NCBI RefSeq assembly: GCF_000758525.1
Contig: NZ_CP009241.1
Span: 62,001 to 126,000, forward strand
Length of the DNA stretch: 64,000 nucleotides
Direction: 5' to 3'
From: Paenibacillus sp. FSL H7-0357
GTDB lineage: Bacteria; Bacillota; Bacilli; Paenibacillales; Paenibacillaceae
Made by a program: the position numbers and the translations under genes. Shown piece by piece: positions 1 through 64,000 of this stretch. The notes under the pieces are model-generated. The model saw only the letters and a program-made list of their open reading frames with translations, did no database searches and was not told the origin of the DNA. Position 1 is the first letter of the stretch, and each line of letters starts with the position of its first letter.

Positions 1-795
1 GACCGTGAGAAGCGTATTGTAGCTTACCACGAAGCCGGTCATACGATTGTCGGTTACTTCCTGGAACATGCAGACATGGTTCACAAAGTTACGATTATCC
101 CGCGCGGACGCGCAGGCGGATATGTCATTATGCTTCCTAAAGAAGACCGCATGCTTGTTACGAAGCAGGAATTGCTTGATAAAGTAACCGGACTCCTCGG
201 TGGACGTGTTGCCGAAGAGATGTTCATCGGTGAAATCGGCACAGGCGCATACAGCGACTTCCAACAGGCTACGCGTATTGTCCGCAGCATGATTATGGAA
301 TACGGTATGAGTGATAAGCTGGGACCTATGCAGTTCGGTACATCCCAAGGCCAGGTCTTCCTGGGCCGCGATATCGGGCATGAGCAGAACTACAGTGATT
401 CCATCGCTTATGAAATCGACCAGGAGATGCAGAACTTTATCCGCAGCAGCTATGAACGCTGCCGGGAGCTGCTTACCAAGCACTCCAAGGAAATGCACCT
501 CATTGCCAACACCTTGCTTGAGAAAGAAACGCTGGAACTGGATCAGATTAGAGAATTGATCGAGCAAGGCTATCTGACTGAAGATGGTAAACCGGAAGAG
601 ACTCCGGGTGTGACACACGAAGCCGGCGAACCAGTTATTGATTCTATCGGTGATGTGCGTGTCCGCATTCAAGGCAAGGACGACACCTCTTCTACAATTC
701 CTGATCTGACCAAGGATATTCCGAATAATCCGGAGTCCGGGGATGGAAATGATTCTAACGACGGCAATAAAGACGGCGGCGGAGGCCTCGTCTAA
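1..795 (+). CDS. ftsH: ATP-dependent zinc metalloprotease FtsH (3' part)
   Basis: The reading frame is open from base 1, so the gene starts outside the window and only the C-terminal peptidase part is seen. The zinc-binding motif HEAGH lies near residue 10 of the visible part, followed by the FtsH peptidase fold (GGRVAEE, the conserved ATRIVRSM helix, the YGMSDKLGP stretch). FtsH is a membrane-anchored AAA+ protease that degrades misassembled membrane proteins and regulatory proteins. After the peptidase domain comes a low-complexity tail rich in Asp, Asn and Gly ending GGGGLV, typical of Firmicutes FtsH. A terminator follows 37 bases after the stop. In B. subtilis ftsH likewise precedes coaX, with the nad genes located elsewhere. 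Confidence 0.96.
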   Translation, partial: DREKRIVAYHEAGHTIVGYFLEHADMVHKVTIIPRGRAGGYVIMLPKEDRMLVTKQELLDKVTGLLGGRVAEEMFIGEIGTGAYSDFQQATRIVRSMIMEYGMSDKLGPMQFGTSQGQVFLGRDIGHEQNYSDSIAYEIDQEMQNFIRSSYERCRELLTKHSKEMHLIANTLLEKETLELDQIRELIEQGYLTEDGKPEETPGVTHEAGEPVIDSIGDVRVRIQGKDDTSSTIPDLTKDIPNNPESGDGNDSNDGNKDGGGGLV

Positions 796-831
796 AGAGC
801 CCCTTAACTGAATGAAGCTACGCAAGCTCGT

Positions 832-863
832 CCGGAGAACCTTAAAGTTCTCCGGATTTTTTT
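832..863 (+). terminator. Rho-independent terminator of ftsH
   Basis: A 9-bp perfect stem (CCGGAGAAC / GTTCTCCGG) with a 6-nt loop is followed by A and a run of seven T. Confidence 0.9.
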
Positions 864-909
864 CGCCTTTAGGCTTCCTGCCGTACAGCTTGATCGACTC
901 CCGGTTACA

Positions 910-938
910 TTGACAGAGGGTGGAACCTTGTGTACATT
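910..938 (+). promoter_or_regulatory. Sigma-A promoter of the nadABC operon
   Basis: TTGACA (910-915) and TACATT (933-938) are separated by 17 nt. The site lies about 130 nt upstream of nadA and is the only good sigma-A match between the ftsH terminator and nadA. No repressor site could be recognised with confidence. Confidence 0.65.
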
Positions 939-1071
939 AGTGATTAAATATTAAATAATGGATAACTATCTATAGCAGAGCTGAGTGGCTGTGCAGATCC
1001 GCAAGGAACATATAATCTATTCGAATGTAGAGCCGGCTTACGCCGTGAAGAAATAAGGGGGAGAACTAACC

Positions 1072-2010
1072 GTGGAAGCTCTGGCGCTTGAGCGCAAGCA
1101 GGAACAAAATCGCGAACTTCGTGTGCGCCTCGAACAGCTGAAAAAAGAACGGAATGCAATCATTTTGGCTCATTATTATCAGCGTGATGAAATTCAGGAG
1201 GTTGCCGATTTTCGGGGGGACTCTTTTTTACTCGCTCAAAAGGCAGCGGAGACCGATGCGGAAGTGATTGTCTTCTGCGGTGTTCATTTCATGGGGGAAA
1301 GCGCTAAGATTCTGGCGCCTAACAAAACTGTGCTTATTCCTGATGAACGCGCCGGTTGTCCGATGGCCGATATGGTCAATGTAGATGGCTTGCGCAAGCT
1401 GAAAGCACAGCATCCGAATGCTAAAGTGGTGACTTATATCAACTCGTCGGCTGAAATTAAAGCAGAGACTGATATTTGCTGTACCTCTGCCAACGCTGTG
1501 AAGGTCATCGAATCACTCGATGCGGAAGAAATTATCTGGGTGCCGGATAAGAATCTGGGCCAATATGTCCAGGATCAGACGGGCAAGAAGCTGATTATCT
1601 GGGAAGGCTATTGCAACACTCATGATATGCTTACCGTTAAAGATGTAGTGGAAATGAAAGCAAAATATCCGGAAGCCGAGTTTGTGGTGCATCCGGAATG
1701 CCGTCCTGAAGTGGTTGCCATGGGCGATTATGTAGGCAGCACCACCTCGATTCTTGAATATTGCCGGAAATCGGACCGCCGGCAGTTCATTGTTGGGACA
1801 GAAGACGGTACCGGATACCAGCTCCGCTTGGATAGTCCGGATAAGGAATTCCATTTTGCAACGAAATTTCTTGTATGCCCTAATATGAAAGTCAATAATT
1901 TAAAGAAACTGGTCAAATGCCTGGAGACGATGAAGCCGCAGATTTACGTACCACCCGCTGTCGCCGACAAAGCCAGAACTTCCCTAGAGCGCATGCTACA
2001 AGTCCGGTAG
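1072..2010 (+). CDS. nadA: Quinolinate synthase NadA
   Basis: NadA condenses iminoaspartate (made by NadB) with dihydroxyacetone phosphate to give quinolinate, the second step of de novo NAD synthesis. The 312-aa protein has the three Cys sites expected for the [4Fe-4S] cluster: FCGVHFM, GYCNTHD and the C-terminal VCPNMK. It also has the NadA stretches AHYYQRDEIQ and WVPDKNLGQY. Length fits the compact NadA form. The start is GTG at 1072, preceded by an AAGGGGGAGA ribosome site. It is the first gene of an operon with nadB 39 bases downstream and nadC after that. Confidence 0.95.
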   Translation: MEALALERKQEQNRELRVRLEQLKKERNAIILAHYYQRDEIQEVADFRGDSFLLAQKAAETDAEVIVFCGVHFMGESAKILAPNKTVLIPDERAGCPMADMVNVDGLRKLKAQHPNAKVVTYINSSAEIKAETDICCTSANAVKVIESLDAEEIIWVPDKNLGQYVQDQTGKKLIIWEGYCNTHDMLTVKDVVEMKAKYPEAEFVVHPECRPEVVAMGDYVGSTTSILEYCRKSDRRQFIVGTEDGTGYQLRLDSPDKEFHFATKFLVCPNMKVNNLKKLVKCLETMKPQIYVPPAVADKARTSLERMLQVR

Positions 2011-2049
2011 CATGCGCTACTCTTTCGTTGAAACAGGTGAAAAGCGGTC

Positions 2050-3665
2050 ATGATTCCACAGTATTTGGTTGATTTCGACCTTCGCGAGCTTCCTACAATA
2101 AAGACGGATTGCATTGTTATCGGTTCAGGTATCGCCGGATTGTTCACGGCTATTAAAGCGAGTGAAGAGCGGCATGTCATTATGATTACTAAAAAATCGC
2201 TGATGGAGAGCAATACTAGATATGCTCAGGGAGGAATTGCCGCTGTAATAGCCGAAGATGACTCTCCGGCATATCACCGGCAGGATACACTAATGGCCGG
2301 TGCAGGGCTCTGCTCCTCGGCTGCTGTTGATGTATTGGTGAATGAAGGACCGGGCGGGGTGCATGAGCTGATCCGGCTCGGCACCGTATTTGACAAGGAA
2401 GATGGCATATTAGCTTTGACTCAAGAAGGAGCACACAGCCACCGCCGGATTCTGCATGCCAACGGGGATGCTACGGGCTTTGAAATTGTGCGTGCACTCT
2501 CTGAACAGGTTACTGAACATGACAATATAGAGGTATGGGATGATCATTATGTCATTGATCTCGTTACCGAGGGCGGCGAATGCCTTGGGGCACTGGTACA
2601 GCGGCCGGGCGGAGGCAGATTGTTCCTGCAGGCTGATGCAACGATTCTATGCTCCGGGGGGCGGGACAATTGTACCGCTATACTACTAATCCGGAAGTTG
2701 CGACCGGAGACGGCGTAGCCATCGCTTACCGGGCCGGAGCCCATGTGCGTGACATGGAATTTATCCAATTCCATCCGACGGCGCTTAGTTATCCGGGAGC
2801 CCCGAGGTTTCTGATCTCGGAAGCGGTACGCGGCGAGGGAGCCGTGCTGCGCAATATCAATGGAGAGCGGTTCATGGAACGATATCACGAGCTGCTGGAA
2901 CTGGCACCCCGCGATATCGTGGCCCGGGCCATTGTCAGTGAGATGGAGCTGACCAAATCAACGTTTGTCTATCTGGATATTACGCATGAATCGGCCGATA
3001 TGGTCAAACATCGTTTTCCCACGATATATGAGACATGTATGGGCTACGGACTGGATATTACAACGGACTGGATTCCCGTGGCTCCTGCTGCGCATTATAT
3101 GATGGGGGGCATTAAGACCGATCTCAACGGAGAGAGCAATATCTCCCGTTTATTCGCCTGCGGTGAGGTGTCTTCCACCGGGGTGCATGGTGCCAACCGC
3201 TTGGCTAGCAATTCCTTGTCCGAGGCCATTGTGTTCGGACGGCGGATTATTGAACGCATTCGCCAGCTTCCCCCGCTGCGGCGGGAGACGATTTCGGCAG
3301 GCAGTCAGCAAGGCCGTGTTGAGTCTCCCACACAAGCTATTGTGGAGCGGCGGCTTAAGCTGCAGAAGGTAATGGTCCGTTACGCCGGATTGCGGCGGAA
3401 TGAGGAGATGTTGTCCAAGGGGCTGGAGGAATTGAAACGGCAGCTGCCAATTTTTGCTTCGGCGCTGACCAAACGTGAGGAGTACGAGTTCGCCAATATG
3501 CTGACCTGCTGCCTGCTGATTACGGAATCGGCTTTGGCGCGGGAGGAGAGCCGCGGAGCACATTACCGTGAAGACTATCCGCTGCGGAATGATGCAGAGT
3601 GGCAGAAACATCTGCTCCAGATTCGCGAACTGGGAATAGTGGAGGAATTAAGTGATGATGTTTAA
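2050..3665 (+). pseudogene. nadB: L-aspartate oxidase NadB, interrupted by a one-base frameshift
   Basis: NadB is the flavoprotein that oxidises L-aspartate to iminoaspartate for NadA. The N-terminal half (2050-2718 frame) carries the FAD-binding motif GSGIAGL and the NTRYAQGGIAA segment. The C-terminal half (2649-3665 frame) carries MEFIQFHPTAL, HGANRLASNSL and the C-terminal helical domain. The two halves join exactly inside the conserved CSGGAGQLYRYT motif: the sequence has six G at 2656-2661 where seven are needed. With one G restored the product would be about 538 aa, the usual NadB length. Both halves are otherwise intact and nadC overlaps the 3' end, so a sequencing error, a very recent mutation or ribosomal slippage are all possible. 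If the mutation is real and not bypassed, de novo NAD synthesis would be lost. Confidence 0.85.
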
Positions 3666-4530
3666 TGGATATAATGAAGAGCTGGTACAGGCAATTAAAG
3701 GCTGGCTGCAGGAGGATGTCGGCTCCGGGGATATAACGACCCGTACGACGATACCTGCAGGCCATGAGTCCAAGGGTATTATTCATGCCAAAGAGGACGG
3801 CATTATCTGCGGAATTCCTGTAGCGGAGCTTGTGTTTGAGATTGTAGATCCGTCGCTTGTGTTCACGGCACTGGTGCAAGAAGGCCAGAGTGTGTCCAAG
3901 GGAACGGTCATCGCAGAAGTTGAAGGCAGCACGCATGCGATCCTCACCGGGGAACGGCTGGCACTTAATTTAATGCAGCGGTTGTCCGGCGTGGCTTCAC
4001 GTACCGCCTCCTTCGTTCAGGAGCTTCATGGCTTGCCGACGCGTCTGGTGGATACGCGCAAGACAACACCCGGTCACCGGATGCTGGAGAAATACGCTGT
4101 ACGGGTCGGTGGTGGAGCGAATCACCGATTCGGATTATATGATGCGGTAATGATTAAGGACAACCATATCAAAGGTGCTGGCGGAATCCGTCAGGCTGTA
4201 GGACGTGCTCGGGCTAATATTCCGCATACAATGACGATTGAAGTAGAGACGGAAAACCTGGAGCAGGTGGAGGAAGCACTTGTTGCCGGAGCCGATATCA
4301 TCATGCTTGATAATATGTCTCCTGAACTGATGAAGGAAGCTGTGAGAAGAATTAAGGCGAAATCGCCTCATGTCAAGACTGAAGCATCGGGTAATGTATC
4401 TTTGGAAACGGTTCGCCGTATCGCGGAGTCCGGCGTTGATGTAATTTCAGTGGGCCGTCTCACCTATTCTTTCTCCAGTCTGGACATCAGTCTGGATCTG
4501 AATGCGAAGAAGGAGGGCCCGCTGTCATGA
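3652..4530 (+). CDS. nadC: Nicotinate-nucleotide pyrophosphorylase (carboxylating) NadC
   Basis: NadC converts quinolinate and PRPP to nicotinate mononucleotide with loss of CO2, completing the pathway begun by NadA and NadB. Type II phosphoribosyltransferase features are visible: the [10 protein letters not shown] start region, [25 protein letters not shown], the [14 protein letters not shown] loop and IMLDNMSPE. Length (292 aa) is normal. The start is one of three consecutive codons (GTG-ATG-ATG) just after GGAGGAATTA. It overlaps the end of nadB by about 14 bases, and its stop overlaps the coaX start, suggesting translational coupling through the operon. Confidence 0.96.
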
Positions 4531-5294
4531 TGCTCGCCGTCGATATCGGCAATACCAATATTGTTCTCGGTGTGTACCGGCAGCGTGAGCTGCTGCACCA
4601 CTTCAGGCTTAATACTGCACGCCAGTCCACTGTGGATGAGTATGGAGTTCTGATCCATAATCTATTCAGCATGTCGGGACTTTCGGTGAAGGACATCGAA
4701 GGGGTTATTATCTCCTCGGTAGTGCCGCCGCTTGTTCAGGTCATCGTGGAGATGTGTGTGAAATATATTGGCAAGGATCCGCTGCTGGTAGGTCCAGGAA
4801 TCAAGACTGGGCTTAACCTGCGCTATGAGAATCCGCGTGAGGTAGGCGCTGACCGGATTGTTAATGCGGTTGCTGCCATTGAGCAATACAAATGTCCGCT
4901 AGTTGTTGTTGATTTCGGAACTGCGACTACCTTCGATTGCATTGACGCAGGTGCCAATTATCTTGGCGGGGCGATTGTGCCGGGACTCGGCATTTCTACG
5001 GAGGCTTTATATCAGCGGGCTTCCAAACTGCCGCGGATTGAGCTGGAGAAGCCGAAGAAGGTAATCGGACGGAACACGGTCCACGCTATGCAGGCAGGGA
5101 TTATTTTCGGCTATGCCGGGCAGGTTGAAGGGATTGTAAGGCGCATTAAGCTGGAAATGAATGCGCCGGTGCTGAAGGTCATCGCTACGGGTGGACTTGC
5201 CCCGCTCATTGCCGGTGAAACGGATTGTATTGATGAAGTGAATCCAATGCTGACGCTGGAAGGTCTGCGTATTATTTATGACCGTAACAAATAA
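4527..5294 (+). CDS. coaX: Type III pantothenate kinase CoaX
   Basis: CoaX phosphorylates pantothenate, the first step of coenzyme A synthesis, and unlike CoaA it needs a monovalent cation and is not inhibited by CoA. The ASKHA-fold signatures are present: the N-terminal phosphate loop [37 protein letters not shown] and the [11 protein letters not shown] segment. Length is 255 aa against about 255-260 in the family. The ATG overlaps the nadC TGA. The downstream order hslO, parvulin, cysK is the same as in B. subtilis. Confidence 0.96.
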
Positions 5295-5332
5295 AATAAA
5301 GAAGCCTTAAAAGGGCAAGAGATAGGAGGAGT

Positions 5333-6226
5333 ATGCACCCGATGGATAACAAAAAGGACCGGCTGGTCCGGGGAACGGCGCTGGATGGCAGAGTCAGAGC
5401 TTTTGCTGTGCGCACGACAGCGCTGGTTGATGAATTGCGGCGCAGACATGATACGTATCCAACGGCTACAGCCGCACTGGGCCGTACAGTTACCGCTGCA
5501 GCCATGATGGGCGCAATGCTCAAAGGTCAGGAGAAACTCGCCGTGATGGTCAAAGGCAATGGACCGATCGGACAGATTACTGCAGAATCCAATGCTTTTG
5601 GAGAGGTACGCGGTTATGTGACCAACCCGCATGTTCATCTGCCGAGCAATAGTCTTGGCAAGCTGGATGTCGCAGGAGCCGTGGGTACGGAAGGGTTTAT
5701 TGATATCAGTAAGGATTTAGGCATGAAGGAGCCTTACCGGGGAAGTGTGCCGATTATTTCCGGTGAGCTCGGCGATGATTTCACGTATTATTTTGCAGTT
5801 TCCGAACAAACGCCGGCTGCGGTGGGTCTTGGTGTGCTGGTTGAAACCGATAACTCCGTGCGCGTAGCCGGGGGATTTATTGTACAACTGCTTCCAGGGC
5901 TTACGGATGAAGAGATCACTGAGATTGAGCGGGCGGTAGGGTCGCTGCCTTCAGTAACCGCTTTACTGGAAGAGGGGCTGGAACCCGAAGAGATGCTCCG
6001 TTATCTTTTACCGGATGCAGTGATTATGGATGAGCTGGATATCAAATTTGTCTGCCAATGCTCGCGTGAAAGGGTGGAGCAGACACTGGTCAGCTTGGGT
6101 GAGAAAGAGCTGGAGCGTTTGATTGAAGAAGATGATCAGGCTGAGGTTGTCTGCCATTTTTGCAACGAGGCCTATGTTTTTAATAAGGATGAATTGCAGG
6201 TTATCCTGGATCAAGCGAAATCGTAG
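5333..6226 (+). CDS. hslO: Redox-regulated chaperone Hsp33 (HslO)
   Basis: Hsp33 is a cytosolic holdase switched on by oxidation, which releases zinc from four cysteines and unfolds the C-terminal domain. The redox switch is visible as CQC at about residues 238-240 and CHFC about 30 residues later. The N-terminal substrate-binding domain has the expected RAFAVRTT and HDTYPTATAALGR segments. The ribosome site AGGAGG (5324-5329) fits either the ATG at 5333 (3-nt spacing) or the one at 5342 (12 nt); the upstream one is given here. The gene lies between coaX and a parvulin gene, as in B. subtilis. Confidence 0.94.
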   Translation: MHPMDNKKDRLVRGTALDGRVRAFAVRTTALVDELRRRHDTYPTATAALGRTVTAAAMMGAMLKGQEKLAVMVKGNGPIGQITAESNAFGEVRGYVTNPHVHLPSNSLGKLDVAGAVGTEGFIDISKDLGMKEPYRGSVPIISGELGDDFTYYFAVSEQTPAAVGLGVLVETDNSVRVAGGFIVQLLPGLTDEEITEIERAVGSLPSVTALLEEGLEPEEMLRYLLPDAVIMDELDIKFVCQCSRERVEQTLVSLGEKELERLIEEDDQAEVVCHFCNEAYVFNKDELQVILDQAKS

Positions 6227-6234
6227 GGCTGGGG

Positions 6235-7179
6235 ATGATGACAAGACAGGAGCGCGCGCTGCGCAATGCCGTTATTCTACTGGCTGTCGCGACTTTGATG
6301 CTCGGAGGTCTTTTATTCTGGAGTTTGCGGGCGATGTCCATTCTTAAAGGAGAGCCGGCGGACGGCGAGTCCCCGGACATCGCCTCTGCGGGAGGCCAAC
6401 CGGTAACGGACCAAGCCTGGGTGGATGAACTCAAAAAAAAGTACGGTAATGATGTGCTGCTGGGCATGCTTAATCATATTGTAGTCGACAAAGAGGCCAA
6501 GGCTCTTGGTGTTGCTGTGACAGATGTGGAGATTGAGCAGGAATTGAAGCGCAGCATGACCGGTTACGGTTCGGAAGAGCAATACTATGCCCAGATGCAG
6601 TCGGAGCTGGGGCTTTCCCGTCAGGAAGTGCGTGAAGAAGCGGTGTATCGTCTGACTCTTCAGGCAGTCGCAACTGCAGGCATTACAATTACTGATGCGG
6701 AAATTGATAATTATTTAGCGGAGAATTCCGAGCGGTTCACACCGAGGAAAGAAATGCAGCTCTCAATAATTAAAGTGGCCACCTACAGCGAAGCTGAGCG
6801 TGTAATGGACCGGCTGGAGCAAGGAGAGGACTTTGCTGCACTTGCCAAGGAATTATCCATAGATGAGGAAAGCCGTGGACGAGGCGGCAGCATCGGAACC
6901 GTGGAGGAGGAGGATCCCTTTTGGCCGGAAGATCTGCTGAAGACGGCAGCGCAGCTGGACGAAGGAGATATCGCAGGTCCCCTGCAGACGGGCGATGATT
7001 ATGCCATTATCCGGCTGGAGAAAATGATTGATCCCAAAAGCCAGGATCAGACGGAAATCCGTGAGCAGGTTCGCCGTGAGCTGGCACTGGAGCAGGCAGC
7101 TCCATTACAGCAGGTGGAGAGTGATTTGCGCGCTAAATATGATACAGCGATATATATTGACAACAGCCTGCAAGATTGA
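6235..7179 (+). CDS. yacD: Membrane-anchored peptidyl-prolyl cis-trans isomerase (parvulin/SurA type)
   Basis: The 314-aa protein begins with one hydrophobic segment (about residues 12-34) that would anchor it with the rest outside the membrane. A SurA-N-like helical region follows (about 60-155). A parvulin rotamase domain comes next (about 165-265) with the family landmarks GEDFAALAKELSIDEESRGRGG and FWPEDLLKTA. Such proteins help fold exported proteins. It is the positional counterpart of B. subtilis yacD between hslO and cysK. A strong promoter for cysK overlaps its last codons. Confidence 0.88.
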   Translation: MMTRQERALRNAVILLAVATLMLGGLLFWSLRAMSILKGEPADGESPDIASAGGQPVTDQAWVDELKKKYGNDVLLGMLNHIVVDKEAKALGVAVTDVEIEQELKRSMTGYGSEEQYYAQMQSELGLSRQEVREEAVYRLTLQAVATAGITITDAEIDNYLAENSERFTPRKEMQLSIIKVATYSEAERVMDRLEQGEDFAALAKELSIDEESRGRGGSIGTVEEEDPFWPEDLLKTAAQLDEGDIAGPLQTGDDYAIIRLEKMIDPKSQDQTEIREQVRRELALEQAAPLQQVESDLRAKYDTAIYIDNSLQD

Positions 7180-7185
7180 TAATAT
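7157..7185 (+). promoter_or_regulatory. Sigma-A promoter for cysK
   Basis: TTGACA (7157-7162) and TAATAT (7180-7185) are separated by exactly 17 nt. The element overlaps the stop codon of the preceding parvulin gene and leaves a leader of about 190 nt before cysK. Confidence 0.75.
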
Positions 7186-7383
7186 GAAATTAAATGGAAA
7201 ACCTACTGTTTTAGTCGGAAATAGATGGCGGCGAATCATATTTGGCCGTGGAACAGCGCTATAACTTGGTGCTGCGGTGTTGAATCTCCTGGTGCACACC
7301 CGGAATTACAAGCTGAAGACTTATGTATGTCACAAGTTATGCACCCATATATATCATTTATCATTCCAAGGAGGTTTTTACTC

Positions 7384-8322
7384 ATGGCTAAAGTCGTCAA
7401 CAGTGTAACAGATTTGATCGGAGGCACACCGCTCGTTCGTCTCAATCGTATTGTTCCTGAAGGATCAGCGGAAATTTATTTGAAGCTGGAATACCAAAAC
7501 CCGGGCTCCAGCGTTAAAGACCGCATTGCCCTCAGTATTGTAGAAGAGGCTGAGAAGGAAGGTCTTCTGAAACCAGGCGGCACGATTGTAGAAGCAACCA
7601 GCGGCAATACAGGTATTGGCCTTGCGCTTGTAGCTGCAGCCAAAGGTTATAAGGCTATTATTGTTATGCCGGAAACGATGAGCCTTGAGCGCCGCAATCT
7701 GCTGCGTGCTTACGGCGCAGAGCTGGTGCTGACTCCAGGATCGGAAGGTATGAACGGTGCGGTTAAGAAAGCGGAGCAGATCTTAAGCGAGAACCCAAGC
7801 TTCTTCCTGGCTGAACAATTCAAGAACAAAGCCAACTTGAAAATCCACCTTGAAACAACCGGCCCGGAAATCGTGGAAGCCATTGAATCCATTGGTGGAC
7901 CGCTGGATGCTTTCATCGCTGGTGTGGGTACAGGGGGAACTATCTCCGGTGCAGGTGAAGTGTTGAAGGGTCAATATCCTGATGTGAAGATTTATGCGGT
8001 AGAACCAGCTGCTTCGCCAATTCTGGCCGGCGGCAAACCAGGACCTCACAAAATTCAGGGGATTGGCGCAAACTTCATTCCTGAAATCCTCAACCAGGAC
8101 ATTTACGATGAGATCATTCACGTAGAGAACGATGAAGCATTTGAAACTGCCCGTCGCGTGGCTAAAGAGGAAGGCGTGTTGTCCGGTATTTCTTCCGGTG
8201 CAGCTGTATTCGCGGCTCTCAAAGTAGCTAAGGAACTGGGCGCAGGCAAAAAAGTAGTTGTGATCATCCCAAGTAACGGCGAACGCTACTTGAGCACACC
8301 GCTGTATAATTTCGAAGCATAA
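7384..8322 (+). CDS. cysK: Cysteine synthase A (O-acetylserine thiol-lyase)
   Basis: CysK makes L-cysteine from O-acetylserine and sulfide using PLP. The PLP lysine is K45 in [10 protein letters not shown]. The substrate loop [12 protein letters not shown] and the phosphate-binding [10 protein letters not shown] are intact. The ATG at 7384 follows GGAGGTTTTTACTC, and the protein from here (MAKVVNSV..., 312 aa) matches the family length. The same frame is open upstream to 7225 but that part has no ribosome site and is leader. The long leader hints at regulation, but no known riboswitch was recognised. A terminator follows. Confidence 0.96.
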
Positions 8323-8343
8323 TTGCTGACAAAGCAAATGACT

Positions 8344-8390
8344 AAGAGTCCTCGCATCCGCTAAGACAGGGATAACGAAGGCTCTTTTTT
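8344..8390 (+). terminator. Terminator after cysK
   Basis: The arms AAGAGTCCTCG and CGAAGGCTCTT pair over 11 positions with two G-U pairs. Six T follow. Confidence 0.75.
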
Positions 8391-8547
8391 GTGCATGATG
8401 AAAGATATAATCTTTCCTGTGCTTCCACAGCAGATGAGGCTGGAGTCAGTCGAAACGGTTTTTTTCAGAAAATCCATGGTTCAGGCTTTTCAAAGCAGCA
8501 CGAAGTACAGTATACTGACAGGCAATAAACTTTAGATTGCTTAATGC

Positions 8548-8572
8548 AAGAAGCGCAGGCTTCACAAGACTT
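8548..8572 (+). repeat. Leader repeat copy 1
   Basis: This 25-nt unit starts AAGAAGCGCAGGCTTCACAA and recurs at 8615-8639 with one difference. It contains a 5-bp hairpin. Confidence 0.8.
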
Positions 8573-8614
8573 AAGCGAACGCTTACGAAGCAAGTTTTGT
8601 TACGAAGCAAATTT

Positions 8615-8639
8615 AAGAAGCGCAGGCTTCACAAAACTT
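8615..8639 (+). repeat. Leader repeat copy 2
   Basis: Second copy of the 25-nt unit, 67 bases after the first and directly in front of the pabB AGGAGG. Its last nine bases also pair with AAGTTTTGT at 8592-8600. Confidence 0.8.
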
Positions 8640-8647
8640 TTAGGAGG

Positions 8648-10273
8648 ATGGCTTTGGAAATCATAACGGCTTGGCAGGATTGGGAGCAGTGGGCACAAGA
8701 GGACTGGAGCCTCCTCCCTTTAATTATAAAATCACCGCAGGACAAGGAGGGCTTGCCCTCTTCCTGGATGAAGGCCTGGCAGCTGGCCTCCCCCTATTCA
8801 GTGGTGCTGGAGAGCGGGAAAGGCGGACGATACACATACTTGGGGTTGCAGCCCGTTTCAGTACTAAAAGGAAAAGGCGGGGATGCCGAGGTGCTCAGCT
8901 TGTCCCCGGAGGCAGCGGGAACGAATGAACCTGTGCCGCAAGCTGTGGAGCTGCAGGGAGAGCCGCTGAAAGTACTGCAAAACTGGATGAGCGGCTTCTC
9001 CTCACCCAAACTGCAGGTTGCCGGCCTGCCCCCGTTCCGTGGAGGCTGTGCGGGGTTCCTCAGCTATGACGTAGTCCGATCTCTGGAGCAGCTTCCTGTG
9101 CTTGCCCAGGATGATCCCGGATTTCCGGACTATCTCTTCATGCGGCTGGAAGAGCTGTGGATCTATGACCATCTTGAGAACACGCTCTATTCCATCGTGC
9201 ATGTGCCGGTTGCTGCGGCCAGCTCGTCTGAGCTGGGCGCTCTGAAGTCACTGTATCAAGACGCAATCGTCCGGGCAGAAGGCATGGTGGAACAGTGGCA
9301 TCAGATCTGCTCTGCTCCCGGCCTGGGAGAAGACCGCAAAGAGGAACGTGGGATTATCGCTGCTGTTGAATCAAGCGCCGACCTGTCCGGTGAATGGCCA
9401 GGCATGACCTCTGCTTTCTCGCCCGGGCAATTCCAGCAGGCTGTGCTTGACGTTCAAGAATACATCCGCCAGGGGGATGTATTCCAGGTCAACCTGTCGC
9501 TGCGCCAGGAGGCGCAGCTGAATTCCTCGCCGGAGGATGTGTATGATTGGCTGCGCAAGCTCAACCCGTCCCCGTACATGGGGCTGCTGCGCTCGCCCGG
9601 CTTCGCGCTCTCCAGCGCTTCGCCGGAGCTGCTGGTCAAGCTGCACGGGGACAAGGTCAGCGCCCGCCCCATTGCCGGTACCCGGCGCAGGGGCCTGACT
9701 CCCGCGGAGGATGCCGCCATGGAGGCGGAGCTGCGCGGGAGCGAGAAGGAGATCGCCGAGCATATTATGCTTGTCGATCTGGAGAGAAACGATATCGGCC
9801 GGGTCGCGGCCTATGGATCGGTCAGCGTGCCGGAGCTGCTGACCGTGGAGCGATACTCGCATGTCATGCATCTCGTCTCGCAGGTCGAGGGCAGCATCGC
9901 CCCCGGCAAGGATGCTTATGATGTCATGGCCGCCTTGTTCCCCGGCGGTACTATTACCGGCGCACCCAAGGTGCGGACAATGGAAATCATCGAGGAACTG
10001 GAGCCGGTACGGCGTGGTCCATATACTGGATCACTGGGCTGGATTGACTATAATGGCAATATGGAATTAAATATTATTATAAGAACACTGGCAGTGAAGG
10101 ACGGAGTCGGATATATTCAGACGGGCGCGGGCATTGTGATTGATTCCGATCCGTACCGCGAATACCGGGAATGCCATAATAAAGCCAAAGCGGTTGTGAA
10201 GGCGGTTCTCTGCAGTGAGCATCAGCAGGAATTGCGGACGACCGGCGGCGCCGAAGGGGGAGCAATACAATGA
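8648..10273 (+). CDS. pabB: Aminodeoxychorismate synthase component I (PabB)
   Basis: PabB aminates chorismate, using ammonia from PabA, to give 4-amino-4-deoxychorismate for folate synthesis. The C-terminal chorismate-binding domain shows [40 protein letters not shown] and [11 protein letters not shown]. The N-terminal half is the TrpE-like regulatory fold with GGRYTYLGL. An ATG at 8648 touches the AGGAGG, so TTG at 8654 (6-nt spacing) may be the true start; this moves the start by two residues only. PabB rather than TrpE is supported by the pabA-pabC-folP context. Confidence 0.93.
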
Positions 10274-10851
10274 TCTTGGTCATCGATAATTATGATTCCT
10301 TTACGTACAATCTGGTGCAATACCTGGGTGAGCTGGGGGAAGAAGTGAAAGTATTCCGCAACGATGAAATCAGCATTCAGGAGATAGAGGCGCTGGCTCC
10401 GGACCACATTTTGATCTCTCCCGGACCTTGTACGCCGAACGAAGCCGGCATCAGTCTGGAAGTGCTGCAGCATTTCAAGGGGATCATACCTATCTTTGGA
10501 GTCTGTCTCGGACATCAGGCTATCGGACAGGCTTTTGGCGGTAATGTTATCCGTGCGGAGCGTCTGATGCATGGCAAAACATCGCCGATTCACCATCACG
10601 GCACATCCGTATTTGAAGGACTGGAATCTCCCTTTACCGCAACCCGCTATCATTCCCTGATTGTAGAGCGTGAGAGTCTGCCGGATTGTCTGGAGATTAC
10701 AGCCGAGACTGCGGAAGGTGAGATTATGGCGCTGCGCCATAAAGAGTACCCGATTGAAGGCGTGCAGTTCCACCCTGAATCGATCATTACGGATCATGGG
10801 CACATCATGCTGCGCAACTTCCTGAAACGGAGAGCCGGGGAAACGGCATGA
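10270..10851 (+). CDS. pabA: Aminodeoxychorismate/anthranilate synthase glutamine amidotransferase (PabA)
   Basis: This class I glutamine amidotransferase supplies ammonia to PabB and, in Bacillus relatives, also to anthranilate synthase. Signatures are [18 protein letters not shown] at the start, the oxyanion segment [11 protein letters not shown], the nucleophile Cys in [16 protein letters not shown], and the His-Glu pair in VQFHPESI. Length is 193 aa. The ATG overlaps the pabB stop (ATGA), so the two are translationally coupled. Confidence 0.95.
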
Positions 10852-11729
10852 AATATATAGGGCTCAACAAAAGCGTAGTTGAGGCTAAAGACGCCGTGGT
10901 CTCCACCTTGGATCACGGCTTTTTATACGGTATGGGCTTGTTTGAAACCTTTCGCACCTATAACGGCGTGCCCTTCCTGCTGCGCCGTCATCTGGGCAGA
11001 CTGGCTGAGGGCTGCAGGCAGCTAGGCATTCCGTTTGAACCGGATGAAGCGTCCTTGCGGGACTGGATCACACGGGTGATGGACAAAAACGAACTGAAGG
11101 ACGCCTATATACGGTACACAGTTACAGCCGGGGAGGACATTCTTGGCCTTCCGGCTGGTGACTATAACCGCCCGAATCATTTGCTCTATATCAAAGAATT
11201 GCCGCGCCAGCCAGCCGCTCTCTACAGTGAGGGCAAAGGGCTGCAGCTGTTGCAGCTGCGGCGTAATACCCCCGAAGGACCGGTAAGGCTGAAGTCACTC
11301 CACTATATGAACAATATACTGGCCAAGCGGGAGCTTGCCGGATATGCCTCTGCGGCCGGCGGCACGGAAGGGCTTATGCTGACTGCAGAAGGGAATATTG
11401 CTGAGGGAATTGTGAGCAATATTTTTTTCATCAGCAATGAGGTGCTGCACACGCCTGACCTGGCCACAGGCATCCTTCCGGGAATTACCCGGGAAATGGT
11501 CCTTAAGCTGGCTCCTGCCGCCGGACTCCGCGTGGAAGAGGGATTGTACCGCTGGGAACAGCTTCAGGCTGCCGATGAGGTGTTTCTCACCAATTCGGTG
11601 CAGGAGATTGTCCCGGTTACCACACTGTGGCACGGTGATGAGGCGCTGACTGTAGGCACAGGGCGCTGCGGGGCACACACGGCGCAATTGATTACTTTAT
11701 ACAGGGAAAGGACGGGAGAGCCGGTATGA
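10848..11729 (+). CDS. pabC: 4-amino-4-deoxychorismate lyase (PabC)
   Basis: PabC is a fold-type IV PLP enzyme that removes pyruvate from aminodeoxychorismate to give p-aminobenzoate. It resembles branched-chain and D-amino-acid transaminases, with [15 protein letters not shown] near the N terminus, the catalytic Lys in [26 protein letters not shown], and the PLP phosphate-binding TGILPGITR. Length is 293 aa. Starts and stops overlap by four bases with pabA and folP. Context settles the specificity. Confidence 0.92.
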
Positions 11730-12583
11730 GACCCGTAATCTATAAGCGGATCTACCGCTGGAACAACAGCGAGCTGGTCCTTGGTGACCGAACGTTAATT
11801 ATGGGCATTTTAAATGTAACCCCGGATTCCTTCTCTGATGGCGGACTATGGAATGAACCGGATCAAGCGGTAAAGCATGCGCTGCAAATGGCTGCTGAAG
11901 GTGCCGATATTATCGATATAGGCGGAGAGTCAACCCGTCCCGGCCATCAACCAGTAAGCTTGGAAGAGGAGCTGGCCCGTGTACTGCCTGTTATTGAGAG
12001 TATCCACCGCGCTGCACCTCAGTTGATATTATCCATAGATACCTATAAGGCGGAGGTGGCACGTCAGGCGATTCGGGCAGGGGCGCATATCATCAACGAC
12101 ATTTGGGGGTGCAAAGCCGATCCTGATATGGCAGCTGTGGCTGCTGAGGCGGACTGTCCGATTATTTTGATGCATAACCGCCACGACCGGAATTATCAGA
12201 ATTTGGCCACGGATATGGCGGCTGACCTCAATGGCAGCATCAACCTGGCGCTCGAAGCCGGGGTGAAGCCGCATAATATCATCCTTGATCCAGGCATTGG
12301 CTTTGCCAAGGATTATGCGGAGAATTTGCAGGCGATGATGGTACTGGATGAACTGGCGATGCTGGGTTATCCCCTGCTGCTTGCCACTTCCCGCAAAAAA
12401 TTCATCCGTACCGTGCTGGACCTCCCGTCTGATGATGTGATGGAGGGAACCGCCGCTACCGTTGCATTCGGCATTGCTCAAGGCTGCCAGATTGTGCGGG
12501 TGCATGATGTGGCCACGATGAAACGTACCGTACTTATGTGTGATGCGATGCTCTATGCCGCCTCTCCGCGGGTGCATGAATAG
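11726..12583 (+). CDS. folP: Dihydropteroate synthase
   Basis: FolP joins p-aminobenzoate to hydroxymethyl-dihydropterin diphosphate and is the sulfonamide target. Landmarks are MGILNVTPDSFSDGG, DIGGESTRPGH, SIDTYKAEVA, INDIWG, ILDPGIGFAK, ATSRKKFI and the C-terminal RVHDVATMK. Length is 285 aa. The ATG overlaps the pabC stop. The order pabB-pabA-pabC-folP-folB-folK matches B. subtilis. Confidence 0.96.
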   Translation: MRPVIYKRIYRWNNSELVLGDRTLIMGILNVTPDSFSDGGLWNEPDQAVKHALQMAAEGADIIDIGGESTRPGHQPVSLEEELARVLPVIESIHRAAPQLILSIDTYKAEVARQAIRAGAHIINDIWGCKADPDMAAVAAEADCPIILMHNRHDRNYQNLATDMAADLNGSINLALEAGVKPHNIILDPGIGFAKDYAENLQAMMVLDELAMLGYPLLLATSRKKFIRTVLDLPSDDVMEGTAATVAFGIAQGCQIVRVHDVATMKRTVLMCDAMLYAASPRVHE

Positions 12584-12631
12584 GTGGCTATTGCTGAACG
12601 AACTATTTTGTATTAGAAAGCAGGTATCAGG

Positions 12632-12994
12632 ATGGATAAAATGAAGCTGCACCGCATGGAGTATTATGGATATCATGGTGTGTTTGAAGAGGAACGCAAG
12701 CTTGGACAACGTTACTATATTGACCTGGAGCTGGAGCTTGATCTGCAGGGGGCTGGTCTTCAGGATGATCTGGACCAAACCGTAAATTACGCCGAAGTGC
12801 ATGCGCTCGTCAAAAAAATTGTCGAAACAAAGTCCTTTAAGCTGATTGAAGCTTTGGCGGAACATATTGCATCCTCAGTACTGGACACTTATACTATTAT
12901 CAATGCAGTAACAGTCAAAGTAACCAAGCCGCATCCGCCGTTCGACATTCATTTTCAGGGAGTGACTGTAGAACTGCATAGAACGAGAAAGTGA
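12632..12994 (+). CDS. folB: Dihydroneopterin aldolase
   Basis: FolB cleaves 7,8-dihydroneopterin to 6-hydroxymethyl-dihydropterin and glycolaldehyde. The 120-aa sequence has the family features YGYHGVFEEERKLGQRY near the N terminus, the substrate Glu region LIEALAEHIA and the C-terminal KPHPPFDIHFQGVTVE with the catalytic Lys. It starts 48 bases after folP and 10 bases before folK. Confidence 0.96.
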   Translation: MDKMKLHRMEYYGYHGVFEEERKLGQRYYIDLELELDLQGAGLQDDLDQTVNYAEVHALVKKIVETKSFKLIEALAEHIASSVLDTYTIINAVTVKVTKPHPPFDIHFQGVTVELHRTRK

Positions 12995-13004
12995 GACAGG
13001 GCCC

Positions 13005-13556
13005 ATGACTATACACTCCACCTCTGAGGTATCAGAGGCTTATATTGCTTTAGGGGCCAATTTGGGTGACCGCGAAGGCACCTTGAAGGAAGCTTTGAAC
13101 AGGCTGGATCATTATGACGGGATTGAAGTTGTACGCTGCTCCAATGTATATGAGACAGAGCCTGTCGGCTATCTCGACCAGCCGCAGTTTTTGAATATGG
13201 CGGCCGCCCTCCGCACCACGCTTGCGCCGGAGGACTTGCTTCATGTGATGCTCGATATTGAAGCACAGCTAGGCCGGGTTCGTGATATCCGTTATGGCCC
13301 GAGAACAGTGGATCTTGATTTATTGTGGGTAGAAGGACAGAGCTATGATACGGCAGATTTAACGCTTCCGCATCCCCGGATGCTGGAACGGGCGTTTGTG
13401 CTGTTTCCGCTCAGTGACATCGTACTGCTGGATGAGGATTCTTCCGGACTCCGGGGAATCATTACAGCAGCGCTGCAGGATATAGACGGAAAGGAAGGAA
13501 TGCGCTTGTGGACATCAAACGTATGGGAACGCGGGTCAGAGCATTCCGAAAGCTGA
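13005..13556 (+). CDS. folK: 6-hydroxymethyl-7,8-dihydropterin pyrophosphokinase
   Basis: FolK transfers pyrophosphate from ATP to hydroxymethyl-dihydropterin, the step before FolP. HPPK motifs are YIALGANLGDREGTL, SNVYETEPVGYLDQPQFLNM, and GRVRDIRYGPRTVDLDLL with the Mg-binding D-x-D, then LTLPHPRMLERAFVL. Length is 183 aa. The 3' end overlaps the following regulator gene by 49 bases, as in B. subtilis folK-yazB. Confidence 0.95.
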   Translation: MTIHSTSEVSEAYIALGANLGDREGTLKEALNRLDHYDGIEVVRCSNVYETEPVGYLDQPQFLNMAAALRTTLAPEDLLHVMLDIEAQLGRVRDIRYGPRTVDLDLLWVEGQSYDTADLTLPHPRMLERAFVLFPLSDIVLLDEDSSGLRGIITAALQDIDGKEGMRLWTSNVWERGSEHSES

Positions 13557-13717
13557 AAGGATACACCCAGCAAGAGTTGGCGGATTCTGTCGGAATTTCA
13601 CTGGCTGTGCTAGGCGCAGTCGAGAGGGGAAACCGGCATTTGGAAGATAAAATTTTAAATAAAATTGCGGATGTTCTTGAGGTTTCGGTCGAAGAGTTGG
13701 CCAATCCCTCTACTTAG
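13508..13717 (+). CDS. XRE-family helix-turn-helix regulator (YazB-like)
   Basis: A 69-aa protein that is essentially one Cro/C1-type HTH domain: RVRAFRKLKGYTQQELADSV is the first helix pair and the recognition helix follows in ISLAVLGAVERGNRHLE. It starts at GTG 13508, inside folK, after a GGAAAGGAAGG ribosome site. The same small gene occupies this place in B. subtilis (yazB). Its target is not known; no function is inferred beyond DNA binding. Confidence 0.82.
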   Translation: MDIKRMGTRVRAFRKLKGYTQQELADSVGISLAVLGAVERGNRHLEDKILNKIADVLEVSVEELANPST

Positions 13718-13760
13718 GCAGACATCCATTCATAAATAGAACTAAAGGAAGTGAAGAAAT

Positions 13761-14777
13761 GTGCTGAAAATTGGCGGCATTGAGATGAAGAATCAGGTCG
13801 TTCTGGCCCCTATGGCCGGTGTATGTAATCCGGCGTTCCGGCTGATTGCAAAAGAATTCGGCACCGGCTTGGTATGTGCGGAAATGGTCAGTGACAAAGC
13901 TATTCTGCACGGCAATTCGCGTACGCGTGAGATGCTGTTCGTGGATGAACGGGAGAAGCCGCTTAGCCTGCAGATTTTTGGCGGAGACCGTAAATCGCTC
14001 GTTGAGGCGGCCAAAGTTGTGGATAAGGAGACCAATGCCGATATTATCGACATTAATATGGGGTGTCCCGTACCGAAAGTAACAAAATGTGATGCCGGGG
14101 CCCGCTGGCTGCTGAATCCGGACAAAATCTACGAGATGGTCTCGGCGGTTGTAGAAGCCGTTGACAAGCCGGTTACCGTGAAAATGCGGATCGGCTGGGA
14201 CAGCGAGCATATCTTTGTAGAAGAGAATGCCCGCGCAGTGGAACGTGCCGGAGGCCAGGCTGTCAGTGTGCATGGACGTACCCGTGAGCAGCTCTACACC
14301 GGCCATGCCGACTGGAAGTATATTAAAATGGCTAAAGAGGCTGTTTCGATTCCTGTCATCGGCAACGGCGATGTTAACACACCTGAGGATGCCCGGGCGA
14401 TGCTGGATCAGACCGGCTGCGACGGGGTGATGATTGGACGCGGCGCGCTGGGCAATCCATGGATGCTTTACCGGACCATTCAATATTTGAGCACAGGTGA
14501 GCTGACGCCTGAACCCGGAGCGGAAGAGAAGATCAAAGTGGCGATTCTTCATATGGACCGTTTGGTGGCCCTTAAAGGCGAGGCGGTAGCAGTTCGTGAA
14601 ATGCGCAAACATCTAGCCTGGTACTTAAAAGGTCTTAAGGCTGCTGCCCGCGTAAAGGATGTCATTATGGAAGAAACCAAACGCGATGAAATGGTGCGGA
14701 TCTTGAATGATTTTGTCGTACAGCTTAAAGATGAAGAAGAACAAGAGGACCGTAATCCGTCTCTCTCGGCAGTTTAA
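13761..14777 (+). CDS. dusB: tRNA dihydrouridine synthase DusB
   Basis: DusB is an FMN enzyme that reduces uridines in the D-loop of tRNA. Visible features are [15 protein letters not shown] at the N terminus, [25 protein letters not shown] with the catalytic Cys, [19 protein letters not shown] and [15 protein letters not shown] followed by [13 protein letters not shown]. Length is 338 aa. The GTG at 13761 follows AAAGGAAGTGA. A strong promoter for greA begins about 55 bases after the stop. Confidence 0.94.
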
Positions 14778-14831
14778 TCACCGTCTCCACTGGCTTTAAG
14801 AGATAACACCGGAACATTATATGGGGCGTCA

Positions 14832-14860
14832 TTGACATTTTGTAGCGGTTCCAATATAAT
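14832..14860 (+). promoter_or_regulatory. Consensus sigma-A promoter of greA
   Basis: TTGACA (14832-14837) and TATAAT (14855-14860) are both perfect and separated by 17 nt. The leader to greA is about 115 nt. Confidence 0.85.
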
Positions 14861-14980
14861 TTCACAGTATAAAATCGCCGTTACAGCAAGGGCAATGCAG
14901 CATGGAGGGTTCTTATCCCTCTGGATTCGCATATAGTATGGTGTTTTCAATAAATGTATACGACAGGAGAATCGGTTGAG

Positions 14981-15460
14981 ATGAGCGATAAAGAAGTCAT
15001 CCTTACGCCGGACGGACTTAAGCGTCTGGAAGAAGAACTGGAGACCCTCAAATCCGTGAAACGCCGCGAAGTGGCCGAACGGATTAAAGTGGCGATTGGC
15101 TACGGAGATATCAGCGAGAACTCCGAATATGAGGACGCGAAGAATGAACAGGCCTTTATCGAAGGGCGTATTATCACTTTGGAAAAAATGCTCCGCAACG
15201 CGCGCATCATCAATAGCGATGAGATCGTTACCGATGTGGTAAGTATCGGGGTTACTGTAAGCGTTGAAGATATGGAATATGGCGATGTGATGGAATACAC
15301 AATCGTTGGTACAGCCGAATCCGACCCGCTTAACAATAAAATCTCCAATGAAAGCCCGGTAGGCAGAGCTATTATCGGTAAGAAAATCGGCACTGTTGTA
15401 GATGTTAGTGTACCTGCAGGAGTCATTCAATATAAAATTCTTGATATCCGAATGAAGTAA
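14981..15460 (+). CDS. greA: Transcription elongation factor GreA
   Basis: GreA rescues backtracked RNA polymerase by stimulating transcript cleavage. The N-terminal coiled coil (about residues 10-75) carries the acidic tip [15 protein letters not shown] that reaches the active site. The C-terminal FKBP-like domain ends with [16 protein letters not shown]. Starting at ATG 14981 gives 159 aa, the normal length. An in-frame ATG at 14954 would add nine unusual residues. A terminator separates it from lysS. Confidence 0.95.
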
Positions 15461-15548
15461 TCTACAGGCGCTTTGCACCTGTGAATAGACATGCTGCCCT
15501 CGCACAGAGAACTGCACTGCACTGGCAGAAGAAGGAACAGGGCCCGGA

Positions 15549-15572
15549 AAGCTTCCTTAGGGAAGCTTTTTT
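15549..15572 (+). terminator. Terminator after greA
   Basis: The 6-bp stem GCTTCC / GGAAGC has a 4-nt loop and is followed by six T. Confidence 0.85.
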
Positions 15573-15639
15573 CTAAATAAAGAAGAGATACCGCCCGAAA
15601 AATATGGCTGAACACATATAGCTTATATTTTGTACTGGA

Positions 15640-15672
15640 ACGGACTGCCCTCAATTATGAGGGTGGAGCCGT
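15640..15672 (+). other. Hairpin in front of lysS
   Basis: CCCTCA-ATTA-TGAGGG (15648-15663) forms a tight inner stem inside an outer ACGG/CCGT pair. There is no T run, so it is not a simple terminator. It lies about 45 bases before lysS and could be a leader structure. Confidence 0.4.
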
Positions 15673-15690
15673 TTCTTCTTGTGTATATGA

Positions 15691-17235
<1,545 letters not shown>

Positions 17236-17252
17236 TTTCAATTGTTCTATTT

Positions 17253-17300
17253 CACAGAGCCAAGGGGCGCTGTATTGTACAGCAGTTCCTTGGCTCTGTG
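17253..17300 (+). terminator. Hairpin at the end of lysS
   Basis: A 13-bp perfect stem (CACAGAGCCAAGG / CCTTGGCTCTGTG) encloses a second small hairpin. The following T run is short, so termination may be inefficient. Confidence 0.6.
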
Positions 17301-17384
17301 GGTTTAGAATGATGGCTTAGAAGTGGTGTAACGGATTACGGGGTATGCGGGAAGCGGTGCATCCAACCTAATTTAAAATAATGC

Positions 17385-17413
17385 TTGCAATACAGAACCA
17401 TACATGATATATT
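17385..17413 (+). promoter_or_regulatory. rRNA operon promoter P1
   Basis: TTGCAA (17385-17390), 17-nt spacer, TATATT (17408-17413). Confidence 0.7.
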
Positions 17414-17471
17414 CTATTTCTGGCCGCGAAACATCAACGCCGGGCTCGAAAAAGAAGTTGAAAAAAAGAGC

Positions 17472-17500
17472 TTGCATTGATCGGTTGGATGTGATATATT
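17472..17500 (+). promoter_or_regulatory. rRNA operon promoter P2
   Basis: TTGCAT (17472-17477), 17-nt spacer, TATATT (17495-17500). It has the same architecture as P1, 87 bases upstream. Tandem promoters of this kind are usual for Firmicutes rRNA operons. The GATCTTTGAAAACTGAAC leader block that follows recurs in slightly changed form in the 16S-23S spacer (about 19343-19360). Confidence 0.75.
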
Positions 17501-17662
17501 ATAAGAGTTGCTGGTGACGAGATAATCGACACTGACAACGAGCTTGATCTTTGAAAACTGAACAACGAGTGAGTATGGAAATCACGCAAGTGAGATCCAA
17601 AATTAGAGAATGTAAATTCTCGTCAGATGTTTCAAATTGAGCAATCGCTCTTTCTAAATACC

Positions 17663-22391
<4,729 letters not shown>

Positions 22392-22469
22392 AGAATTAAG
22401 ACGCAGATTTGTTTCGGATTCAGTTTTCAGGAATTAAGGTTCCTGAAGCATTTACGCTGTAAATGCCCG

Positions 22470-22586
22470 TTTGGTGGCGATAGCGGAGGGGTTCCACGCG
22501 TACCCATCCCGAACACGACCGTTAAGCCCTCCAGCGCCGATGGTACTTGGACCGAAGGGTCCTGGGAGAGTAGGACGCCGCCAAGC
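22470..22586 (+). rRNA. rrf: 5S ribosomal RNA
   Basis: This 117-nt gene starts TTTGGTGGCGATAGCGGAGG and ends GGACGCCGCCAAGC, whose ends pair. CCCATCCCGAACACG is the conserved loop B/C region. Confidence 0.96.
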
Positions 22587-22589
22587 ACA

Positions 22590-22629
22590 CAAAGCCATTG
22601 TTGAGTTTCTCAACAGTGGCTTTTTTGTT
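22590..22629 (+). terminator. rRNA operon terminator
   Basis: A stem of about 14 bp (AGCCATTGTTGAG / CTCAACAGTGGCT, one G-U pair) with a 3-nt loop is followed by six T. Confidence 0.93.
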
Positions 22630-24474
<1,845 letters not shown>

Positions 24475-24497
24475 TTAGGCGGTTTCGATAAATTACG

Positions 24498-24536
24498 GAC
24501 AGACAGGACTAAATTCGTCCTGTCTGTCTTTTTTTG
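24498..24536 (+). terminator. Terminator after guaB
   Basis: A 12-bp perfect stem (GACAGACAGGAC / GTCCTGTCTGTC) with a 7-nt loop is followed by seven T. Confidence 0.95.
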
Positions 24537-24601
24537 CAGGTACCCCTGTGTTAGAATAGAACAAGCAATGGATATGAGGATCAAAAGGAGAGTAGTAATC
24601 A

Positions 24602-25993
24602 TTGAAGCACAAGCGAAAATTTAGCAGTAAACAATTTGTGATTAAGACAGCGACAGTAGGTCTGCTTTTAAATATGTTAGCTTCTCCAGTACATTCGGTG
24701 TTCGCTGATGAAGTGAAGACACCGGCAACGACAGAAAAGGGTACTGCCGCCGGCACTACTGCGGCGAAAGCTGCAGTCAAGATTCCTAGTATAGAGTCAC
24801 TGAAGCTCGAAGTGGATTCGGCAGTGTTGATCGAACCCACTACAGGCGAGGTGCTTTTGTCCCTGAATGCCGATAAGCCTCTGCCTCCGGCAAGCATGAC
24901 GAAGATGATGACCGAATATCTGGTTGCAGATGCCGTGAAGAATGGCCAGATTTCCTGGGATCAGAAAGTAGTTGTTCAGGAAAATGCCTCCAAGCAGATC
25001 GGCTCGCGTATTTTTTTGGCTGAAGGCGATGAACATACGGTAAGAGAGCTATACATAGCAATGGCCGTTGGTTCTGCTAATGATGCCACCGTAGCGTTGG
25101 CTGAGCTTGTTTCGTCATCCGAGCAGGAATTTGTAGCTCTAATGAATGAAACTGCAAAGAAGATGGGAATGAAGACGGCTTACTTTATCAATTCTACCGG
25201 TCTTGACCGTGCCGATATGCCGGCTAAGTTCCAGCCCAAAGTCGATCGTGAAACCGTAATGTCAGCCATGGACGCAGCGATTCTTGCCAAATATATCGTC
25301 ACGGACCACCCTGATTTCACAGAATTCACAACCATTCAGTCTTACAAGTTCCGTCAACGGGATGACAAACCGATGGTTAACTACAACTGGATGCTGGAAG
25401 CGAACAAGGATATCGCCAACTTTAAGGCATATGCTTATCCCGGCCTTGACGGGCTGAAGACAGGACATACCAACAATGCCGGCAACTGTTTCACCGGTAC
25501 GGCTGTTCGCGACGGTATGCGGCTGATCAGTGTCGTTATGGGCGCCAACTCGGAAGCACACCGTTTCACGGAAACGAAGAAAGTACTTGATTTTGGCTTC
25601 AATAATTTCGAAATCAAACAGGTAGTGGCCCCTAAAGCCGTCATTGCCGGCAATGAAACAGTGCCCGTGCAAAAAGGCAAAAACAAAGATGTGTCTATCG
25701 TTACCGATGCCGGAGTTACTTTTATCGTGCCTAAAGGAACAGTTGCACCACAGATTAACACAGCGGTTGCCGTTAATGATGCAGCAACACTGGTAGCCCC
25801 GATTGCCAATGCTTCCAAAGTGGGCAAGGTTACTTACTCCTACAAGGTTGAAGGCATGTCTCAGGTTCAGGAGAAGACGGTCAATCTAATTACCGCAGAG
25901 GAAGCGGAGAAGGCTGGCTGGTTCAAGCTGCTGATGAGAGCAATAGGCGAATTTTTTAGCGATTTGTTTACAGGAATTAAGAACCTGTTCTAG
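24602..25993 (+). CDS. dacA: D-alanyl-D-alanine carboxypeptidase DacA (PBP5 type)
   Basis: DacA removes the terminal D-Ala from peptidoglycan stem peptides at the outer face of the membrane. The start is TTG at 24602, about 10 nt after AAAGGAGAG. A signal peptide (KHKRK basic start, hydrophobic core, cleavage after VFA) is followed by the S11 peptidase domain with SxxK in PPASMTKMM, the SxN triad in GSANDATVAL and KTG in LDGLKTGHTNNAG. A beta-sandwich domain follows. The last 20 or so residues form an amphipathic helix (FKLLMRAIGEFFSDLF) that anchors the enzyme. Total 463 aa. It sits between guaB and pdxS as in B. subtilis. Confidence 0.95.
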   Translation: MKHKRKFSSKQFVIKTATVGLLLNMLASPVHSVFADEVKTPATTEKGTAAGTTAAKAAVKIPSIESLKLEVDSAVLIEPTTGEVLLSLNADKPLPPASMTKMMTEYLVADAVKNGQISWDQKVVVQENASKQIGSRIFLAEGDEHTVRELYIAMAVGSANDATVALAELVSSSEQEFVALMNETAKKMGMKTAYFINSTGLDRADMPAKFQPKVDRETVMSAMDAAILAKYIVTDHPDFTEFTTIQSYKFRQRDDKPMVNYNWMLEANKDIANFKAYAYPGLDGLKTGHTNNAGNCFTGTAVRDGMRLISVVMGANSEAHRFTETKKVLDFGFNNFEIKQVVAPKAVIAGNETVPVQKGKNKDVSIVTDAGVTFIVPKGTVAPQINTAVAVNDAATLVAPIANASKVGKVTYSYKVEGMSQVQEKTVNLITAEEAEKAGWFKLLMRAIGEFFSDLFTGIKNLF

Positions 25994-26099
25994 GGCAGTA
26001 ATGTCTGGTGCAGTGAATAATCCGAGTAAATAGGTTGTATATATAGCCGCCTTGCGGTAAAGTGGCAAGTTAGATAAGATCAATCGGGAGGCTTGAATC

Positions 26100-26981
26100 A
26101 TGGAAACTGGAACATCGCGAGTTAAAAGAGGCATGGCAGAAATGCAAAAAGGCGGCGTCATTATGGACGTCATGAATGCAGAGCAAGCGAAAATTGCCGA
26201 GGCTGCGGGTGCAGTAGCTGTAATGGCTCTGGAACGCGTACCTTCTGATATCCGCGCAGCAGGCGGTGTAGCCCGGATGGCTGATCCTACAATCGTAGAA
26301 GAGGTTATCAAAGTGGTGAGCATTCCCGTTATGGCCAAAGCCCGTATCGGTCATTATGTAGAAGCGAAGGTTCTTGAATCTCTGGGCGTGGATTATTTGG
26401 ATGAAAGCGAAGTGCTCACGCCTGCCGATGAAGTATTCCATATCAACAAACGTGAGTTTACAGTCCCTTTTGTCTGCGGAGCGAAAGATCTGGGTGAAGC
26501 GCTGCGACGTATTAATGAAGGAGCTTCGATGATCCGCACCAAGGGTGAACCGGGAACGGGCAACATTGTTGAAGCCGTGCGCCATATGCGTGTTATCAAC
26601 AGCCAGATCCGCAAGGTAACCAACTTGTCCAAAGACGAGCTTTTTCACGAAGCTAAGACTTTAGGTGTTCCTTACGAGCTGCTGCTTGAAGTTCACGAGC
26701 TCGGCAAGCTGCCGGTTGTTAACTTTGCCGCAGGCGGTGTAGCTACTCCGGCTGATGCAGCCTTGATGATGCATCTGGGTGCGGATGGCGTATTCGTCGG
26801 TTCCGGTATATTCAAATCGGACAACCCCGAGAAATTCGCCCGGGCGATTGTGGAGGCAACTACTCACTTCACAGACTATAAACTGATCGCTGAAGTATCC
26901 AAGAACCTTGGCACGCCAATGAAGGGGATTGATATCGCAACTCTGACCCCGGCTGAACGTATGTCGGAGCGCGGCCGTTAA
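26100..26981 (+). CDS. pdxS: Pyridoxal 5'-phosphate synthase lyase subunit PdxS
   Basis: PdxS builds PLP from ribose 5-phosphate, glyceraldehyde 3-phosphate and ammonia delivered by PdxT. The TIM barrel carries K80 in VMAKARIGH, which binds the pentose, and the second lysine in [19 protein letters not shown] and [16 protein letters not shown] are also typical. Length is 293 aa. It starts after a GGGAGG site and is followed 19 bases later by pdxT. Twelve PdxS and twelve PdxT subunits normally form the complex. Confidence 0.97.
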
Positions 26982-27000
26982 TAGAGAGAAGGTTGTCCGG

Positions 27001-27585
27001 ATGAAAATAGGAGTGCTGGCGCTTCAAGGCGCCGTAACAGAACATATTGTCAGTATAGAAAAAGCCGGGGCTGAGGGCCTGCCCATCAAGCGTGTAGAGC
27101 AGCTGGCTGAGGTCCAGGGGCTCATTATACCTGGTGGAGAGAGCACCACGATAGGCAAGCTGATGCGCAAGTATGGCTTCATTGAAGCGATACGCGATTT
27201 TGCAGGCTTGGGCAAGCCTATTTTTGGAACATGTGCCGGCATGATTGTACTGGCGAAGAGAATCGCCGGCGGTGAGCCCGGACATCTCGAACTGATGGAC
27301 ATTACCGTTGCCCGGAATGCCTTTGGCCGCCAGCGGGAAAGTTTTGAATGTGATCTGGAGGTTAAAGGGATAAATGAGCCGGTGCGTGCCGTCTTTATCC
27401 GCGCTCCTCTTATTAATGAAACGGGTCCGAATGTGGATGTGCTCACGGTTTACAATGATGAGATTGTAACTGCGCGTGAAGGCAATCTGCTGGTCTCCTC
27501 CTTTCATCCGGAACTGACAGAAGATTACCGGCTGCACCAGTATTTTGCCGATATGGTAGAGGCAAGTCTGGCAGCCAAACAATAG
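27001..27585 (+). CDS. pdxT: Pyridoxal 5'-phosphate synthase glutaminase subunit PdxT
   Basis: PdxT hydrolyses glutamine and channels ammonia to PdxS. The class I amidotransferase triad is visible: Cys78 in FGTCAGMIVLAK, and the His and Glu in SFHPELTED near the C terminus. The oxyanion motif is IIPGGESTTI. Length is 194 aa. It forms an operon with pdxS. Confidence 0.97.
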   Translation: MKIGVLALQGAVTEHIVSIEKAGAEGLPIKRVEQLAEVQGLIIPGGESTTIGKLMRKYGFIEAIRDFAGLGKPIFGTCAGMIVLAKRIAGGEPGHLELMDITVARNAFGRQRESFECDLEVKGINEPVRAVFIRAPLINETGPNVDVLTVYNDEIVTAREGNLLVSSFHPELTEDYRLHQYFADMVEASLAAKQ

Positions 27586-27607
27586 AACTGCATATAAGAA
27601 CATTCTG

Positions 27608-27644
27608 ACTCTTTCAGTGCTGCAAAACAGCAATTTGAAAGAGT
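27608..27644 (+). terminator. Nested hairpin between pdxT and serS
   Basis: An outer stem ACTCTTTCA / TGAAAGAGT (nine bp) encloses TGCTG / CAGCA. The T run after it is poor, so it may be a weak terminator or a serS leader structure. No T-box core is present. Confidence 0.5.
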
Positions 27645-27671
27645 TTAGGCTGTTTTCAGGAGGGAAACTTT

Positions 27672-28958
27672 GTGCTAGATGTAAAAGTATTGCGCAGTGA
27701 TTACGCAAAGGTAGAAGAGGCGCTTAACAAACGCGGGAAATCGCTCGATTTGATCGCCCGATTTCCGCAGCTGGATCTGCGCCGCCGTGAGCTGCTGCAA
27801 GAGACAGAGGGTTTGAAGAACCGCCGGAACATTGTTTCCGGTGATGTTGCCAAGAAGAAGAAAAACGGCGAGCCGGCTGATGATTTAATTGCAGAGATGC
27901 GGACCGTTTCTGACCGCATTAAAGAACTCGATGATGAAGTGCGTGTTCTGGAGACTCAGATTGACGAACTGACGATGAGTATCCCGAACATTCCGCATGA
28001 ATCTGTACCAGTAGGCAAATCCGAGGAAGAGAATGTTGAATTGCGCCGCTGGTCGCAGCCAAGAGAATTCGGATTCACTCCAAAATCACATTGGGAGCTG
28101 GCACAGCAGCTGGATATCATTGATTTTGAAGCTGCTGCTAAGGTAACCGGCTCCAGATTTGTTTTCTATAAGGGACTTGGAGCTCGTCTTGAACGTGCCC
28201 TGATTAACTTTATGATGGACCTTCACAGTGGAGAGCATAATTATGAAGAGATGCTGCCGCCGTATATCGTCAACAAGGATAGCTTATATGGTACAGGCCA
28301 GCTTCCGAAGTTTGAAGAGGATCTGTTCAAGCTGCGGGATACCGAGTACTACTTAATTCCTACGGCTGAAGTCCCAGTGACGAATTACTATCGTGAGGAG
28401 ATTTTGACAGCGGCAGACCTACCCAAATATCATGTCGCTTACAGCTCCTGTTTCCGTTCTGAAGCAGGGTCGGCAGGACGTGATACCCGCGGACTTATCC
28501 GCCAGCACCAGTTCAACAAGGTGGAGCTGGTGAAGCTCACCACCCCTGAGACCTCGTATGAGGAGCTTGAGAAGATGACAGCGGATGCGGAGCGTGTACT
28601 GCAGCTTCTGGGGCTGCCATACCGTGTCCTGGGCCTATGCACCGGAGATATGGGCTTTACATCGGCTAAGACTTACGATTTGGAGGTTTGGCTGCCGGAG
28701 AGCGGCATGTACCGTGAAATCTCCTCTTGCTCCAATACGGAGGACTTCCAGGCGCGCCGGGCGAATATCCGTTTCCGCAAGGAACCCAAATCCAAGCCGG
28801 AGTTTGTTCATACGCTGAATGGCTCTGCACTGGCTGTCGGCCGGACGGTCGCCGCTATTCTGGAGAACTACCAGCAAGAAGATGGCAGCGTCCAGATTCC
28901 AGAGGCCCTTCAGCCGTATATGCGTAATGTAAAATGTATTAGTCCTAAAGTTTCTTAA
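27672..28958 (+). CDS. serS: Seryl-tRNA synthetase
   Basis: SerS charges tRNA-Ser and tRNA-Sec-type substrates. The N-terminal long coiled coil (about residues 25-105, with [17 protein letters not shown]) reaches the tRNA variable arm. The class II core follows, with [21 protein letters not shown] as motif 2 and [20 protein letters not shown] as motif 3. Start is GTG at 27672 after AGGAGGGAAA. Length is 428 aa. A serine tRNA gene lies immediately downstream. Confidence 0.96.
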
Positions 28959-28966
28959 TAAAACAG

Positions 28967-28996
28967 TTGCTTATTGTTTGTATTGTGTGGTACAAT
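28967..28996 (+). promoter_or_regulatory. Promoter of the tRNA-Ser gene
   Basis: TTGCTT (28967-28972), 18-nt spacer, TACAAT (28991-28996), 29 bases before the tRNA. Confidence 0.5.
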
Positions 28997-29025
28997 TACT
29001 AATGCATGTGAAATTTAGATGCATT

Positions 29026-29114
29026 GGAGAGGTACCGAAGCGGTCATAACGGGGCGGTCTTGAAAACCGTTAGGGTGCAAGCCCACATGGGTTCGAATCC
29101 CATCCTCTCCGCCA
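29026..29114 (+). tRNA. tRNA-Ser (anticodon UGA), CCA encoded
   Basis: Acceptor arms GGAGAGG and CCTCTCC pair perfectly, followed by discriminator G and an encoded CCA. The anticodon stem GCGGT/ACCGT holds the loop CTTGAAA with anticodon TGA. The long variable arm (about TTAGGGTGCAAGCCCACAT) is typical of serine tRNAs. The T-loop is GGTTCGAATCC. Confidence 0.97.
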
Positions 29115-29144
29115 TTTCCTTTAATTGAATGAATTTACAGATAG

Positions 29145-29176
29145 AAGCCGCCTTCCTTGGAAGGCGGCTTTTTTGT
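29145..29176 (+). terminator. Terminator of the tRNA-Ser gene
   Basis: A 12-bp perfect stem (AAGCCGCCTTCC / GGAAGGCGGCTT) with a 2-nt loop is followed by a T run. Confidence 0.95.
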
Positions 29177-29219
29177 ACAGCAGGTTGAGAAAAATAAGGT
29201 TGTGGAATTTAATTTTTTA

Positions 29220-29257
29220 AATATTCCTTTACAGGAATATTCCCATGATGGTATATT
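29220..29257 (+). promoter_or_regulatory. Promoter with overlapping palindromic operator for the ArsR-type gene
   Basis: A perfect 8-bp inverted repeat AATATTCC (29220-29227) / GGAATATT (29234-29241) spans the -35 TTTACA (29228-29233). The -10 TATATT (29252-29257) lies 18 nt further. This geometry suits autorepression by the downstream ArsR-family protein. Confidence 0.5.
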
Positions 29258-29326
29258 TATATCGAGCAAGGGAATACAAAAGCCAGACACTTAATGAAGG
29301 GTACGTACCTTCACAGCTAAGAATGG

Positions 29327-29674
29327 ATGATGACTATGAATTCGAATGTCATGAGTGCCTTGGCAGAGCCTAACCGCCTGCAGATTGTTGAGCTTTTGCG
29401 CGAACGCCCGCTAACTGTAGGGGAAATCGCTGAAAGGCTGCAACTGCGCCAGCCTCAAGCATCCAAACATTTGCGTGTTCTAAGTGAGGCTGGCATCGTG
29501 GAGGCCCGGGTGGACGCTAACCGCCGGATCTATAGCCTGCTGCCGGAACCTTTTCAGGAGCTGGAGAATTGGCTGAGGAGCTATCGCCACATCTGGGAGG
29601 AGCGGTTCGACCGGCTGGATGACTATTTACAGAAAGTACAAGGTAAGCAAGCAGTAGAAGAGCAGCAAGATTGA
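29327..29674 (+). CDS. ArsR-family winged-helix regulator
   Basis: The 115-aa protein is a single winged HTH: LAEPNRLQIVELLRERPLTVGEIAERL, then the recognition helix QPQASKHLRVLSEAG and the wing with RRIYSLLPEPF. There is no Cys-rich metal site of the ArsR/SmtB kind. It belongs to the group that pairs with SRPBCC (AHSA1-like) proteins, and such a gene follows 82 bases downstream. The exact start is uncertain (ATG 29327, 29330 or 29336) because the ribosome site is weak. An autoregulatory role is inferred from the palindrome over its promoter. Confidence 0.85.
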   Translation: MMTMNSNVMSALAEPNRLQIVELLRERPLTVGEIAERLQLRQPQASKHLRVLSEAGIVEARVDANRRIYSLLPEPFQELENWLRSYRHIWEERFDRLDDYLQKVQGKQAVEEQQD

Positions 29675-29756
29675 ATAAGAGATGATGGATGAGCTTTGCG
29701 AACGCTGTGGCAGAACTGTCTTAACCCACTAAGGAAGATCGAGGAGGAAATTAAAA

Positions 29757-30275
29757 ATGGCAAATGAAATGGTATCCAAGGTAGAGGATAAGGTACTTAT
29801 TCTGGAACGTGAGTTCAATGCCCCTCGGGAGCTGGTATTTCAGGCGTTTTCGCAAGCAGAGCATCTGAAGCATTGGTGGGGGCCGAGAGGCTGGTCGCTG
29901 CCGGTATGCCATATGGATTTCCGCGTGGGCGGAGTCTGGCATTATTGTATGAAGTGCGAGGACAAGAACCAGGGTGATTTCTATGGTATGGAATCATGGG
30001 GCAAGGGTGTGTACCGTGAGATCGTTGCACCAGAGAAGATCGTGTATGTAGATTATTTCTCCGATGCGGAGGGCAACGTTGCAGATGATATGCCTGAGAC
30101 GCTCGTTACCCTAATCTTCGTCGAAACAGAAGATGGGACTAAAGTCATTAATCGCGCAGAATATGCGACAGCAGAAGGATTGCAGCAGGTACTGGATATG
30201 GGTATGCTGCAGGGTATCACGGAGACCTGGAACAGACTGGTTGAGCATTTGGACTCGATCCGGAAGATCGGTTAA
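29757..30275 (+). CDS. SRPBCC / AHSA1-like domain protein
   Basis: The 172-aa protein is one START-like (SRPBCC) domain of the Hsp90-ATPase-activator-homologue type. Signs are EREFNAPRELVFQAFSQAEH at the N terminus, LKHWWGPRGW, the DFRVGGVWHY turn, and a C-terminal long helix ending in LVEHLDSI. Such domains bind hydrophobic ligands; the ligand here is unknown. It has a strong ribosome site (GAGGAGGAAATTAAAA). The pairing with an upstream ArsR regulator is common and suggests joint control. Confidence 0.85.
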   Translation: MANEMVSKVEDKVLILEREFNAPRELVFQAFSQAEHLKHWWGPRGWSLPVCHMDFRVGGVWHYCMKCEDKNQGDFYGMESWGKGVYREIVAPEKIVYVDYFSDAEGNVADDMPETLVTLIFVETEDGTKVINRAEYATAEGLQQVLDMGMLQGITETWNRLVEHLDSIRKIG

Positions 30276-30298
30276 AGGATAAAAGTCCTGCATATATG

Positions 30299-30334
30299 AA
30301 GGTCATTCCTCTTAGAAGGAGTGATCTTTTTTTA
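30299..30334 (+). terminator. Terminator after the SRPBCC gene
   Basis: AAGGTCATTCCT pairs with AGGAGTGATCTT (two G-U pairs) across a 5-nt loop. A T run follows. Confidence 0.8.
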
Positions 30335-30418
30335 TTCTTATTTATGGAACCTGTTCCAGAGGGAATAAAAATCCTCTTTTCTCCGCAATGTATTAAAGAA
30401 GGGAGGCTGATAAGAACA

Positions 30419-30760
30419 ATGAACCGACAATTACAACTGGACCAGCAAAGTCTGGTTACCGCATGGCAGGAGCGTCTGCCTGCACTGATGGAGGATGGAG
30501 ACAGCTTTAGTGTGCAAGGAGATGCAGCTGACCAGAACAGTCTGCTGATTCATTTCAATGCGGCAGGGCGGCAGGATTATTCTCTTGATTTTCGCTGCAC
30601 TTATGTCGATAGCCGTGAAGTGGCTGTGAATCTGATTGATGCCGAGCAGAGCGGAAGGAATACCGATGAGCGTACCGATGCCGTACAATTACTGGCCCAG
30701 CAGTATACAAGACAGATTCATGAATGTGCACAAGCGCTACAAGATTTAACTAATCCATAG
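30419..30760 (+). CDS. Conserved hypothetical protein
   Basis: A 113-aa soluble protein (MNRQLQLDQQSLVTAW...) with no signal peptide and no motif that I recognise. The ATG at 30419 follows GGGAGG. The frame is open further upstream, but that part runs through the preceding terminator. It lies 14 bases before a small spore-protein gene, so a sporulation role is possible. A sigma-G-like pair (GGAATA at about 30361, 18-nt spacer, CAATGTA) lies upstream but is a weak match. Confidence 0.65.
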   Translation: MNRQLQLDQQSLVTAWQERLPALMEDGDSFSVQGDAADQNSLLIHFNAAGRQDYSLDFRCTYVDSREVAVNLIDAEQSGRNTDERTDAVQLLAQQYTRQIHECAQALQDLTNP

Positions 30761-30774
30761 GAGGGGAATAAGAA

Positions 30775-30924
30775 ATGAGTAAGCCTAAAAGTATGCCGGT
30801 TCCCGGGGTAGACACCAATCATGAGCCTAGAGGAGAACATCATTCTTCAGCGCCCAAGCCGCTTTCCGGCTCCAAAAAGGTCAAACAGGCTAACCATGTA
30901 GATCATCATAATCCGCAGGGATAA
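30775..30924 (+). CDS. sspP: Small acid-soluble spore protein P-like (SspP)
   Basis: This 49-codon gene begins after TAGGAGGGGAATAAGAA. Its C-terminal half PKPLSGSKKVKQANH closely matches the PLSGSKKVK-NH core of B. subtilis SspP, a minor spore-core protein of similar size (48 aa). The rest is rich in His, Pro and Lys, as in that family. It is 14 bases downstream of a hypothetical gene and is followed by a strong terminator. Minor SASPs of this group are made in the forespore. The assignment rests on one shared motif plus size. Confidence 0.8.
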   Translation: MSKPKSMPVPGVDTNHEPRGEHHSSAPKPLSGSKKVKQANHVDHHNPQG

Positions 30925-30952
30925 CACCTTCGGAAAAGAAAGGAGAAATGAA

Positions 30953-31008
30953 CTGTTTCCCCTTTTTGCCAAATGGTTTATCATTAGGAAGGGGAAACAA
31001 TTTTTTTA
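30953..31008 (+). terminator. Terminator after sspP
   Basis: TGTTTCCCC (30954-30962) pairs with GGGGAAACA (30991-30999), followed by A and seven T. Confidence 0.85.
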
Positions 31009-31028
31009 CATGGGAGAGGAGAACAACA

Positions 31029-32120
31029 ATGAACAAAAAATGGGGGTTATCCGCTTCCGCATTGCTGCTTGCAGCTGCAATTATTTTGCCGGGATGCGCG
31101 AACAAACAAGAGGCACCAAAAGAGGCCCTGAAATCGGCCGCCGCTAAAGCGACTGCATTGACTTCATATGAAATGAAGAGCAAGCTAGTCATTAACAACC
31201 TGACAGTGGAAGCCGGTGAAGGTACAACGGATGCCACGACAGGTATGGTGCTCAGTATGCTGAAGAACGCTGATATTTCCGTGAATGGGGTATACCAAGC
31301 GGATCCGATGCAGACAGAAATGACTATGGTACTGAACCTGAAGGGTGATATGGCGATGTCCTTTAACATCCCTATGGTAATGACCGCAGAGAAGATGTAC
31401 GTCAAAGTACCGTCGATTCCGTTCTTGCCGCTTCCGGAGACAATTGTAGGGAAGTACGTAGAGCTTGACCTGAAGGAACTGGCAGAGCAGGGCGGCACCG
31501 AATGGAGCCCGGCTTCAGTAGACACGCAAAAAATGCAAAAGCTCTCCAATGAAGTGGTAAGCACACTGTTGGCCGAGTATGATGAAGAGAAATATTTTAC
31601 CGACATCAAACCTAAAGATGCAGCATTGCCGGAGGACGTCAAGGCTAAACAAGTGGTTCAGTTCCAGGTGACCAATGACAATGTCAAAGAAGCACTTACA
31701 ATCCTCGTGAATAATGCACTGCCGAAGATTATTGATATTGTGGGTAAGGAAGAATACAAGACTATGCTGCAAATTGACGAGGCTGATTTAGCCAAAGCCA
31801 AAGAAGAACTGCAGTCCAGCGAGACCCGTGCCGAGGTCGACAAAGGATTGGCTGATTTGAACAAGTATCTTACGATCAACCAATTCAAACTCGATACCGC
31901 GATCGACAAAGATAGCTTCCCTGTATACCAGAACCTGTTGATGGATATCATCGTCAAAGATCCTGAGCAAGGAACGAACGTCAGCCTGTCATTAACCGGA
32001 AGTAACCAATACAGCAAAGTTAATGAGAAGCAGACCTTCACGATTGGCATCCCGCAGGGCGATGATGTAGTTACAATGGAAGAGCTGCAACAGCAGTTCG
32101 GTGGAATGGGCACTTATTGA
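31029..32120 (+). CDS. Secreted lipoprotein of unknown function
   Basis: The N terminus is a lipoprotein signal (MNKKWGLSASALLLAAAI, then lipobox LPGC), so the mature protein would be attached to the outer face of the membrane at that Cys. The remaining roughly 340 residues alternate short strands and include ALTSYEMKSKLVI, like the lipid-carrier-type (LppX/DUF6612-like) lipoproteins of Firmicutes, but I cannot assign a family firmly. ATG 31029 follows GGGAGAGGAGAACAACA. It is a single-gene unit between two terminators. Confidence 0.8.
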   Translation: MNKKWGLSASALLLAAAIILPGCANKQEAPKEALKSAAAKATALTSYEMKSKLVINNLTVEAGEGTTDATTGMVLSMLKNADISVNGVYQADPMQTEMTMVLNLKGDMAMSFNIPMVMTAEKMYVKVPSIPFLPLPETIVGKYVELDLKELAEQGGTEWSPASVDTQKMQKLSNEVVSTLLAEYDEEKYFTDIKPKDAALPEDVKAKQVVQFQVTNDNVKEALTILVNNALPKIIDIVGKEEYKTMLQIDEADLAKAKEELQSSETRAEVDKGLADLNKYLTINQFKLDTAIDKDSFPVYQNLLMDIIVKDPEQGTNVSLSLTGSNQYSKVNEKQTFTIGIPQGDDVVTMEELQQQFGGMGTY

Positions 32121-32134
32121 TCTAAGCAACATAG

Positions 32135-32181
32135 AAATCCCGCATGCGTGCGTATTTTTCGCGCTCATGCGGGATTTTTTT
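32135..32181 (+). terminator. Terminator after the lipoprotein gene
   Basis: AATCCCGCATG pairs perfectly with CATGCGGGATT over an 18-nt loop. Seven T follow. Confidence 0.9.
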
Positions 32182-32192
32182 GTCCAAATATA

Positions 32193-32248
32193 AGAATTTA
32201 TATGCTTCACGCTATAAATTATCCTTCAATTTCTCGCTGAAACGGATA
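32193..32248. repeat. 56-bp segment duplicated at 62236-62291
   Basis: The end of the GNAT gene (last 12 codons, stop and 19 following bases) reappears at 62236-62291 with 54 of 56 positions identical. Confidence 0.9.
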
Positions 32249-32796
32249 GTATCATCGGCCAGAATAGCGTAGGTGCGGTGGTCCTGCCACTGACCGTTGA
32301 TTTTAATGAAATGCCGGGCAATTCCTTCTGCCTGAAACCCGTTCTTCTCCAATACACGGCGGGAGCCTTCGTTATGCAGCAGGATGCAAGCCTGTACCCG
32401 ATGCAGCCCAAGAGCATGGAAGGCATACTCCAGGATTAAGCCTACAGCGGCGCTGGTATACCCTTTTCCTTGTACCTCATGGTCAATAAAATAGCCGATA
32501 TCGGCATATTGTCCGACGCCACGTACCACATTGGAAATGGTAACCTGCCCAATTAATTGTCCGTCCAGCAGGAAGATGCCAAACATATAGGCTCTATCCT
32601 GACGGGCATCCTCCAAACGCTGGCCAACGAGCTGCTTCTGGCTTTCAAGGGTAAAATAATCGTCCTCGCGCAGTGGTTCAAACGGCTGATGCTGTACCTT
32701 GTTGCGCAGGCGCAGCTGAAGCAGCTCATCTGCATCCTGGAGCTGCAGCAGGGAGAGATAGATACCTTGAGACGTATTGTACAGTTTAAGAGACAT
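32212..32796 (-). CDS. GNAT acetyltransferase (RimJ/RimL type)
   Basis: The 194-aa protein has the RimJ/RimL-like N-acetyltransferase fold: LRLRNKVQHQPFEP near the start, then YADIGYFIDHEVQGKGYTSAAV with the acetyl-CoA loop (GKGYTS), and LGLHRVQACILLHNEGSRRVLEKNGFQ. Proteins of this group acetylate protein N-termini or small molecules; the substrate is unknown. The start MSLKLYN is chosen because AAGGAGG lies 6 nt upstream. It lies downstream of tadA on the same strand. Its last 12 codons are duplicated near the insertion element at 62.2 kb. Confidence 0.85.
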   Translation of the reverse strand: MSLKLYNTSQGIYLSLLQLQDADELLQLRLRNKVQHQPFEPLREDDYFTLESQKQLVGQRLEDARQDRAYMFGIFLLDGQLIGQVTISNVVRGVGQYADIGYFIDHEVQGKGYTSAAVGLILEYAFHALGLHRVQACILLHNEGSRRVLEKNGFQAEGIARHFIKINGQWQDHRTYAILADDTIRFSEKLKDNL

Positions 32797-32826
32797 ATAA
32801 TCCTCCTTGGTCATTTTTGCGAATAA

Positions 32827-33336
32827 CTATAGCTTGGACGGCTTCTGGCGCAAGCGGCGGAAAAAGGAAGTCAGCAGATCCGCACACTCCTCCTGCAAGA
32901 TACCTTGAATGACTTCGGTCCGGTGATTGAACCGCGGTTCCTCCAGGAGATTCATGAGGGTGCCTGCACAGCCGGCTTTAGGGTCTGTTGTGCCATATAC
33001 CGTGAGAGGGACTCTAGATTGAACCATGGCCCCCGCACACATCGGACAGGGCTCAAGGGTAACGTAGAGCCGGCAATCGAGCAGCCTCCAGGAGTTCAAA
33101 GCTATACTGGCCTCGCGGATGGCCACCATTTCAGCATGAGCCGTGGAGTCCATTGTGGTCTCACGCAGATTGTAGCCGCGCCCGATGATTTCGCCATGGC
33201 GGACAATTACTGCTCCGATGGGCACCTCGCCCAGTGCCTCTGCTTTGCGGGCTTCCGCAATCGCCTCCCGCATCCAATATTCATGAGCCTCCTGCTCTTC
33301 GGGCGGCAGTTCATCAAGTAATATATTCAAGTGCAT
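32827..33336 (-). CDS. tadA: tRNA-specific adenosine deaminase TadA
   Basis: TadA converts A34 to inosine in tRNA-Arg(ACG). The zinc site is H67 in TAHAEMVAIRE with E69 as the proton shuttle, plus C97 and C100 in LEPCPMCAGAM. The EVPIGAVIV and NLRETTMDSTAHAE segments are typical. The start is uncertain: ATG 33336 (after GAAGGGAAG) gives 169 aa, and a TTG two codons on is also possible. In B. subtilis tadA precedes the SRP RNA and dnaX; here it does not. Confidence 0.93.
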   Translation of the reverse strand: MHLNILLDELPPEEQEAHEYWMREAIAEARKAEALGEVPIGAVIVRHGEIIGRGYNLRETTMDSTAHAEMVAIREASIALNSWRLLDCRLYVTLEPCPMCAGAMVQSRVPLTVYGTTDPKAGCAGTLMNLLEEPRFNHRTEVIQGILQEECADLLTSFFRRLRQKPSKL

Positions 33337-33391
33337 CTTCCCTTCGTATTCTGTACCTTGTGCAACGAACAAATATTCGTTCTGAACAAAT

Positions 33392-33508
33392 TGTGTATAA
33401 GTCTGTGGATAACCGCCGACTTATACACAATATTGTACACATCAGAATTTAATAAATTGTTTATATGTGTATAGCCTGTGGATTAACCTTATGTTTTTCT
33501 TATCCATT
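33392..33508. promoter_or_regulatory. Cluster of DnaA-box-like sites
   Basis: Three exact TTATNCACA matches lie at 33392-33400 (reverse), 33404-33412 (reverse, TTATCCACA) and 33421-33429 (forward). One-mismatch sites follow at 33433-33441 (TTGTACACA), 33466-33474 (reverse) and 33477-33485 (reverse), and a two-mismatch TTATCCATT at 33500-33508. The surrounding sequence is AT-rich. The cluster occupies the divergent region between tadA and the histidine kinase gene. Confidence 0.7.
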
Positions 33509-33650
33509 GTAGAGAAACTCCCTATAAAATTCAATGCTTCGCAAAATATGCCCCGTCTCTGAAATGTCTTTTCAAATGGATAGGCAAAAGGTATGATATT
33601 CATGAACACTCCGCTAGGATTTACCAGCGGATAAGAGGTGAAAAAGCAGC

Positions 33651-35978
33651 TTGTCCATAAAAACAAAATTATCGGCTATTATTTTTGGTTCGGTACTGCT
33701 GATCTTGGCGCTCAATCTTACACTGAATCTTTACGCGGCCCGGGATAATCTGCGTATTGAAAGTGAAAATAATATGAAGATGACCGCCATGCAGGTTGCC
33801 GTTTCAGTCGAACAGAGCAGCTATAGCTCGAACTATGTGCAGTATCAGCTGGCCCAGAACCTGCGGATGGCCGCCATTTTAGCCTCTGAAGAGCTTGACC
33901 CGGATATCAAGAATGTGAAGAATGAACAGCTGGTGTACCTGGCGGATAAGCTCGGTGTGTCTAATATTTCACTTCTGGTCAAGACTGATGATGATATAGT
34001 GGTTGCCAAATCGTCTGATCCTAATGAGATTGGACTGCCTACCAAAGGAATGGGGTATTGGTACGTCGCATTTCTCGAGCTGTTTGCCGGTCAGAAAGTA
34101 TCCGTTCAGCAGGGGCAGAGCCTTGAGAATTTCTGGTCCGGACCTTTTGAATATTCGACTTCCAATCCTAAGTTCATTGAAAAGTGGGGATATTATCACG
34201 ATGCCTCGACTAACTACATCATAGATCCTTACATACGCAGTACAGCAGTGAGTGATTACGTCAAAATTATGAATCCCGATGAGATCGTTCAGCAGTCCAA
34301 AGAGGTCAATCCGGGACTTCTGGAGGTCACAGGAATCAATCCCAAAACCTTTGCCTCTGCAAGCATGATGCCTAATGGTGAAGACCGCGTGAATGAGAAG
34401 CTGCGCAGCCGTCCTATTAAATTCGGCACCTATATCTTTGGCAATGTGGAGGAGGATAAGTCGGCGATGATGGCAGCCCTCGGCAAAGGGCAGCCGGTCA
34501 CGCTGGATACGGAGGCTCTTGGCAAAAGAGTGCTCAAAAGCTTCATTCCGATCAGCCAGCCGGGTGCTGATGATTATGTCGTTTCAGTAGTCATGGACTA
34601 TTCGGTCATTTCTTCGGTCATCAAAGACCAATTGTTCAATAATATCACTACTTCATTGTTGCTGCTTATCATTTTTTTCGTGTGCAGCTATGTGCTTGCC
34701 GGCGTGGTAACCCGTCCGATTCAGGATATTCTGGCCAAGGTCAATGATGTGGCCAAAGGCAAATTTGAGCCGCCGTTAAAGGTGGACAGCCGGGATGAGC
34801 TGGGACAGCTGGCCCACAGGATTAATGCGATGACCTCCCATCTTTCCCAGCATACGAACCGGTTAGGGCAGACGCTGGAAGAGAACCGGGCGGTTAAAGA
34901 ACATTTGGAATCGGTGATTAACGGCACCTCCGATGCGATTCATACTGTAGATATGGATGGACGGATCATCAGTACGAACAGAGCATTTGAGGATCTGTAC
35001 GGCTGGAGTGCCGCAGATGCCCTTGTTAAGCCGCCTTATCTGGTGCCGGCTACGGTGCAGAAACAGGAAGAAGAAAGGCTGAGGGAGCTGAAGAATGGCG
35101 CTGTTCTGCCTCCGGTAGAGACTGTAAGGCTGAAGCGGGACGGCTCGATGGTCGAAGTTAGTGTCAGCACCTCGATCATTCGTGACGAAGAGGGACGCCC
35201 ACAGGCCTTTGTCCACGTATCCCGTGACATGACAGAGCGCAACCGGATCGAAGAGCTGCTGAGACGCTCAGAGAAGCTGACTACGGTGGGACAGCTGGCC
35301 GCCGGGGTTGCCCATGAAATCCGTAATCCGCTGACAACGCTACGGGGATTCCTGCAGCTTCAACAAGAAAAGCAGGTACTGGTTCCGCTGCACATTGACT
35401 TAATGCTCTCCGAACTGGAACGAATTAATCTTATTGTGAGTGAATTTCTGATTTTGGCCAAGCCGCAGGCAGTTCACTTTCAGCAAAAGGATGTCCGGCA
35501 CATTCTAAATGATGTAATTTCCCTTCTGAGCAGCCAGGCCCATCTCTTTGGCATAGAGTTTGAGTCACGGTTTGCAGAGCTGCCGGCAACGGTGCATTGC
35601 GAGGAGAACCAGCTCAAGCAGGTGTTTATTAATATCGTCAAGAATGCCATTGAAGCCATGCCGGACGGTGGAACCATCACACTGGAGCAGTATATGGATG
35701 AAGACTCCGTTGTTATTGTGATCTCTGACGAGGGAGGCGGCATTCCCGATTATATGCTGCCCAAGCTGGGCGAGCCGTTCTATACCAATAAAGAGTCAGG
35801 GACGGGACTTGGGCTGATGGTCAGCCAGCGGATTATCCAGGCTCACAAAGGCAGTCTGGAGATTCGCAGTGAATACGGTTGCGGGACGGAGGTTATTATT
35901 AAACTGCCCGCACCAGTTGAACCTGCTGCAGAGCAGGGCATGAATAAAGAACGGAGTGAAGACAATCATGAGAATTAA
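33651..35978 (+). CDS. Orphan PAS-domain sensor histidine kinase
   Basis: The 775-aa protein has TM1 (about residues 8-28), a roughly 300-residue extracellular sensor, TM2 (about 328-350, LLLLIIFFVCSYVLAGVV), HAMP (TRPIQDILAKVNDV...), a PAS domain (about 415-530) and HisKA with the phosphorylated His in VAHEIRNPLTTLRGF. The ATPase domain follows, with N box KNAIEAM, DEGGGIPD and GTGLGLMVS. The kinase half resembles the sporulation kinases KinA-E, and no response regulator is adjacent, as expected for phosphorelay kinases. Start is TTG at 33651 after AGAGGTGA. Spo0F is encoded 29 kb away in this window. DnaA-like boxes lie in front of it. Confidence 0.9.
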   Translation: MSIKTKLSAIIFGSVLLILALNLTLNLYAARDNLRIESENNMKMTAMQVAVSVEQSSYSSNYVQYQLAQNLRMAAILASEELDPDIKNVKNEQLVYLADKLGVSNISLLVKTDDDIVVAKSSDPNEIGLPTKGMGYWYVAFLELFAGQKVSVQQGQSLENFWSGPFEYSTSNPKFIEKWGYYHDASTNYIIDPYIRSTAVSDYVKIMNPDEIVQQSKEVNPGLLEVTGINPKTFASASMMPNGEDRVNEKLRSRPIKFGTYIFGNVEEDKSAMMAALGKGQPVTLDTEALGKRVLKSFIPISQPGADDYVVSVVMDYSVISSVIKDQLFNNITTSLLLLIIFFVCSYVLAGVVTRPIQDILAKVNDVAKGKFEPPLKVDSRDELGQLAHRINAMTSHLSQHTNRLGQTLEENRAVKEHLESVINGTSDAIHTVDMDGRIISTNRAFEDLYGWSAADALVKPPYLVPATVQKQEEERLRELKNGAVLPPVETVRLKRDGSMVEVSVSTSIIRDEEGRPQAFVHVSRDMTERNRIEELLRRSEKLTTVGQLAAGVAHEIRNPLTTLRGFLQLQQEKQVLVPLHIDLMLSELERINLIVSEFLILAKPQAVHFQQKDVRHILNDVISLLSSQAHLFGIEFESRFAELPATVHCEENQLKQVFINIVKNAIEAMPDGGTITLEQYMDEDSVVIVISDEGGGIPDYMLPKLGEPFYTNKESGTGLGLMVSQRIIQAHKGSLEIRSEYGCGTEVIIKLPAPVEPAAEQGMNKERSEDNHEN

Positions 35979-36669
35979 TAAATTCATCAGTGAGACAGGC
36001 TATTGTTCACGCCGTGAAGCAGACAAGCTGGTGGAAGGCGGCAGGGTTACCATTAACGGTGAGCCGGCCGTACTCGGCAGCCAGGCCGTTCCGGGCGATG
36101 AAGTACGGATTGATGGCAAGCCGCTGGAAACGGGAAGCCAGATCGTCTACATTGCGCTTAATAAGCCGGTAGGCATCACATCGACCACGGAAAGCCACAT
36201 TCAGGGGAATATCGTTGACTTTGTCGGGCATCAGGAGCGCATCTTTCCGATCGGCCGGTTGGACAAGGACTCTGAGGGGTTAATTTTGCTTACCAATGAT
36301 GGAGACATTGTTAACAAGATATTGCGGGCTGAAGGCAAGCATGAGAAGGAATACGTAGTCACTGTAGACCGGCCTGTCACGCCTTCCTTCATTTCCGGGA
36401 TGTCGAGTGGAGTGAAGATCCTGGGCGGCAGAACGCTGCCCTGTGAAGTGACAAGAATGACAGAGCGGGTATTCCGCATTATCCTGACTGAAGGCAAGAA
36501 CCGGCAAATACGCCGCATGTGCAGCGCCTTTGGCTATGAGGTCAGAAAGCTGCAGCGCATCCGGGTCATGAATATCCGCCTTGGGACGCTGCAAACCGGA
36601 GAGTGGCGTGAGCTGTCGCCTCAGGAGAAGCAAGAGCTCGGGGAAATGCTAAACTATGAGCTGCAGTAG
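35968..36669 (+). CDS. 23S rRNA pseudouridine synthase (RluF/RluB family)
   Basis: An N-terminal S4 RNA-binding domain (MRINKFISETGYCSRREADKL) is followed by the RsuA/RluB catalytic domain. The catalytic Asp lies in IGRLDKDSEGLILLTNDG, and the KNRQIRRMCSAFGYEV motif is near the C terminus. Length is 233 aa from ATG 35968. It overlaps the end of the kinase gene by 11 bases. The N-terminal MRINKFISETG is closer to RluF than to RsuA. A hairpin terminator shared with motB follows. Confidence 0.9.
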   Translation: MRINKFISETGYCSRREADKLVEGGRVTINGEPAVLGSQAVPGDEVRIDGKPLETGSQIVYIALNKPVGITSTTESHIQGNIVDFVGHQERIFPIGRLDKDSEGLILLTNDGDIVNKILRAEGKHEKEYVVTVDRPVTPSFISGMSSGVKILGGRTLPCEVTRMTERVFRIILTEGKNRQIRRMCSAFGYEVRKLQRIRVMNIRLGTLQTGEWRELSPQEKQELGEMLNYELQ

Positions 36670-36699
36670 CCAGTAAGAAAGTGCTGCCGAAGAAAGCAA

Positions 36700-36749
36700 A
36701 GAGCTGTTCCAGAAGATCTCCCGCGGGATCTTTGGAACAGCTCTTTTAT
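36700..36749. terminator. Bidirectional terminator between rluF-like gene and motB
   Basis: AGAGCTGTTCCA pairs with TGGAACAGCTCT over 12 bp with an internal GATCTCCCGCGGGATC stem. TTTTA follows on the plus strand, and the genes on either side converge on it. Confidence 0.85.
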
Positions 36750-36760
36750 CTGAGTGCCTA

Positions 36761-37576
36761 TTATTGGTTAGGGAGGGTAACGCCCTTTGGTTCAGTAACT
36801 TCTTGATATTTGCGCAGGATAGAAACTTCTACGCGGCGGTTCTTGGCCCGTCCGGCAGTTGTGTCATTTGGGGCGATTGGATGGTATTCCCCGTATCCGA
36901 TAGGACTGAATTTAACGGGATTCAGATTCGGATTCAGCAGCAGGATTTTCATGAAATGCAGTGCGCGGTCTACGCTGAGGTCCCAGTTAGATGAGTAGCT
37001 GCTATTGGAAATTGGAATATTATCCGTATGCCCTTGTACAAGGACGTCATAATCAGGAAATTGCTGCAGCATGTTCGAGATTGATTTGGCAAGCTGGCGG
37101 GAATCATCCTTTACGTCAGCCTGTCCTGAAGCAAACAGGGCGTTGTCGCTGATGGTAATCATCAATTGCGATTGATTCAGCTTTGTGCTGAGCAAATCGG
37201 TCAGCCCGTTCTTTTCAATATATTGATCAAACTGCTTTTTTAGTTTCTCCAGATCCTCTTGCTCTTTCGCCCGCAGCTTGGCCATGTCGGATTTGCCGGT
37301 ATTCTTATCAATAACACTGTTCATTTTATCTTGCTTACCCTGATCAAGCTGGGTATTTGTCGGGGCATCGGAACGATATTCCAGAACACCGCCACCCCCG
37401 TTGAGCGCAGAGCTGAAGGCATCAGCCATTTCTTCAAATTTCTTGGCGTCTGTAGAACTCATGGCATACAGGACGAGGAACAGCGCCACCAGAAGCGTCA
37501 TCAGGTCGGAATAGGGTAATAGCCAGGATTCATCGGCATGCTCTTCGTGTTCTTCATGTCTAGTCTTTTTGCTCAC
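36761..37576 (-). CDS. motB: Flagellar motor protein MotB
   Basis: MotB forms the stator with MotA and anchors it to peptidoglycan. After a charged, His-rich N terminus comes one TM helix with the proton-carrying D24 in PYSDLMTLLVALFLVLYAM. A plug and linker region (about 45-120) and an OmpA-type peptidoglycan-binding domain follow (about 130-250, with VLVQGHTDNIPISN, LSVDRALHFM and NRRVEVSIL). Length is 271 aa. It overlaps motA by 17 bases and is translated after it. Confidence 0.95.
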   Translation of the reverse strand: MSKKTRHEEHEEHADESWLLPYSDLMTLLVALFLVLYAMSSTDAKKFEEMADAFSSALNGGGGVLEYRSDAPTNTQLDQGKQDKMNSVIDKNTGKSDMAKLRAKEQEDLEKLKKQFDQYIEKNGLTDLLSTKLNQSQLMITISDNALFASGQADVKDDSRQLAKSISNMLQQFPDYDVLVQGHTDNIPISNSSYSSNWDLSVDRALHFMKILLLNPNLNPVKFSPIGYGEYHPIAPNDTTAGRAKNRRVEVSILRKYQEVTEPKGVTLPNQ

Positions 37577-38360
37577 TGGAGCCGCCTCCCTTTTCGATTA
37601 GCTTAACGCGTTCAGAAGGTGTCAGGAAGACGGAAAGCTTCTGATTGATAGCGATTGTGGATACTCCGGATTGAATAGAGAGCAGACCTTCTACCATCAT
37701 CAGCCGGATTTCAATTTCACGCTTGGAAATTCTTTTGAGCTTGTTGGACATAGGATGCCACATTACATAACCGGTGAAAATACCGAGCAATGTAGCAATA
37801 AAGGCTCCGGCAATTGCGTGGGTCAGAGAGGCCATATCTTCCATATCCGCCAGAGCGGCAATCAGCCCGATAACAGCACCCAATACCCCTAGGGTAGGAG
37901 CGTACATCCCCGCTTGTGTGAAGACCAGGGCTCCGGCTTTATGTCGATCTTCTGTAGCATGAATATCTTCCATTAACACATCGCGGACAAATTCCTGGTC
38001 GTTGCCGTCGATAATCATCCGCATACCGTTACGGAGGAAGTTGTCTTCGATCTCATCGACCTTGGACTCCAGTGCCAACAGACCTTCGCGCCGGGTAATG
38101 GAAGCCCATTCCATGAACATTGTAATCAGTTCAGCTTTGCTGACCAACTTTTTCTTAATAAAGAGGATCTTGAACAGCCTGGGTACATTCTTGACCTCCG
38201 ACATGGGAAAGGCCACAAAGATTGAGGCAGTCGTACCAAGAAAGATAATGACATAAGCTGCCGGATTTTCCAAGCTGGTAAGCGGGGCATGCTTGAGCAT
38301 CATTCCCCAGACAACTGCGATGAGACCAAATACTAAGCCTAGTAATGTTGAAATTTCCAT
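37560..38360 (-). CDS. motA: Flagellar motor protein MotA
   Basis: MotA is the four-TM stator subunit that converts ion flow into torque. Seen are the first TM pair (residues about 3-55), a long cytoplasmic loop with RREGLLALESKVDEIEDNFLRNG, and the second TM pair with YAPTLGVLGAVIGLIAALADME and IAGAFIATLLGIFTGYV, which contains the conserved prolines. Length is 266 aa. The ATG follows GAGGTG. A sigma-D-like -10 (GTCGATAA on the minus strand, about 38470-38477) lies upstream, but no good -35 TAAA could be placed. Confidence 0.95.
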   Translation of the reverse strand: MEISTLLGLVFGLIAVVWGMMLKHAPLTSLENPAAYVIIFLGTTASIFVAFPMSEVKNVPRLFKILFIKKKLVSKAELITMFMEWASITRREGLLALESKVDEIEDNFLRNGMRMIIDGNDQEFVRDVLMEDIHATEDRHKAGALVFTQAGMYAPTLGVLGAVIGLIAALADMEDMASLTHAIAGAFIATLLGIFTGYVMWHPMSNKLKRISKREIEIRLMMVEGLLSIQSGVSTIAINQKLSVFLTPSERVKLIEKGGGSSEQKD

Positions 38361-38564
38361 TTATGCACCTCGTCCATGAGAATTAAGAAGTGATCCGTTC
38401 AGACCGCATATTTCATCCTTGAACAGCGGCGGGACACCCTGCACGTAACCAAATCACGTATATTCTTATTTATCGACAGCATTCCGTTTTTTGTGAAGTC
38501 ATTTTTTCGGCTATAATGATAAGGTAAGTTATTATTCATCTGTGAAGAAAACGGAGTGATACAC

Positions 38565-38858
38565 GTGGGTGTGAAACATGGCAGAGATTACAGCGAGATT
38601 CTTAGTGATTTGACAGAAGCAGTCGGACGTATTTCTGATGGGTATGTGTTTTTTGAGATGGAGCCGGATGAATGGCAGGAACTGCCGCAGGAATCCAAGC
38701 TGGAGGTATGGGAAGCGCTCGCAGAGGATCTGTTCTACGCGCTGGGCAACGAGCCTGTTATCCAGGTAGGCAGTGGTGTGGTTATCTATGACAAGGAGAC
38801 GCACCGTATCAATATTTTGCTGGGTGAAGAGGATTTGGCCTCGGTTGTACTCGTTTAG
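38565..38858 (+). CDS. Conserved hypothetical protein
   Basis: A 97-aa acidic protein (MGVKHGRDYSEILSDL...) with no TM segment and no motif known to me. GTG 38565 is 8 nt from GGAG, so it is preferred over the in-frame GTG at 38556. A TATAAT -10 lies at about 38512-38517. It is a lone gene between motA (divergent) and the pterin dehydratase gene. Confidence 0.65.
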   Translation: MGVKHGRDYSEILSDLTEAVGRISDGYVFFEMEPDEWQELPQESKLEVWEALAEDLFYALGNEPVIQVGSGVVIYDKETHRINILLGEEDLASVVLV

Positions 38859-38991
38859 AGCAGCAGAACAGCAGAGTAACGGGAGGACGGTTTGCCCCCT
38901 GTCTGCGGCCCGTGGTAAAATTGTAGATGCCGAGTACTATTTGCCGGGATCTTAGAATACATTAAACCGAAAAAAAGCCTTCATCCTGGCG

Positions 38992-39030
38992 CATCCCTTG
39001 GACTTTACCGAAGCTGAGGGATGTTTTGTT
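38992..39030 (+). terminator. Probable terminator
   Basis: CATCCCT pairs with AGGGATG across an 18-nt loop and is followed by TTTTGTTT. Confidence 0.55.
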
Positions 39031-39093
39031 TAAAGGATATGGGAAGCTGGGCTGTACGGACTTTACGGCTAACTTAGTAAGGGAGGAAACAAA

Positions 39094-39381
39094 TTGCATT
39101 TTACGGAGGAAGAGCTGCGTGAGCAGGTAAGTAAGCTGGAGGGTTGGAAGCTGGAGCCGAATATGATGGTGCGCAAATATATGTTTAATGAATATATGAA
39201 GGGTATCGCCTTTGTGGATGAGGTGGCCGCGATCTCGGAAGCCTTCGATCATCATCCGCATATTACAATTGATTACAAGACGGTAATTCTGCGCTTGTCC
39301 GCAAAAGAAGAGAGCGGGCTTGCCGCGCTAGAGTTCCGCCAGGCGCATGAATTTAACGAAGCTTTCGATAAAACGCGTTAG
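39094..39381 (+). CDS. Pterin-4a-carbinolamine dehydratase
   Basis: A 95-aa PCD/DCoH-family protein. The active-site histidines are in FDHHPHITIDYKTV, and WKLEPNMMVRKYMF and the C-terminal helix are typical. It dehydrates 4a-hydroxytetrahydropterin to recycle the cofactor of aromatic amino acid hydroxylases. No such hydroxylase is encoded in this window. In bacteria without one, members may act on folate-related pterins. Start is TTG at 39094 after AAGGGAGGAAACAAA. Confidence 0.88.
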   Translation: MHFTEEELREQVSKLEGWKLEPNMMVRKYMFNEYMKGIAFVDEVAAISEAFDHHPHITIDYKTVILRLSAKEESGLAALEFRQAHEFNEAFDKTR

Positions 39382-39418
39382 GCGCAGGAGAAACCGACCT
39401 ATCATAGGAATGGATATA

Positions 39419-39465
39419 AAAATGCCCGTGCAAGGATGCTCTGAATATCCTTTGTACGGGCATTC
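39419..39465. terminator. Bidirectional terminator
   Basis: AATGCCCGT...AAGGAT pairs with ATCCTT...ACGGGCATT with one mismatch. Runs of T on each strand flank it, and it serves the converging dehydratase and cytochrome genes. Confidence 0.85.
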
Positions 39466-39484
39466 TGTATTTTTAAGGTCAGGT

Positions 39485-39847
39485 TTATTTCTTCTCTGCA
39501 AGCCACATGGCAACATTGGCAATCTCTTCGGGAGCAAGCTTATCCTTGAAAGACGGCATTTGGCCGCGTCCCTTCGTAACAATGGTGTAGATTTCTTCTG
39601 CGTTATGCTGGCCGCCTTCCTGCTGCAGACTAGGGCCTAGACCGCCCTGTAGCTGATCACCGTGGCAGGTAATGCAGCTTGCCTGTACAATCGCTTCGGC
39701 GCTTGCGGCATCCAGTGTGACTTGCGGCATCGTCGGGTTATTTTCTTCGGCGACCTCTGCTTTGCCGGGTAGTGTGAACAAGAGCACTACCGCAAAGGCA
39801 CAGGCTGCGAAAAACAAACCGCCCATGATCCATTTCTGCATCTTCAT
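39485..39847 (-). CDS. cccA: Membrane-anchored c-type cytochrome (CccA/c550-like)
   Basis: The 120-aa protein has an uncleaved N-terminal TM helix (WIMGGLFFAACAFAVVLLFTL), a short linker, and one class I cytochrome c domain. Heme attachment is CITCH, with the axial Met in GQMPSFKDKLAPEEI. Size and layout match B. subtilis cytochrome c550 (CccA), an electron carrier on the outer side of the membrane. The start lies after GGAGGGGACGG. Confidence 0.88.
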   Translation of the reverse strand: MKMQKWIMGGLFFAACAFAVVLLFTLPGKAEVAEENNPTMPQVTLDAASAEAIVQASCITCHGDQLQGGLGPSLQQEGGQHNAEEIYTIVTKGRGQMPSFKDKLAPEEIANVAMWLAEKK

Positions 39848-39947
39848 CCGTCCCCTCCATGTAAGCTGCTTCCTACATTATATAGGATGGTGAAGCGTTA
39901 TCATAGCATTTGTGTCAAAAAAGTGGACGATTTCAACACTGAAATTT

Positions 39948-40454
39948 TCAATTTAATGGGACGTTGTGTTGTTTATCATAGACCATGCAATAAAATGGCT
40001 TATTTCCGGTTGGAGTAAGGCGTTCATAAGTATCCGTGATCATGAAGCCGCATTTTTGGTAGGTTCGGATCGCCCGCTGGTTCCAGGTCAATACTTCCAG
40101 ATCAATCTCCCGCTCGGGATAACGCTTCAGCGCGGCCTGAACGATGGCTTCCATGAAAATGTGGCCAAGACCGTGTCCGCAAAGTTCGGGGCGCATTCCA
40201 ATACCCAGCCTGACGACACCCTCCATCGGAAACAACTGCGCAAAGCCGCAAAGGATGCCTTGCCCGTTGACCACGGAAACATACTGGTCTCTGCGTAGCT
40301 CTGGATCGCCAAATTCAATGCCAAGCGCCTCCATTTGGGACCAAGGCATCCATTCGTAAATATTATAAGGCGCTTTGTAATTCCATGCGGCGATATCTTC
40401 GGCATGGCTGATCTCCATGGGAACTACATGGAATGTAACGGGGGAGCTAATCAT
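39948..40454 (-). CDS. GNAT acetyltransferase
   Basis: A 168-aa protein with a GNAT fold: VRLGIGMRPELCGHGLGHIFMEA contains the acetyl-CoA loop (variant GHGLG), and LEVLTWNQRAIRTYQKCGF the last helix-strand. N-terminal WNYKAPYNIYEWMP may form part of the acceptor site. The substrate is unknown. It is monocistronic, with no close relation to neighbours. Confidence 0.85.
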   Translation of the reverse strand: MISSPVTFHVVPMEISHAEDIAAWNYKAPYNIYEWMPWSQMEALGIEFGDPELRRDQYVSVVNGQGILCGFAQLFPMEGVVRLGIGMRPELCGHGLGHIFMEAIVQAALKRYPEREIDLEVLTWNQRAIRTYQKCGFMITDTYERLTPTGNKPFYCMVYDKQHNVPLN

Positions 40455-40557
40455 AAGGCCACCGGCCTCCTTTCATGGGGAGCAACAGCACTAGCTATAC
40501 CTAATTATATCCATAACTGGCCTGATTCGACTCAGAAATTTTCTGAAAGGCGGAAAC

Positions 40558-40586
40558 TTGACAAAGTAGTAAAAATATTTTATAAA
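40558..40586 (+). promoter_or_regulatory. Orphan consensus sigma-A promoter
   Basis: TTGACA (40558-40563), 17-nt spacer, TATAAA (40581-40586). No annotated plus-strand gene follows; the next feature is the converging NlpC/P60 gene and its terminator at about 40650-40710. A tiny ORF of 13 codons starts at 40587, overlapping the expected transcription start. Confidence 0.6.
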
Positions 40587-40649
40587 ATGGAGGAAATTTG
40601 GGGGAGATTTATGTTTTGCGGATATTGAGAGGGGTAAGTAATTTTATAG

Positions 40650-40710
40650 ACAAAAAAAACAGGCCCCCTCCAGATTTCGGCAAAAATCATGGAAGAGTGC
40701 CCGTTTTACG
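40650..40710. terminator. Terminator of the first NlpC/P60 gene, probably bidirectional
   Basis: Read on the minus strand, ACGGGC...CTTCCA pairs with TGGA...GGCCTGT and is followed by eight T. On the plus strand the same stem is followed by only four T. Confidence 0.7.
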
Positions 40711-40715
40711 ACAAC

Positions 40716-41207
40716 TTATTGCACGTCATCATTGTCTTGGGAATCAGAAGTAACGGATTGGTAAGCATCTGTACTCATGATCCGTTTGGCGCCAACGTAG
40801 CGGTTGACGTAGTAGCTGTCACTCATCGTGCTGATGGTTACACCACGGGAGGATGAAGCATGTGCGAATTTGCCCTCACCGACATAAATGCCGACGTGGG
40901 ATACACCTTTACCGCTTGTATTATAAAATACAAGATCTCCCGCTCTCAGATCATCCCGGGAAATGGCAGTACCCATTTGGTATTGGGAACCGGATTGGTG
41001 TGGCAAATTGATACCGATCTTATCAAAAACGTACATTGTAAATCCGGAGCAATCAAAGCCGTTGGTCGATACACCGCCGGATACGTATTTACTTCCGATG
41101 GTCTTGTCGATGACTTTATCCATTTTGGAATCCGCGAAAGCGCTTCCTGCTCCGATGGTAAGCATAATGGAAAAGCTAAGTACTGCTGCTGCTAACTTCT
41201 TCTTCAA
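40716..41207 (-). CDS. Secreted NlpC/P60 endopeptidase
   Basis: A 163-aa exported protein with signal peptide MKKKLAAAVLSFSIML... cleaved after SAFA. It has a single NlpC/P60 domain with the catalytic Cys in NGFDCSGFTMYVF and His in KGVSHVGIYVGEGKF; a third polar residue follows in FAHASSSRGV. NlpC/P60 enzymes cleave stem peptides of peptidoglycan. There are no SH3 or LysM cell-wall binding domains. It is preceded by a c-di-AMP riboswitch and is 1.0 kb from a close paralogue with the same arrangement. Confidence 0.92.
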   Translation of the reverse strand: MKKKLAAAVLSFSIMLTIGAGSAFADSKMDKVIDKTIGSKYVSGGVSTNGFDCSGFTMYVFDKIGINLPHQSGSQYQMGTAISRDDLRAGDLVFYNTSGKGVSHVGIYVGEGKFAHASSSRGVTISTMSDSYYVNRYVGAKRIMSTDAYQSVTSDSQDNDDVQ

Positions 41208-41217
41208 AAGTGAATAC

Positions 41218-41347
41218 CCCTTCCAAATGCCTACGAGGTTAGCTTAAGGGTTCGGTTGAAGGTCCCCTATGACCCCTCTGTGAATAGGAGGTCAATTCAC
41301 CCAAAATCGGTTCCCCCGTTTCCCTAATGGTTAGGGAACTCGGCATG
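41218..41347 (-). promoter_or_regulatory. ydaO-type c-di-AMP riboswitch, copy 1
   Basis: On the minus strand the leader contains the signature blocks GGGGGAACC, TTGGGTGAATT, AGGGGTCATAGGGGACCTTC, CCGAACCCTTAAGCTAACCT and CGTAGGCAT. These match the ydaO/yuaA class, which senses c-di-AMP and usually turns off cell-wall hydrolase genes when the ligand is bound. The limits are approximate. Confidence 0.92.
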
Positions 41348-41350
41348 ACT

Positions 41351-41649
41351 GTTGATTAGGATTAGCTTGTTAACCAATACATGACAAAACCTTTGTAAAA
41401 CCCGATTCAATAATTACAAAAATGTTACTAAAAACTCACTGCGATAATTGTAACAAAGACTTCGCCAGTTGGCAATCACTTAAAACATATTAATGCATAA
41501 TATTTACGCTTTTTAAGAGTTATCTTTGCTAAAAAGGTCTTATATTTACGCGCTGAGTAAGCTTTAACTTAGATTTGTTGGGATTTTTAGTAAAAAGGTG
41601 TTTCACAGACCTCAAATACGTGTAAAAGGTAGAATAAGGAAGACAAAAA
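41351..41649. other. AT-rich region between the two NlpC/P60 units
   Basis: There is no ORF or RNA here that I can support. It must contain the minus-strand promoter of the first unit, but no clear match was found. The sequence is rich in A and T runs. Confidence 0.5.
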
Positions 41650-41692
41650 GGAAAAACCCGGAAATGATTACGGCAATAATCAGTTTCCGGAT
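41650..41692 (-). terminator. Terminator of the second NlpC/P60 gene
   Basis: On the minus strand CCGGAAACTGATTA pairs with TAATCATTTCCGG and is followed by GTTTTTCC. Confidence 0.8.
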
Positions 41693-41740
41693 CTCTATAA
41701 GTTACAATTATTTATTGGAGGATGAAATTCCTGAGGGATG

Positions 41741-42223
41741 TCAATCGTAAGCGATAGCTTTGTAAGCTGTTGTGCTCATTACTCGTTTGGCTCCAACGTA
41801 GCGGTTGGCCCAGTAGGATTGACTCATTGAACTGATAGTTACACCACGGGATGAAGAGGATTGGGCGAATTTTCCGTTGCCGACATAAATGCCGACATGG
41901 GAGACTCCATTGCCAAGGGTATTGAAGAATACCAGGTCGCCGGAACGGAGGTTATTCCGTGATACGGCGGTTCCAACGCTGAATTGTGCTTTGGAAGTGC
42001 GGGGCAAGGTAAGGCCAACATTCTTAAATACATATTTGGTGAATCCAGAACAATCAAAGCCGGCAGTGCTTATGCCTCCGGTTTTATACGTCGTTCCCAG
42101 TGTTTTTGTAATAACCGTATCCATTCTGGAGTCGGCGAAAGCGCTCCCTGCTCCAAGCGTGAACACCATCACTAGCCCTAATGCTGCTGCGGTGCATTTC
42201 TTCTTAAAATTATGACTTTTCAA
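41741..42223 (-). CDS. Secreted NlpC/P60 endopeptidase (paralogue)
   Basis: A 160-aa exported protein closely related to the product at 40716-41207: signal peptide cleaved after SAFA, catalytic Cys in AGFDCSGFTKYVF and His in NGVSHVGIYVGNGKF, then the shared SSSRGVTIS-MS-SY and NRYVGAKR-MST blocks. The start is taken as TTG 42223, 8 nt after AAGGAG; an in-frame TTG at 42241 has no ribosome site. It has its own c-di-AMP riboswitch. Confidence 0.9.
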   Translation of the reverse strand: MKSHNFKKKCTAAALGLVMVFTLGAGSAFADSRMDTVITKTLGTTYKTGGISTAGFDCSGFTKYVFKNVGLTLPRTSKAQFSVGTAVSRNNLRSGDLVFFNTLGNGVSHVGIYVGNGKFAQSSSSRGVTISSMSQSYWANRYVGAKRVMSTTAYKAIAYD

Positions 42224-42242
42224 AAGATGTACTCCTTCCAAG

Positions 42243-42358
42243 GCCTGCGAGGTTAGCTTAAGGATTCGGTAGAAGGTTCCCCTATGACCCCTCTAAAGCG
42301 AGATCAATTCACCCAAAATATGGTTCCCCCACTTCCCGGTGCCGGGAATTTGGCGTTT
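42243..42358 (-). promoter_or_regulatory. ydaO-type c-di-AMP riboswitch, copy 2
   Basis: The minus strand carries GTGGGGGAACC, TTTTGGGTGAATTGATC, AGGGGTCATAGGGGAACCTT, CCGAATCCTTAAGCTAACCT and CGCAGGC. Block order and spacing are the same as in copy 1, with differences concentrated in stems and loops. The limits are approximate. Confidence 0.92.
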
Positions 42359-42520
42359 TATGCACCGAAACAGTGACGTATCGACAAGGTTAAATGCTTA
42401 AAGGCACATTCATTTACTTCAAATTAGTTTCAAAAGATTACAAAGTTGTTACTACTGGTACAGGCATCATTGTACCAGAGGATTTACAGTTTTGCAAATA
42501 CCCTAAATCACGTTGTAACC

Positions 42521-42565
42521 AAAAGAAGAGTCCCGCCCTTTATCTGGGGCAGTGACTCTTCTATT
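42521..42565 (-). terminator. Terminator after the membrane-protein gene
   Basis: AGAAGAGTC and GACTCTTCT form a 9-bp stem; on the minus strand TTTT follows. It closes the M1 peptidase/membrane-protein unit. Confidence 0.7.
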
Positions 42566-42585
42566 ATGCCAAGGGACTGGCGTAA

Positions 42586-43416
42586 TTATTGTGGAAATGT
42601 TTTGCTGCACCAAAGGTGATACTGCCCCGCTATGCTCCACATTTTGAACAGCGTTGAGGGAAGCGGTGAAAATTGCCGGAACAGCAGTGCGGGCAGGCCT
42701 GGACAGAAAAGTGCGGTCACTCCGGAGAGCAGCAGCAGAAGCAGGCCGCCGGCGCCGAACAGTGCAGATATACAGGTGGAAGGGAGGATTACCCTAAGGC
42801 CAACCAGCAAGGAAGAGAACATGCCTGTTCCTCCGGTGAAGCCAAACTGCATGTACAGCAGCAGAATGCGGATCAGGTAGAAGTACAGGAGCCAGGCCAG
42901 AACATAAGGAACCAGTCTCAGCAGCAGGGTATAATCGAGAATACCGCTGAGGAGAAGCCCGTACATTTTGGGGAGAAGCCAATACAGCGGTGCTGCGGCC
43001 AGAAGCCATTCCGCTAGACTGAACAGCAGTACGGGGAGTCCGTAAAGCTTCATTCCGGGAAAAAAGAACATTCCCCGCTCCCCTTTGCGCTCCTGGTGCA
43101 GCTCATGCAGCAGCCCTGCACGGATAAAGGGGGAGCATAGCAGCCGTAGCGCTGAGAGGGCCAGCAGCAGCCAGAGCCAGCGCAGCACCCCGGGGTCTGT
43201 GCCCAATGCAGTCTGTCCTTCGATATAATACAGCAATCTGCCTATTCCGCTGCCGCCGGCGTGTGTATCGGGATAACGGAGCAGCACCGGGATGAGGGCT
43301 GACCTGACGAATCTGTACAGGAAATAGCCCCAAAGCAGCCGATAGATAAAAAGCAGAATCAGAATATAAAATTGCTCTTTCATGCTGTACCAGCCGCGGG
43401 TTATCGATCTTTTCAC
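42586..43416 (-). CDS. Multispanning membrane protein of unknown function
   Basis: A 276-aa protein very rich in Leu with about six TM segments (for example FYILILLFIYRLLWGYFLY, VLRWLWLLLALSALRLL, LPVLLFSLAEWLLAAAPLY, LLLLLLSGVTALF). No motif suggests a catalytic or transport role. It starts 11 bases after the M1 peptidase gene on the same strand, so the two are probably co-transcribed and may work together. Confidence 0.8.
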   Translation of the reverse strand: MKRSITRGWYSMKEQFYILILLFIYRLLWGYFLYRFVRSALIPVLLRYPDTHAGGSGIGRLLYYIEGQTALGTDPGVLRWLWLLLALSALRLLCSPFIRAGLLHELHQERKGERGMFFFPGMKLYGLPVLLFSLAEWLLAAAPLYWLLPKMYGLLLSGILDYTLLLRLVPYVLAWLLYFYLIRILLLYMQFGFTGGTGMFSSLLVGLRVILPSTCISALFGAGGLLLLLLSGVTALFCPGLPALLFRQFSPLPSTLFKMWSIAGQYHLWCSKTFPQ

Positions 43417-43427
43417 AATCCTTCACC

Positions 43428-45455
43428 TCACCAGACAAGAGTTCCGAGCAGGGTTTCAAGCAGCTTCGTTGCACTAAGCGTCCAGCGGGAGAGCGTCTTT
43501 CGCTCCAGCTCCGCCAGTCTAAAATTGTTGAGATGCTTACTCTCCAGCAGAATGGAGTGATCCGGATCAATCTCTGCGGACAAAAGAGGCGCTTTGTAGG
43601 CTAGCTGAAAGGTGGTTTCCTTCTCTGTTCCATTCCAAAACTGCTGGACGGTATAGCCATCCAGGAAGGTGAACTTTATCGGGACGTCACCATACTGATT
43701 TCCTTTATTGCTGACCGCTACTGAGCTTTCGTAACGGGCATTATCATCGCCGCCCTCTTTTTTAGGGTCAGAGATTTTAATATGATCAATCGAAAAATCC
43801 GGAGAACCGCCGCTGTATACATATTGGTCGAAGTAGGCTTGCCAGGATTTTTTGGTCACCTTCTCCACGATTTTCTGGAAGTCAGCGGTAGAAGGATGCC
43901 GGAAGCGGAACTTACGGGTATAGGCCGCCATTAGGGTATCCATCGTCTTGGTTCCGACCTGCTGTTCGATATCCTTCAGCACCAGCTTGCCGCGGATGTA
44001 CACATTTCTGGCATAGGAATCGGCAGGAGTGTATTTCCAGGTTTCCAGGTCAAGCGGCTGGGAGGATGTCACCAGGCTGGCCTGCAGGACATGATTGGAT
44101 GATACCCCATACTCCTGCTCCATCAGCCTGTCTTCGGCGTAGGAAGTGAAGCTTTCGTCCAGCCAGGCCTCCTCGAATTCATTGCTGGCTAACATCCCGT
44201 AGAAATATTGATGGCCGATCTCATGAATGACCGTGCGCTCCAGAGAGGTCCCTGGAGAAGCCTCAGCTGCGCCAAAAGCAGTAACCAGTGTGGGATATTC
44301 CATCCCGCCGGCGCCGTTGCCCTCTTTGGGAGGTACGACGATGGATAATGTAGAGTAAGGATAAGGTCCGTACCATTTGCTGAAGTTGGTCAGGGCGGCC
44401 TTCGCTGCCTGGAAATAACGCTCCTGCAGATGTTTATGCAGCGGGTCCAGATAAAGCTTGATTCTCACGCCAGGTACATGGTCTGTAGAGAAGGCCTCCT
44501 CGGCTACCACAAAGTCCGGAGAAGCGGCCCAGGCGAAGTCATGTACATCATCCGCATAAAATTGGTACACCTTCTGATCTTGCTTCAGCTTGGCGCTCTT
44601 GACCGGGAACCCGCTTGCGCCAACGATATAATTGGGGGGGACGGAGATGGTTACATTGTAGATACCGAAATCGCTGTAAAATTCGGATGTTCCGTGATAT
44701 TGGTGCAGATTCCAGCCTTCCTCTTGTACACCCCGGGTACCGGCAGGTTCATAGACGCTCAGTTTGGGAAACCATTGCCCGGCCATCACGAAATTGCCGG
44801 CGGAACCCATGCGGGCGAATATTTTGGGCAGCTTAACTTCAAACTGGACCTTAAGCGTTACGCTTTCCCCTCCGTTAACCGGCTGCGGGAGATGCACCTT
44901 TACGAGTGTCTTGTCATTGACATTGCCATCATCAGGCTGCACATATTGCAGCCGCTGCATGAGCGAGACTCCCTCCGTAGTCCGGAGATCGGTCAGGGTC
45001 ATGCTGCCAAATCCGTTCGCTGGCATGGCATCACCCCGGAGTTCGCCTCCAGATTCTTTCATAAACGTAGTATCCTCAGAAGCAAATGCGTTTGGATAAA
45101 GATGAAAGTAGAGTTCTTGTACCGGTTTTAGGCCCGGGTGAGTCCAGGTCACCGTCTCTGTGGCTCTTAGAGAGGTGGTGTCCGGCAGCAGCTGCACGTC
45201 GATATGATACTCCACTACCCGCTGGCTTAACGCCTTCGAGACCGGAAGGGGAGTGCTCTCGGGAAGAACGGGCTGCACGGCTTTGGGCTTAGGCAGGGCA
45301 GCGGGGGACTTGGCCTCTTTTTGAACAGCAGCAGTTAGAACGGCAGGGCTGTGCTCTGCACCATACCCTGAAAGGACCCCTATTCCCCCTCCCAGCAGAG
45401 TGAGGGCGGACAGGGCCGCAAAGACGATAATGTACCTTAATGACAGTGGCTTCAT
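43428..45455 (-). CDS. M1-family zinc metallopeptidase
   Basis: The 675-aa protein has an N-terminal TM/signal segment (IIVFAALSALTLLGGGIGVL), a beta-rich N-terminal domain, and a gluzincin catalytic domain. The exopeptidase motif appears as GAGGMEYPTL. The zinc site HEIGH is followed 18 residues later by the third ligand Glu in EEAWLDESF, as in M1 aminopeptidases. It probably acts outside the membrane. ATG 45455 lies about 9 nt after GGGAGGA; the frame is open 9 codons further up without a ribosome site. It forms a unit with the membrane-protein gene downstream. Confidence 0.9.
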   Translation of the reverse strand: MKPLSLRYIIVFAALSALTLLGGGIGVLSGYGAEHSPAVLTAAVQKEAKSPAALPKPKAVQPVLPESTPLPVSKALSQRVVEYHIDVQLLPDTTSLRATETVTWTHPGLKPVQELYFHLYPNAFASEDTTFMKESGGELRGDAMPANGFGSMTLTDLRTTEGVSLMQRLQYVQPDDGNVNDKTLVKVHLPQPVNGGESVTLKVQFEVKLPKIFARMGSAGNFVMAGQWFPKLSVYEPAGTRGVQEEGWNLHQYHGTSEFYSDFGIYNVTISVPPNYIVGASGFPVKSAKLKQDQKVYQFYADDVHDFAWAASPDFVVAEEAFSTDHVPGVRIKLYLDPLHKHLQERYFQAAKAALTNFSKWYGPYPYSTLSIVVPPKEGNGAGGMEYPTLVTAFGAAEASPGTSLERTVIHEIGHQYFYGMLASNEFEEAWLDESFTSYAEDRLMEQEYGVSSNHVLQASLVTSSQPLDLETWKYTPADSYARNVYIRGKLVLKDIEQQVGTKTMDTLMAAYTRKFRFRHPSTADFQKIVEKVTKKSWQAYFDQYVYSGGSPDFSIDHIKISDPKKEGGDDNARYESSVAVSNKGNQYGDVPIKFTFLDGYTVQQFWNGTEKETTFQLAYKAPLLSAEIDPDHSILLESKHLNNFRLAELERKTLSRWTLSATKLLETLLGTLVW

Positions 45456-45560
45456 AACTGTGATTCCTCCCGTGACAAGCATCTACGGGATGTATATGTT
45501 TGCATTCGCCGCATTATTAGCTAAAATTAAATTATTAGTGAAAGGAAAGGATGTGCACTT

Positions 45561-46067
45561 GTGGATAACGTACAACCGGAGGGCAAGAAACAGATTGCCT
45601 TAAATATTGTGAATGCCAAGAGCAAACATAAAGGCTTCGGCGCAGGCTCCATTGATTTGAACAATGTATCGCCCGTTATTATTGACGGCGGTGAAGCAGT
45701 TATCGATATCGGTGCCATGCATGCCAAGAGTAAGGTAGAGAAGGGGATTAAGTTCTCCATGAACCGCGAGGATGTGCCGGCGGGCAGACAGGTCTGGGTT
45801 GTCTGGGTAGCTGTAGACCGTACGGCGGAGGGCCAGTTCTACGGGGGCATTACCGCTTGCGAGATGTGGATTGATACAGAGGCACGGCGCGGCTGGAAAA
45901 TTCTTGCCGATCATGTGAACAAGCTGGATGCTGCTCTGAAGCGGAAGATCATTCTGGAGGGGCTCGGTACAGTGGAAAGAGCGGCGCTTAAATCACTGCT
46001 GATTTCTCATAATGAAGCTTGGTGGAATGCCTCTCCGGAAGAGCTGAAAGCGGCACTGTCGGAATAG
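45561..46067 (+). CDS. ywhD: YwhD family protein
   Basis: A 168-aa soluble protein with the YwhD-family core LNNVSPVIIDGGEAVIDIGAMHAKS and KFSMNREDV. The function is unknown. In B. subtilis ywhD lies next to the gene for penicillin-binding protein 2D; here a class A PBP gene lies 1.6 kb away. Start is GTG at 45561 after GGAAAGG. It ends at a strong terminator. Confidence 0.8.
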   Translation: MDNVQPEGKKQIALNIVNAKSKHKGFGAGSIDLNNVSPVIIDGGEAVIDIGAMHAKSKVEKGIKFSMNREDVPAGRQVWVVWVAVDRTAEGQFYGGITACEMWIDTEARRGWKILADHVNKLDAALKRKIILEGLGTVERAALKSLLISHNEAWWNASPEELKAALSE

Positions 46068-46102
46068 GAGATGTCCCCTGCAACATACTTTGTTTCAAGC
46101 TA

Positions 46103-46144
46103 AAAGGCTTGGCCCTCCCGAAACGGGAAAGGCCAAGCCTTTTG
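46103..46144 (+). terminator. Terminator after ywhD
   Basis: AAGGCTTGGCC pairs with GGCCAAGCCTT, with an inner CTCCCG/CGGGA stem. TTTTG follows. Confidence 0.9.
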
Positions 46145-46182
46145 AATGCTCATGAGGGATGAATCAAGATGTTTGTGTTCAT

Positions 46183-46653
46183 TTATCTGCCTGCTGCATT
46201 GATCTTGCGCTTTAGCTGGCTGACTCTGGCCTGGCTGATGCCAAGAACCTCGGCAAGCTCCTTCTGGTTGGCATACGGATGGTCCGCGATGGCCTTCTCG
46301 AGACGCTGGCTCATTTCCTCTGTCTTTGTTCTCCGGCCGCCACGCAGTAATGCAGTGTTGTCTTCAACAGGACTTACCGGTTGCTCTGCCGCATCGGAAA
46401 CAAGCCCGGGATCTCCCAGCTCTTTGAGGCAGCTGTTGCAAATAAACTGATCTTTAAAGTAAGTTACATGATCAAGGCTTCTGCAAAAAGTGCATTCTGT
46501 AGAGGTGTACTTTCTGAGCACAATAATCTCTTCATTCAGAATGAAGAACTCGATAGGATCTCCAATGTCAATATTACGTGTCATGCGGATTTCTACGGGA
46601 ACCACAATTCTACCAAGACTGTCTAAACTCCGGATCATGCCTGTATCTTTCAT
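46183..46653 (-). CDS. AbrB-type regulator with zinc ribbon and C-terminal HTH
   Basis: The 156-aa protein has three parts. An AbrB/SpoVT swapped-hairpin DNA-binding domain spans residues 1-50 (TGMIRSLDSLGRIVVPVEIR). A zinc-ribbon-like part (CTFC ... CNSC, about 54-75) follows. The C-terminal segment (about 105-156) contains an HTH (ANQKELAEVLGISQARVSQL). Typical AbrB proteins are about 95 aa with only a short C-terminal multimerisation domain, so the second DNA-binding module is unusual. Targets are unknown. Confidence 0.85.
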   Translation of the reverse strand: MKDTGMIRSLDSLGRIVVPVEIRMTRNIDIGDPIEFFILNEEIIVLRKYTSTECTFCRSLDHVTYFKDQFICNSCLKELGDPGLVSDAAEQPVSPVEDNTALLRGGRRTKTEEMSQRLEKAIADHPYANQKELAEVLGISQARVSQLKRKINAAGR

Positions 46654-46774
46654 CTCATGTCCCTCATTTGCATCTTTATATTTTTGTGTGGATATCTATG
46701 ATTATAACAGTAATTGTAAGTTAAGAGAACGGGGGAAACGCATACATTTATAGGAATTTGGCGAATAAAGGGAT

Positions 46775-46811
46775 GAAAAACCTCTGCCTGCGGAGGTCCG
46801 CTAGCAGAGGC
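46775..46811 (-). terminator. Terminator after mpg
   Basis: On the minus strand CCTCTGC (with an inner CGGACCTCCG stem) pairs with GCAGAGG and is followed by five T. Confidence 0.8.
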
Positions 46812-46870
46812 TGATTAGGGTTCATTATTTTTTACCCAATTCCGGGATACCGAAACAGGCAGGGAAATCT

Positions 46871-47551
46871 TTAAACTCTGAAAGAGCTGGCCTGCTTATC
46901 ATTTACCGAAACGTAAGGATTGTTCCTGAGATAGAAACGCCAGGGCAGCTCCGCATACTCTTCAGCATAGGGAATATTGATGCGGGGAGCCTGTACAATA
47001 TCAAGAGCTTCGGGGCTTGCGCCCTGCTCCAGCCAGAGCGGCCCGCCCGGTATGTCCAGGCGGATTTCATTCAGGCTTTTGTCGATCCGCAGCGCCCGGC
47101 AGAGCTTGCCCGGACCGCCCGACAGGTCGGACGGCTTCTTGATGCCTATGCCCCGGTAAGATGCCATCCGCTCCGCATCGGCGGGAGTGAGCGGCTCCAC
47201 CGCGCGGATTAATACCGCATGCGGATTGTCTTGCGCGGCGGTTACCACATTGAGGCAGTGGTACATACCATATATGAGATATACATAGGCGGTGCCGCCG
47301 GAGCTGAACATTACTTCGGTTCTGGCGGTGCGGCGGCCGCCATAAGCATGGCTGCCTTTGTCTTCGGCGCCTCCGTAGCTTTCCGTTTCCACGATGCGGC
47401 AGCGTATATCCCCGTCTTCCGTGCGCCGGACCAGATGCTGGCCAAGAAGAAGCGGCGCGGCCCTAAGCGCTGTATGCGCATAGATCTCCGGGGACAGAAG
47501 TGGAGAAGAAGGGAACGCTTCCCTGCCGCTGGCAGCGTTATTCGCATTCAT
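46871..47551 (-). CDS. 3-methyladenine DNA glycosylase (AAG/Mpg family)
   Basis: This monofunctional glycosylase removes alkylated purines. The AAG fold is recognised by LLGQHLVRR, VETESYGGAEDKGSHAYGG with the catalytic Glu, TEVMFSSGGTAYVYLIYGMYHCLNVV (inserting Tyr), and the C-terminal PWRFYLRNNPYVS. The start at 47551 gives 226 aa, near the family size. The upstream extension in the same frame has no ribosome site. Confidence 0.92.
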   Translation of the reverse strand: MNANNAASGREAFPSSPLLSPEIYAHTALRAAPLLLGQHLVRRTEDGDIRCRIVETESYGGAEDKGSHAYGGRRTARTEVMFSSGGTAYVYLIYGMYHCLNVVTAAQDNPHAVLIRAVEPLTPADAERMASYRGIGIKKPSDLSGGPGKLCRALRIDKSLNEIRLDIPGGPLWLEQGASPEALDIVQAPRINIPYAEEYAELPWRFYLRNNPYVSVNDKQASSFRV

Positions 47552-47654
47552 AGATTGATGGCACCTCTCCCTGGCGAAGCAGGGCTTAAAGCCTGTGCTT
47601 CTGCCGTTCATTGGTCCCATCGTAGCGCAGACGGGGCAATGGCTGCAACAAGGA

Positions 47655-49724
47655 TCAGTTCATCCACCAGCGTTTAATGTCGCTCCACAAGGAATGTTCA
47701 TCCTTGGCAGGGACTGCGCTGTCCTTTGATCCGCCGGATGGAGCGGTGTCTTCGCCTGCACCATGCTGGTCACAATATTCCGTAGGTTCTGTACCGCTGA
47801 TGAAGGTTTCCAGCTCCTTCTCGGGGCAGGCGGCTGTGGCCAGCTTGCCGGATTGCGGGTTAATGTACACGCTGACTACGCCGTCGGGAATCGGAAAAGT
47901 TTTTGGCGGGACATTTGCCAGCGCTTTTTCCGTGAACTCCGCAAAAATTGGCGCAGCCCGCCTTCCGTCAGACGTGGCGATTTCACGCCCTTTATCATAG
48001 CCCACCCAGACTGCGGTAGACAGCTCGGGGGTGAAGCCGACCATCCAGCCGTCGGTGTCAGTGGTGCCGGTCTTGCCGGCCACGGGACGTTTGATAACGG
48101 AGGCAACACGATTTCCCGTACCGCCGCTCTCGAATACACCTTCCATCAGCCGGGTCAGCACATAGGCCGCTGCCGGCTCGACAACCTTTTGCCCCTGGCC
48201 CTGTGGAGCTTCATAGAGCAGATTGCCTTTGGAGTCAGTAATCTTGAGGATAGCCGTCACAGGCAGCTTAGCCCCTCCGCCGCCAATCACCGCGAAGGCT
48301 GAGGCCATCTCCAGCGGACTGACCGGCGAGGTGCCGAGCGCTAGTGAGGGCACGCTTTGCAGCGGGCTGCCGATACCCATATTAGCGGCCATTTCGGCGA
48401 CCTTATCCGCCCCTACCTTCATAATGGTATTCACGGCATAAATGTTGTCAGAGGCGGCAATCGCCTGACGCATATTGATCTCTCCAAGATATTTGTCGCC
48501 AAAGTTGCGGGGCTGATAGGTTTTGCGGTTATTGTCGTAATGGAACAGCGTCGGCTGGCTGTTAAAGACAGACAGTCCGGTCATCGTCTTGGACGAGAGT
48601 GCGGTCAAATACATAATTGGCTTAAAGGAAGATCCCGGCTGGCGCGTTGTGGCCAAGGCATGGTTGAACGGGTTGGTGCGGTAATTTGTGCCTCCGACCA
48701 TCGCTTTGATATAACCGGTGCGGGGGTCGATGGAGACAAGGGCGGTCTCCAGCTCACTGCTGCCGTCCATTCCTTTATCGACAGCATCCTCTGCCGCCTG
48801 CTGCATATCGGAATCAAGGGTGGTATAGACTTTCAGCCCGCCCTGGTCCAGCTCATCGCTGCTGATATGGAGGGTGTCGATGACAAGACTGCGCACATAA
48901 TCGCGAAAATAAGGTGCGGCTACAGTGGTGTCCTTCTGACCCTGAGGCTTGAAATTCAAGCCTTCCCGGGCTGCCGTCTGGGCCTCCGCATCGGTAATAT
49001 CGCCTACATTGGCCATCGCAGACAAAATGATGCCCTGCCGCTTCTTGGCATTCTCCATATGCGTATACGGCGAATAGTAGGTCGGGCCCTTGGGAATCCC
49101 GGCAAGCATGGCGCTCTCGGCCAGATCCAAATCCGCCGCAGCTTTGCCGAAATACATTCGTGCAGCCGCTTCAATGCCGTAGGCTCCATGTCCGTAATAG
49201 ATTTCATTTAAATACATGTTCAGGATTTCGTCTTTACTAAACTTCATCTCAAGCTGCATCGTATATAAAGCTTCCTTCGCCTTACGGGTCCAGGTCTTCT
49301 CATGGGTCAGATAAAGATTGCGCGCAAGCTGCTGGGTCAGGGTGCTGGCCCCCTGCGTGCGTTTGCCCGCCTCCAGATTGACGAGTACAGCCCGGGCCAT
49401 ACCTTTTAGATCAAAGCCGGAGTGGTCGTAGAACTTACGGTCCTCCACGGCCAGTGTTGCCTGTATGAGCAGCGGAGAAATCTCTTCCAGCTTTACAGGG
49501 TCCCGGCTACGTCCATCGTTGGTGAAGGTGGCCAGCACATTGCCCCGGGAATCGAGCAGCTTGGAGCGGATATCATCTCCGATCGGAGGAAGGTCTTTCT
49601 GATATAGATAGCCGATCAATGCCCCGGAAGCGAGCAGCAACAGTACGGTCATGACGGCCAGCAGCCGGAACAGCCCGCGGAAGCGGTGTTTCTTTGCCTT
49701 GGGTTTATCAGAATCGCGCGGCAT
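47655..49724 (-). CDS. Class A penicillin-binding protein (bifunctional transglycosylase/transpeptidase)
   Basis: The 689-aa protein has a basic cytoplasmic tail and one TM anchor (about residues 20-42). A GT51 glycosyltransferase domain follows (about 60-235) with catalytic Glu in AVEDRKFYDHSGFD, QGASTLTQQLARNLYL and NEIYYGHGAYGIEAAA. The transpeptidase domain has SxxK in RQPGSSFKPIMYL, SxN in AASDNIYAV and KTG in AGKTGTTDTDGWM. The end is a Ser/Asp-rich tail. It polymerises and cross-links peptidoglycan. Nearby ywhD suggests the B. subtilis PBP2D (pbpG) group, but the exact orthologue cannot be settled here. Confidence 0.94.
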   Translation of the reverse strand: MPRDSDKPKAKKHRFRGLFRLLAVMTVLLLLASGALIGYLYQKDLPPIGDDIRSKLLDSRGNVLATFTNDGRSRDPVKLEEISPLLIQATLAVEDRKFYDHSGFDLKGMARAVLVNLEAGKRTQGASTLTQQLARNLYLTHEKTWTRKAKEALYTMQLEMKFSKDEILNMYLNEIYYGHGAYGIEAAARMYFGKAAADLDLAESAMLAGIPKGPTYYSPYTHMENAKKRQGIILSAMANVGDITDAEAQTAAREGLNFKPQGQKDTTVAAPYFRDYVRSLVIDTLHISSDELDQGGLKVYTTLDSDMQQAAEDAVDKGMDGSSELETALVSIDPRTGYIKAMVGGTNYRTNPFNHALATTRQPGSSFKPIMYLTALSSKTMTGLSVFNSQPTLFHYDNNRKTYQPRNFGDKYLGEINMRQAIAASDNIYAVNTIMKVGADKVAEMAANMGIGSPLQSVPSLALGTSPVSPLEMASAFAVIGGGGAKLPVTAILKITDSKGNLLYEAPQGQGQKVVEPAAAYVLTRLMEGVFESGGTGNRVASVIKRPVAGKTGTTDTDGWMVGFTPELSTAVWVGYDKGREIATSDGRRAAPIFAEFTEKALANVPPKTFPIPDGVVSVYINPQSGKLATAACPEKELETFISGTEPTEYCDQHGAGEDTAPSGGSKDSAVPAKDEHSLWSDIKRWWMN

Positions 49725-49873
49725 GGCATCAGGCTCCTTCTTTATAAATATCTAAATTATAGGAAACGACAGCTGTATTCTTTTTTCCTCATTAATTTTC
49801 ATTATGGGGAAGGATGGGATCAGATATTCAGGAGACCTGTACTTTGCATCAAAAGAGATAAGAGGGAGCCGTT

Positions 49874-49906
49874 TGAAGACGGTGACCAAATTGTCTTCTT
49901 TTTGTG
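49874..49906 (+). terminator. Hairpin in the leader upstream of the beta-propeller gene
   Basis: GAAGAC pairs with GTCTTC over a 12-nt loop, followed by TTTTTG. There is no ORF before it in this orientation, so it could be an attenuator of the downstream gene or the end of a short RNA. Confidence 0.5.
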
Positions 49907-49994
49907 ATTTTCTCTGGTGGATCGAGCAGCGGCGGGGGAGTATAACAGAGTAGTGTTTACTGAAAAGGGTATATATCTTACAGGAGGTGTTCTC

Positions 49995-51173
49995 ATGAAT
50001 TGGACCCATAAAATACATCACACGGCTTTAACGCTCCTCTCGGCGGGCCTTTTGGCGGTTTCCGGCTGGGGAGCATCCGCTTCACCGGCGCAGGCAGCGT
50101 CAGCACCGGCACCTGCCTGCGGCAGCGGTGATCACGGATTGTTGCAGGAATTGCAGGCGAAACTGAGCAGCACCCAAAGCGCACCGCCCAGCTTTAACGA
50201 TCTCCAGTTTCTGAGCGCAGATACAGGCCGGGCGGCAGGAAACGGCTTTATGATCGGTACGTCGGATGGCGGCTGTCACTTTCAGGAGATCTACAAGGGA
50301 CAATGGAACTTCCGCCAAATGGATTTCCCGGACAACGTCAAAGGTTGGGCGCTGGCTTCAGTTCAAGATGGTTCAGCGGTCTATCTGATTACAACCTCTG
50401 ACGGAGGCTCTACCTGGAAGAGACTTTCGGACAAGGCGGTAACTTTTGAGCGAATCGATTTTACAGACAGGATGCACGGCTTTGGGTACAACCGGACCTC
50501 TACCTACTACACTGCGGACGGCGGCCTTAGCTGGAGCAAGATCTCAACACCGGCCAACACGAGCGGCGCAGAGTTCAGCAGCCGCAGTAACGGTTGGGCA
50601 GTTGTAACTGCACCGGGTTCCGGCTACCGGATCATGAAGACTACGGATGGCGGCTCCACTTGGAAGCTTAGCCTGAAGTCCGCCTTTGACTATCCTGAAT
50701 CAGGACGAATCTATGCGAAGGGTGATCAAGTATACGCCTTGCTATACGGGGGGAGCGGTATGTCGCAGACCTCTTATTCACTGTATGCCAGCGGTAATAA
50801 GGGCAACAGCTGGCGCAGAGTAATTGCCGAGGATTCGGCTGGTGGCGGACCTGCGCCGGGCAGCGGCGCCGAGCCGCTCAAGACTGGACCAGCTTCCGGG
50901 AAACCGGGCAACATGCAGCTGGTCGGCAACAGCACCGCTTTTCTGTTCGGCTTCTCTCCGGCGGGAGAGAAGGTAGCCGTTGGCAGGACCTATAACAGCG
51001 GCAAGCAGTGGTCAAATCAGCCGGCCATTTCTGGAGTTGACGGAATGATTTCCTTTACCGGCAGCAAAGCGGGCTGGATGGCCATGAAAGGCGTCAATAG
51101 TTCCTCCCTGTACGCTACGGAAGACGGCGGTACCACCTGGAAGCTGAAATTGACTTTTAAAGGAACAGAATAA
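49995..51173 (+). CDS. Secreted YCF48/BNR-repeat beta-propeller protein
   Basis: A 392-aa exported protein: the signal peptide MNWTHKIHHTALTLLSAGLL... is cleaved near AQAAS. The mature part carries repeated Asp-box motifs (TSDGGCHF, TSDGGSTWKRL, TADGGLSWSK, TTDGGSTWKL, TEDGGTTWKL) as in sialidase/YCF48-type propellers. There are no catalytic sialidase residues that I recognise. A Gly/Pro-rich insertion at about residues 275-310 interrupts the repeats. ATG 49995 follows CAGGAGGTGTTCTC. It is monocistronic. Confidence 0.88.
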   Translation: MNWTHKIHHTALTLLSAGLLAVSGWGASASPAQAASAPAPACGSGDHGLLQELQAKLSSTQSAPPSFNDLQFLSADTGRAAGNGFMIGTSDGGCHFQEIYKGQWNFRQMDFPDNVKGWALASVQDGSAVYLITTSDGGSTWKRLSDKAVTFERIDFTDRMHGFGYNRTSTYYTADGGLSWSKISTPANTSGAEFSSRSNGWAVVTAPGSGYRIMKTTDGGSTWKLSLKSAFDYPESGRIYAKGDQVYALLYGGSGMSQTSYSLYASGNKGNSWRRVIAEDSAGGGPAPGSGAEPLKTGPASGKPGNMQLVGNSTAFLFGFSPAGEKVAVGRTYNSGKQWSNQPAISGVDGMISFTGSKAGWMAMKGVNSSSLYATEDGGTTWKLKLTFKGTE

Positions 51174-51209
51174 TTATCCGGCAGCGGAACCGCTTGGTCC
51201 TGCACGAAT

Positions 51210-51236
51210 GGCGGCTCCTCTGGGGGCCGCTTTTGC
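51210..51236 (+). terminator. Terminator after the beta-propeller gene
   Basis: GCGGCTCC pairs with GGGGCCGC across a 4-nt loop (one G-U pair); TTTTG follows. Confidence 0.85.
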
Positions 51237-51383
51237 ATTTCGGACATCTAGTTACTACCCCGGGAAAGTGTGTTTTTTTCGCCGGTATGGTAAAATTTTA
51301 TGTACTTTCTAAGGAAGGCGCCCGGCGTGTGAAAGGGTTGCTTATCTAAACAATCTTGATTAATCATTAGGAGGACTTCCAAT

Positions 51384-52241
51384 ATGGCTTTTCGCGTATC
51401 TGCTGTGCAATATCATCTGCATACGATCTCTTCATTTGAGGAGTTTTCCGCTCAATGCGAGCATTACATAAAGACAGCGGAGGAGTATAGCGCCGACTTC
51501 ATCCTGTTTCCCGAATTTTTGACGACGCAGCTAATGTCCATAGGTGATGAACAGGGTAAAGCCCTGGGAATTAACGACCTGCCGCAGTTTACCGGCCGTT
51601 ACCGGGAAATGTTCTCTGGTTATGCCCGGAAGTACGGTGTACATATTATTGGCGGAACCCACGTACTGCGCAGAAATGACAAGCTGTACAATGTGGCGCA
51701 TCTCTTTTATCCGGATGGAAGAATTGCCGAGCAGGCCAAGCTGCACATTACACCTGCAGAAGTCGAAGGCTGGAATATGGGGGCGGGAGAAGGGCTGGAG
51801 GTATTCCAGACCGATAAAGGAACCATTGTTATGCTGACCTGCTATGACATTGAATTTCCGGAAATTGTGCGCATGGCCAGAGCCAAAGGTGCAGACGTGA
51901 TTTTCTGTCCATCCTGTACGGATGACCGCCATGGATTCCACCGGGTAAGATATACGAGCCACGCCCGCGCGATTGAGAATCAGATCTATGTGGTGCTGAC
52001 GGGGACGGTAGGCTCCTTGCCGACTGTCGACCTGATGCGCGCCAATTTCGGCCAGGCAGCGGTCATTACGCCGAATGATATTCCTTTTCCGCCGCAAGGT
52101 CTGCTCGCCGAAGGTGAAATTAATGACGATATGATCATTACCGCCGATCTGGATCTGGAGCTGCTGTACAGTGTGCGCGAGAAAGGTTCTGTAACGACGT
52201 GGCGGGACCGCAGGACAGACCTCTACACAGATTGGAAGTAA
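51384..52241 (+). CDS. Carbon-nitrogen hydrolase (nitrilase superfamily)
   Basis: The 285-aa protein has the nitrilase Glu-Lys-Cys triad: Glu in ILFPEFLT, Lys in QAKLHITPAE, Cys in MLTCYDIEFPEI. The substrate (amide or nitrile) is unknown. It begins after TAGGAGGACTTCCAAT. Two GNAT acetyltransferase genes follow closely on the same strand. In B. subtilis YhcX a GNAT domain and a nitrilase domain are fused in one protein, so the pair here looks like the unfused form in reversed order. Confidence 0.9.
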   Translation: MAFRVSAVQYHLHTISSFEEFSAQCEHYIKTAEEYSADFILFPEFLTTQLMSIGDEQGKALGINDLPQFTGRYREMFSGYARKYGVHIIGGTHVLRRNDKLYNVAHLFYPDGRIAEQAKLHITPAEVEGWNMGAGEGLEVFQTDKGTIVMLTCYDIEFPEIVRMARAKGADVIFCPSCTDDRHGFHRVRYTSHARAIENQIYVVLTGTVGSLPTVDLMRANFGQAAVITPNDIPFPPQGLLAEGEINDDMIITADLDLELLYSVREKGSVTTWRDRRTDLYTDWK

Positions 52242-52256
52242 GGAGTGGAGCACGGT

Positions 52257-52934
52257 ATGTACTACAAAACCTTTTATGCTTTTGACGAAAAAATCCCGGT
52301 GCCTGCGGTTATCCGCCAGTATACCGAAGACGATTTTGCCGAGCTGATCACCATTCAGTCCGAAGCATTTCCGCCGCCTTATCCTGCTGAATTATGGTGG
52401 AAGCGGGAGCAGCTGCTGAATCATGTGACGCTTTTTCCGGAAGGCGCGCTCGCTGTGGAAGTGAACGGGGAACTGGCTGGCTCGGTGACAGGGCTGAAAA
52501 TCAATTTTGAGCCGGAGGGTGAAGGGCTTCATCATACGTGGTCGGAGGTTACAGCAGACGGTTATATTACCACGCATCAGCCGGATGGAAATACGCTGTA
52601 TATCGCCGATCTATGCGTACGTCCCAAATACCGCAAGCTGGGACTCGGCAAGGAACTGGTGCAGTCGCTGTATCACGTTGTGGTAGAGCAGAAGCTGGAG
52701 CGGCTACTGGGAGCGGGAAGAATGCCCGGCTATCATCTGCAGGCTTCCCGGATGCCGGCGGAGAAGTATCTGGCCGAAGTGGTTGCCGGCATACTAACTG
52801 ATCCTGTGATTACCTTCCTGCTGCGCTGCGGGCGGACGCCGGTCGGGGTCGTAGCCGATTATCTGGATGATGAAGAATCGGGCAATTTCGCAGCACTGAT
52901 GGAATGGCGCAACCCCTTTGTTGCACGTGTATGA
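52257..52934 (+). CDS. GNAT acetyltransferase (partner of the nitrilase)
   Basis: A 225-aa GNAT protein with the core YIADLCVRPKYRKLGLGKELVQSLY (acetyl-CoA loop RKLGLG) and a C-terminal part ADYLDDEESGNFAALMEWRNP that resembles the N-terminal GNAT half of YhcX-type fusions. The start ATG 52257 lies 11 nt after AAGGAG; an in-frame GTG at 52245 is also possible. It follows the nitrilase gene by 15 bases, so the two are co-transcribed. Confidence 0.85.
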   Translation: MYYKTFYAFDEKIPVPAVIRQYTEDDFAELITIQSEAFPPPYPAELWWKREQLLNHVTLFPEGALAVEVNGELAGSVTGLKINFEPEGEGLHHTWSEVTADGYITTHQPDGNTLYIADLCVRPKYRKLGLGKELVQSLYHVVVEQKLERLLGAGRMPGYHLQASRMPAEKYLAEVVAGILTDPVITFLLRCGRTPVGVVADYLDDEESGNFAALMEWRNPFVARV

Positions 52935-52977
52935 AGTCGCAGTGAATTCATAACCGGATGGAGGAGGAAATGGAAAT

Positions 52978-53649
52978 ATGGAATATATAAGAATCACCGA
53001 TATTGGGGACCCGTTGTTCAGACAAGTACATCAATTGCTGGCAGAGGTGTTCCCGCCGGAGGAAGTGCTGGAGTACAGCTTGTGGAAAGCGCCGCTTGAA
53101 GATCCCGGGATTCGCGTATTTGCCGCCGTCCATGACGGAGCTGTGGTGGGCACAACGGAATACCGTTATTATCCGGACTGGAATGTGGCAATGACCGACT
53201 TCACCATCATTGGCCGGGAGGGTCTGGGGATCGGGCGTTTTCTGGCCCGGAACCGGCTGAAAGACCTGAATAAGCTTGCTGCGGATAGCGGCAAAATGCT
53301 GTACGGTATGTTCGCAGAAATCTACGATCCTTACCGGGCGCAACATCATGAGTTTGGAGGCGTTAAGCCGATGGATCCGTTTGTACGCCGTGAGGTGCTG
53401 TCGCACTTAGGCTATAAACGTCTTGATTTTCCTTATGTACATCCCTCGTGGATGGGCGACGGGGAGGCGGTAACCGGACTGGATCTTTGTTTCATGCCCG
53501 CAGATGAGGAGCAGGACCGGCTGGATGCATCTTTGGTTGCCGATTTCCTGACCCGCTATTATGCTGTGCTGGAGGATAAGCCTGAGGCCTGGCTGTCCAT
53601 GGTGGAAGGTCTGCGTGCCCAGGATAAGCTTGAACTGCTGCCGCTTTAA
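52978..53649 (+). CDS. GNAT-like acetyltransferase
   Basis: A 223-aa protein with a divergent GNAT core: FAAVHDGAVVGTTEYRYYPDW, then FTIIGREGLGIGRFLARNRLKDL, where the acetyl-CoA loop is REGLGIG. The C-terminal half is long and has no recognised motif. It follows the preceding GNAT gene by 43 bases after GGAGGAGG and probably belongs to the same transcript. Confidence 0.75.
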   Translation: MEYIRITDIGDPLFRQVHQLLAEVFPPEEVLEYSLWKAPLEDPGIRVFAAVHDGAVVGTTEYRYYPDWNVAMTDFTIIGREGLGIGRFLARNRLKDLNKLAADSGKMLYGMFAEIYDPYRAQHHEFGGVKPMDPFVRREVLSHLGYKRLDFPYVHPSWMGDGEAVTGLDLCFMPADEEQDRLDASLVADFLTRYYAVLEDKPEAWLSMVEGLRAQDKLELLPL

Positions 53650-53673
53650 TTATTCCTCATGGCGAATTAGCCA

Positions 53674-53702
53674 TTGAATTGCTCTCTTGAACTGGATATA
53701 GT
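53674..53702 (+). promoter_or_regulatory. Promoter of ywiB-argS
   Basis: TTGAAT (53674-53679), 17-nt spacer, TATAGT (53697-53702). Confidence 0.6.
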
Positions 53703-53765
53703 GTACAATGGGAAAGCGAATATGACTTTGATTAAATATAAGAAAGAATAAGCGAGGAACACGTG

Positions 53766-54209
53766 ATGGCTGAAGTACAGTCCGACAAATACGGTGTTTC
53801 CGTGACACTGGAAAGCCTGCAGGACGGGCAGCGAAATGTTGTAAAAGCAGCCGGAGAAGTTACTGCCAGAGGGCCGCAGCTATATATCCGTTATGAAGAA
53901 TCCAGTCAGGGCCCGCAGGGCGAGGCTGTTTCCGTCCGCACTACCATAAAGATTTCAGACAGCGAGCTGAAGCTGATCCGTCACGGCGGAATCCAGTCCG
54001 AGCAGTCTTTTGCGCCGGGGCGCCGCCTGCCGGGATTCTACCGTTCCCCTTACACACAGTTCAATCTCTCTACAGAAACGCGGAAGCTGGACATGGTCCG
54101 GAACGGGCGGTCGCTGACGGTTTCATGGGAATATGACCTGTACGTTTACGAGGAGTTATCAGGACAGTTCGCGATCAGTTTGCATATACAGGAGGAACCA
54201 CAATCATGA
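53766..54209 (+). CDS. ywiB: DUF1934 family protein YwiB
   Basis: A 147-aa lipocalin-like beta-barrel protein of the DUF1934 family, recognised by [21 protein letters not shown] and the [10 protein letters not shown] stretch. The function is unknown. As in B. subtilis it lies directly upstream of argS, and its TGA overlaps the argS ATG. ATG 53766 is preferred; a GTG one codon upstream is an alternative. Confidence 0.85.
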
Positions 54210-55891
54210 CACAAAGTTCAAATCCGCTTCAGCTTGCCAATGAACGGGTGAAAGAAGCCATCGCCGATGCAGTTGTTGCCGCAGGCCTGGTGACCAGAGA
54301 AGAGCTTCCCGCTATCGTGCTGGAAGTGCCGAAGGACAAAGCGCATGGCGATCTGGCAACCAACGCCGCAATGCAGCTTACCAAGATTGCGAAGCGCAAT
54401 CCGCGGCAGATCGCTGAGGCGATCATTGAGCACCTGGACACAGGTCGTGCTTCTATTGAAAAAGCAGAAATTGCCGGACCGGGATTCATCAACTTTACTT
54501 TGTCCAAGAGCTACCTTTATCCGGTAATCGCTCTTGCCCACGAGCAGGGTGACAACTACGGCCGCATAGATATTGGCCATGGGCAGAAGGTTGAAGTGGA
54601 ATTCGTCAGCGCGAATCCTACCGGCAGCCTGCACCTGGGGCATGCCCGCGGTGCTGCTGTCGGCGACGCGCTCTGCAACGTGCTGGATTATGCCGGCTAC
54701 AAAGTAACCCGTGAGTACTATATCAACGACGCCGGCAACCAGGTGGCCAATCTGTGCAAGTCGATTGAGACCCGCTACCTGCAGGAGCTGGGCCAGCCGG
54801 CCGAAATGCCGGAGGACGGCTACCATGGCGAAGACATCAAGGGATTTGCCAAAGAGCTTGTGGCTGAGAAGGGGGATTCCCTGCTTGCGATGACTCCGGG
54901 GGACCGTGCCGCTTTCTTCCGCACTTACGGCCTGACCAAGGAGCTGGACAAAATCAAACGCGACCTCGGCCGCTTCCGCGTCAACTTCGACATCTGGTTC
55001 AGCGAAACCTCGCTGTATGAGAATGGACAGGTGCTGCGTTCACTCGATGAGCTGCGCGACCGCGGAGAGGTATATGAGCTGGACGGGGCAACCTGGCTGC
55101 AGACGACCAAATATGGCGACGACAAGGACCGCGTATTGATCAAGAACGACGGAACCTATACCTATCTCACGCCTGATATTGCTTACCACAGCGATAAATA
55201 TAGCCGCGGCTACGATAAAATGATCAATATCTGGGGCGCTGACCATCACGGCTACATTCCGCGGATGAAGGCGGCGATGTCGGCCCTTGGCAACGATTCG
55301 GAGAAGCTTGTGGTGCTGATTGCCCAAATGGTCAGTCTGTTCCAGAACGGCGAAAAGGTCAAAATGTCGAAACGTACCGGCAAAGCGGTTACGATGGAAG
55401 ACTTGATGGAAGAAGTTGGACTCGACGCGATCCGTTATTTCTTCACGATGCGCAGTATGGATTCGCATCTGGACTTCGATATGGACCTGGCAATTTCCAC
55501 GTCCAATGAAAATCCTGTATTCTACGTTCAATACGCGCATGCGCGGATCTGCAGCATTTTCCGCCAGGCGGAAGAGCAGGGCATCACATTGCCGGATTAC
55601 GCCGATATCGATTATACGAAGCTGACGGCAGCTCATGAATATGACCTGCTCCGCAAAATCGGCGAATTACCGGCGGAGATTGCCATTGCTGCCGAAGGCT
55701 ATGCGCCGCACCGCCTGATCCGCTACGTCTACGATCTGGCTGCGCTGTTCCACAGCTATTACAAAGCCGAGCGCGTGATTACCGAGGATGCCGCACAGAC
55801 CGTGGCCCGTCTCGCCCTGCTGGGCGCTGCGCGCACGACGATTGCCAACGTGCTGCGCCTTGTCGGTGTCACTGCGCCTGACCGCATGTAG
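54206..55891 (+). CDS. argS: Arginyl-tRNA synthetase
   Basis: ArgS is a class I synthetase of 561 aa. The N-terminal Arg-S domain has [20 protein letters not shown]. The HIGH motif is [16 protein letters not shown], and KMSKS appears as [12 protein letters not shown]. The C-terminal DALR anticodon-binding domain runs from about residue 440 ([19 protein letters not shown]). The start overlaps ywiB by four bases. It ends at a strong terminator. No T-box was found upstream. Confidence 0.96.
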
Positions 55892-55913
55892 CTGCAGCTT
55901 GCGCCAGCAAACT

Positions 55914-55955
55914 TAAAAGCTCCGTCTTCCGGTGAAAGGAAGGCGGAGCTTTTTG
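55914..55955 (+). terminator. Terminator after argS
   Basis: AAAGCTCCGTCTTCC pairs with GGAAGGCGGAGCTTT (one G-U pair) and is followed by T. Confidence 0.95.
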
Positions 55956-55998
55956 CGTGAGGCAGTACCGGCGCCGCCGGGTCCTGCCTTGAATAACA

Positions 55999-56108
55999 CC
56001 GGACCGGGAACCGCCCGCAATCTGGGCGGCCCCCGGTCCGGGCTGGTTGCAGGCCCCCGTGCCGGAGGGGCCTGCTGCTGCGTGCCGCCGCAGAGCGCAG
56101 CGGCGGCA
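55999..56108. other. Three consecutive GC-rich hairpins
   Basis: Hairpin 1 (55999-56041) has a 10-bp arm CCGGACCGGG/CCCGGTCCGG around an inner CCGCCC/GGGCGG. Hairpin 2 (56049-56075) is GCAGGCCCC/GGGGCCTGC. Hairpin 3 (56083-56108) is TGCCGCCGC/GCGGCGGCA. All are perfect. They lie in the 3' untranslated region of the minus-strand protease gene and have no T run, so they are not a classical terminator. Confidence 0.75.
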
Positions 56109-56123
56109 TTTGCCGCCCGTTGC

Positions 56124-57299
56124 CTACGCCTTTGCGGCGGCGGCAACGGGCTTAGCCCGTGCGCCCGCCCGCAGCAGGCGCAGGGCATCGGCCGCGCCGC
56201 CGCCCAGGGAAGCGCGGCGCTGGCCCTTGCGCAGCCGCACCGGCGAAGCCGTGCGGCGCAGCAGCAGCTTCAGCTCGCGCGGCGTAAGCGACGGCCGCAG
56301 CGCGAGCAGCAGTGCAGCGGCACCGGTGACATGCGAGGTCGCCATGGAGGTGCCGCTCATCTCTTTGTAGCCCTCCCTCAGCCAGCAGGAGGGCACGCTT
56401 TCGCCTGGTCCGTACACATCGATGTACGGACCGCGGTTGCTGAAGGCCGCTACGCGGTGCCTTCTGTCCAGGGCGCCGACGGCGATCGTCTCGGGGTAGC
56501 GGGCGGGATAGTCCCCGCCCCGTTTGCCGTCATTGCCGGAGGAGGCGATGATAGCGATCCCGGCCCGATAGGCCTTGATCACCACATCATGAAGTGCTTT
56601 GCTTCTTGTTTTCATCCCGAAGCTCATATTGATAATGTCGATCTTGTTCTGTACACACCAGTCGATTCCAAGGACAATATCCGACACATAGGCCGAGCCG
56701 CTGTGGTCAAAGGCTTTGACCGGATACACCAGTGCCCGCGGGGCTACGCCCATCATTCCGCGCGTGCCGCCCGCTGCGGCCAGTGTACCGGCAATATGAG
56801 TGCCATGCCCGTTATCATCGAGCGGCAGCATGCCGCGGTGCAGCAGATTCACACCGGAGGCCAGGGAATGCTTCAAATCGGGATGGCGGTAATCGGCCCC
56901 CGTGTCAATGACGCCTATTTTCACATGCACTCCGGTTGATTTGGACCAGGCCTGGGGAGCATGTATCGCCTTCACCCCCCATGGCATGACGGCGGTTCCG
57001 CTCTTGTCCGGGGACGCGGAGTGGACCTGTATCCGCAGGTCATCTTCAATACGCAGCAAATCGGAGAATTTATCCATCAGTCTTTCTGCACCCGCAGCAG
57101 GCAGAAAGAAGGCCCGAATCAGCGGGGAAACCTGAACCTGCCGCAGCCCGGGCCGCTTTTTCTTCAGCGCCTTCCACTGTGACAGCGCTCCGGCATACTG
57201 GCGGGCATCGTTAAAGGTAACAATACGCCGCTCAGTAGTATTTTTGGGGGCAGCCGATATCTCATCAAGCAGCATCTGCCAAAATCCGTAATAGTCCAT
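56124..57299 (-). CDS. Subtilisin-like serine protease (S8 family)
   Basis: The 391-aa protein has the catalytic triad D132 (GVIDTGAD), H165 (NGHGTHIAG) and S318 (SGTSMATSHVTG), with the oxyanion Asn in ASSGNDG. The first 100 residues look like an I9-type propeptide (ERRIVTFNDARQYAG). There is no signal peptide, so it may act inside the cell or be exported by other means. The last 50 residues are rich in Arg and Ala and the DNA there is markedly GC-rich. The ATG lies 14 nt from GAGGAGGGG, rather far. Confidence 0.9.
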   Translation of the reverse strand: MDYYGFWQMLLDEISAAPKNTTERRIVTFNDARQYAGALSQWKALKKKRPGLRQVQVSPLIRAFFLPAAGAERLMDKFSDLLRIEDDLRIQVHSASPDKSGTAVMPWGVKAIHAPQAWSKSTGVHVKIGVIDTGADYRHPDLKHSLASGVNLLHRGMLPLDDNGHGTHIAGTLAAAGGTRGMMGVAPRALVYPVKAFDHSGSAYVSDIVLGIDWCVQNKIDIINMSFGMKTRSKALHDVVIKAYRAGIAIIASSGNDGKRGGDYPARYPETIAVGALDRRHRVAAFSNRGPYIDVYGPGESVPSCWLREGYKEMSGTSMATSHVTGAAALLLALRPSLTPRELKLLLRRTASPVRLRKGQRRASLGGGAADALRLLRAGARAKPVAAAAKA

Positions 57300-57906
57300 A
57301 AGTTATACGCCGTCCCCTCCTCGGTGCCGTGCTGCCATATTGTATGAAAGAAGGCGGACGTCCGAATGGGAACTTGCCCTTTTTTAGCGAAATGGGCTGC
57401 CCATCGTGTCAAAAGGCGGCGCTTCACATAAAATAAACGGAAGAGATCTAAACCTCTCTTTGCAACATCCCGTAAGGAGCCGATCCTTGGCGTGGATACA
57501 GTCATGCGCGGAGGAATTTCCTCCGCCTTTTTTAGCAAATAAGGAGTATGAGCTTGGCGCTATACTTTCTTCATATCTTTTGTACAGAACCGGCTGTGTG
57601 TCTCTTTCAAAAAAGAAGGTTTATCACAGATTTCCTGGCGCTGGGACAGCCGGGTACATATGATCAGATCGAACTGCTTTGTTCGTGCCCGTGCAAGCAG
57701 TGGCTGCAACATCCGAAAGCGCTTCAAACCTTCCGGAACGCCAGAAACAAATCTCCATACCAGGACCGCAAAGCGAATCTTCCGGCCTCTCACCGCAATT
57801 GACTTGCAATTTGCTGGCAAATAGGTTTTACTTAGGTTTGTTAATGGATATGATAAATTAAGTATGATTTGTAAAGTGAACAATGCGTGAGAGGAAGTGT
57901 CCTTTA
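57300..57906. other. Intergenic region with a terminator and no confident gene
   Basis: Within these 607 bases a strong plus-strand terminator lies at 57508-57535. Two ORFs could be considered: a minus-strand one from about 57503 that would run into the protease start, and a plus-strand one at about 57548-57802 after AAGGAG. Neither has a recognisable family or clear codon bias. The promoter of rpoE must lie in the last 150 bases (TTGACT at 57799-57804 with a poor -10). Confidence 0.5.
57508..57536 (+). terminator. Orphan plus-strand terminator
   Basis: GCGGAGGA pairs with TCCTCCGC across a 3-nt loop; six T follow. No plus-strand gene ends here. Confidence 0.75.
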
Positions 57907-58467
57907 GTGAGTACGCCACTCAATTTAAAGCTGGACCCTGAGAAAGTTAAAGAAATACCGATGGTGGACCTGGCTTTCCTGGTGCTTAAAGCAGCCAACA
58001 CACCTTTTTATTACCGTGACCTGATGGTTGAAGTAGCCAAGCTGCGCGGTATGACCGAGCAAGAAAGCCAAGATACTATTGCCCAGTTATATACCGAGAT
58101 TAACATTGACGGGCGTTTTGCCTGTGTCGGAACCAACCTGTGGGGGCTGAAACGCTGGTACCCTCTGGAACGCTCCGATGATCCTGTCGGCAACACCAAA
58201 CGCGTTCGTATCATCAACGATGAAGACGACGATTTGGAAGATGATGATTTTGCCGAAGAAGAAGAGAACTATGCTGCTGAGGAAGAGGACTTCGACGTTA
58301 TCGACGAAGATCGCGACGACCTCTATTCAGACGACGACAGCGAAGAAGAAGTTGACGAGGATGTTGTCATTGATGAAGATGACATTGACGAAGACGAAGT
58401 GGATGAAGATGACTCCGAAGACGGCGAAGGCGAAGATGCCGACGAGGACGAGAACGACGAATTTTAG
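57907..58467 (+). CDS. rpoE: RNA polymerase delta subunit
   Basis: The 186-aa protein has the folded N-terminal HARE-HTH domain (MVDLAFLVLKAANTPFYYRDLMVEVAKL ... NLWGLKRWYPL, residues about 15-90) and a C-terminal tail made almost entirely of Asp and Glu. Delta binds RNA polymerase and speeds recycling by displacing nucleic acids. GTG 57907 is 8 nt from AGAGGAAG; the frame is open a few codons upstream without a better site. It lies directly upstream of pyrG, as in B. subtilis. Confidence 0.95.
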   Translation: MSTPLNLKLDPEKVKEIPMVDLAFLVLKAANTPFYYRDLMVEVAKLRGMTEQESQDTIAQLYTEINIDGRFACVGTNLWGLKRWYPLERSDDPVGNTKRVRIINDEDDDLEDDDFAEEEENYAAEEEDFDVIDEDRDDLYSDDDSEEEVDEDVVIDEDDIDEDEVDEDDSEDGEGEDADEDENDEF

Positions 58468-58495
58468 AATAGTGCGCTAGGGCAGAATTCCTCCC

Positions 58496-58525
58496 TTGAC
58501 ATGGGTAGGACCGTCAGAGTAAACT
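58496..58525 (+). promoter_or_regulatory. Probable pyrG promoter with GGGC start
   Basis: TTGACA (58496-58501), 18-nt spacer, TAAACT (58520-58525), then seven bases and GGGCTT (58533-58538) at the expected transcription start. A competing promoter-like pair, TTGCAT (58527-58532) with TAATAT (58550-58555), overlaps it. Confidence 0.55.
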
Positions 58526-58566
58526 ATTGCATGGGCTTATAATGAACGTTAATATTATTTTCTAAA

Positions 58567-58612
58567 ATAAAAAGTGCCCCGGCTCTACGGGTGTCACTTT
58601 TTTGTTTTTTTA
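58567..58612 (+). terminator. Terminator; probable pyrG leader attenuator
   Basis: AAGTG...CCC pairs with GGG...CACTT and is followed by six T, a G and seven more T. The 5' arm contains CCCC. It lies 35 bases after the GGGC start and 150 bases before pyrG, so it may be a regulated leader terminator and not only the end of rpoE. Confidence 0.75.
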
Positions 58613-58751
58613 GATGGTTTTTCCGTGATTGGATGAACGCATCCCTGGTTTTTTGGGATGGCAGAAGTAACTTTTAAGTTCCCCGTTTTGATGATGGAAA
58701 AAAGGGTTACGATAAACAAATGCGTCGCCTGAATTTCTGGACTTTATTTAG

Positions 58752-60371
<1,620 letters not shown>

Positions 60372-60402
60372 TTCATATGTCAAACCGGCCTTCACGGGCC
60401 TT

Positions 60403-60431
60403 TGAAAGCCTCCATCTGGAGGCTTTCTTCA
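60403..60431 (+). terminator. Terminator after pyrG
   Basis: AAAGCCTCC pairs perfectly with GGAGGCTTT across ATCT; the T run is short (TTTCTTC). Confidence 0.75.
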
Positions 60432-60515
60432 AAATATAAGCGTACTATGTCAACAAGCTAAAACTGACTATAAAAGCAACTCAAACACACCTAACTCTTT
60501 GTTTTCCAAAAAATA
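60432..60515. other. Short spacer between pyrG terminator and insertion element
   Basis: AT-rich, with no gene. The left end of the insertion element lies near its right limit. Confidence 0.5.
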
Positions 60516-60519
60516 GTTA

Positions 60520-60533
60520 GCAACTGACGAAGA
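60520..60533 (+). repeat. Left subterminal inverted repeat of the insertion element
   Basis: GCAACTGACGAAGA; matches the other end at 11 of 14 positions. Confidence 0.6.
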
Positions 60534-60539
60534 GCGATG

Positions 60540-60748
60540 GACAGAACCGGAAGGTCTCGAACTTGAAAGGAAATAGCCTCGTGTTCAATCCTGTTATGCA
60601 ATCTGGCTGAGTGCAGATCGAGATCTAACGTACAATTCGCATTAACAGGACGAGGTGGATAAGGCTTATTTACGAGGTCTGGGCCTCTAGAATTTAATCC
60701 GATCTTCCCTCAGTCCCAGACCCACCGGTTCAGTCATTTCAGGCTTGT
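60540..60748 (-). ncRNA. Candidate bridge-type guide RNA of the insertion element
   Basis: The transposase 3' flank folds into two strong stem-loops. The first, on the minus strand, has CCCAGACC/GGTCTGGG (plus 60676-60683 with 60715-60722) closing a 31-nt loop. The second has outer pair CCTCGT/ACGAGG (60577-60582 with 60650-60655) and inner TCCTGTTATGC/GCATTAACAGGA (60589-60599 with 60639-60650, one bulge), closing a 39-nt loop. Large loops on paired stems next to the recombinase gene are what IS110-family guide RNAs look like. Transcription is inferred. Confidence 0.45.
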
Positions 60749-62122
60749 TCAGGCAACATCCAGCGTAATGAAACAGCTAAAACGGAGCTTCTTATTGATC
60801 TCCTTGGCAAACGGACAAGAGGGCTTGGTGGAGAGAAAGGGCTTCTTGTCACGTAGCATCGCAAATGCAATTTTCAGCATCTTATTCCCCATAGCTACAA
60901 AAATGGAGCGAGGATGCTTCCCGCGGCTCTTTAACCGCTCGTAAAACGGTTTGAGATCCGGGTTATGCAGGCAGAGGCTTCGACCGGCTAAGTAGGCAAC
61001 ATAGCGCAAATGAGAGTTCCCTTGCTTGGAAATTTTTCCATAAGATCCGGCACTTCCGCCCGTTTGCTTAACGACGGGATTCGTTCCTGCTTTCTTAATC
61101 AACTGTCCGGCATGAGTGTAATGGGACACATCGCCAATCTCAGCGTAGAGCTCGGCTGCAGTGGAAACGCCAAGGCCTGGAACGGTAAGTAAAACCCGCC
61201 CGTCGGTCTGAAGCAAAAGGGCTTCGATCTCCTGCTCAAGCGTATCGATCTTAGCGTCAAAGGCGCGAAGATCCTGCAGCTTCATTCGCAGCAGAAGGAG
61301 TTCGGGACGAAGCGTTTGTTCGTCAGATGAGAGCGACTCCGCAGCCACCAGAAGGAGCTTGCGAATCGCAGCGACTCGAAGCTTCAGGTTATGCTGGATG
61401 GACAACCTCCGGAGTCCCGTTTCCCCCAGCTTACAAATCGCAGCAGGATGTGGATAGTGCTCCATGAAGAAAAGGGAGGCCTTTCCCCAAAAGTTGCTAA
61501 ACACCTTGATTTTCCGAGCCCGCCCATTCTGATGGTCGGCATAGCCCTGAAATTCGCGCCAAACGATGTCCATGAGTGTTCGGATTTCCATCCGCAGAGT
61601 GGAGCGTTTGCGGATCTCCGAGCGTCTGGCCCGGGTGAGAACATGCAACTGCCGTTGAAGGCCCTCGGCCAAACGAAACTCGGTGGCTTTATTGCTCTTC
61701 AGCGCATGAGCGATAGCGACTAGATCGAGGTCATCGGTTTTACACCAGTTCAGCGCACTTGCCCGCTCTTCGAAAGTCGTATACGCGTTGAGAATCTGGA
61801 CGAGGTAGCCTTGCTTGGCCATTTCTCTAACGATATCTTCATAGTAATGGCCAGTAGCTTCAATTCCTAAAAACAGGCGTACGGCCCCAGTGGAGGCCAC
61901 CGCTTGTTCGATGGCATGGTATAGAGTCTGCATGCCGGATTGATTGACGGAAAAGAAAAAGGGTTTTGCAAGGATGTCGCCGAAATAATTGCAGATCAGG
62001 GCTTTTTGGTGGAGTTTGGCCGCATCGATAGCAACGATGAGGACCTGCTCCAGGTTAACACCCCGTAGTTGTTGACTGAACTTGGTTCCCTTTAAGCCTT
62101 GAATGTGTAGGGATTTCCCCAT
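60749..62122 (-). CDS. IS110-family transposase
   Basis: A 457-aa DEDD/serine recombinase-type transposase. The N-terminal RuvC-like acidic residues are in VLIVAIDAAK, FLGIEATGHYYED and CKTDDLDLVAIAHAL. The C-terminal Transposase_20 domain has LLTVPGLGVSTAAELYAEIGD and QTGGSAGSYGKISKQGNSHLRYVAY, whose Ser near GGSAGS fits the catalytic serine region. A coiled region lies between (about 265-310). The ATG follows AGGAGG by 10 nt. The gene is intact, so the element could be active. Confidence 0.93.
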   Translation of the reverse strand: MGKSLHIQGLKGTKFSQQLRGVNLEQVLIVAIDAAKLHQKALICNYFGDILAKPFFFSVNQSGMQTLYHAIEQAVASTGAVRLFLGIEATGHYYEDIVREMAKQGYLVQILNAYTTFEERASALNWCKTDDLDLVAIAHALKSNKATEFRLAEGLQRQLHVLTRARRSEIRKRSTLRMEIRTLMDIVWREFQGYADHQNGRARKIKVFSNFWGKASLFFMEHYPHPAAICKLGETGLRRLSIQHNLKLRVAAIRKLLLVAAESLSSDEQTLRPELLLLRMKLQDLRAFDAKIDTLEQEIEALLLQTDGRVLLTVPGLGVSTAAELYAEIGDVSHYTHAGQLIKKAGTNPVVKQTGGSAGSYGKISKQGNSHLRYVAYLAGRSLCLHNPDLKPFYERLKSRGKHPRSIFVAMGNKMLKIAFAMLRDKKPFLSTKPSCPFAKEINKKLRFSCFITLDVA

Positions 62123-62182
62123 GCGACTTCAACCTCCTGTGGTAGGGTAGGTACGATTGAAGCTCTTTGTCAGGTGCTTCTT

Positions 62183-62196
62183 TCTTCGATAGTCGC
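62183..62196 (-). repeat. Right subterminal inverted repeat of the insertion element
   Basis: The minus strand reads GCGACTATCGAAGA, the partner of 60520-60533. Confidence 0.6.
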
Positions 62197-62235
62197 TGGG
62201 GATTTTCCTTTTCTACAAGGATTATATATTACGCC

Positions 62236-62291
62236 AGAATTTATATGCTACACGCTATAAATTATCCTTCTATTTCTCGCTGAAACGGATA
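62236..62291 (-). pseudogene. Fragment of a GNAT acetyltransferase gene (3' end copy)
   Basis: These 56 bases are 54/56 identical to 32193-32248, covering the last codons and stop of the GNAT gene there plus 19 downstream bases. In the GNAT frame the copy reads IRFSEK and then a TAG where the intact gene has TTG. The rest of the gene is missing. It lies just outside the right end of the insertion element. Confidence 0.8.
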
Positions 62292-62292
62292 C

Positions 62293-62326
62293 CGTCCTTT
62301 TGAGGACGGCAAAGCCGTTTTTTTTA
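62293..62326 (+). terminator. Terminator between insertion element and spo0F
   Basis: CCGTCC/GGACGG and, overlapping it, ACGGC-AAA-GCCGT are followed by eight T on the plus strand. No plus-strand gene directly precedes it; it may once have ended a transcript before the insertion. Confidence 0.75.
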
Positions 62327-62452
62327 GTTATAAGGGTTTGAATACCTTTTCTGCTGTTGAGAAATTTAATTTTTATAGTTTTGAATTTACCATTCCCGGG
62401 TAGTCAGTGTTTAACCATTATATGGATTGTATTTACCCATTTTATCCAATTA

Positions 62453-62481
62453 GCAGGATTTTGGCTGTAAAGCACGAATTA
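62453..62481 (+). promoter_or_regulatory. Sigma-H promoter of spo0F
   Basis: GCAGGATTT (62453-62461) matches the sigma-H -35 (RNAGGAWWW) and CACGAATTA (62473-62481) the -10 (RNNGAATWW, one mismatch), with an 11-nt spacer. Sigma-H control of spo0F is known in B. subtilis. Confidence 0.7.
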
Positions 62482-62569
62482 TAGGTTTCGTATAGACTAA
62501 GTTGTAGTGGGCCGTTAGCTGTGCGGAGCGCGGTATAGTCAATCTGCCTTAAATCTGGGAGGGTATGAT

Positions 62570-62956
62570 ATGGAAAAGAAGAAAGTATTAATTGTCGACG
62601 ATCAGAACGGAATCCGGATTCTTCTCATGGAAGTCTTTAATAGCGAAGGGTATACCACTTTTCAAGCAGCTAACGGAAAATTGGCACTGGACATTGTTCG
62701 TAGTGAATCCCCAGACTTGGTTCTGCTTGATATGAAGATTCCGGGAATGGACGGACTCGAAATCCTGAAGCATTTGAAGGAAATCAATCCGGCCATAAAG
62801 GTGATTATGATGACTGCCTACGGAGAGCTGGATATGATTAAGGAAGCGACGAAACTCGGAGCACTGATGCACTTTACCAAACCTTTTGACATTGATGAGA
62901 TGCGGGTAGCCGTGAACATGCATCTTAACAGCAAGTCGATAGACCAGTGCAGCTAG
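62570..62956 (+). CDS. spo0F: Sporulation phosphorelay response regulator Spo0F
   Basis: Spo0F receives phosphate from sporulation kinases and passes it to Spo0B, then Spo0A. The 128-aa single receiver domain has the acidic pair D10 and D11, phospho-site D54 in [14 protein letters not shown]82 in [11 protein letters not shown] and K104 in [10 protein letters not shown]. The residues match B. subtilis Spo0F position for position in the [15 protein letters not shown] segment. There is no output domain. It is placed before fba, as in B. subtilis, but the pyrG-spo0F junction is here split by an insertion element. Confidence 0.97.
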
Positions 62957-63041
62957 TGTTGGAATAGGCCGTTTGGGATACTCCTGAAATGGACAATCTA
63001 AAAAGGATGAGTTCCGCTGGGATATGGGCTGGATGAATATC

Positions 63042-63063
63042 GTCCCACCGGGACATTTTTTTG
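63042..63063 (+). terminator. Terminator after spo0F
   Basis: GTCCC-ACC-GGGAC is followed by A and seven T. Confidence 0.85.
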
Positions 63064-63096
63064 TGTACCCTATTTAGTATTTAACACAGGATGTGC

Positions 63097-63102
63097 TATA
63101 AT
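63097..63102 (+). promoter_or_regulatory. -10 element of fba
   Basis: A perfect TATAAT lies 61 bases before fba; the -35 region (TTAGTA or TTTAGT) is weak. Confidence 0.5.
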
Positions 63103-63163
63103 AAGCCTGTATGTGATGTCGGCTTATATATAAGCAACCAACATTCTTAGGAGGATTGAAACC

Positions 63164-64000
63164 ATGCCATTAGTATCTATGACAGACATGTTAAACAAAG
63201 CACTTGAAGGAAAATATGCAGTAGGCCAGTTCAACATCAACAACCTTGAGTGGACTCAAGCGATTCTTGGTGCCGCAGAAGAAGAGAAATCACCGGTTAT
63301 CCTTGGTGTATCCGAAGGCGCAGCTCGTCACATGGGCGGGTTCTACACTGTTGTAAAGATGGTTGAAGGTCTTGTTCATGACATGAAAATCACCGTTCCT
63401 GTAGCGATTCACCTGGATCACGGTTCTAGCTTTGACAAATGTAAGGAAGCCATTGATGCCGGATTTACTTCCGTAATGATCGACGGTTCCCACCACCCAA
63501 TCAGCGAAAACATTGAAATGACTAAAAAAGTCGTTGACTATGCACACGCTAAAGGTGTTTCGGTAGAAGCCGAAGTAGGTACAGTTGGCGGACAAGAAGA
63601 TGACGTTATCGGCGGCATTCAATATGCTGACCTGAACGAATGCGTAAGCATCGTTAAAGAAACCGGCATCGACACTTTGGCTCCGGCACTTGGTTCCGTA
63701 CACGGTCCTTACCATGGCGAGCCTAACCTCGGATTCAAAGAAATGGAAGAAATCCGCAACGCGGTTAAACTTCCACTGGTTCTGCACGGTGGTACAGGTA
63801 TCCCTGAGCACGATATCAAGAAATCGATCTCCCTGGGTACTTCCAAAATCAACGTAAACACTGAGAACCAAATCGCATTTGCTAAAGTAGTTCGCGAAGT
63901 TCTTGCTGCTAAACCTGATGCTTACGATCCACGTACATTTATCGCACCAGGCCGCGATGCCATCAAACAAACCGTTATTGGTAAAATCCGCGAGTTCGGA
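63164..64000 (+). CDS. fba: Class II fructose-1,6-bisphosphate aldolase (5' part)
   Basis: Class II aldolase cleaves fructose 1,6-bisphosphate to dihydroxyacetone phosphate and glyceraldehyde 3-phosphate using zinc. The 279 residues seen show [13 protein letters not shown], the zinc ligands in [23 protein letters not shown] and LHGGTGIP, and the substrate loop [14 protein letters not shown] 63164 follows TTAGGAGGATTGAAACC. The frame is still open at the window end; the family is about 285 aa, so only a few residues are missing. Confidence 0.97.

Follow-up and report, generated by a model that had tools for sequence, protein, structure and literature searches.

Introduction

The described systems closest to the locus analysed here are IS621, whose guide RNA lies in the 5′ end of the element (PMC11208160), and the IS1111 elements ISEc11, ISPa11 and ISKpn4, whose seekRNAs lie downstream of the recombinase gene (PMC11187229). 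The IS1111 group is characterised by subterminal inverted repeats of 7-17 bp, a protein of 330-350 aa and a downstream RNA, in which the segment matching the top strand of the target is 5′ of that matching the bottom strand, the order in IS110 being the opposite (PMC11187229). The same source gives 315-450 aa for recombinases of the IS110 type and 395-455 aa for those of the IS110 subgroup, and places the long non-coding end of the IS110 group usually upstream of the gene, although some IS110-type elements have it downstream (PMC11187229). It has been proposed that the two groups split when the guide RNA moved between the element ends (PMC11208160).

The element described here is in Paenibacillus sp. 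FSL H7-0357, within a stretch of 64,000 nt that is called the window throughout (NZ_CP009241.1, positions 62,001 to 126,000). As in IS621 (PMC11208160), it has a CT core, donor guides and a predicted promoter across its joined ends, and its left guide would pair with the bottom strand and its right guide with the top strand. Unlike IS621, its RNA is 3′ of the gene (PMC11208160), and its recombinase has 457 aa, compared with the 328-residue chain of IS621. As in the IS1111 seekRNAs of ISEc11, ISPa11 and ISKpn4, the RNA is downstream, with segments matching both target strands, and as in ISPa11, which sits in a REP, the target is a repeat; unlike the seekRNAs as they are described there, the target segments are in reversed order, there are no significant subterminal repeats, and the recombinase is longer (PMC11187229). 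We put at about 0.9 the probability that the flank 3′ of the recombinase gene encodes, on the minus strand, a bridge RNA that has both a target and a donor loop.

Results

The element and its target

The element spans 1,795 bp between its cores, or 1,797 bp with one core (Table 1). In profile searches, its recombinase scored above the cut-offs for the DEDD N-terminal domain (PF01548), the C-terminal Transposase_20 domain (PF02371) and NF033542; the stop edge of the open reading frame is at 60749. There are six full copies of the element in the genome, a single contig of 7.69 Mb, one of them with a TGA within the recombinase gene. All six share the same dinucleotide, the same orientation of the surrounding repeat and an identical RNA, and on the recombinase strand they read CATATAAATT-CT / GGCGTAATAT ... 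GACATAGTACG / CT-TAT(A/C)TTT, the slashes marking the element boundaries. Among 24 of the empty copies of the repeat, the majority have a single CT, in CATATAAATTCTTATATTT or a sequence close to it. Hence the core is CT, as filled copies have it at both ends and empty sites have it once.

Non-coding sequence makes up 113 bp of the element upstream of the gene, versus 308 bp downstream. The initial annotation had described the downstream flank as roughly 215 nt of non-coding sequence leading up to a subterminal repeat. Its non-coding nature is upheld, but the stretch continues to the element end at 60441, and the best inverted repeat between the ends of this element (8 nt with 7 matches) is not significant (shuffle p 0.94). 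Nor was any significant subterminal inverted repeat found in the seven elements tested, the lowest p value being a borderline 0.077 in L133 (14 nt with 12 matches).

The insertion target is a repeat of roughly 95 bp, the 20-base centre of which occurs 71 times in the genome at up to two mismatches, versus none for the reversed control. The 11-mer TAAATTCTTAT occurs 42 times, versus 10 for its reversed control, and in 30 of these cases a repeat centre is no more than 80 bp away. The remaining twelve comprise seven in copies of the repeat that are shortened or altered and five outside it (L142, L150, L151, L154 and L155); 23 of the 42 sites were fetched and read by eye. The window itself holds a shortened, empty copy from about 32186. 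The orientation of the repeat is strongly biased along the chromosome, with 33 copies on the minus and five on the plus strand before 3.85 Mb, and 31 on the plus and two on the minus strand beyond. Several copies, read by eye, have a terminator-like stem followed by a T-run, with the end of the target directly after it.

Table 1. Features of the element, its predicted RNA and its target, in window coordinates
Feature	Position	Strand	Basis
IS110-family element, between its two CT/AG cores	60441..62235	-	Six copies and empty sites
Recombinase gene, 457 aa	60749..62122	-	ORF and domain profiles
Core CT, right element end	60439..60440	-	Copies and sequence
Core CT, left element end	62236..62237	-	Copies and sequence
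Left target ATATAAATTCT, part of repeat	62236..62246	-	Copies and sequence
Right target CTTATATTT, part of repeat	60432..60440	-	Copies and sequence
Remainder of interrupted repeat	62238..62320	+	Copies and empty sites
Right end, -35-like TTGACA and left donor GTACG	60441..60453	-	End sequence
Left end, -10-like TATAAT that would complete a circle-junction promoter	62219..62226	-	End sequence
Probable bridge RNA including closing stem, approximate ends	60536..60740	-	Relatives and folding
Conserved RNA core, basis of covariance model	60563..60717	-	Alignment
Closing stem, 5′ strand (outer part)	60725..60731	-	Six-RNA alignment and sequence
Closing stem, 3′ strand (outer part)	60544..60550	-	Six-RNA alignment and sequence
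Predicted left target guide UUAAAUUCU, left-flank sense, core included	60689..60697	-	Flank comparison and scan
GAGG/CCUC hairpin, between target guides	60674..60687	-	16 of 16 distinct RNAs
Predicted right target guide UAAAUAAG, complementary to right flank, core included	60665..60672	-	Flank comparison and scan
Donor-loop stem, 5′ strand (stem 2 of the initial annotation)	60639..60655	-	Covariation and sequence
Predicted left donor guide AUUGUACGUU	60627..60636	-	Element-end comparison
Predicted right donor guide GCCAG (contiguous part)	60603..60607	-	Element-end comparison
Donor-loop stem, 3′ strand (stem 2 of the initial annotation)	60577..60599	-	Covariation and sequence

The same RNA beside related recombinases

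The same RNA lies 3′ of the gene at five loci, where the recombinases are 56-82% identical over the best segment, and the covariance model built on its core also matches beside the 42-46% identical recombinases of another genus, g373. A search of 18 sources with the model matched 17 and gave 16 distinct RNAs, L127 falling short of E 0.01. By genome, the model had matches in 7 out of 392 from the order, 4 out of 104 from a single family and 2 out of 398 from the phylum; the first and last of these counts include the window's own genome, and some of the matches are remnants. A search for the RNA in 49 sources, among which 41 were loci (29 and 12) with more distant recombinases of 23-29% identity, gave no match except L094 at E 0.95. 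No related recombinase was found on viral contigs; among plasmid (1547) and phage (35) records the best recombinase identity was below 60% in each, and these were not used for the guides.

Matches of the RNA at L115, L116 and L118, with no adjoining recombinase gene seen, were left out of the guide counts, and at L048 and L049 the contig edge precedes the RNA. The matches at L115 (1501-1651, 90.2 bits) and L118 (1501-1623, 44.6 bits) are thus without an evident gene; at L115 the donor loop is kept and the left target guide is not clear.

Fold and covariation

On the minus strand, 60536-60740 folds to -73 kcal/mol, whereas 200 shuffles averaged -52.7 (sd 4.8) and none of them folded as well (z -4.24). 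Wider ends (60500-60748) weaken this signal, to a z of -2.57 with two of 200 shuffles as good. No Rfam family reached its gathering score in the flank; two weak RNA-family matches, far below their gathering scores and inside the open reading frame, were rejected.

Across the 16 distinct RNAs, 93.9% of 492 helix cells are paired in the covariance-model alignment, which, being fitted to the model, is biased in the structure's favour. In the same alignment, 14 of 32 pairs have changed on both sides, in 67 cells versus 23.6 in shuffles, and the score of 0.351 compares with 0.178 for shuffles and no more than 0.110 after partners are slid; slides of one to three columns leave at most 50.6% of cells paired and at most 15 doubly changed. 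When six RNAs were aligned with MAFFT, the RNAalifold structure showed double changes at 11 pairs and in 14 cells, but this is accompanied by a weaker control, as the structure slid by +1 comes fairly close (nine pairs and 11 cells). Within these six RNAs, 8 of the 19 pairs of the closing stem are doubly changed. Three helix pairs are mainly G-U among the 16 RNAs, and point to the minus strand as the RNA, since their pairing would be lost were it the opposite strand.

Two stems had been pointed out initially. The second, 60655-60639 with 60599-60577 around a 39-nt loop, is confirmed in position, and compensatory changes back its helices 4-6. The first, 60722-60715 (GGTCTGGG) with 60683-60676 (CCCAGACC), does occur at that position with its 31-nt loop, but is not conserved: in six RNAs it forms 8, 7, 7, 6, 6 and 2 of its eight pairs, and we rejected it as a functional stem. 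It competes with the GAGG/CCUC hairpin of the target loop, found in 16 of 16 distinct RNAs and invariant, and so without variation among them. The RNAalifold and hand-made structures differ in the pairing partner that they give the GAGG near the 5′ side.

Predicted target guides compared with the flanks

The segment preceding the GAGG/CCUC hairpin varies among close relatives, being AUACUUUCU in L045, AUAAAUUCU in L046 and UUAAAUUCU in the window, where the left flanks are ATACTTTCT, ATAAATTCT and ATAAATTCT, respectively. On the other side of the hairpin, the right guide predicts CTAAACAA in L047, CTTTACC in L123, CTGTGTC in L125 and CTGGTAC in L133, and the flanks found there are CTAAACAATT, CTTTACCTTC, CTGTGTCAAA and CTGGTACCCA.

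Such correspondences were counted across the 17 elements of the guide test, which supplied 16 left and 16 right flanks (L129 being without a right and L123 without a left one). The left guide matched its own flank at 5.19 of 7 positions, versus 2.70 for the flanks of other elements, and the right guide at 3.75 of 5, versus 1.65 (permutation p 0.00001 for each). Shuffling within groups, with G-U wobble counted, gave p values for the Paenibacillus type, taken together with L047 and L123, of 0.033 on the left (n=6) and 0.048 on the right (n=7), and for g373 of 0.021 (n=10) and 0.0018 (n=9). In a scan of positions in both senses (n=15, L126 excluded), the left guide ranked first of 254 at 5.53 of 7, the next reaching 3.07, and the right guide first of 256 at 3.73 of 5, the next reaching 2.47; no place in the opposite sense equalled the two guide positions.

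Part of this agreement could in principle arise through shared ancestry rather than pairing, as guides and targets are common to related elements and the within-group p values are modest. One unrelated position, whose sense is opposite to that of the left flank, also has a high z (5.3 when shuffled freely, 4.1 within groups) with an own match of just 3.0 of 7, and z alone is therefore inflated by group structure. However, the absolute match is by far the highest at the two predicted places, and the right guide is matched at 5 of 5 in L047, L123, L125 and L133, whose targets are unlike one another, leaving common descent as the least credible explanation that we weighed.

Nor is it at all likely that the recombinase reads the repeat itself, as a palindromic DNA shape, with the 3′ structure acting as a terminator, a DNA site or something else. 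The presence of all six copies in one repeat family would fit such recognition, as would the placement of some relatives within palindromic sequence, but it would not lead variable loop segments to track the flanks element by element, or the left guide alone to differ among close relatives in an RNA that is nearly invariant around it, and the G-U pairs again speak for an RNA. Pairing of guides in an RNA with the flanks is thus the reading that we retain.

The fit is uneven in several respects. The offset of the core from the hairpin, 1 nt in the Paenibacillus type and 0 in g373, was chosen by eye from these same data, and if it is dropped the left signal is divided between two positions, with z values of 3.9 and 3.6. 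The right guide of the window element matches at 4 of 5 positions, but that of its close relatives fails, at 1/5 in L043, L044 and L046 and 2/5 in L045, with one insertion each; either elements of the Paenibacillus type read the right half loosely, or the copies in question are off target. L133, L136 and L137 are not independent, because their left guides are identical and their targets similar. The left flank of L126 matches its left guide at 0 of 7 positions; that flank, TTTGACATAGTACGCT, is similar to what Paenibacillus-type elements have at their right end, and two elements thus seem to adjoin here. In the sub-lineage of L133, L136 and L137 the target is GAGAAC-CT-GGTAC (TAGAAC in L137), and an inverted AGGTTCT about 20 bases off in the left flank makes it palindromic and repeat-like.

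Predicted donor guides and the junction of the ends

The predicted left donor guide matches the element's own end at 5-7 of 8 positions in 16 of 16 elements, and the right at 3-4 of 5 in 15 of 15. Loop and end change together, the donor-loop segment AUUGUACG going with the end ATAGTACG and AUAAAACG with ATTAAACG, each at 7 of 8, and the right guide predicts CTGGC in the Paenibacillus types and CTATT in g373, in agreement with the ends. At the core, which is mostly CT, the left donor guide reads UU, UA or UG. The guides tell donor types apart only in part: the left donor guide of the window element matches the end of L133 and its own end equally well (7 each), these ends being much alike, and for the right donor guide of L047 the Paenibacillus end is the better match (5/5, versus 3/5 for its own end).

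Joining of the ends would also create a candidate promoter, as the sequence suggests. In the 15 elements with both ends, matches to the consensus, counted without a shuffle control, were 12 of 12 bases (TTGACA-N18-TATAAT) in the window, L043 and L044. L045-L047 matched at 11 of 12 bases and the nine elements of g373 at 10 of 12; in the latter the -10 hexamer begins inside the core.

Affiliation of the element

The element had at first been assigned to the IS1111 type, and its downstream RNA is indeed as in IS1111. We rejected this assignment on three points. Firstly, the bottom-strand match lies 5′ of the top-strand match, which is the IS110 order and the reverse of that published for IS1111. 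Secondly, the recombinase, at 457 aa compared with 330-350 aa, is just over the IS110 ranges printed in the source, and was counted as fitting IS110. Thirdly, the subterminal repeats are missing. An IS1111-type element with an ordinary seekRNA, the guide order of which we misread, is hence quite unlikely. All the IS110 features are present except an upstream non-coding end, and of the IS1111 features, the downstream RNA alone. As to its place in or outside the IS1111 clade, with one yardstick each, the recombinase scored 46.6 bits against IS4321 and 56.2 bits against ISEc20.

The nearest described group is perhaps formed by the IS110-type exceptions, which also combine an IS110-like protein length with a downstream non-coding region, a comparison made by description only (PMC11187229). 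No description of a subfamily combining a downstream RNA with the IS110 guide order was found in the available parts of PMC11187229 and PMC11208160, or in literature searches.

The same genome has two more multi-copy IS110-type elements (L168-L171 and L172-L173, aligned over 1,774 and 1,761 bp), both with long downstream non-coding ends that are alike by eye; word matches between these ends and their flanks yielded nothing convincing. The downstream position may therefore be common in this Paenibacillus host. Elsewhere in the window, two c-di-AMP riboswitches lie on the minus strand about 1 kb apart, at 41213-41355 and 42227-42365.

Discussion

A structured non-coding RNA, a match between its guides and the target, a match to the donor and a promoter sequence across the joined ends are among the features by which a bridge RNA or seekRNA is recognised, and all four are seen in the sequence of this locus. 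The initial annotation proposed that a minus-strand bridge RNA carries guides to both the insertion site and the ends of the element, and this is supported by the covariance-model search among related elements, by covariation, by the flanks, including the empty sites, and by the ends. Our confidence is tempered by the donor result of L047 and by the weaker slid control of the six-RNA alignment. Very probably, to judge from these comparisons, the RNA steers where the element inserts. It would be the bridge RNA of a subfamily for which we found no description in the sources searched, a variant in its combination of RNA position and guide order rather than a new kind of system.

In the structure that we propose, the closing stem would hold a target loop, composed of the left guide, the GAGG/CCUC hairpin and the right guide, along with a stem bearing the donor loop. 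By analogy with what is reported of IS621 and ISEc11 (PMC11208160, PMC11187229), excision of the element as a circle would join its ends at CT, and the junction promoter would then transcribe the recombinase gene followed by the RNA. The recombinase would bind this RNA, which would pair the circle junction with the target ATATAAATT-CT-TAT. There the left guide, sharing its sense with the left flank, would pair with the bottom strand, and the right guide, as the complement of the right flank, with the top strand; strands would be exchanged at CT. This target lies mostly within the approximately 71-copy repeat of the genome.

It is possible, at somewhat less than even odds, that these elements constitute a separate lineage of bridge RNA systems in the Bacillota, in which the RNA lies on the 3′ side of the gene, the guides keep to the IS110 order and subterminal repeats are lacking. 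If so, RNA position and guide order would be independent traits, and the lineage would be a candidate intermediate between IS110 and IS1111, specialised on intergenic repeats. An RNA in the position of IS1111 with guides in the order of IS110 suggests that the two traits are separable, and the order of events would hence be testable by a tree. The element also adds a Gram-positive RNA-guided recombinase, whose natural target, occurring about 71 times in its host, would be useful for working out mismatch rules in vivo.
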